Shown: positions 1-22,302 of the stretch, piece after piece
How the letters are laid out: every line of letters begins with the position of its first letter
How positions within the stretch are numbered: the stretch's first letter is position 1
IMG/VR virus record: IMGVR_UViG_3300032288_001159
Coordinates: 1 to 22,302 of that record
Strand: one strand, 5' to 3'
DNA from: a virus
Length of the DNA: 22,302 nt
Translations under genes and position numbers: made by a program
Notes under the pieces: model-generated
The model's database searches: none
What the model saw: the letters and a program-made list of their open reading frames with translations, nothing else
Told to the model about the DNA's origin: nothing

Positions 1-1
1 C

Positions 2-487
2 TACTTGGGTAGAGAATATTTCTACCACAATATGGCTAAGGAATCTACAGAAACCTTAAAGCGTTACTTAGATGTCAGTATGTTTCCAGCAGAGAAAAGT
101 TATGCACTGCGTATCTTATCTAAGATGGATACTGATAACGCAGAAGAACATTTAATAAAAGCAACTGAAGTTTACCAGAGTCGAGAATCTATCTTGGCTT
201 TGGCTAACTTTTATTATCACCAAAAACGGTGGGCAGAATGCAACAAAGTTGCAAAGATTTCTTTAGAACAAACTGTGAGAACATCAGAGTTTATGTCTGA
301 AGATTGGGCTTGGTCTCATATGTCAGATGACCTGATAGCAGTATCAGCGTGGAACTTGCAGATGTGGGATGAAGCACTTGAGTATGGCAAACGAGCAGTA
401 GAAATATCACCTAATGAAGAACGATTACAAAAGAACGTTAAGTTCTATGAGGAGAAGGTAAATGGCAACATTCGCAGAGATGGTTGA
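2..487 (+). CDS. C-terminal part of a TPR-containing, probably glycosyltransferase-type phage protein (5' end outside window)
   Basis: The reading frame is open to the left edge, so the N-terminus is missing. What remains is about 160 residues of helical repeats: alternating patterns such as AEEHLIKATEVY, RESILALANFYYHQKRW and MWDEALEYGKRAVEISPNEE are typical of tetratricopeptide helices. In phages, TPR tails of this kind often follow a family 2 glycosyltransferase domain, and the opening GREYFY resembles the junction in such proteins, but the catalytic domain is not visible here. The last 26 nt overlap the next gene, so the two are probably co-translated in the late structural operon. The TPR reading is fairly secure; the glycosyltransferase reading is inference. 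Confidence 0.7.
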   Translation, partial: YLGREYFYHNMAKESTETLKRYLDVSMFPAEKSYALRILSKMDTDNAEEHLIKATEVYQSRESILALANFYYHQKRWAECNKVAKISLEQTVRTSEFMSEDWAWSHMSDDLIAVSAWNLQMWDEALEYGKRAVEISPNEERLQKNVKFYEEKVNGNIRRDG

Positions 488-1364
488 TGAAGTACGGTCT
501 AACCTAGCTGGTTACACCCTGCGTCAAGACCGCATTACTTACCTTGCTAACCCTGGTGGTATTAACTCAACAGATAGAAGTATCATCATTGGATCAGCAG
601 ATAACCTTGCTAAAGGTATTATTGAAATTGATAATGAAATGATGTGGATTGATTCATTCAATATAGGAAACAATACGCTCAACGTTATTCCAGGCTTTGG
701 TCGTGGGTACAACGGAACTACACCTTCACCTCACGCTGAAAATGCACAGATTACTTTGACTCCAACATTTCCAAGAACTGTTGTTGAGCAAGCAATCAAC
801 GATACTATTAATTCGTTCTATCCAAAACTGTTTTCTACGCAATCAACAGTATTTACTTTTAACGCAGCGCAAGTTGCGTACCCATTACCAGCGCAAGCTC
901 GTGATGCACTATACATTTCTTGGCAAACTGTTGGTCCATCTCGTGAGTGGCTACCAGTAAACCGTTGGCGTATGGACCGTATGGCTAACGTAGCAGCATT
1001 CGACACTACAGCAACGGTGAACCTTTATGAAAAGATTATGCCTGGTCGTAACGTCCAAGTATGGTATTCGGCTATCCCAAACACCCTTACTAACGCTAAT
1101 GATAATTTCACTGATGTTACAGGATTACCGGAATCGTGCCGAGATGTCGTTACTCTTGGTGCTTGTTACAGACTCCTCTCATACGTGGATTCAGGTCGCA
1201 TTAACCTTACCTCAGCCGAAGCAGATTTAGCTGATGCAAAACTTCCATCAACTGCAGGTGCTTCAAGTTCTAAATATGTTTTTGCTTTATTCCAGCAACG
1301 TTTGCAAGAAGAAGCAATCAAGATGCAAAACCGTTATCCAATCCGCGTTCACTACAGCAAATAA
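462..1364 (+). CDS. Phage structural protein, possibly head-tail adaptor/neck protein
   Basis: A 300-aa protein with no signal or membrane segment. The N-terminus (ATFAEMVDEVRSNLAGYTLRQDR) is helical. It is followed by a beta-rich part with GIIEIDNEMMWIDSF and GFGRGYNGTTPSPHAENA, then VEQAINDTINSFYPKLF. This pattern is familiar from proteins of tailed actinophages placed between capsid and tail genes. The start is preceded by GGAGAAGGTAA, a good ribosome binding site, and overlaps the upstream gene by 26 nt. Fibre and tail genes lie downstream, so a virion role is likely. The exact role (adaptor, neck or tail completion) is inferred from position and general pattern only. Confidence 0.65.
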   Translation: MATFAEMVDEVRSNLAGYTLRQDRITYLANPGGINSTDRSIIIGSADNLAKGIIEIDNEMMWIDSFNIGNNTLNVIPGFGRGYNGTTPSPHAENAQITLTPTFPRTVVEQAINDTINSFYPKLFSTQSTVFTFNAAQVAYPLPAQARDALYISWQTVGPSREWLPVNRWRMDRMANVAAFDTTATVNLYEKIMPGRNVQVWYSAIPNTLTNANDNFTDVTGLPESCRDVVTLGACYRLLSYVDSGRINLTSAEADLADAKLPSTAGASSSKYVFALFQQRLQEEAIKMQNRYPIRVHYSK

Positions 1365-1373
1365 GGAAAAATA

Positions 1374-2240
1374 ATGACACGTGAATATTCAAGTATCAGC
1401 GTAGAAACAACGCTGGCAGGAAGCCTGTCAAACAGCGCTACTACAATGACAGTAGCAGCCGGTACTGCTTCAGCACTTCTTGGTGGAGTGACCCTTGATG
1501 CAGGTAACGTAGACATCTTTACAGTAGCTATTGACCCAGATACAGCTAACGAAGAAATTGTTTATATTACTGCTAACTCTGGTAATGATTTTACAATCGT
1601 TCGAGGACAAGCAGGATCTACTGCTATTAGCCACAATTCAGGCGCAACAATTAAGCACGTGCTTACTAGCTCTGACCTTATCTTTTTCCGCAATGGTGTA
1701 GCAACAGCAGATGGAGCAATTCCAGAATCTATTGTTACTACTAAAGGCGATGTACTTGCGGCAAGTGCTTCAGGTGTTGTAGCTCGTGTAGCACTTGGGT
1801 CTAATGGATACGTCCTTACTGCAGATAGCACACAGACTGCTGGTATTAAATGGGCTGCAGTATCTAACGAAATTCCTTCACAAACAGGTAACGGTGGTGA
1901 ATATCTTACAACTGATGGTTCTACTGTTTCGTGGAGTCCAATTAATATTGCAATTAATGCTAAGACAGATAACTATACTTTAATTGCATCTGATGCTGGT
2001 AAATTAATTACTATGACTTCATCTAGTAATAAAACTATTACAGTGCCTAACGGTATCTTTGCAGTAGGTCAACAGATTGCTGTTGCAGGTCTTGGCACTG
2101 GCGTAGTAACGATTGACTCAGATGGAACATCTGTACTTTATGCAACTCCTGGAACGTTATTAAGAACTCAATATTCAACAGCAGCACTTATTTGTATAGC
2201 GTCTAACACATTCCTATTACTAGGAGATTTGGCGGTATAA
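1374..2240 (+). CDS. Tail-fibre-like structural protein
   Basis: A 288-aa, Thr/Ser/Ala-rich, beta-structured protein. Around residues 45-105 it has a DEEI/Y..-type segment (NEEIVYITANSGNDFTIVRG, followed by GSTAISHNSGATI) common in phage tail proteins, where a value is followed by 'RGQ...T.A..H..G'. Around residues 120-160 it has the fibre signature GDVLAASASG...LGSNGYVLTADS..TAGIKWA, a repeat-like module seen in many tail fibres. An AAGGAAAAATA ribosome binding site precedes the ATG. The stop overlaps the next start as TAATG, so it is probably coupled to the glycine-rich protein downstream. The fibre role is supported by motif and context; the receptor is unknown. Confidence 0.72.
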   Translation: MTREYSSISVETTLAGSLSNSATTMTVAAGTASALLGGVTLDAGNVDIFTVAIDPDTANEEIVYITANSGNDFTIVRGQAGSTAISHNSGATIKHVLTSSDLIFFRNGVATADGAIPESIVTTKGDVLAASASGVVARVALGSNGYVLTADSTQTAGIKWAAVSNEIPSQTGNGGEYLTTDGSTVSWSPINIAINAKTDNYTLIASDAGKLITMTSSSNKTITVPNGIFAVGQQIAVAGLGTGVVTIDSDGTSVLYATPGTLLRTQYSTAALICIASNTFLLLGDLAV

Positions 2241-3439
2241 TGTTAATCCTAACATCAGCAGCATCTGGTGGTAAAAAGCCAGGAACACCCACTATTGGTA
2301 CAGCTTCATCATCTGCTAGTACTACAGCAACAGTGCCATTTACTGTACCTACTTATACAGGTAAAGGTGGCTTAGTTACTTATGTGGCTACATCTAGTCC
2401 AGATGGCATTACTGGATCTAATACATTCTCACCTATTACAGTTTCAGGTTTAACTAATGGAACTGCATATACATTTACAGTAGTAGCACAAACATCTTAC
2501 GGTGTTAACTCAGATGCTTCTGCTGCATCTAACTCAGTAACTCCTGTTAATCCAGTTCCAGTTGTTACAGGTGGCAACCTAACATCTGATGCTACTTACT
2601 ATTACAGAACGTTTACTGGTAGTGGTTCTCTTGGCATTTCGGTTTCAACACTTACTGCTGACTACATTGTAGTTGCAGGCGGTGGCGGTGGCGGTGGTGG
2701 TTACAGAAACTCTGGTAGAGGCGCAAGTAATAACTCATCAGGTGGCGGAGGTGGCGCAGGAGGCCTTTCTTATAGAGCAAGCCAATCTCTTCCAGTCAAT
2801 ACTTACACAATTTCTATTGGTGGTGGTGGTGGTGCAGGCGTTTCAAGCGATTCTGGTGGCGGTGTAACTACTAACGCAACAGCAGGAACAGCATCTTCAA
2901 TATCTGCTTCAGGATTTACTACAGTATCATCAACTGGTGGAGGTCGTGGAGGTACTGGAAATACTGGTGGCAGTCAAGTTGGTGGCGCAGGTGGTTCTGG
3001 CGGAGGTGGGTCAGTAGGTTGGTCTACTGGTTGCGGTGGTACTACCTATTATGGAAGTACTGGCGGTGCTGGCACAAGTGGTCAAGGATTTGCTGGAGCG
3101 GGCGCTGCTGCAGGAAGTACTAACTCAGGTGGTGGTGGTGGTGCATCAGGTGCTGGAGCAGCCCCTGGTGGTGCTAACGGTTTAAGTTACTTTGGTGGAA
3201 CTTATGCAGGTGGTGGATCTGGAGTACAAGCTGCAAGTAGCTCACAACCTGCTGGTTCATCAGGCGGTGGCGGCGCTGCTGTTGCTGGAACTGCCGCTAG
3301 TGCTAACGCAGGAGCGGCAAACACAGGCGGTGGTGGTGGAGGAATTTTAGGTTCTACTACTTACGGCTCAGGTACAGGTGGTATTGGTGGTTCTGGAGTG
3401 TTTGTTATTCGTTATACAAGAGCACAGGTAGGTGGATGA
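2240..3439 (+). CDS. Fn3-like and glycine-rich tail adhesin
   Basis: A 399-aa protein with two clear parts. Residues about 14-105 form a fibronectin type III-like domain (PGTPTIGTASSSASTTATVPF, then GLTNGTAYTFTVVAQTSYG, SDASAASNSVTP). From about residue 140 (ADYIVVAGGGGGG) to the end is an extreme glycine-rich region with many GGGGG runs, closing with GGSGVFVIRYTR. Glycine-rich tails that start with 'YIVVAGGGGGG' and end 'G.GVFVIRY' occur in many environmental phages. Long tail-fibre adhesins of T-even phages use similar polyglycine helix bundles for receptor binding, so this is probably a receptor-binding fibre tip. The start overlaps the previous stop (TAATG) and the end overlaps the next gene. 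The low-complexity DNA is a likely site of sequence diversification. Confidence 0.8.
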   Translation: MLILTSAASGGKKPGTPTIGTASSSASTTATVPFTVPTYTGKGGLVTYVATSSPDGITGSNTFSPITVSGLTNGTAYTFTVVAQTSYGVNSDASAASNSVTPVNPVPVVTGGNLTSDATYYYRTFTGSGSLGISVSTLTADYIVVAGGGGGGGGYRNSGRGASNNSSGGGGGAGGLSYRASQSLPVNTYTISIGGGGGAGVSSDSGGGVTTNATAGTASSISASGFTTVSSTGGGRGGTGNTGGSQVGGAGGSGGGGSVGWSTGCGGTTYYGSTGGAGTSGQGFAGAGAAAGSTNSGGGGGASGAGAAPGGANGLSYFGGTYAGGGSGVQAASSSQPAGSSGGGGAAVAGTAASANAGAANTGGGGGGILGSTTYGSGTGGIGGSGVFVIRYTRAQVGG

Positions 3440-3756
3440 TGGCTCATTGGGCTGAATTAGATGATAATAATATAGTTCTTCGTGTAATGGTTGGATCTAA
3501 TGATGAAGTAGATGAAGGATACCAATGGTTAATTGATAACCTTGGTGGTCGTTGGGTTCAAACATCTTACAATACACTAGGCGGTATTCATTCATTAGGT
3601 GGAACACCACTTAGAAAAAATTATGCTGGTATAAATTATACATACGATGAACAACGTGATGCGTTTATTCCTCCTAAACCAGAAGGCGACCAATGGATTC
3701 TTGTTGAAGAAACTTGCCAATGGTATGATCCAACTATAGACGTTGTTCCCGAATAG
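3436..3756 (+). CDS. Small tail-associated phage protein
   Basis: A 106-aa protein. The pattern AHWAELDDNNIVLRVMVGSND at the N-terminus and QTSYNTLGGIHSLGGTPLRK, YAGINYTYDEQRDAFIPPKP and W.L.EETCQWYDP later is a widespread family in aquatic phages, found next to fibre genes and often repeated in cyanophage and pelagiphage tails. Its function is not established; a fibre-associated or adhesin role is inferred from position. Two consecutive ATG codons are available (3436 and 3439), and GGTGG lies just upstream. The 3' end overlaps the opposite-strand methyltransferase-like gene by 23 nt, tail to tail. Confidence 0.75.
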   Translation: MMAHWAELDDNNIVLRVMVGSNDEVDEGYQWLIDNLGGRWVQTSYNTLGGIHSLGGTPLRKNYAGINYTYDEQRDAFIPPKPEGDQWILVEETCQWYDPTIDVVPE

Positions 3757-4438
3757 TAAGATGACGTAAAAAGTAAGACTTGATATATGAGTCAAGTTTA
3801 TCTTTTGACAACAATGGAATCGTTGGTACATCTAAATAATTTCTAAGTTCTTTCCATTTAATTGAAAAATCAAATGGCTTGAATGGGATAATAGTTACGT
3901 ATAAATCTTTTAATAATATATTATAAAAGTATCTTAAATAAAACATTTCAATAGACCAAAACCAAAATAAATCGTGAGATATGTTTTTAGATATTTTAAC
4001 TATATTCTTATAAAACTCTTGTGGTTTTAAGTCATTAGATATATGGTCTAAAATTACACAGTTGTAATGCTTATCTAATTGTATCGTATTCATATCACCT
4101 ATAATAATTGTAACTTTATCGCTTAAAACATTTGATTTATTAAAAGCATCTATTACATCTTGAGATACTTCTACAACAGTAATGCTATTGACTTCAGGTT
4201 TATTGGCAAGCCAAGCAGCCATATGACCAAAGCCAAACCCAGATATAAGTACATCTCCGTAGGCAAGGTCATAGGTAGACCATTGTTCGTATATCTCACG
4301 CTGGTTTTTTGTGTTAAAGCAATGCCAAGTGTCGCCAGAATGGGATAGAACCAGCAAAGGACCATCGTTTTTTATCTCTATGTTTCCATAGATTCCAGGC
4401 TCAATTTTGATATCAGGTAATGTATTTGGATCAAGCAT
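3734..4438 (-). CDS. Class I SAM-dependent methyltransferase-like protein (AT-rich, opposite-strand insert)
   Basis: A 234-aa protein on the opposite strand to its neighbours. Residues 62-80 (GDVLISGFGFGHMAAWL) give the glycine-rich SAM-binding loop, and VNSITVVEVSQDVIDAF ends in an acidic strand-2 residue (VVEV) typical of spermidine-synthase-like methyltransferases. KVTIIIGDMNTI and HYNCVILDH match later Rossmann strands. The N-terminal part (EIKNDGPLLVLSHSG) is beta-rich. The substrate is unknown. The gene is visibly more AT-rich than its neighbours and lies between two rightward tail genes, so it looks like a morphogenetic-module 'moron' acquired separately. No ribosome binding site precedes the ATG; a -10 element lies exactly 6 nt upstream, suggesting leaderless expression. 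Confidence 0.75.
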   Translation of the reverse strand: MLDPNTLPDIKIEPGIYGNIEIKNDGPLLVLSHSGDTWHCFNTKNQREIYEQWSTYDLAYGDVLISGFGFGHMAAWLANKPEVNSITVVEVSQDVIDAFNKSNVLSDKVTIIIGDMNTIQLDKHYNCVILDHISNDLKPQEFYKNIVKISKNISHDLFWFWSIEMFYLRYFYNILLKDLYVTIIPFKPFDFSIKWKELRNYLDVPTIPLLSKDKLDSYIKSYFLRHLTIREQRL

Positions 4439-4444
4439 AGGTTT

Positions 4445-4453
4445 ATAGTACCA
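4445..4453 (-). promoter_or_regulatory. Extended -10 promoter for the methyltransferase-like gene (leaderless)
   Basis: On the minus strand the sequence reads TGG-TACTAT followed by 6 nt (AAACCT) and then ATG. TGN plus TANNNT is an extended -10 element. With the usual 6-nt discriminator, transcription would start at the A of the start codon. No convincing -35 or Shine-Dalgarno sequence is present. Confidence 0.5.
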
Positions 4454-4459
4454 GATAGG

Positions 4460-4468
4460 TGCTAGTAT
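4460..4468 (+). promoter_or_regulatory. Extended -10 promoter for the gene at 4475 (leaderless)
   Basis: The plus strand reads TGC-TAGTAT, then 6 nt (TTTCCT), then ATG at 4475. The element is the same distance from its start codon as in the divergent promoter next to it. The TSS would be the first base of the ATG. No Shine-Dalgarno sequence precedes this start. Confidence 0.5.
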
Positions 4469-4474
4469 TTTCCT

Positions 4475-5176
4475 ATGAAAAAAATAACTTTTACTGATGT
4501 GTCAAACCCCAAAGGGGTCCTAGACAAACCTAAGCCAGCTTCGGAATATATCCCAGATTGGTATAAACAGGCTAAACCGTACCTTGACCCTAGTGGCAAG
4601 AAAGCACCACCTTTAGAAGGTGGAGTGTTTTCAACAGTAAAACGTTGTATGCCACTGTGGGATATGATGACTGCTGGATACATTATTGAAACTCCATATG
4701 ATGTATACGTAAGGCAGACCCCAGAAGGACCTTACTTTCAATGGGGTGAGATGCAGGCAATAGCGTTCCAGTCTATGGAACAGACACAGAACCATCCATT
4801 ATTTAGAGATATAAACTACGCGGTAAGAATGGTTCATCCTTGGAGTATCCAAACTCCTAAAGGTTGGTCGGCTCTTATTATGCCACCAACGCACAGAGAA
4901 TATCTACCTATAGAAGTATCAATAGGGATTGTAGATACTGACTCCTATTCACTTCCGTTTAATATGTTTATCAAGTTAACAGATCCTAACTTTGAAGGAA
5001 TGATTCCTGCTGGTACTCCTTTTGTACAGGTAGTTCCTTTCAAGCGTGAGTCTTGGACATCTGAGTTAGGTGGCAAGAAACAATTAGAAAAGTTTAACTT
5101 TGATAAGTCTAAGTTTGCTACCGTATTTTTTGATCGTTACAAAAAATTTTGGTGGGTGAAAAAGCAATATAAATAA
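4475..5176 (+). CDS. Conserved phage protein of unknown function (possibly DUF6065-like)
   Basis: A 233-aa soluble protein. It starts ITFTDVSNPKGVLDKPKPAS and carries YIPDWYK, a central region rich in aromatic residues (YDVYVRQTPEGPYFQWGEMQ), RMVHPWSIQTPKGWSALI, and GMIPAGTPFVQVVPFKRESW. Proteins with 'IPDWY' and 'IPaGTPf.QviPFkRe.W' recur in tailed phages and I believe correspond to a DUF6065-type family, but I could not check this. The double-stranded beta-helix-like strand pattern would fit a cupin-type fold; no catalytic residues can be assigned. It is transcribed away from the methyltransferase-like gene and has a candidate leaderless promoter, so it may be expressed apart from the late operon. 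The next gene starts 10 nt after its stop. Confidence 0.6.
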   Translation: MKKITFTDVSNPKGVLDKPKPASEYIPDWYKQAKPYLDPSGKKAPPLEGGVFSTVKRCMPLWDMMTAGYIIETPYDVYVRQTPEGPYFQWGEMQAIAFQSMEQTQNHPLFRDINYAVRMVHPWSIQTPKGWSALIMPPTHREYLPIEVSIGIVDTDSYSLPFNMFIKLTDPNFEGMIPAGTPFVQVVPFKRESWTSELGGKKQLEKFNFDKSKFATVFFDRYKKFWWVKKQYK

Positions 5177-5186
5177 AGGAGAATAA

Positions 5187-7157
5187 ATGCCACACGGCGC
5201 AGACATTACGGATCCAATCCCGTATCCACTGTCCAACCCAGTAAGCACTGGTGCATTCGGTCTAACATCTGTCGCCTATGACATTGCTATTGCTGGTCAA
5301 CCTTTCTTTCTAGAGACCAGTGATGAGACTCCGTATCGCCGTGTAACGGCTCAGTACCGCAAGCAACAGCTTGATACTACCCGTGAACCTGGTGAGCAGA
5401 CGCTGACTGGTTGGTGGATTAGAAGCCAATCAACATTCCACTTAGGTCAAGGTGTCAGGTTCTTTGAGCCAGCACAGGATGAATCGCTACGTTTTCAGTA
5501 TACATACAGCAAAGGTTGTAACGTATGGAGTAAGGGTCAAGTAACCTTGCTCAACGAAAGCACATCTGGCTATGAAACTATTGGTGCTATTAGAACTAAT
5601 AACCGTCCTAACCAGTACGCACGATCTATCCGTTGGAAGATTAGCACCACAAATTATGACGGCATTCTAGTATCAGATGATTACCTTATTAAGAAGATTG
5701 ATTCAGCTGGCACAGTCACAGCATTCCAAACTTACACTTCAGGCACGCCTGTATTTTCTATGTGTGACGATGGTGTTTATGCCTATTGGGTCATTAACAA
5801 TGTAAGCACTGGCAAAGTAGAAGTACTAAAGAAACTGCTATCAGATGATAGTGGAACATCTGCAACATCTATGTTTACATCAGCAACTATTGTTGCAACT
5901 AATGCTGTAATTGAATTTACTAAAGAGCGCCTTGTAATGGTAGTCAACAATGCTGTCTATGAGTTTGCTACAACAGCTGCAGTATTTCCCACTGCTGTCT
6001 ATACTCACCCAAATACTGCATTTAATTACACTAGCATTACTTCATCTGGTACTGCTATTTACTTATCTGGTTATAGTGGAATCCAGTCCAACATTCAAAA
6101 GTTTACGTTGACTACAAACGGTACTATGCCTACATTGACCAGCGCTATCACAGCAGCTGAACTACCAGTAGGTGAAGTTGTATACAAGATTTATTATTAC
6201 CTTGGCTATATGGCTATTGGTACAAACTTAGGTGTTCGTATTGCTTCTGTATCTGATACAACAGATGGAGCCATATCCTATGGTCCACTCATTGTGGAGA
6301 CAAGCCAGCCTTGTTATGACTTTGCAGCACGAGATAAATTTTTATGGTGTGCTACCGGAGTAGATGATTCTCCTGGAGTAATTAGAATAAACCTAGGGCA
6401 AGAAGTATCTAACCTAGTATTTGCTTACGCTTATGATCTCTACTATCCAAGCGTAACTGCACACGTAACAACAGCCTGTGCTTTCTTGGGTAACTTGGCT
6501 AGGTTGTCTTACGCATCTACTAATAATGGTTCATCTAATGGAGCAGTTTATTCAGAGTCAGCAACAGTCAAAATTGCCGAAGCAGAACTACGTACTGGCT
6601 TTATCCGTTATAACACATTAGAAAATAAAATCTTTAAGTTGTTAACTCCACGCTTTAGTACTACCGATGGTGGGTTACAGATATCCTCAGTTGCAGCCGA
6701 TGGTGCAGAGTTTAACCTTGGTAGCTTTGGACAAGGTTCTGAGTTAGGTCAAGTTGGTATTCCATATCCACAAGGATCACAACAGTATCTTGGTTTCAAG
6801 TTTACAATGACTCGATCAACTACTGATTCAACTAAAGGTCCGTTATTTACTGGATACCAAGTCAACTCTCTTCCATCTATTCCACGTCAACGCCTTATTC
6901 AATTCCCAGTAATGTGCTACGACGGTGAGTCAGATAAATTTAATAACAAAGTTGGTTACGAAGGTTCAGCCTATGACCGTATGTCATCGCTAGAACAAAT
7001 TGAAAACGTTGGTGACACCATCCGTGTACAAGATTTCCGTACTGGTGAATCATTCCTTGGACTCATTGAAGAGATGGACTTTACTAACAAGACACCTACC
7101 GACAAGCGCTTTACAGGATATGGCGGCGTTCTAATAGTTACAATCAGGAGCATCTAA
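5187..7157 (+). CDS. Large minor tail/structural protein, beta-propeller-like
   Basis: At 656 aa this is the largest protein in the window. After an N-terminal segment (STGAFGLTSVAYDIAIAGQPF, YRRVTAQYRKQQLDTTREPG) it consists of repeated short beta-rich units with hydrophobic strands and turn residues (VFSMCDDGVYAYWVINN, YEFATTAAVFPTAVYTHP, AIYLSGYSGIQSN, KFLWCATGVDDSPG), consistent with a propeller or jelly-like tail protein. The C-terminus (QRLIQFPVMCYDGES, IQDFRTGESFLGLIEEM-like) resembles tail proteins that contact the fibre or baseplate. AAAGGAGAATAA gives a strong ribosome binding site. The stop overlaps the next start (TAATG), placing it directly before the lysis genes. The structural role is inferred from size, composition and position. 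Confidence 0.68.
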   Translation: MPHGADITDPIPYPLSNPVSTGAFGLTSVAYDIAIAGQPFFLETSDETPYRRVTAQYRKQQLDTTREPGEQTLTGWWIRSQSTFHLGQGVRFFEPAQDESLRFQYTYSKGCNVWSKGQVTLLNESTSGYETIGAIRTNNRPNQYARSIRWKISTTNYDGILVSDDYLIKKIDSAGTVTAFQTYTSGTPVFSMCDDGVYAYWVINNVSTGKVEVLKKLLSDDSGTSATSMFTSATIVATNAVIEFTKERLVMVVNNAVYEFATTAAVFPTAVYTHPNTAFNYTSITSSGTAIYLSGYSGIQSNIQKFTLTTNGTMPTLTSAITAAELPVGEVVYKIYYYLGYMAIGTNLGVRIASVSDTTDGAISYGPLIVETSQPCYDFAARDKFLWCATGVDDSPGVIRINLGQEVSNLVFAYAYDLYYPSVTAHVTTACAFLGNLARLSYASTNNGSSNGAVYSESATVKIAEAELRTGFIRYNTLENKIFKLLTPRFSTTDGGLQISSVAADGAEFNLGSFGQGSELGQVGIPYPQGSQQYLGFKFTMTRSTTDSTKGPLFTGYQVNSLPSIPRQRLIQFPVMCYDGESDKFNNKVGYEGSAYDRMSSLEQIENVGDTIRVQDFRTGESFLGLIEEMDFTNKTPTDKRFTGYGGVLIVTIRSI

Positions 7158-7357
7158 TGTCTGTTTCCGAATGGGCTACAACAATATCTGGCGCATTGGC
7201 GGTTATTGCAGCCCTTGGTGCAACACTTCGTTGGGTAATTAAAAAGTATTTAAGTGAACTTCGCCCAAATGGTGGCTCAAGCCTCCGTGACTCCATTAAC
7301 AGACTAGAGGATCGCGTTGACAAAATTTATGAAATCCTATTACAACGAGGTGAATAA
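7157..7357 (+). CDS. Small membrane/coiled-coil protein, holin or holin-associated candidate
   Basis: A 66-aa protein. Residues about 7-30 (ATTISGALAVIAALGATLRW) form a single membrane helix, followed by a basic stretch (VIKKYL) and a heptad-patterned helix LRDSINRLEDRVDKIYEILLQ that should form a coiled coil. This architecture (one membrane span plus C-terminal coiled coil) is common for small proteins beside actinophage endolysins. CAGGAGCATCTA precedes the ATG, and both ends overlap neighbours as TAATG. Its position directly before the lysin suggests a lysis role: holin, holin regulator or membrane anchor. The exact role cannot be settled from sequence. Confidence 0.65.
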   Translation: MSVSEWATTISGALAVIAALGATLRWVIKKYLSELRPNGGSSLRDSINRLEDRVDKIYEILLQRGE

Positions 7358-7827
7358 TGATTCCACTTGCAAAAAAGGCGACGCCTGCTGCAATAGCAGT
7401 ACTACGTCAAGCAACAGCGATATGGCCGAAGAGGATGAAAGCATCCGATGGGCTGCTCCCATCTAAGGCACACGTCCACCAGAATCCTAATTCAGACCAT
7501 AACTCAGGACACGCAGTAGATTTAACACACGACCCTGTGGCTGGAGTTAACTGTTCTGCTATCTATTTAGAGTTACAAAAGGATGACAGAGTTGAGTACT
7601 TGATTTTCAAAGGAAAGATTTGGTCAGAGTCTAAGGGCGAACGTGACTACACAGGTCCTAATCAACACAATAAACACCTGCATATATCTATTAAAAAGCA
7701 GTGTGAAAACAATACTTCTTCTTGGTTTCCTTGGATGCCAGAACCAGCACCTTTGAATAAGGTAAAGGCTAAGGTAACTAAGGTAAAGGCTAAGAAGAAA
7801 GAACCAACAAGTCCAAAGGAGAACTAA
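7357..7827 (+). CDS. Endolysin, M15/D-Ala-D-Ala carboxypeptidase-like
   Basis: A 156-aa protein with a peptidase M15-like zinc-ligand pattern: SDHNSGHAVDLTHDP at residues about 47-61 (the H-x6-D arrangement of this family) and NKHLHISI at about 107-114 supplying the third ligand. DDRVEYLIFKGKIW matches the family's central strand. Such enzymes cleave peptide bonds in peptidoglycan. There is no signal peptide, so export through a holin is expected, and candidate membrane proteins flank it on both sides with TAATG overlaps. The last 25 residues are very Lys-rich (KVKAKVTKVKAKKK) and may help bind anionic cell-wall polymers. The length is that of a bare catalytic domain with no recognisable separate binding domain. 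Confidence 0.8.
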   Translation: MIPLAKKATPAAIAVLRQATAIWPKRMKASDGLLPSKAHVHQNPNSDHNSGHAVDLTHDPVAGVNCSAIYLELQKDDRVEYLIFKGKIWSESKGERDYTGPNQHNKHLHISIKKQCENNTSSWFPWMPEPAPLNKVKAKVTKVKAKKKEPTSPKEN

Positions 7828-8018
7828 TGGATACCGTAAAGATGAAGGCAATTGCAGTTACCTACCTACGTGCAGGTATTGCAGCAGTATTAGCTTTATA
7901 TCTCGCAGGAGAAACAGACCTAAAGACATTAGCAATGGCAGCAGTAGCAGCTGTTGCAGGTCCAGTGCTCAAGGCACTAGATCCAAATGCAAAAGAGTTT
8001 GGTCGCGGGTGTAAGTAA
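7827..8018 (+). CDS. Holin-like small membrane protein
   Basis: A 63-aa protein with a hydrophobic region from about residue 7 to 45 (AIAVTYLRAGIAAVLALYLA, a short polar turn GETDLKTL, then AMAAVAAVAGPVLKAL), which can form two membrane helices, and a charged C-terminus (DPNAKEFGRGCK). Size, topology and position right after the endolysin fit a phage holin. AAAGGAGAACTA precedes the ATG and the start overlaps the lysin stop (TAATG). It is the last gene before a strong terminator, so it closes the late operon. Confidence 0.7.
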   Translation: MDTVKMKAIAVTYLRAGIAAVLALYLAGETDLKTLAMAAVAAVAGPVLKALDPNAKEFGRGCK

Positions 8019-8041
8019 CCCACAAGCGCGAGGCAACAAAC

Positions 8042-8085
8042 AGCCCCTGCTCAGGAGAAATCCTGAGTGGGGGCTTTCTTTTATT
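8042..8085 (+). terminator. Rho-independent terminator of the structural/lysis operon
   Basis: A 15-bp stem (8042-8056 with 8061-8075, including two G-T pairs) with a GAAA tetraloop is followed by TTCTTTTATTTT. It lies 24 nt after the holin-like stop. The GNRA-type loop and T tract make this a textbook intrinsic terminator. Confidence 0.93.
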
Positions 8086-8148
8086 TTGTGGGCAGTTTTG
8101 CTCATACCCAGGAGCAGCACTCGAACAAACCATAGGGATCTGTTCTGG

Positions 8149-8502
8149 CTAAAAAATACCAGAGTTAGAGTCTCCGTGCAAGTGTGTCTTTAAGCGGTGG
8201 CAGTTAGCACAAAGGGTACGTAGGTTGGCTGGATCATTGTTGAAGCGGTCCCCGTCCATATGGTCTACGTCAAGCTGAGAAGAATGTTTTGGAATAAAGC
8301 CACAATGTTCGCAACGGTCTTTCTTATAGACAGCGTAAGGGTAGACAGACTTCTGATAGTTTTTCTTAAAGACTGCAATACAACGCCACCTGCTATTTGG
8401 GGTGGCTGCTTTTTTGTTTCTATTTTTTATTCTTGTTGGGCCGCATATTGAACAGGTAGCGGTACGTTTTTCTTCGTCAATCTCCGCAAGCTTGTGATTC
8501 AT
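8149..8502 (-). CDS. HNH endonuclease
   Basis: A 117-aa protein. The C-terminal half has the HNH core: CEHCGF as the first zinc pair, LDVDHMDGDRFNNDPANLR with the catalytic DH and the Asn residue, and LCANCHRLKTH as the second zinc pair and final His. An extra CSICG pair lies near residues 17-21. Such enzymes nick or cut DNA. In phages they act as free-standing homing endonucleases or, when near terminase genes, in packaging. Here it is next to a zinc-ribbon gene and away from any visible terminase. The start has GGTGGATAAAG upstream and overlaps the preceding gene by 26 nt. It converges on the late operon. Confidence 0.9.
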   Translation of the reverse strand: MNHKLAEIDEEKRTATCSICGPTRIKNRNKKAATPNSRWRCIAVFKKNYQKSVYPYAVYKKDRCEHCGFIPKHSSQLDVDHMDGDRFNNDPANLRTLCANCHRLKTHLHGDSNSGIF

Positions 8503-8791
8503 CTTTATCCACCGGGCAAGGAACTGTTACTAGGTTGCCACAGTTAACGCAGGTACCATCAAGGAAATACCAGGTCAGTTCGTAATCTTCAAAGGATGCC
8601 ATTACAGAAAAGACCTGAGAGCCACAAGGACAGACGTGAATCGGTCCTAGTTCTCGCAGGTCGCTACCGAACTTGTCGGGTATCCTACGTTTGAATTTTC
8701 GCAGGGTTGGTAGACGGAAACGCACAGTAACGGTACGGCTACTACCGCGCCCCATCGAGGGGCGCCCGTACTGAAATTCGCTCACGCTCAT
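8477..8791 (-). CDS. Zinc-ribbon protein of unknown function
   Basis: I chose the internal ATG at 8791 (protein MSVSEFQYGRPSMG..., 104 aa) because TGGAGATTACAAT directly precedes it. A longer frame reaches 8917 but would run into the divergent gene. A basic segment (TVTVRFRLPTLRKFKRRIP) is followed by a four-cysteine zinc ribbon: HVCPCGSQVF ... DGTCVNCGNLVTV, with a final Cys near the end. The segment FEDYELTWYFLDGTC is well conserved in my memory of actinophage proteins next to HNH genes. It probably binds zinc and nucleic acid or a protein partner; function unknown. It is the first gene of a two-gene leftward unit with the HNH gene. Confidence 0.72.
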   Translation of the reverse strand: MSVSEFQYGRPSMGRGSSRTVTVRFRLPTLRKFKRRIPDKFGSDLRELGPIHVCPCGSQVFSVMASFEDYELTWYFLDGTCVNCGNLVTVPCPVDKDESQACGD

Positions 8792-8844
8792 ATTGTAATC
8801 TCCATCAACTTTCGGCCTAGTAATGAGCAATTCACGGCGTGTCG

Positions 8845-8853
8845 TGATAGACT
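8845..8853 (+). promoter_or_regulatory. Extended -10 promoter for the proteasome-like gene (leaderless)
   Basis: TGA-TAGACT (TGN plus TANNNT) is followed by exactly 6 nt (TCACAT) and the ATG at 8860, so the predicted TSS is the A of the start codon. No Shine-Dalgarno sequence is seen. The layout is the same as the two promoters at 4445-4468. Confidence 0.5.
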
Positions 8854-8859
8854 TCACAT

Positions 8860-9426
8860 ATGACCACTCTCGTTGGAATCTCTGGCAAAGACTTCGTGGT
8901 GATGTCAGCTGATTCACAAATTACCGAAGATAACTTACGCACTATTAGTTTACTCACGCCTAAAATTGTTGAAGTTAATGGATATCTATTAGGCATCACC
9001 GGTGATTCACGACCAGGTGATATCCTTGCGTACAACTGGAACCCACCTACGTACAATGGAGAAGATCCGATTCAATGGATGGGTAAGAAAATAACTCCAT
9101 CCATCATTCGTGCCTTTGAACAAAACGGTTACGACTGGGCTAAGCAAGCAGCAGAAGATGGCTTTGACTATCTAATCTCATTTGACGCTAACTTGTTTCA
9201 CATTGCCTGCGATATGAGCTTTATATCTAGCCAAGAAGGCAGGTATGGCATTGGCTCCGGTGGTCAGATAGCACTGGGTTATCTCTATGGCTTAGCACCA
9301 GGGGCAACCAAGACACTTGCTGCATCTAAGAGCGTGGCACGCAAGGCAATAGAGATTGCGTCGGTGCTTGACGTCAATACTGCACCGCCTGTACAGTTGG
9401 TAGTCCAGGAAAGGATATTTGAATAA
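8860..9426 (+). CDS. Proteasome beta-subunit-like Ntn-hydrolase (putative peptidase)
   Basis: A 188-aa protein resembling 20S proteasome beta subunits, HslV and Anbu. The first residues MTTLVGISGKDFVVMSADSQIT align with the family's nucleophile region. After Met removal, Thr at residue 2 would be the N-terminal nucleophile. Asp18 sits at the conserved Asp17 position and Lys35 (LTPKI) one position from the conserved Lys33. GIGSGGQIALGYLYGL at 131-145 matches the Gly-Ser-Gly active-site turn, and DVNTAPPVQLVV matches the C-terminal strand. No propeptide is needed because Thr follows Met directly. It opens the replication operon, with no ribosome binding site but a -10 element 6 nt upstream. It is the only subunit gene visible, with no ATPase partner, so it may form a homo-oligomer or poison the host proteasome; the last two points are inference. 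Confidence 0.82.
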   Translation: MTTLVGISGKDFVVMSADSQITEDNLRTISLLTPKIVEVNGYLLGITGDSRPGDILAYNWNPPTYNGEDPIQWMGKKITPSIIRAFEQNGYDWAKQAAEDGFDYLISFDANLFHIACDMSFISSQEGRYGIGSGGQIALGYLYGLAPGATKTLAASKSVARKAIEIASVLDVNTAPPVQLVVQERIFE

Positions 9427-9608
9427 TGGAAACTACTACGGAACGTTGGATTACTTTAGAAGAAGCAGCTAAGCACTTATCTATTAGCAAGGCTTATTTA
9501 TATCAGAAAGGTAAAGAGGTAGGTATACCAAGAGTTAAACTTGGTAAAACATATCGTTATAAAGTTTCTGAATTAGATGCTTGGCTATTAAGTATGAGCA
9601 ACCAATAG
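9426..9608 (+). CDS. Excisionase-family helix-turn-helix DNA-binding protein
   Basis: A 60-aa protein made of one winged helix-turn-helix: WITLEEAAKHLSISKAYLYQ is the classic HTH_17/MerR-like start, followed by RVKLGKTYRYKVSELDAWL, the wing and C-terminal helix. Such proteins act as excisionases or small transcription factors. No integrase lies in the window, so the excisionase function cannot be concluded. The start overlaps the previous stop (TAATG). Confidence 0.85.
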   Translation: METTTERWITLEEAAKHLSISKAYLYQKGKEVGIPRVKLGKTYRYKVSELDAWLLSMSNQ

Positions 9609-9784
9609 TGGAAAAGACATTAAATTATGCACTTAACGAAGCGCTTGAAACAGGCTATCGTGCTGGTCGCCTTGGTAACAGTTTTGATGAAGTTGGATTA
9701 CGTGAAAGAATTGCTCAAGAAATTGAAGTGATGCTGGGTTGTCCAGATGCAGCAGCTTTAGTGAGAGGAACTTCCCTTGACTGA
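9608..9784 (+). CDS. Small protein of unknown function
   Basis: GTG at 9608 overlaps the stop of the HTH gene (TAGTG) and gives 58 residues. A TTG at 9581 in frame would give 67. Predicted helical: LNYALNEALETGYRAGRLG and VGLRERIAQEIEVMLG, ending CPDAAALVRGTSLD. I recognise no domain. A GAGAGGAAC ribosome binding site for the next gene lies inside its 3' end, and the last 8 nt overlap that gene. It is probably real because of the tight packing on both sides. Confidence 0.6.
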   Translation: MEKTLNYALNEALETGYRAGRLGNSFDEVGLRERIAQEIEVMLGCPDAAALVRGTSLD

Positions 9785-10733
9785 TCCTAAAGAATTATTA
9801 CTAGGTGTGCTGCGTGATAAGGATGCAAAGCGTTCACGTTCAGTACAAACACAAGTAGGTCCATCTGAGATAGGTGGCTGCGCTCGTAAAGTTTGGTACA
9901 GATTAAACAGTCAACCTGTTACTAACGATAACGAATTAAAATTAGCAGCCATTATGGGTACTGCTATTCACGGTGCTATTGAAGAAGCCATCACTGAGTT
10001 GGATCCAAAGGGTGAGAAGTATTGGGTTGAAACTGAAGTTGAGTATGGCGATATGAAAGCACACATAGATTTATTTATACCGGAAACTGGTGCAGTTGTT
10101 GATTGGAAAACTAGCAAAGTAAAGAACCTTTCTTACTTTCCATCAACGCAACAGCGTTGGCAAGTACAACTCTATGGTTATCTATTAGAGAAGTCAGGCA
10201 AAGCTAAAGTCAATACAGTTAACCTTGTTGCTATTGCTAGAGATGGCGATGAACGTGATGTCAAAGTTCACTCAGAACCATATGATGAGGCTATTGCAAT
10301 ACAAGCGCTTGGCTGGTTAGCACTTGTTAAAGAAGCAAAAGAACCACCAGCTCCTGAGAAAGATGAGAACTATTGCAAGTTCTATTGCAAGTACTACGAC
10401 TCATCAGGTGAGATGGGATGCGTTGGTCTAAAAAAAGGACGTACAGAAGTCAGTGAAGTAATTATTCCTGATCCTGATGTTGACAAGAATGCAGTGTTGT
10501 ACTTACAGTACGACGCTCAAATCAAAGAGCTAGAGAAGAAAAAGGATTCCCTTAAAGCATCATTTGAGGGAGTACTTGGTACCACATTAAGTGGTGCTGA
10601 GATTAGTTGGACAACTGTGGCAGGCAGAACTACAGTTGATAGTAACGAAGTCGAGAAGTTACTTGGCTTTGTTCCTAAGTTAGTAGGCGCTGAAAGTCAG
10701 CGACTATCCATTAAATTAAACGGAGGAAAGTAA
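9777..10733 (+). CDS. Cas4-like RecB-family exonuclease with 4Fe-4S cysteines
   Basis: A 318-aa PD-(D/E)XK nuclease. GPSEIGGCARKVWYRL has the first cluster cysteine (Cys35). GTAIHG provides His65. HIDLF (Asp98) and VVDWKTSK (Asp109, Lys111) form the metal-binding core, and QRWQVQLYGY is the conserved QhxxY motif. Cys200, Cys204 and Cys215 complete the four-cysteine set typical of Cas4/AddB-type Fe-S nucleases. The family degrades ssDNA ends; in phages it supports recombination and DNA processing. The last ~90 residues (YLQYDAQIKELEKKKDSLKASF) form a coiled coil not found in core Cas4. No cas1 or CRISPR repeats are nearby. It starts at TTG with GAGAGGAAC at good spacing and overlaps the neighbouring gene by 8 nt. 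Confidence 0.88.
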   Translation: MTDPKELLLGVLRDKDAKRSRSVQTQVGPSEIGGCARKVWYRLNSQPVTNDNELKLAAIMGTAIHGAIEEAITELDPKGEKYWVETEVEYGDMKAHIDLFIPETGAVVDWKTSKVKNLSYFPSTQQRWQVQLYGYLLEKSGKAKVNTVNLVAIARDGDERDVKVHSEPYDEAIAIQALGWLALVKEAKEPPAPEKDENYCKFYCKYYDSSGEMGCVGLKKGRTEVSEVIIPDPDVDKNAVLYLQYDAQIKELEKKKDSLKASFEGVLGTTLSGAEISWTTVAGRTTVDSNEVEKLLGFVPKLVGAESQRLSIKLNGGK

Positions 10734-11098
10734 TGGCTGCACCGAGTGACACAAAGTTCCAAGTCAACTATAAGTTGAATGACGGAACATTAATTAACCT
10801 ATACGCATCAGAAATTAAAGAATTGGAAACAGGACTCAATGATCTATCAGTGGTTGCTGCTCTCATTAAATCAACTTCAGCTGAACTTAGCGGAGGTTCT
10901 TCTAGTACTCCTACAGTGGCTTCTGTAGCCCAACAATTTAACGCTGCACCAGTAACAGATGCAGGTGCTGCACCGGTTTGTAAACACGGTCCTATGACCT
11001 ACAAGACTGGTACTTCAACTAAGGGACCTTGGCGTGCGTGGATGTGTCCATCACCAAAGGGTGCAGTAGACAAGTGCGAGACTTCCTGGATTAGATAA
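10733..11098 (+). CDS. Zinc-finger protein, possible ssDNA-binding partner of the nuclease
   Basis: A 121-aa protein in three parts: an N-terminal beta/alpha segment (FQVNYKLNDGTLINLYASEIKELETGLNDL), a low-complexity Ser/Ala/Pro linker (residues 55-80) and a C-terminal zinc-binding module CKHGPMTYKTGTSTKGPWRAW-MCPSPKGAVDKCETSWI. The pattern CxHG...MxYK..G...G..W..W.CP is common in actinophage proteins placed beside the Cas4-like exonuclease. A role in DNA binding or as accessory subunit of the nuclease is inferred from this gene pairing. GGAGGAAAGTA precedes the ATG and the start overlaps the previous stop (TAATG). Confidence 0.72.
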   Translation: MAAPSDTKFQVNYKLNDGTLINLYASEIKELETGLNDLSVVAALIKSTSAELSGGSSSTPTVASVAQQFNAAPVTDAGAAPVCKHGPMTYKTGTSTKGPWRAWMCPSPKGAVDKCETSWIR

Positions 11099-11101
11099 AC
11101 G

Positions 11102-11368
11102 ATGCGGGAGCCACATCAGTTTGAAGCTCCCGCGTGTGCTGAGGTTGGTGGGGATTTTTGGTTTCCTGAAAAGGGTAAAGATGCCATCGGACAAGTTCAA
11201 ATCAATACTGCAAAATCAATTTGCAAAGGTTGTCCACATCAATCTGAATGTGCTGAGTGGGGCATCATTAATGAAGCTCACGGCATTTGGGGCGGTCTTG
11301 TAAGTAGAGAACGTTCAAAGATTCGTAGGCGTAGAGGAATTACATTAAAGGAGAGCGACGTTGCTTGA
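11102..11368 (+). CDS. WhiB-family Fe-S transcriptional regulator
   Basis: An 88-aa WhiB-like protein: Cys12, then CKGCPHQSEC (Cys41, Cys44, Cys50) as the four [4Fe-4S] ligands, GIWGGL at 61-66 as the sigma-contacting turn, and a basic C-terminus RERSKIRRRRG for DNA contact. The family occurs only in Actinobacteria and their phages and binds domain 4 of the primary sigma factor. The mycobacteriophage TM4 homologue inhibits host WhiB2, blocks septation and gives superinfection exclusion; a similar takeover role is likely here. This is the best single host marker in the window. The start is 4 nt after the preceding stop, and the end overlaps the ATPase gene by 8 nt. Confidence 0.95.
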   Translation: MREPHQFEAPACAEVGGDFWFPEKGKDAIGQVQINTAKSICKGCPHQSECAEWGIINEAHGIWGGLVSRERSKIRRRRGITLKESDVA

Positions 11369-12263
11369 TCTATCTCGTGCGTGGGGTGGTGTGCTTACTA
11401 AAGCAACACCGCTACCTGACGTATGGGATGCGTTAAAGAAAAAGCAGATTAACTTCCGGCGTGGACAAGTATGTATGGTTGCTGCTGCACCTAATGCTGG
11501 TAAGAGTATGTTTGCTCTTATCTATGCAATGAAGGCACAGGTTCCAACACTATTCTTCTCAGCCGATACAGATACCACAACCGTAATGATGCGTGCTGCA
11601 GCGCACGCTTCTGGTCATAGTCAGTTATTAGTTGAGGCTAACCTGTCTAATGACAAGAATTATTACAATAAGTACTTCGACAAACTCAATCATATTAAGT
11701 GGGTCTTTGACTCTTCACCTTCTTTGGATGATATCGAACTTGAGATTCGAGCATATGTTGAGTTGTTCGGAGTAGCACCAGAACTAATTGTGATAGATAA
11801 CCTGATGAACGTAGCAGCTGAGACTGATAATGAGTGGGCAGGACTACGTGCAATTATGATGGAACTACACGATATGGCACGTAAGACTGAGGCTTGTGTA
11901 CTGGTACTGCATCACGTATCAGAACAGAGTGAGTATGGATCTCCAACAACTCCACCTGCTCGTCGTGCTATTCACGGTAAAGTCAGTCAGTTACCTTCTC
12001 TTATCATTACTTTGGGTTACGACCCAATGCTAGGTGAACTCAAGATTGCACCGGTAAAGAATCGGTTTGGTCCACACGCAGCAGATGGTAAGGATTGGGC
12101 TACGCTCTTTGTGAACTATGGAGCGTGTCAAATATCAGACCAAAATGTTTATGGTCAGATGCTTGCAAGAGATGCTAGAGCAGGCATTATAAATGCAAAT
12201 TATTTACCAGAAGAACAGGATGAATATGGTAACGAACTTAGTAATTATCCCTTCGCGGGGTAG
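11361..12263 (+). CDS. RecA/DnaB-like ATPase (replicative helicase or DNA repair ATPase)
   Basis: A 300-aa P-loop ATPase. Residues 41-49 (AAAPNAGKS) are the Walker A motif. ELIVIDNLMNV at 141-151 gives Walker B with Asp146. CVLVLHHVSEQ at 179-189 resembles the sensor strand of DnaB/RadA/KaiC-like proteins, and ISSADTDTTTVM-type residues after strand 2 match the RecA core. There is no DnaB N-terminal domain, so this is the bare ATPase core, like the short helicases of many actinophages. The split primase lies downstream, so it may supply helicase activity for replication. TTG start with AAAGGAGAGCGACG upstream. The 3' end overlaps the glycosyltransferase start. Confidence 0.82.
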   Translation: MLDLSRAWGGVLTKATPLPDVWDALKKKQINFRRGQVCMVAAAPNAGKSMFALIYAMKAQVPTLFFSADTDTTTVMMRAAAHASGHSQLLVEANLSNDKNYYNKYFDKLNHIKWVFDSSPSLDDIELEIRAYVELFGVAPELIVIDNLMNVAAETDNEWAGLRAIMMELHDMARKTEACVLVLHHVSEQSEYGSPTTPPARRAIHGKVSQLPSLIITLGYDPMLGELKIAPVKNRFGPHAADGKDWATLFVNYGACQISDQNVYGQMLARDARAGIINANYLPEEQDEYGNELSNYPFAG

Positions 12264-12891
12264 GCCAGATAACATTGCTCGTACTGTTGAGCAACTACAA
12301 CTGCATAGCAAGATATCTGATATTTGCGTTGCTATTGACGATGATGAAGCAGACCTGTACCCACGCATAGACAACGTTATCTATGAGGTAAACCCACGTC
12401 TGCGTATGAATGGCACCTTGAACCTAGTAGCCAACAAGTATGTAGATGATTACAAAACTATTTACTTTATGGGAGATGACCACGTAGTACGTACAGAAGG
12501 TTGGGATGAGAAGCTCTACGCTCCTATCAAGGCACGTGGTTTTGGCTTGTCATATGGTGATGATCTATTCCAGCGTGAAGCGTTGGCAACAGCAGTAATG
12601 ATGAGTACTAATATCATTAAGCCATTAGGTTTTATGGCACCACCTAAGTTGATTCATCTTTATATGGATAATTTTTGGATGACAGTAGGTCACGCATTAG
12701 ATGCGTTGAACTATGTACCAGAGGCAATCATTGAACATATGCACTACCTCAATGGTAAGGCTACACAAGATGAGGGCTATGCAGATGTCAATTCATCTGA
12801 GGTGTACACACACGACAAGATAGTCTTTGATGAATACGCTGCTAATCAATTAAAGGATGATGTGTTGAAGGTTGCTGCATCCCTACTATGA
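12226..12891 (+). CDS. Glycosyltransferase-like protein (GT-A type, first of sugar cassette)
   Basis: I chose ATG 12226, giving 221 aa, since the sequence then opens directly with MVTNLVIIPSRGRPDNIART, the beta-strand and 'SRGRP' loop seen at the start of phage GT-A glycosyltransferases; AGGA lies 5 nt upstream. ATG 12220 and 12193 are possible. CVAIDDDEADLY (38-40 Asp triplet) provides a DXD-like metal site, and YFMGDDHVVRTEGWDEKL at 80-96 is a second acidic motif with the typical 'GDDH' of this group. HMHYLNGKATQDEGY resembles acceptor-site sequence. It probably transfers sugar from an NDP-sugar, either to virion proteins or to DNA. It forms a cassette with the next two genes. Confidence 0.75.
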   Translation: MVTNLVIIPSRGRPDNIARTVEQLQLHSKISDICVAIDDDEADLYPRIDNVIYEVNPRLRMNGTLNLVANKYVDDYKTIYFMGDDHVVRTEGWDEKLYAPIKARGFGLSYGDDLFQREALATAVMMSTNIIKPLGFMAPPKLIHLYMDNFWMTVGHALDALNYVPEAIIEHMHYLNGKATQDEGYADVNSSEVYTHDKIVFDEYAANQLKDDVLKVAASLL

Positions 12892-13631
12892 AACAAGTAA
12901 TCTCGTACTCACTTTATGGTAAAGACCTGCGCTTTATGGTTGGTGCTATTAAGAACGCACAACTGGCGCAGATGTTCTTTCCTGACTTTACTGTGCGCTA
13001 CTACGTAGGCGCATCAGTTCCTACGTGGGTACGGTCAACGCTATGGTTATTTGATAACGTAGAAATGGTAGATGTTGACCTACCTGAGAACTCACTGTCT
13101 CGTATGTGGAGATTTCAGGCTATCTGTGACCCAACAGTAGATGTTGTGCTTAGTAGGGATTGCGATGCTCGACTATCACTACGTGAAGCTGAAGCCCACC
13201 AAGAGTTCTTAGACTCAGGCTTTGGCTTTCACATTATTAGAGATCATCCGACTGGTCACGGCTATCTTATCTCTGCTGGTATGTTTGCTTGTCGTACTAA
13301 GTACCTGCATTTCTTTCAGAAGATATGGGATGAAACACCACTGCGTGATGCCTATATGCAAGATCAAGAATTTATGGCTAATCAGATATACCCACACGTG
13401 GCAGCTAACTGTTTTATCCACGATGAGTATTACAACTATATGCCTACGCCACCATCTATTAAAACTATAATTAAACGTAAAAGAATTAACACGCTTTGCC
13501 ATATAGGAGCAGCACTGGATGAGAATGATGTCTTTGTCTATCGTCAAGACCAAGAGATGTCATTAGAATTATCAGGTCACGTCAAGTACATCTACGATTG
13601 GGGTAAAGATGAAGATACTAATAACAGGTAG
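12888..13631 (+). CDS. Glycosyltransferase-like protein (second of sugar cassette)
   Basis: A 247-aa protein. ISYSLYGKDLRFMVGAIKNA starts the fold; FTVRYYVGASVPTWV and VEMVDVDLPENSLSRMWRF follow; VVLSRDCDARLSLREAEAH at 87-105 carries the DxD motif (Asp91, Asp93). HIIRDHPTGHGYLISAGMFACR and DQEFMANQIYP are characteristic of a family of nucleotide-sugar transferases found in large and aquatic viruses and in LPS loci. The ATG overlaps the previous stop as ATGA and lacks its own Shine-Dalgarno, so translation is probably coupled. The end overlaps the epimerase by 23 nt. The acceptor is unknown. Confidence 0.75.
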   Translation: MKQVISYSLYGKDLRFMVGAIKNAQLAQMFFPDFTVRYYVGASVPTWVRSTLWLFDNVEMVDVDLPENSLSRMWRFQAICDPTVDVVLSRDCDARLSLREAEAHQEFLDSGFGFHIIRDHPTGHGYLISAGMFACRTKYLHFFQKIWDETPLRDAYMQDQEFMANQIYPHVAANCFIHDEYYNYMPTPPSIKTIIKRKRINTLCHIGAALDENDVFVYRQDQEMSLELSGHVKYIYDWGKDEDTNNR

Positions 13632-14466
13632 TGAAGGGTTTGTAGGTAAATACTTTAAGCGGAAGTTACAAGATCACGACCTGACCTGTATTGATATTAA
13701 GAAAGGTGTTGACTGCCGTGCATTCTTTAAGGTAGTAGATACCCAGTATGATCTTGTCATTCACTTAGCTGCCATTGTCGGTGGACGTGAGTCCATTGAG
13801 GGCAGACCATTAGCAGTTGCAGATAACTTATCTATTGACTCTGAGTTCTTTCAATGGTGCCTCAAGACACAACCACACAAGGTAGTTTACTTCTCATCTA
13901 GTGCGGCCTATCCAATAAATTTTCAAGTATGGCCAGAGACTCGATTAAAAGAATCAGATATTGACAATGGATTTGTTGGTACACCTGATATGACATATGG
14001 TTGGAGTAAGTTAACGGGTGAATATCTTGCCCAATTTGTGGAGAATGTCCACATTTTTAGACCTTTTTCTGGGTATGCGTGGGACCAAGACAGCACATAT
14101 CCGTTTCCAATGTATGTCACACGTGCGCTGCATAAGAAGCAAGAGTTTGAAGTGTGGGGTCCAGGCACACAGACTCGTGACTTTATCCATATGACTGACG
14201 TAGTCAATGCGGTGATGGTTGCAGTAGAAGAAAACGTACAAGGTCCTACTAACTTAGGTTGGGGTAGATCCACTTCGTTCCTAGAGCTGGCAAAGATGTC
14301 AATGGATGAAGTTGGATACCAACAAACTATTGTTACTCGACCTGATAAGCCAGTTGGATGTATGCACCGGGTATCTAATAACACTAAACTGCTATCATTC
14401 TACACTCCAAAGATTACACTTGAACAAGGAATAGCAGAGGCGGTGACTGTAATTGGGCAGTACTGA
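13609..14466 (+). CDS. NAD-dependent sugar-nucleotide epimerase/dehydratase (extended SDR)
   Basis: A 285-aa protein with the dinucleotide loop MKILITGSEGFVG (GxxGxxG at 7-13), VIHLAAIVGG, VVYFSSSAAYP with the catalytic Ser region (about 96-98), and YGWSK at 130-134 giving the Tyr and Lys catalytic pair. TRDFIHMTDVVNAV is the conserved 'RDFIHV.D' motif of GDP-mannose/UDP-glucose epimerases and dehydratases. It probably converts an NDP-sugar for the two upstream glycosyltransferases. GGGGTAAAG precedes the ATG. Its length is near that of small members of this family. The exact sugar cannot be told. Confidence 0.9.
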   Translation: MKILITGSEGFVGKYFKRKLQDHDLTCIDIKKGVDCRAFFKVVDTQYDLVIHLAAIVGGRESIEGRPLAVADNLSIDSEFFQWCLKTQPHKVVYFSSSAAYPINFQVWPETRLKESDIDNGFVGTPDMTYGWSKLTGEYLAQFVENVHIFRPFSGYAWDQDSTYPFPMYVTRALHKKQEFEVWGPGTQTRDFIHMTDVVNAVMVAVEENVQGPTNLGWGRSTSFLELAKMSMDEVGYQQTIVTRPDKPVGCMHRVSNNTKLLSFYTPKITLEQGIAEAVTVIGQY

Positions 14467-14611
14467 AATACAATACGTAAAGAATCAAGTTAACGCACTG
14501 CGTGAAGAGATGAAGAATTTACTGCTTGCGTTACTAGAGTCCGGTCTAATTGAGATTAAAGAAGAAGATGGCAAGCAGGTTTACAAGATTAACAAGGTAA
14601 AGAATGGCTAA
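14453..14611 (+). CDS. Small helical protein of unknown function
   Basis: A TTG start at 14453 gives 52 residues: GSTEIQYVKNQVNALREEMK, a leucine-rich helix NLLLALLESGLIEI, then KEEDGKQVYKINKVKNG. It has coiled-coil or winged-helix flavour and no recognised domain. It bridges an otherwise empty gap of 137 nt between the epimerase and the resolvase, overlaps the first by 14 nt and the second by 8 nt, and its tail contains the AAGGTAAAG site for the resolvase start. An internal ATG at about 14510 is an alternative start. The packing makes it likely real. Confidence 0.55.
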   Translation: MGSTEIQYVKNQVNALREEMKNLLLALLESGLIEIKEEDGKQVYKINKVKNG

Positions 14612-14954
14612 CAAGAATGGTCGTAAAGGTTCTCAGTTTGAGACAGATGTAATGAAATGGCTCCGTAAAATGGGAGTTATGGCAGAACGTTTGACTAAGG
14701 CTGGGGCAAAAGATGAAGGGGATATGGTTGTTATCATATCTGGGGAAACCTTTATCTTAGAACTCAAGAACAGGGCAACGTTATCTTTGCCTGAGTTCTG
14801 GAGGGAAGCTGAGGTTGAGGCGCTTAACTACGCTAAGGCACGTGGTATCGGGGAAGTACCACTGCACTATGTAATAGTTAAGCGTCGCAACTCCGGCATA
14901 GAAAACGCTTGGGTAATCCAAGATCTTAAACAATGGTTAAAGGAGAAACAATGA
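14604..14954 (+). CDS. Holliday-junction-resolvase-like nuclease (PD-(D/E)XK)
   Basis: A 116-aa protein with the archaeal Hjc-like arrangement: KGSQFETDVMKWL (Glu13), AERLTKAGAKDEGDMVV (Asp40), FILELKNR (Glu53, Lys55) and a following helix LPEFWREAEVEALNYAK. These four residues form the metal-dependent active site. Phage members cut branched DNA before packaging or during recombination. ATG at 14604 with AAGGTAAAGA upstream; the stop overlaps the next ATG (ATGA). Confidence 0.85.
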   Translation: MANKNGRKGSQFETDVMKWLRKMGVMAERLTKAGAKDEGDMVVIISGETFILELKNRATLSLPEFWREAEVEALNYAKARGIGEVPLHYVIVKRRNSGIENAWVIQDLKQWLKEKQ

Positions 14955-15082
14955 CACCAACACCTGAAGGATTTATTAACACGTCTGAAATATGGCAACC
15001 AGAAGTAGAAGAAGAAAAAGTACCTTGGGAAGAAGTTAAAAAAGATTTGGAGATTGAAATTGATTTGCCAGAACTGTCGTAA
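14951..15082 (+). CDS. Short acidic protein of unknown function
   Basis: ATG at 14951 with an excellent AAAGGAGAAACA site, overlapping the previous stop as ATGA. It encodes 43 residues: TPTPEGFINTSEIWQPEVEE, then EKVPWEEVKKDLEIEIDLPE and a short end. It is strongly acidic with no cysteine and no recognised domain. The strong start signal and overlap argue that it is translated. Its 3' end overlaps the start of the next zinc protein by 23 nt. Confidence 0.62.
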   Translation: MTPTPEGFINTSEIWQPEVEEEKVPWEEVKKDLEIEIDLPELS

Positions 15083-15242
15083 AGCTGGTGAGGAGAACTC
15101 ACTAGGTCATCTTAAGCGTGCCACACACTGGCACGACAAATGCGAATACGAAGGAGACTGTGGATGTCAACACAAGACTGGTCCAGGGTGGTTCGTAAGC
15201 AAAGGTTCAAAGGTGGGACTGATACAAACACAATCCCCATAG
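15060..15242 (+). CDS. Small Cys/His-rich zinc protein
   Basis: TTG at 15060 (7 nt after GGAG) gives 60 aa; TTG at 15054 is possible but too close to that site. The sequence ICQNCRKAGEENSLGHLKRA followed by HWHDKCEYEGDCGCQHKTG carries CxxC, then His and Cys residues and a CGC pair, so it should bind one zinc ion. No family is recognised beyond similar actinophage mini-proteins. It overlaps the primase zinc-domain gene by 79 nt in another frame, so the C-terminal third is in dual-coded DNA. Confidence 0.6.
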   Translation: MICQNCRKAGEENSLGHLKRATHWHDKCEYEGDCGCQHKTGPGWFVSKGSKVGLIQTQSP

Positions 15243-15541
15243 GACCTATTGTTGCTAACTATGGTGGCGAAGTAAGAGAAGGCAAAGCTTCTTCTGTACG
15301 GTGTTGTTTACACAACGACAGTAGAAAATCAGCAGTAATAAATACAGTAGATAATTTGTACTACTGCCACACCTGCGGTAAAGGTGGCAATGCGGTCAAT
15401 GTTGTAATGATAATAGAGAACTTGGAGTTTAAGGATGGCCTCAAACGTGCAGTCGAAATTGCTACTGGAAGCGGCAATCCAATACGCTCAGGAAATAAGT
15501 CCAGAGGTGCTAGTCGCCCTCGAAGAACGTGGGATATCTGA
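15164..15541 (+). CDS. Primase zinc-binding domain protein (DnaG N-terminal half, split gene)
   Basis: ATG 15164 is preceded by GAAGGAGACTGTGG, giving 125 aa. IGPIVANYGGEVREGKASSVRCCLHND and NTVDNLYYCHTCGKGGNAVN form a CHC2-type zinc finger: Cys47, His50, Cys68, Cys71. The following EFKDGLKRAVEIA matches the helix after this finger in DnaG. The family's zinc domain recognises the template trinucleotide for primer synthesis. The protein stops after about 125 residues with a basic tail (KSRGASRPRRTWDI), and the catalytic half continues in a separate frame. Upstream it overlaps the mini zinc protein, downstream the Toprim gene by 107 nt. Confidence 0.85.
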   Translation: MSTQDWSRVVRKQRFKGGTDTNTIPIGPIVANYGGEVREGKASSVRCCLHNDSRKSAVINTVDNLYYCHTCGKGGNAVNVVMIIENLEFKDGLKRAVEIATGSGNPIRSGNKSRGASRPRRTWDI

Positions 15542-16088
15542 ACAGGTAGCTGCACGCTTTCAACTAGGTACCGTTACTAACCCCATCAATGGACACGAGA
15601 TGTATGAAGGATGGATCTCTATCCCATACATCACTGCATTAGGTGACTGCGTTGGCTTTAAGTTTAGACGAACAGATGATGGCAAACCTAAGTACGGTGG
15701 ACCTACCGGACAGAAGTCACATCTGTATAACGTTGCAGATATTATTTTACCTAGTCCATACATCATCATCTGTGAAGGTGAGTTAGATACAGTCATTGCA
15801 TCAGGTGTATTAGGACTAGCAGCAACAGGTGTACCTGGAGTTGCTGCTTGGAAGTCACACTTTCCTAAACTTTATAACGGTTACGACACTGTATTTGTGG
15901 TGGGAGATAACGACATTAAAGAAGATGGTTCTAATCCTGGAGCTGAGTTTTCTAAGCGTGTCGCAAGTGAGGTGATGAACAGCACTATTGTATCCTTACC
16001 AGCAGGAATGGACATAACAGACTATTACCTTGCAAACGGGGCAGAAGCGACACGACGAGTATTAATTGGAGGATATGCTGGTGAATGA
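15435..16088 (+). CDS. Primase Toprim/catalytic protein (DnaG C-terminal half, split gene)
   Basis: A 217-aa protein equal to the RNA-polymerase part of DnaG-type primases. VLVALEERGISEQVAARFQLG and WISIPYITALGDCVGFKFRR, KPKYGGPTGQKSHLYN match the N-terminal subdomain. IICEGELDTVIASG contains the Toprim glutamate (Glu114), and VVGDNDIKEDGSNPGAEF the DxD metal site (Asp158, Asp160). No helicase domain is attached. It has its own site, GGAG 7 nt before ATG 15435, so separate translation is more likely than frameshifting. The start lies 107 nt inside the zinc-domain gene. Confidence 0.88.
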   Translation: MASNVQSKLLLEAAIQYAQEISPEVLVALEERGISEQVAARFQLGTVTNPINGHEMYEGWISIPYITALGDCVGFKFRRTDDGKPKYGGPTGQKSHLYNVADIILPSPYIIICEGELDTVIASGVLGLAATGVPGVAAWKSHFPKLYNGYDTVFVVGDNDIKEDGSNPGAEFSKRVASEVMNSTIVSLPAGMDITDYYLANGAEATRRVLIGGYAGE

Positions 16089-16482
16089 CAAAGGACGAGT
16101 GGATCATAATGTTACAGACTTTGCAGCATATGGGCTTTCAGATCTTAGAAGCCAATTACCAGAGCGAACAGGTGTTGATAAGACCAACACCAACAAGATA
16201 ACTGATGAGTTTGTTACCGATGTATGGCGCATCTTGGATGCAGCAGGCAATCTTCTCATTAAGAAACACCACGACTACGGTCCTAAGAACATTAGCCTTA
16301 GTCCAGGTGGACCACTTAATGGTTTGCGTGTACGTATGTGGGATAAGGTCGCCCGAATTAATAACCTTATTGATTCTAACGTTAACCCTAGCAATGAATC
16401 TTTGCGTGATAGTTTCATTGACCTTCTAAACTACTCAGCTATTGCAATGATGGTGCTAGATGGAACGTGGCCCGAAGAGTGA
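16081..16482 (+). CDS. MazG-like / DUF1599-type nucleotide-associated protein
   Basis: GTG 16081 (8 nt after GGAGG) gives 133 aa; ATG 16075 and TTG 16066 are too close to that site. LIKKHHDYGPKNI (59-71), GGPLNGLRVRMWDKVARI (76-93) and ESLRDSFIDLLNYSAIAMMVLDG (106-128) form the all-alpha pattern of the DUF1599 / nucleotide-modification-associated family, with acidic residues (Asp65, Asp88, Glu106, Asp110, Asp114) suited to metal binding as in MazG-type NTP pyrophosphohydrolases. In phages such proteins clean or shape the nucleotide pool, or accompany DNA modification. The start overlaps the primase stop by 8 nt. Confidence 0.78.
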   Translation: MNDKGRVDHNVTDFAAYGLSDLRSQLPERTGVDKTNTNKITDEFVTDVWRILDAAGNLLIKKHHDYGPKNISLSPGGPLNGLRVRMWDKVARINNLIDSNVNPSNESLRDSFIDLLNYSAIAMMVLDGTWPEE

Positions 16483-17111
16483 AAGACTTACATCCAACCA
16501 TCTATGACTTAGTTCCACCTATGGCTTACAGTATCTTTAATAGATTCAAAGTCTGGGTAGAGAAAGAAGATATCCAACAGGAACTCTATCAATGGGCCAG
16601 TACACGCACTGATTACATCAACGAGCAGTTCAGTGAAACAGATCCAGAGAAACTCAAGCACAATGAGCAACGTCTAGCGTGGCAGATGAGGCGTGCAGCA
16701 GAGCGATACGCACGCAAAGAGAAAGCTACTAAGTCTGGCTATCAGATAACAGATGAAGCCTATTACGAGAACGCTACGCTGGCTCAGCTTCTACCCTTTG
16801 TTATTGCCTCAGTCATTGACGGTACTGTATTAGAACAGGCACAAGAGATGCTTAAAGATGGGCAACCACGTGGCTCATCATCTCCAGCAGAAGGCGGCAA
16901 CTTGCTTGCTACCCTGCTCGATATTAAAAAAGGTTTTAATAAGATAGATATTAAAGATCAGACTATCCTGCGTCTGCGCTATCACGAGAACTTTACCCTT
17001 GCACAGATAGCACATACCTTAAAGTGTGCTACATCTACTGCTGACCGTAGATGTACCCAAGCATTGCGTCGTTTACAGAATGAACTCGGTGGAGAATCTC
17101 CCTTCCGATGA
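16479..17111 (+). CDS. Sigma-factor-like protein with region-4 helix-turn-helix
   Basis: GTG 16479 overlaps the previous stop as GTGA (210 aa); an upstream in-frame GTG at 16467 is the alternative. The N-terminal ~110 residues are helical (DIQQELYQWASTRTDYINEQ, LKHNEQRLAWQMRRAAERYA), with a Ser/Gly-rich linker around 130-142. The end KIDIKDQTILRLRYHENFTLAQIAHTLKCATSTADRRCTQALRRLQ is a clear sigma-70 region 4 with helix-turn-helix. A classical region 2 is not evident. It could redirect host RNA polymerase to phage promoters, such as the extended -10 sites in this window; this link is inference. Confidence 0.75.
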   Translation: MKDLHPTIYDLVPPMAYSIFNRFKVWVEKEDIQQELYQWASTRTDYINEQFSETDPEKLKHNEQRLAWQMRRAAERYARKEKATKSGYQITDEAYYENATLAQLLPFVIASVIDGTVLEQAQEMLKDGQPRGSSSPAEGGNLLATLLDIKKGFNKIDIKDQTILRLRYHENFTLAQIAHTLKCATSTADRRCTQALRRLQNELGGESPFR

Positions 17112-17491
17112 ACGAGCAGGAGTTATTTAATCATCTAAAGTCTGAGATGTATCCGGACTTAGTAAAGAGTGAAGGTACCTATGACTCCTTTGACTGCATA
17201 AGTGATAAAGCTGGTCACTTTATAGAGTTGAAGTGTCGCCAGACACACTACGCTGACTTGCTTATTGAGCAGATGAAGTACCGCGCTCTTATAGAACAAG
17301 CAACGCAGCGCAATCTGCTCCCTTTCTATATCAACTCTACGCCACAAGGTATTTATTCTTTTGACTTAACTGAGATAGCAGAACCAGAGTGGGTGAGTCA
17401 CCTGATGCCAGCCAGCACTGAGTTTGAAAACCGTGCCAAAGTACAGAAGTTAGTTGGTTATCTACTAATAGAAGAGGGAATTAGATTGTGA
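17108..17491 (+). CDS. Small PD-(D/E)XK-like nuclease or related protein
   Basis: A 127-aa protein starting at an ATGA overlap. SFDCISDKAGHFIELKCRQTHYADLLIEQMKY contains Asp29 and Glu40-x-Lys42, the D...ExK layout of restriction-endonuclease-fold nucleases, followed by the expected helix. A C-terminal part (LTEIAEPEWVSHLMPASTEFEN) is not diagnostic. The neighbours (sigma-like gene upstream, zinc ribbon downstream) are standard in actinophages. The nuclease reading is based on a short motif only. Confidence 0.66.
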   Translation: MNEQELFNHLKSEMYPDLVKSEGTYDSFDCISDKAGHFIELKCRQTHYADLLIEQMKYRALIEQATQRNLLPFYINSTPQGIYSFDLTEIAEPEWVSHLMPASTEFENRAKVQKLVGYLLIEEGIRL

Positions 17492-17667
17492 CTTATGAAT
17501 ATGAGTGTCCAGGATGCGGAGATGTTCGCCTCATCCAACGCAAAATGACTGACCCAGAAGAAACTTTAATGTGCGACAACTGCGACACTACTTTTATTCG
17601 CAAGTGGTCTGTTCCAAGTATTACTTTTAACGCGCCCGGCTTCTATTCTACTGATAACAAAAAGTAA
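17488..17667 (+). CDS. FmdB-like zinc ribbon protein
   Basis: GTG 17488 overlaps the previous stop (GTGA) and has GAAGAGGGAATTAGATT upstream. It encodes 59 residues: TYEYECPGCGDVRLIQRKM and LMCDNCDTTFIRKWSVPSIT, giving two CxxC knuckles as in FmdB/putative regulatory zinc ribbons, then FNAPGFYSTDNKK, an ending common to actinophage members ('GFYSTD'). The function is not known; regulatory or nucleic acid-binding roles are proposed for the family. It is the last gene of the rightward operon, directly before the terminator. Confidence 0.82.
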   Translation: MTYEYECPGCGDVRLIQRKMTDPEETLMCDNCDTTFIRKWSVPSITFNAPGFYSTDNKK

Positions 17668-17699
17668 AACCCCACTGCAAGGAAACTAAAACAGTGGGG
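17661..17699. terminator. Bidirectional terminator between convergent operons
   Basis: CCCCACTG (17670-17677) pairs with CAGTGGGG (17692-17699), an 8-bp perfect stem with a 14-nt loop. Read leftward it is followed by TTTTACTTTTTG, a good T tract, so it should stop the minus-strand operon ending at 17740. Read rightward it starts 3 nt after the zinc ribbon stop but has no T tract, so it is weaker in that direction. Confidence 0.75.
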
Positions 17700-17739
17700 C
17701 CTTACCTACCGAACAGAGAGGCTAGATTAGTTTAGCACC

Positions 17740-18180
17740 TCAGTAGTAGTTGTGTCTATCGTGGAAAGCTCTGGCCCTACACGGTGTGTCGTATCTTCCA
17801 GAAATGTAAATAAGACCTTTAAGGATTTGTTCTCTAGGGTCGTGGCTTCTCTCTCCAAGTAATTGAGCAATTCCGTAAGCCGAGCTAAGGATTCTTCCTT
17901 GCCCATCCCTTGAACGGGCGTGGTGGTCAAACCTGCTTTCACGGGTCCAAAGGGAGACAAGGCACGCCTGTTCACGCTTTCCCCACCCGTATAAGATGTA
18001 AGCGTAACGCTTGGATACTCGTATGTTCTCACGTTTTTCTACCCCACTTGCTTTTGCTTCTTTTACGACTAGATTTTTTGGGTGCTCTACCGCCTGATGT
18101 ACCGGTTCGGGTGCGAACACCCACAGTAACGTAAGTACTATCGTCAATAGCAAACCACTTAACACCTTGCTCTTCATCAA
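17740..18180 (-). CDS. Membrane-anchored or secreted lytic transglycosylase-like protein
   Basis: A 146-aa protein. Residues 5-24 (KVLSGLLLTIVLTLLWVFAP) are a signal peptide or membrane anchor. The C-terminal domain reads YAYILYGWGKREQACLVSLW, then TRESRFDHHARS with the catalytic Glu81, SSAYGIAQLLG (101-109) and GLIYISGRYDTPCRARAFHD, ending HNYY. This is the short SLT-type pattern known from actinobacterial and actinophage transglycosylases ('RYGTP..A..FH..H.WY'). It would cleave peptidoglycan glycan strands outside the membrane. GGAGGAGAAAGAGTTTG precedes the double ATG. The first 152 nt overlap the upstream gene in another frame. It is the distal gene of the leftward operon and is separate from the late lysis genes. 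Confidence 0.82.
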   Translation of the reverse strand: MMKSKVLSGLLLTIVLTLLWVFAPEPVHQAVEHPKNLVVKEAKASGVEKRENIRVSKRYAYILYGWGKREQACLVSLWTRESRFDHHARSRDGQGRILSSAYGIAQLLGERSHDPREQILKGLIYISGRYDTPCRARAFHDRHNYY

Positions 18181-18316
18181 ACTCTTTCTCCTCCTCCAGA
18201 TACTCTTTATAAAGCTCCGGGTATTGGTGTGAGAGGCGCACTAGAGCACGGTCCCTCGCTCGTCTGTAATTACGGTATGAAATAGATTGAGATGCGCTTA
18301 CCTGCCTATTCTCCAT
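18029..18316 (-). CDS. Conserved actinophage-type protein of unknown function
   Basis: A 95-aa protein. SYRNYRRARDRALVRLSHQYPELYKEYLEEEKEFDEEQGVKW is helical and resembles actinophage proteins containing 'YRRARDRAL.RL....PE.Y...LE.EK..DE..GKKW', known to me only as hypothetical. The C-terminus is basic and low complexity (GGRAPKKSSRKRSKSKWGRK) and lies in the DNA shared with the transglycosylase. GAGGATAGGTTTA, located inside the micro-ORF upstream, is its ribosome binding site. The basic tail could bind nucleic acid. Confidence 0.68.
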   Translation of the reverse strand: MENRQVSASQSISYRNYRRARDRALVRLSHQYPELYKEYLEEEKEFDEEQGVKWFAIDDSTYVTVGVRTRTGTSGGRAPKKSSRKRSKSKWGRKT

Positions 18317-18383
18317 TAAACCTATCCTCTGCTACTAGCAACAAGTAGAAGAGTACCATCACCCCTATTATTCCAAGAATCAT
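18306..18383 (-). CDS. 25-residue single-span membrane microprotein
   Basis: ATG 18383 overlaps the stop of the upstream gene (ATGA), and the frame ends at 18306 after 25 residues: MILGIIGVMVLFYLLLVAED, then RFNGE. Residues 2-18 form one membrane helix. AGGTGTCCT precedes the ATG. It overlaps the next start by 11 nt and contains its ribosome binding site. It is too small for standard gene callers. Coupled overlaps on both sides support translation, though it could simply be a translational relay. Confidence 0.5.
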   Translation of the reverse strand: MILGIIGVMVLFYLLLVAEDRFNGE

Positions 18384-18631
18384 AGGACACCTGCCAGCGT
18401 AGCAAATACAATCTTGGTAATATCTATTGGTTGCCCCACCAACATCGCCTCTTCATCGTCTGCGTCCCACGCTGATACCAATAAACGTGAGTTTACCGGA
18501 CTGCGGCGTAGCCATTGAACTGCCTCTACCGGGTCATTCCCGCCCCACTCTGCTATCCCTTGGCTATCCACCACCTCATAAAAGGTAAATAGGGGTGATA
18601 CTTTTGGGTGAAAGGCTATTACTTCACTCAT
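18380..18631 (-). CDS. Small conserved phage protein of unknown function
   Basis: ATG 18631 (83 aa), preceded by AAAAGGGTTTGGCA; a TTG at 18637 is possible. VIAFHPKVSPLFTFYEVVDS and QGIAEWGGNDPVEAVQWLRR, then SPVNSRLLVSAWDADDEEAM, LVGQPIDITKIV give an alpha/beta protein with no known motif. 'EWGG.dP.eA..WLR..p....LvSaWd.D.ed' resembles hypothetical proteins of other actinophages. It overlaps the upstream gene by 8 nt and the microprotein by 4 nt. Confidence 0.65.
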   Translation of the reverse strand: MSEVIAFHPKVSPLFTFYEVVDSQGIAEWGGNDPVEAVQWLRRSPVNSRLLVSAWDADDEEAMLVGQPIDITKIVFATLAGVL

Positions 18632-18803
18632 TGCCAAACCCTTTTACTCTTGATAGCGCATAAACCATACGCTCCAGGTTCTTCATAGCTTCGCGTGAGT
18701 CTGCTTCTTCTAGCTGTTTCAAAGCAGTCTCCTTACACAAGTCTGCCTTAGCCTGCCAATATTCTTTCGTAGGTTCAAACATTTTTTCCCTTTCCCTATC
18801 CAT
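18624..18803 (-). CDS. Small helical protein of unknown function
   Basis: ATG 18803 overlaps the previous stop (TAATG) and gives 59 aa (MDREREKMFEPTKEYWQAKA...). ATG 18782, after AAAGGGAAAAA, is an equally good start giving MFEPTKEYW. The rest (DLCKETALKQLEEADSREAM, KNLERMVYALSRVKG) is two charged helices. No domain is recognised; a coiled coil is likely. Confidence 0.6.
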   Translation of the reverse strand: MDREREKMFEPTKEYWQAKADLCKETALKQLEEADSREAMKNLERMVYALSRVKGFGNE

Positions 18804-18934
18804 TATTTCCAAGGGGCATAGACAACTTCGTTGTCCCACCCGCATTTATAACACCGGAACCAATAGGTCCCATTATAGTTTTCATAGTCCTCATTCTCTG
18901 CCTCGCACCCATCATAGGTGCAGATTACTGCCAT
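18803..18934 (-). CDS. Mini zinc-ribbon protein
   Basis: This 43-aa frame opens with MAVICTYDGCEAENEDYENY and ends with NGTYWFRCYKCGWDNEVV, YAPWK. The four cysteines (5, 10, 30, 33) in C-x4-C and C-x2-C arrangement should bind zinc. The ATG overlaps the upstream stop as TAATG and is preceded by AGAGATGGCAAGTA, a member of the shared start motif of this block. Function unknown. Confidence 0.65.
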   Translation of the reverse strand: MAVICTYDGCEAENEDYENYNGTYWFRCYKCGWDNEVVYAPWK

Positions 18935-19083
18935 TACTTGCCATCTCTTTGATTAGGTAAACAAGGTACGCAATAAGCGTATAAAGGATTATTAACCTCG
19001 CCCGTACTATCTGCCCATACACTATCGTCTAGTTCTATTTCATTTTTGCATACATAGCAAGGTACTGTATCTAATTTACTCAT
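18934..19083 (-). CDS. Mini zinc-finger protein
   Basis: A 49-aa frame: MSKLDTVPCYVCKNEIELDD, SVWADSTGEVNNPLYAYCVP, CLPNQRDGK. Cys9, Cys12, Cys38 and Cys41 form two CxxC knuckles of a treble-clef or ribbon-like finger. AGAGAGGGCAAGTAA lies directly before the ATG. It ends in GK because its last codons GGC AAG TAA are also part of the next gene's start motif. Function unknown. Confidence 0.65.
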   Translation of the reverse strand: MSKLDTVPCYVCKNEIELDDSVWADSTGEVNNPLYAYCVPCLPNQRDGK

Positions 19084-19096
19084 TTACTTGCCCTCT

Positions 19097-19393
19097 CTAG
19101 TAGTTCATTCTGTAGTAGTTGATAGCCCACTCATAAAGTGCGCCCTCTGTTACCGGTATATCTTCATCGTCTGTAAAGTATTTAACGGTAATTTCGTTAA
19201 GGTCTAAGTCCTCTTGTATCTGTACCCCGTCGCTATCTGTAAAGAATAGAGACATAAGCGCAAACCGATTAGGTCCCTGCTCGGCGTGAAGAATAGGGTT
19301 ACTATCGGCTAAGTCATCATCATCGTCTAGCTTGCCCCTCTCCTCATCCGTAAGAGCTATAATCTGTGCTGTACGTTCTTGTAAATTATTCAT
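19097..19393 (-). CDS. Acidic protein of unknown function
   Basis: A 98-aa protein with an unusual acidic content: LTDEERGKLDDDDDLADSNP near residues 14-33, and FFTDSDGVQIQEDLDLNEIT, VKYFTDDEDIPVTEGALYEW later. The second half may be a small alpha/beta fold. AAAGGTGAATA precedes the ATG, which overlaps the previous stop by 8 nt. Small acidic early phage proteins can mimic DNA or bind host nucleoid or polymerase proteins; nothing specific supports that here beyond charge. Confidence 0.65.
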   Translation of the reverse strand: MNNLQERTAQIIALTDEERGKLDDDDDLADSNPILHAEQGPNRFALMSLFFTDSDGVQIQEDLDLNEITVKYFTDDEDIPVTEGALYEWAINYYRMNY

Positions 19394-19583
19394 TATTCAC
19401 CTTTTCATACTCGGTTGTATTGTGGTAGCAATCTTCGTGGTCCTCAACACAATTACAATTATCTTCACCGCAAGGACAATCTTCACCGTCGAAATGTGCG
19501 CTGTATTTTTCTTCTGCCTCCTCCTCGGAATTGGCAGAAATTGTTAGTACTTGCGTCACAATTTCCATTACGTAAGTTTTCAT
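19386..19583 (-). CDS. Small acidic Cys-rich protein
   Basis: ATG 19583 directly follows AAGGAGAGGGCA and gives 65 aa; the longer frame to 19655 lacks such a site. MKTYVMEIVTQVLTISANSE is a beta-alpha start resembling small phage proteins of the 'x.Y.V.v...v.isAnseEEA' type, in which EEAEEKYSAHFDG forms a helix. The tail EDCPCGEDNCNCVEDHEDCY has five cysteines and two histidines and could bind metal. Unknown function. Confidence 0.68.
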   Translation of the reverse strand: MKTYVMEIVTQVLTISANSEEEAEEKYSAHFDGEDCPCGEDNCNCVEDHEDCYHNTTEYEKVNNE

Positions 19584-19593
19584 TGCCCTCTCC

Positions 19594-19779
19594 TTAAATC
19601 GTAGGAAAAGAGTCACCGTGAGCTGCGATAAAGTCCTCAAACTTATCATCGCCATCGCTTACGCCCTCTTCTTCCATTGCTTTCTTAATAAGTGGATTAT
19701 CGGTATCTATAATTGTGAGACAGTCGCCCTCCACAATTTGCCACCAATCCCCGTTTAGGTTAGTTGCATATTTCGCCAT
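19594..19779 (-). CDS. Small acidic protein of unknown function
   Basis: ATG 19779 follows GGAGGGCAAGGCA (61 aa); the longer frame to 19824 has no such signal. MAKYATNLNGDWWQIVEGDC, LTIIDTDNPLIKKAMEEEGV, SDGDDKFEDFIAAHGDSFPT. Net acidic, one cysteine, no known motif. Its stop lies just before the ribosome binding site of the following gene. Confidence 0.62.
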   Translation of the reverse strand: MAKYATNLNGDWWQIVEGDCLTIIDTDNPLIKKAMEEEGVSDGDDKFEDFIAAHGDSFPTI

Positions 19780-19823
19780 TGCCTTGCCCTCCATTATTTT
19801 TATAAGGTAATTTACCTCTCGCA

Positions 19824-19858
19824 CTCACCCTCCTCCACTACCGATAGAAGAGAGTGAG
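19824..19858 (-). other. Hairpin in the 113-nt gap before the 19779 gene
   Basis: CTCACCCTC (19824-19832) pairs with GAGAGTGAG (19850-19858) over 9 bp (one G-T pair on the minus-strand RNA) with a 17-nt loop. The gap 19780-19892 is the longest inside this leftward operon and has no gene. The hairpin may be an attenuator or an mRNA processing/protection element. AATAGGTAGTAT nearby resembles part of the promoter at 21616-21646. Confidence 0.4.
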
Positions 19859-19892
19859 CCCGGGTAGCATACTACCTATTGCGTACTATACC

Positions 19893-20063
19893 TTATTCTT
19901 CACCGCAATCGCATAAGTGGCCGCACGTGTAGCAGATATATGCCCCGCCCCACATTGCGTGATACCCGTAAGTACGGTATCCCTCACTATCCTGTACGTA
20001 ATAGCGCCCGTGCATATCTTGCTTAGCGCCATTCATCTCGCGTGTCTGCTCTAGTGTGCTCAC
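19893..20063 (-). CDS. Small Cys-rich protein
   Basis: GTG 20063 overlaps the upstream stop (GTGA) and follows GAGGAGGCGGGCAA. The frame encodes 56 residues: STLEQTREMNGAKQDMHGRY, YVQDSEGYRTYGYHAMWGGA, YICYTCGHLCDCGEE. Cys44, Cys47, Cys51 and Cys53 with His49 make a compact C-terminal zinc knuckle; 'GGAYICYTCGHLCDC' resembles ends of small actinophage proteins. Unknown function. Confidence 0.63.
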   Translation of the reverse strand: MSTLEQTREMNGAKQDMHGRYYVQDSEGYRTYGYHAMWGGAYICYTCGHLCDCGEE

Positions 20064-20209
20064 TTGCCCGCCTCCTCATATTCAATAGGGTCTAGATTAA
20101 CATCGTAGCTCACGCCACAATTAGGGCAATCTATCTTCATCATTGCCCCGTTACCGTATGCCTCTAGAGTAAGAGTAATCTCACTCTCGCAATCGTCGCA
20201 CTTATTCAT
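20060..20209 (-). CDS. Mini zinc-ribbon protein
   Basis: ATG 20209 after GGGAGGGGGCGGGCA gives 49 aa; the frame to 20242 would add a basic leader without its own site. MNKCDDCESEITLTLEAYGN, GAMMKIDCPNCGVSYDVNLD, PIEYEEAGK. CDDC and CPNC form a standard four-cysteine zinc ribbon. It ends in GK, again encoded by the GGGCAAGTGAG motif that starts the next gene. Confidence 0.68.
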   Translation of the reverse strand: MNKCDDCESEITLTLEAYGNGAMMKIDCPNCGVSYDVNLDPIEYEEAGK

Positions 20210-20300
20210 TGCCCGCCCCCTCCCTCTCTTTTTTATCTTCATAACCTACGGGAATAATCTTTACTATGCCCGCAGCTATAAGCGCCTCTAGTGCATCCAT
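20202..20300 (-). CDS. 32-residue small protein
   Basis: ATG 20300 overlaps the previous stop (TAATG), with GGAGGCGGTGGCGTA upstream. The product is MDALEALIAAGIVKIIPVGY, EDKKEREGAGNE: a short amphipathic helix and strand with a charged tail. The tail codons also form the ribosome binding site of the gene at 20209, which it overlaps by 8 nt. It may be a leader or relay ORF rather than a functional protein. Confidence 0.45.
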   Translation of the reverse strand: MDALEALIAAGIVKIIPVGYEDKKEREGAGNE

Positions 20301-20446
20301 TACGCCACCGCCTCCACCATTAGCCCGGCAAGCGCGTAAGCTTTTATAATTGCCCGCGCTCTTGCTGCTGTTAGCTCGCCCTCGCCTATAATCTCGCCCG
20401 TAACGGTATCGCGTAGGCGTATTAAGCTTTTAACTCTTGCGCTCAT
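20300..20446 (-). CDS. Small helical protein of unknown function
   Basis: ATG 20446 overlaps the upstream stop (TAATG) and follows GAGAGGGGGCAAGTA. The 48 residues MSARVKSLIRLRDTVTGEII, GEGELTAARARAIIKAYALA, GLMVEAVA form a beta-turn and one long Ala-rich helix. No domain is recognised. The strong start and coupled overlaps support it. Confidence 0.55.
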   Translation of the reverse strand: MSARVKSLIRLRDTVTGEIIGEGELTAARARAIIKAYALAGLMVEAVA

Positions 20447-20568
20447 TACTTGCCCCCTCTCGTTGCTGCTTTATGGTTAGCCCGCGTACACTTACCGCAC
20501 ACCTTATAAAGCGTAAAAGCTGTTAAAAGGTCTAACACTTGCCCGCATTGCTCGCACTTGCTGCTCAT
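20446..20568 (-). CDS. Mini zinc-finger protein
   Basis: ATG 20568 after GGAGGGCAAGAT gives 40 residues: MSSKCEQCGQVLDLLTAFTL, YKVCGKCTRANHKAATRGGK. CEQC and CGKC make a four-cysteine zinc knuckle followed by a basic tail, which suits nucleic acid binding. The stop overlaps the next start as TAATG, and the protein ends in GGK through the shared motif. Confidence 0.63.
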   Translation of the reverse strand: MSSKCEQCGQVLDLLTAFTLYKVCGKCTRANHKAATRGGK

Positions 20569-20591
20569 ATCTTGCCCTCCATTGCCTAATT

Positions 20592-20637
20592 CTGCCCCTA
20601 GTGGCAGACCACCCGCGCCCGCTTGCGCGGGCGGGGA
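20592..20637. other. Two hairpins in the gap before the 20568 gene
   Basis: The 79-nt gap has CTGCC/GGCAG (20592-20596 with 20603-20607) and a GC-rich stem GCCCGC/GCGGGC (20617-20622 with 20627-20632, loop TTGC), extended by an outer C-G pair. On the minus-strand RNA the loop is GCAA, a GNRA tetraloop. No T tract follows on either strand, so it is probably an mRNA processing, stability or pausing element rather than a full terminator. Confidence 0.4.
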
Positions 20638-20647
20638 TGGTACGTCT

Positions 20648-20788
20648 CTAGAGCTTTACGCACTTGCTCATTTCACCGATACACCATCCATCTACGTACC
20701 AGACGTTACCGCTTATCCACCATAAAAGAGCTAAGCCCGCAGCTATTGCAAGAGCTCGCACTATGCGCCCGCGTCGCGTAAGTCTCAT
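20648..20788 (-). CDS. Small single-span membrane protein
   Basis: ATG 20788 overlaps the preceding stop (TAATG). Product of 46 aa: MRLTRRGRIVRALAIAAGLA, LLWWISGNVWYVDGWCIGEM, SKCVKL. A basic N-terminus and hydrophobic residues 11-26 predict one membrane helix with the C-terminus outside, carrying two cysteines (36 and 43) that could form a disulfide. 'W..G.C.G....C..L' endings recur in small actinophage membrane proteins. Function unknown. Confidence 0.65.
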   Translation of the reverse strand: MRLTRRGRIVRALAIAAGLALLWWISGNVWYVDGWCIGEMSKCVKL

Positions 20789-21147
20789 TAGAGCCACCTA
20801 TGCCCGAGACGATAGCCCGCGTCTACGCCATCGCTAGACGCGTACAAGGTACGCGATAGCGTGTAGACGGTATGAAAGCCCATATCCATACCGGTACCCT
20901 GTACCGATATAGCGCGGTTACCGTTAGACTCTAAGAGTCTCCACCCGAGAGCTTTACCGGCGGAATAGGTGATATTAAGAATCTCGCCATTCTTTACATA
21001 AAAGAGCGATATATGCCGGGTCATACCGCTTGCACTTACGCGGCGCGTAGTTGTATAGATAACCGGCTTATTGTCTCCGGCTAATAGATTACGTAGGTAA
21101 TCGCTCTCGTGTAGCTGCTCGCTTGCTTTAGCTGTAACGGTACTCAT
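20788..21147 (-). CDS. Conserved phage protein of unknown function
   Basis: A 119-aa protein. TTTRRVSASGMTRHISLFYV, NGEILNITYSAGKALGWRL, AISVQGTGMDMGFHTVYTLS and GYRLGHRWL are recognisable as a family common in actinophages and some plasmids, always hypothetical in my memory. Conserved Arg, His and aromatic residues suggest a beta-rich fold, perhaps enzymatic or nucleic acid-binding, but no motif settles it. Both ends have TAATG overlaps. This is one of the most conserved-looking genes of the leftward block. Confidence 0.75.
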   Translation of the reverse strand: MSTVTAKASEQLHESDYLRNLLAGDNKPVIYTTTRRVSASGMTRHISLFYVKNGEILNITYSAGKALGWRLLESNGNRAISVQGTGMDMGFHTVYTLSRTLYASSDGVDAGYRLGHRWL

Positions 21148-21317
21148 TAGATAATTCCCTTACGCGAGAGGGTGGCAATAGCTGCGACTATACTCACCGA
21201 TAGGCAAGAGATTAGAGCTATCGCAACCGTATTAGCTACGGTAAGAGATAGGTGAGGGATAAGCATATAAAGGTATGCCGGTGTAATTATTGCCACCGCT
21301 AGAGTGAAATATTTCAT
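21147..21317 (-). CDS. Small two-span membrane protein
   Basis: ATG 21317 overlaps the previous stop (TAATG) and gives 56 aa. MKYFTLAVAIITPAYLYMLI and PHLSLTVANTVAIALISCLS, then VSIVAAIATLSRKGII form two hydrophobic helices joined by a short polar turn, with a basic end. It could be an early membrane-acting protein or a second holin-like protein; no family is recognised. Confidence 0.6.
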   Translation of the reverse strand: MKYFTLAVAIITPAYLYMLIPHLSLTVANTVAIALISCLSVSIVAAIATLSRKGII

Positions 21318-21562
21318 TACTTAACCATCTCTTTCAATAGAGCTTTATATGCGCGGGCATTCTCGCCGCGATAGCTTGCCGCATTAGCTAGAAAGTACAT
21401 CACAACACTCTTAGCGCTATCGGCGTAATAGTTATCCTCTACGCTGTTTATACTCTTCATTGCATTCAAGTAATCGGCGGCGTATGGGCTCACATTCTTC
21501 CAATCTTTAGCAATTGCGTAGGCAATCTCGGAGACCGTAATTGTGTTAGCTGCTGTATTCAT
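21317..21562 (-). CDS. Conserved phage protein, first gene of the leftward operon
   Basis: An 81-aa helical protein: NTAANTITVSEIAYAIAKDW and YAADYLNAMKSINSVEDNYY, ADSAKSVVMYFLANAASYRG, ENARAYKALLKEMVK. The pattern 'DSA..VV.YFL.NA..yRG..AR..K.ELK' is common in hypothetical proteins of actinophages. The ATG has AAAGGAATTACAGTA upstream. It is the promoter-proximal gene, about 47 nt from a predicted TSS, so it should be among the first expressed. Confidence 0.72.
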   Translation of the reverse strand: MNTAANTITVSEIAYAIAKDWKNVSPYAADYLNAMKSINSVEDNYYADSAKSVVMYFLANAASYRGENARAYKALLKEMVK

Positions 21563-21591
21563 TACTGTAATTCCTTTCGGTAGTTAGAGCT

Positions 21592-21609
21592 GTGAGCTCT
21601 CTAGCTCAC
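21592..21609 (-). promoter_or_regulatory. 5' leader hairpin of the leftward operon
   Basis: On the minus strand GTGAGCT-AGAG-AGCTCAC is a perfect 7-bp stem. It would start at the first transcribed base if the promoter at 21616-21646 is used. An alternative stem AGAGCT-CAC-AGCTCT (21588-21602) uses the same bases, so the two are mutually exclusive. Confidence 0.5.
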
Positions 21610-21615
21610 GGGCTT

Positions 21616-21646
21616 ATTCTATACCTACCTATACCGTATTATGCAA
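21616..21646 (-). promoter_or_regulatory. Candidate promoter for the leftward operon
   Basis: Minus strand: TTGCAT (21641-21646) and TAGAAT (21616-21621) with a 19-nt spacer, or TATAGA with 17 nt. TAGAAT matches TATAAT at five of six positions. The predicted start is at 21609, about 47 nt before the first ATG. The -35 is a weak match. Confidence 0.45.
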
Positions 21647-21676
21647 GTAGGCAAGAGCTTAGCTTTCTCGCGTGGC

Positions 21677-21701
21677 GTAAGTTACTTGCCGGTAAGTTAC
21701 T
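21677..21701. repeat. 15-nt-period direct repeat
   Basis: GTAAGTTACT occurs at 21677-21686 and 21692-21701, with similar spacers (TGCCG and CACGG) and a further GTAA after the second. It adjoins the AGCT array and may be part of the same protein-binding region. Confidence 0.65.
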
Positions 21702-21712
21702 CACGGGTAATA

Positions 21713-21815
21713 AGCTGCGAGCTGCGACGGGTGAAAGCTTGCGAGCTGTGAGCTGTGAGAGCTGCGAGCTTATCGGCCTAGCTGCGAGAGCTTGCAAGCT
21801 GCGAGGGCCAGAGCT
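21713..21815. repeat. AGCT-based iteron-like repeat array
   Basis: AGCT starts at 21713, 21720, 21736, 21744, 21751, 21760, 21767, 21780, 21789, 21797 and 21812, often as AGCTGCG or AGCTGTG units 7-9 nt apart. A perfect 12-bp palindrome AGCTTGCAAGCT lies at 21789-21800. Five more copies lie at 21588-21664, making 16 in about 230 bp where about one is expected by chance. No convincing ORF is in this region. It looks like an iteron or operator cluster. Confidence 0.75.
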
Positions 21816-21817
21816 TG

Positions 21818-22138
21818 CGGGCGGTTATTAATATTTAGGGGGCGCCGGAGATGCTGCCAACCCCGCAGCAATTCCTAACAGTAAAGCGCACAACAGGGCC
21901 GCAGCAGCAGCGCAACAGGGGGCGAGGGGGGCCGGTCTACGGTGGAAAGCGGCGAACAGACGACCCCACCTTGTTAACTTTTGTCCAAGGTAGTGTTATG
22001 TACCCATTATAAATATTTTTCCTAAAGTGAAAGTGATCTATTAAAACCGCAGGTCAGAATAGGGTGTACTGTGAGTTGTAACACAGTAATAAAGTTTTTT
22101 GGTGGAAAACGGGAAATGCAGTATTTTTCCTGCCTTCT
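21818..22138. other. Non-coding, AT-rich segment between repeat array and structured region
   Basis: No supported gene. 21840-21965 is GC-rich with short CAGC and G runs. 21990-22110 is AT-rich. It includes a minus-strand promoter candidate (22006-22033), a perfect hairpin TACTGTG/CACAGTA (22067-22073 with 22082-22088), and a small stem GGAAA/TTTCC (22112-22116 with 22126-22130). Confidence 0.6.
22006..22033 (-). promoter_or_regulatory. Candidate upstream promoter reading leftward
   Basis: Minus strand: perfect TATAAT (22006-22011), 16-nt spacer, CTTTCA (22028-22033, three of six matches to TTGACA). Transcription would start near 21999 and run through the AGCT array, giving a leader of about 440 nt before the first gene at 21562. 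Confidence 0.45.
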
Positions 22139-22263
22139 ATACAGTAGGGGCTGAAAGTTTGGAAAGCCCCGTATGCTGGCTGGTTGGCCTCTTGCGAGGC
22201 CCCCTAGGGCTGAGCACTGACTTACCCCTCAGTCGCTGAGACTCCTTCGGGAGTCTACTGTAT
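22139..22263 (+). ncRNA. Candidate multibranched structured RNA
   Basis: A 9-bp perfect closing stem, ATACAGTAG (22139-22147) with CTACTGTAT (22255-22263), encloses four stem-loops: GGGCT/AGCCC (22148-22152 with 22165-22169), GGCCTC-TTGC-GAGGCC (22186-22201), CTGAG/CTCAG (22210-22214 with 22228-22232) and ACTCC-TTCG-GGAGT (22241-22254). The last has the very stable C(UUCG)G tetraloop on the plus strand and abuts the closing stem, and the first abuts it on the other side, allowing stacking. No ORF is present. The strand is favoured as plus because of UUCG, but on the minus strand the second loop is GCAA (GNRA), so this is not certain. Confidence 0.5.
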
Positions 22264-22291
22264 CCCGCAGTCGCGGTTTTTAGTCGGGATA
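22261..22291. other. Hairpin next to the structured region
   Basis: TATCCCG (22261-22267) pairs with CGGGATA (22285-22291) over 7 bp, loop 17 nt with a TTTTT run. Its first 3 nt are shared with the closing stem of the upstream structure, so the two compete or stack. It runs close to the window edge. Confidence 0.55.
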
Positions 22292-22302
22292 GCTCTATTA
22301 AA

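Follow-up and report, generated by a model that had tools for sequence, protein, structure and literature searches.

A probable structured leader RNA just upstream of the large terminase gene in phages that probably infect freshwater actinobacteria

Dense stem-loops in the non-coding DNA at the end of a viral contig raise the question of whether they form an RNA, mark a site in the DNA or arose by chance. Such stem-loops occur near the right end of the window analyzed here, which is the complete 22,302-base IMG/VR record IMGVR_UViG_3300032288_001159; it is classed as linear, as is often the case for fragments. The left part of the window codes for tail and structural-type proteins, replication-type genes are also present, and a scan of the window for tRNA and tmRNA genes detected none. 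A leftward block of small genes ends at position 21562 and is followed, at the fragment's end, by the non-coding DNA with the stem-loops. Relatives were retrieved via an 81-aa leftward protein; they had 68–82% DNA identity across the element and extended past the end of the window. In these relatives the next gene, ∼70–100 nt beyond the window end on the + strand, was that of the terminase large subunit (TerL; phrog_38, E 7.5e-65), and the gene after it resembled a portal gene by eye. The stem-loop region is a leader upstream of TerL and co-oriented with it, and since the window is truncated just before TerL, this position was not visible from the window alone. The viruses that carry the element are probably phages of freshwater, Nanopelagicales-type actinobacteria and form a large and very common group.

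A TerL-profile scan based on protein similarity yielded 80 loci, 79 of which had upstream DNA, and a nucleotide profile placed the element upstream of TerL in all 79 (E < 1e-10). Likewise, all 177 elements that were matched by a regular expression and had enough downstream DNA were located on the strand of TerL, 205 to ∼815 nt before the gene; three larger distances resulted from mis-hits of the pattern inside other sequence. The linkage survived the insertion of a tRNA-Arg gene or an ORF between element and TerL. A co-oriented tRNA-Arg(ACG) gene occupied this spot in L056 (537–612), L057 (477–550), L073 (2412–2485), L077 (504–577) and L079 (2115–2188), and a tRNA-like sequence was seen there in L068, L069 and L080, with no call by ARAGORN for L068 and L069, the two that were scanned. 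Between element and TerL, L072, L078 and other loci also contained direct repeats (AACCAGGTATAAA- or GCCGGTATAAA-type) in two copies ∼25–30 nt apart.

Orientation and position before the same operon were constant, as is expected of a leader that acts in cis. The sole exception was L122 (7880–8289), a near full-length contig in which the TerL-proximal side was joined inverted to the upstream side at the contig end; this probably reflects a fold-back during assembly of the hyperconserved element. At least 14 loci, including L121, L122, L136, L146, L170, L180, L181, L225 and L236, had a contig end no more than ∼100 nt from the core, and the window itself terminates 173 nt past the core. These unusually frequent breaks are probably caused by near-identity among co-occurring strains.

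The first-pass annotation, which was made from the window alone, had proposed a closed five-way junction in which a 9-bp stem encloses four local hairpins. The complementary segments were all found in the window, and the 9-bp match between 22139–22147 and 22255–22263 was exact. However, the closing stem was confined to the window and was present in none of the 50 aligned relatives. Counted over 51 relatives, 35.7% of the stem's cells were paired, compared to 34.9% after shuffling, and most of its pairs were broken in 47–49 of the 51. The 5′ side was near-invariant and the 3′ side varied without compensation (e.g., AAGCCCGA), which is the pattern that the annotation itself had named as evidence against the structure. 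A perfect 9-bp stem with a span of 60–200 nt also appeared in 3.9% of dinucleotide-shuffled copies, and the minimum free energy fold of the region did not contain the junction. The stem is only mildly unusual and the junction is a chance pairing in one sequence.

The local hairpins themselves were in clear excess: six perfect hairpins of 6 bp were observed against 0.66 expected (P = 0.002). Those at 22147–22170, 22186–22215, 22240–22255 and 22265–22276 were conserved as structures, while CTGAG/CTCAG (22211–22232), another hairpin of the first-pass annotation, was not retained in relatives and the one at 22067–22088 is better read as a dyad in the DNA. A different long-range stem, the 3′-terminal GACCU/AGGUC pairing of the most frequent class, received no support from a contingency test.

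The conserved unit was a leader of ∼150 bases just before TerL, and its pattern of variation suggests that it apparently functions at the RNA level. Its local hairpins H1, H2 (with tandem G-A pairs), H3 and H4 covaried among relatives, with the compensatory helix changes that characterize structured RNAs. The helices were tested singly, as RNAalifold gave a weak result on the whole alignment, in which MAFFT misaligned the alternative classes of H1 and H2. H1 (22147–22170, + strand) directly follows the AGTA-GGG block and pairs GGGGCT with AGCCCC around a 12-nt loop. In relatives it has the form GGG-GA-GYAAARC...GYTTTRC-GA-CCC, and the largest divergent class consists of GGG, a tandem GA, the arms GTAAAAC/GTTTTAC, GCAAAGC/GCTTTGC, GCGAATGC/GCATTCGC or GCAAATGC/GCATTTGC, a further GA and CC(C). 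Among 28 distinct sequences, 92.9% of the H1 cells were paired, a count in which two misaligned sequences with a one-base longer stem were scored as broken, compared to 36–51% with the partner slid. The double changes in this set included UA/CG 17:9 and AU/GC 15:9; two pairs were altered on both sides in 18 cells, against 0 of 500 shuffles. A third class of H1 had C-G and T-A alleles in a ratio of 27 to 22 without any mixed state and with 11 switches on the TerL tree, and 7 allele switches were counted in another class. Some of these switches may reflect the exchange of entire hairpins by recombination, and not all of them need be compensatory mutations.

The H2 region (22180–22215, + strand) contains GGCCTC(TTGC)GAGGCC and an overlapping alternative, GC-GA-GGCCC(CCTA)GGGCT-GA-GC, with tandem G-A pairs. 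The overlapping hairpin recurred in relatives as N-GA-GGCC(CCTA)GGCC-GA-N and covaried: the apical pair took the forms GC, TA and CG, and the outer pair was GC in 10, GU in 8, AU in 4 and AC in 0. In divergent members the outer arms were long and compensated (e.g., AAAGCC/GGCTTT and AACCTCG/CGAGGTT). H3 (22240–22255, + strand) is the hairpin GACTCC(UUCG)GGAGTC, for which compensated variants were found; close relatives had GGCTCC/GGAGCC or GGCTCC/GGAGCT, and elsewhere a shifted hairpin, CGGGC(GYYAA)GCCCG, took its place. H4 (22265–22276, + strand), CCGC(AGTC)GCGG, is followed directly by TTTTT (22277–22281), and its compensated stems included GTCGTGC/GCACGAC, GTTGTGC/GCACAAC, GTGGTGC/GCACCAC and GCGGTGC/GCACCGC. 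The terminator-like arrangement of H4 directly followed by T3–T5 was present in 41 of 144 unique elements; this test did not detect it in the others, and 23 elements had a different 3′ end. A universal attenuator is therefore unlikely.

The hairpins were accompanied by blocks without variation, chief among them the single-stranded block TTACCCCTCA (22222–22231, + strand), which was near-invariant in the alignment, and the 3′ block AGTCGGGATAGCTCTAT (22282–22298, + strand; consensus AGTNGGGATAGNTCTAT). Two hypervariable segments were observed inside near-invariant blocks, one after H1 (∼22172–22184) and one in the loop of the CGGGAAAT-N7-ATTTCC dyad (∼22118–22124). The same few alleles of these segments recurred in many combinations, which suggests recombination or variable partners.

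Folding energies distinguished the two strands poorly. The z-scores of the region were modest (−2.4 on the + strand and −3.2 on the − strand). In 44 of 51 sequences the summed folding energy was better on the + strand, on which transcription would proceed into TerL, but the mean z-scores of both strands were weak (−1.5 and −1.2). Consensus folding with RNAalifold did not separate the strands, the − strand being slightly lower in energy on the mixed alignment. As the energies are similar, the assignment to the + strand depends mainly on the one-sided changes in H2, where an outer G-U pair occurred without A-C, and on the tandem G-A pairs, which favor an RNA of the + strand. The dyad formed upstream by CGGGAAAT and ATTTCCTG had A-C on the + strand and behaved as DNA. 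The region is read as a composite, with control sites in the DNA upstream and RNA hairpins downstream.

Directly upstream of the hairpins, a conserved promoter-like block (22110–22146, + strand) consists of the DNA dyad CGGGAAAT-N7-ATTTTTCCTGCC followed by CTTCTATACAGTA, which reads TATATATAGTA in most relatives. A scan for sigma-70 promoters found none, and the predicted promoter is not canonical; the 5′ end of the RNA would probably lie near 22146–22150. Further upstream, the sequence TGTGAGTTGTAACACA (22070–22085) is a CRP/FNR-type, operator-like dyad, TGTGA-N6-ACACA, and corresponds to the outer hairpin of the first-pass annotation. The exact form TGTGA-N6-TCACA was present in 79 of 151 upstream regions and a relaxed form in 130 of 151 (0 and 2, respectively, in shuffles), and the dyad kept one of two constant spacings relative to the core (−45 or −60/61). 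The motif AAAACCGCAGGTCAG (22043–22057; also given as CCGCAGGTCAG), ∼15 bp in length, occurred at a fixed distance in opposite orientations (the other one reading CTGACCTGCGGTTTT), in 14 and 68 of the 151 upstream regions, the orientation depending on the lineage; in L005, L008 and L072 it was located ∼66 nt upstream of the core. Such behavior would be expected if the segment had undergone inversion or were the target of an orientation-independent protein, and the motif is probably a protein site at the DNA level. Other conserved upstream blocks were GACCCC..TTGTTAAC..ACCCATTATAAATATTTTTCCTAAAG (21960–22027) and AAATAAATAT..CCTAAA. DnaA boxes were found in 43 of the 151 upstream regions. Clusters of them (TTATCCACA) were located upstream of the element in L005, L072 and L142 and downstream in L009, L062 and L106, and may mark an origin of replication within this intergenic region. 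Two products of the window are candidate regulators of the late promoter: a WhiB protein (11102–11368, + strand; Pfam 54.6 bits) and one that contains sigma-70 region 4 (16467–17111, + strand).

Each reading frame was kept open in at most 20 of 132 elements, in agreement with the earlier statement that the region contains no protein gene, and a coding explanation was rejected. A search of the window and 20 related loci against 4227 Rfam families gave no match at the gathering cut-off. At permissive E-values the best weak matches were to the unrelated families sau-13, sR46 and RAGATH-32 (E 1–2.2). The suggested kinship with GOLLD, ROOL, OLE and HEARO found no support, as their models were not matched at gathering level, although these are also structured RNAs, some of them phage-borne. 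DNA searches of phage, plasmid and bacterial genome collections returned no meaningful homologue, and a literature search of open-licence papers found no earlier description. The proposal of a new phage RNA holds in that the element is conserved, covarying, non-coding and without an Rfam match, but the element does not stand alone as an ornate RNA amid empty intergenic DNA. It is apparently a real and undescribed RNA family of a recognizable kind that is linked to TerL in every checkable locus.

Five Streptomyces phages of the Beephvirinae (WRightOn, FlowerPower, Immanuel3, Manuel and Stella), with TerL proteins ∼42% identical to those of the freshwater group, had the same order of blocks within the ∼650–750 bp before TerL: TTGTTAAC, ATAAATA, TGTGA-N6-TCACA, TATATATA-GGGG and hairpins. 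Aligning their hairpins with the freshwater element was not possible, nor did its nucleotide profile give a match in these phages. E7 and F5 are isolated Planktophila phages (PMC10202952). The cultured E7 retains only part of the upstream DNA block, without recognizable RNA hairpins.

Taken together, we consider it likely that the region encodes a structured 5′ leader RNA at the start of the late operon, on the + strand. A late promoter would lie at ∼22110–22146, probably with a CRP-type activator and perhaps also with the WhiB and sigma-like proteins of the phage, and a + strand transcript would begin near 22146–22150. Its first ∼150 nt would fold into the chain of hairpins H1–H4 with the conserved linkers and continue into TerL. 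The leader would then most likely act in cis on the nascent transcript, either as a put-like antitermination or anti-pausing element or, alternatively, as a late-leader checkpoint with pausing or termination at H4-U(4–5), enabling polymerase to cross the late operon of ∼20 kb with its packaging and structural genes. The flexible distance to TerL and the tolerated insertion of genes make it less plausible that the leader controls TerL translation directly. Its constant orientation and its location early in a long operon are compatible with an action on polymerase during elongation. The terminator-like H4 is restricted to a minority of members, and the checkpoint form is thus not universal. We put forward a role in antitermination or attenuation in cis as a tentative possibility, somewhat short of an even chance.

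Known phage leaders offer partial parallels. The put RNA, a nascent-RNA antiterminator that counters pausing and termination by binding RNA polymerase, belongs to the early operons of the lambdoid phage HK022 and is much smaller than the freshwater leader. It is similarly structured, located early in a phage transcript before a long operon, cis-acting and tolerant of position (PMC9378689). No sequence relation between the two is apparent, and the freshwater leader is a candidate antiterminator only. The late leader of phage lambda, or 6S RNA, is transcribed from pR′, contains tR′ and covers ∼150–200 nt at the start of the late operon. The freshwater leader likewise contains hairpins, one of which is terminator-like in some members and precedes the packaging genes; it differs in that a T run directly follows the hairpin in only the 41 unique members given above. 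Non-coding RNAs near genome ends are also known from actinobacteriophages. In Rhodococcus phage WC1, nc_1 is located between genes 1 and 2, tracks the late-transcribed left arm and exceeds all other phage transcripts in abundance from 30 min onward (PMC10986025). The abundant Pleft RNA of mycobacteriophages L5 and D29 is also encoded near the genome end (PMC5712189), although the L5 RNA, unlike the freshwater leader, is early and leftward.

The stem-loops could instead be a site in the DNA, either a pac or cos packaging start or a replication origin next to TerL, with hairpins that are protein-binding dyads or single-strand structures. The position beside TerL, the many dyads, the motifs at fixed spacing, the invertible 15-bp motif and the DnaA boxes would all suit such a site, as would the roughly equal folding of both strands and the similar non-coding block that the Beephvirinae keep at the left end of their deposited genomes. 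The outer pair of H2, with G-U but no A-C, and the tandem G-A pairs nevertheless point to single-stranded + RNA. Contig ends were scattered around the element without a single cut position, which fits assembly breaks in hyperconserved DNA and leaves a fixed cos-type end unsupported. As the motifs lie mostly upstream of the hairpins, the DNA and RNA readings could each hold for neighboring segments; as an explanation of the hairpins, we consider a DNA site unlikely. Chance stem-loops in non-functional intergenic DNA would agree with the modest folding z-scores of the window and the chance-like 9-bp stem. This explanation is already refuted by blocks that stayed near-invariant while the surrounding non-coding DNA diverged, by the compensated stems and by the complete linkage to TerL, and its probability is negligible.

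Other readings accept an RNA and assign it a different function. A free small RNA of ∼130–160 nt, made late, ended at H4 or by processing and acting in trans, would be next to TerL only through promoter sharing. The resemblance of H4-U4–5 to a weak intrinsic terminator in those 41 elements, the flexible distance to TerL and the abundant, stable non-coding RNAs of L5 and D29 (PMC5712189) and WC1 (PMC10986025) are in line with this idea. We nevertheless regard it as improbable, given that the element was never found apart from TerL and that most members have no terminator-like 3′ end. Linkage exclusively to TerL could also indicate a packaging RNA that works with the terminase, as pRNA does with the motor of phi29. 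The element matched no Rfam family at the cut-off, and so no known pRNA. The phi29-like phages also have a different, small packaging system, and this function is very improbable.

A cis-acting leader of the late operon, as preferred here, would provide a concrete and testable control point for late genes, as it is present at every TerL examined in the group. The broader proposal, a new universal class of structured RNA in freshwater actinobacterial phages that combines put-like control of the late operon with a CRP-type promoter switch and has analogous leaders in Streptomyces phages, is rather doubtful at present. The phages concerned are numerous in lakes, where some of the most common freshwater bacteria are their prey, and in fragmented metagenomes the element can serve as a sequence tag that marks TerL. 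The Planktophila phages E7 and F5 and the Streptomyces Beephvirinae offer culturable systems for the study of related leaders. The leader would broaden the narrow set of phage leader RNAs beyond the enterobacterial models.
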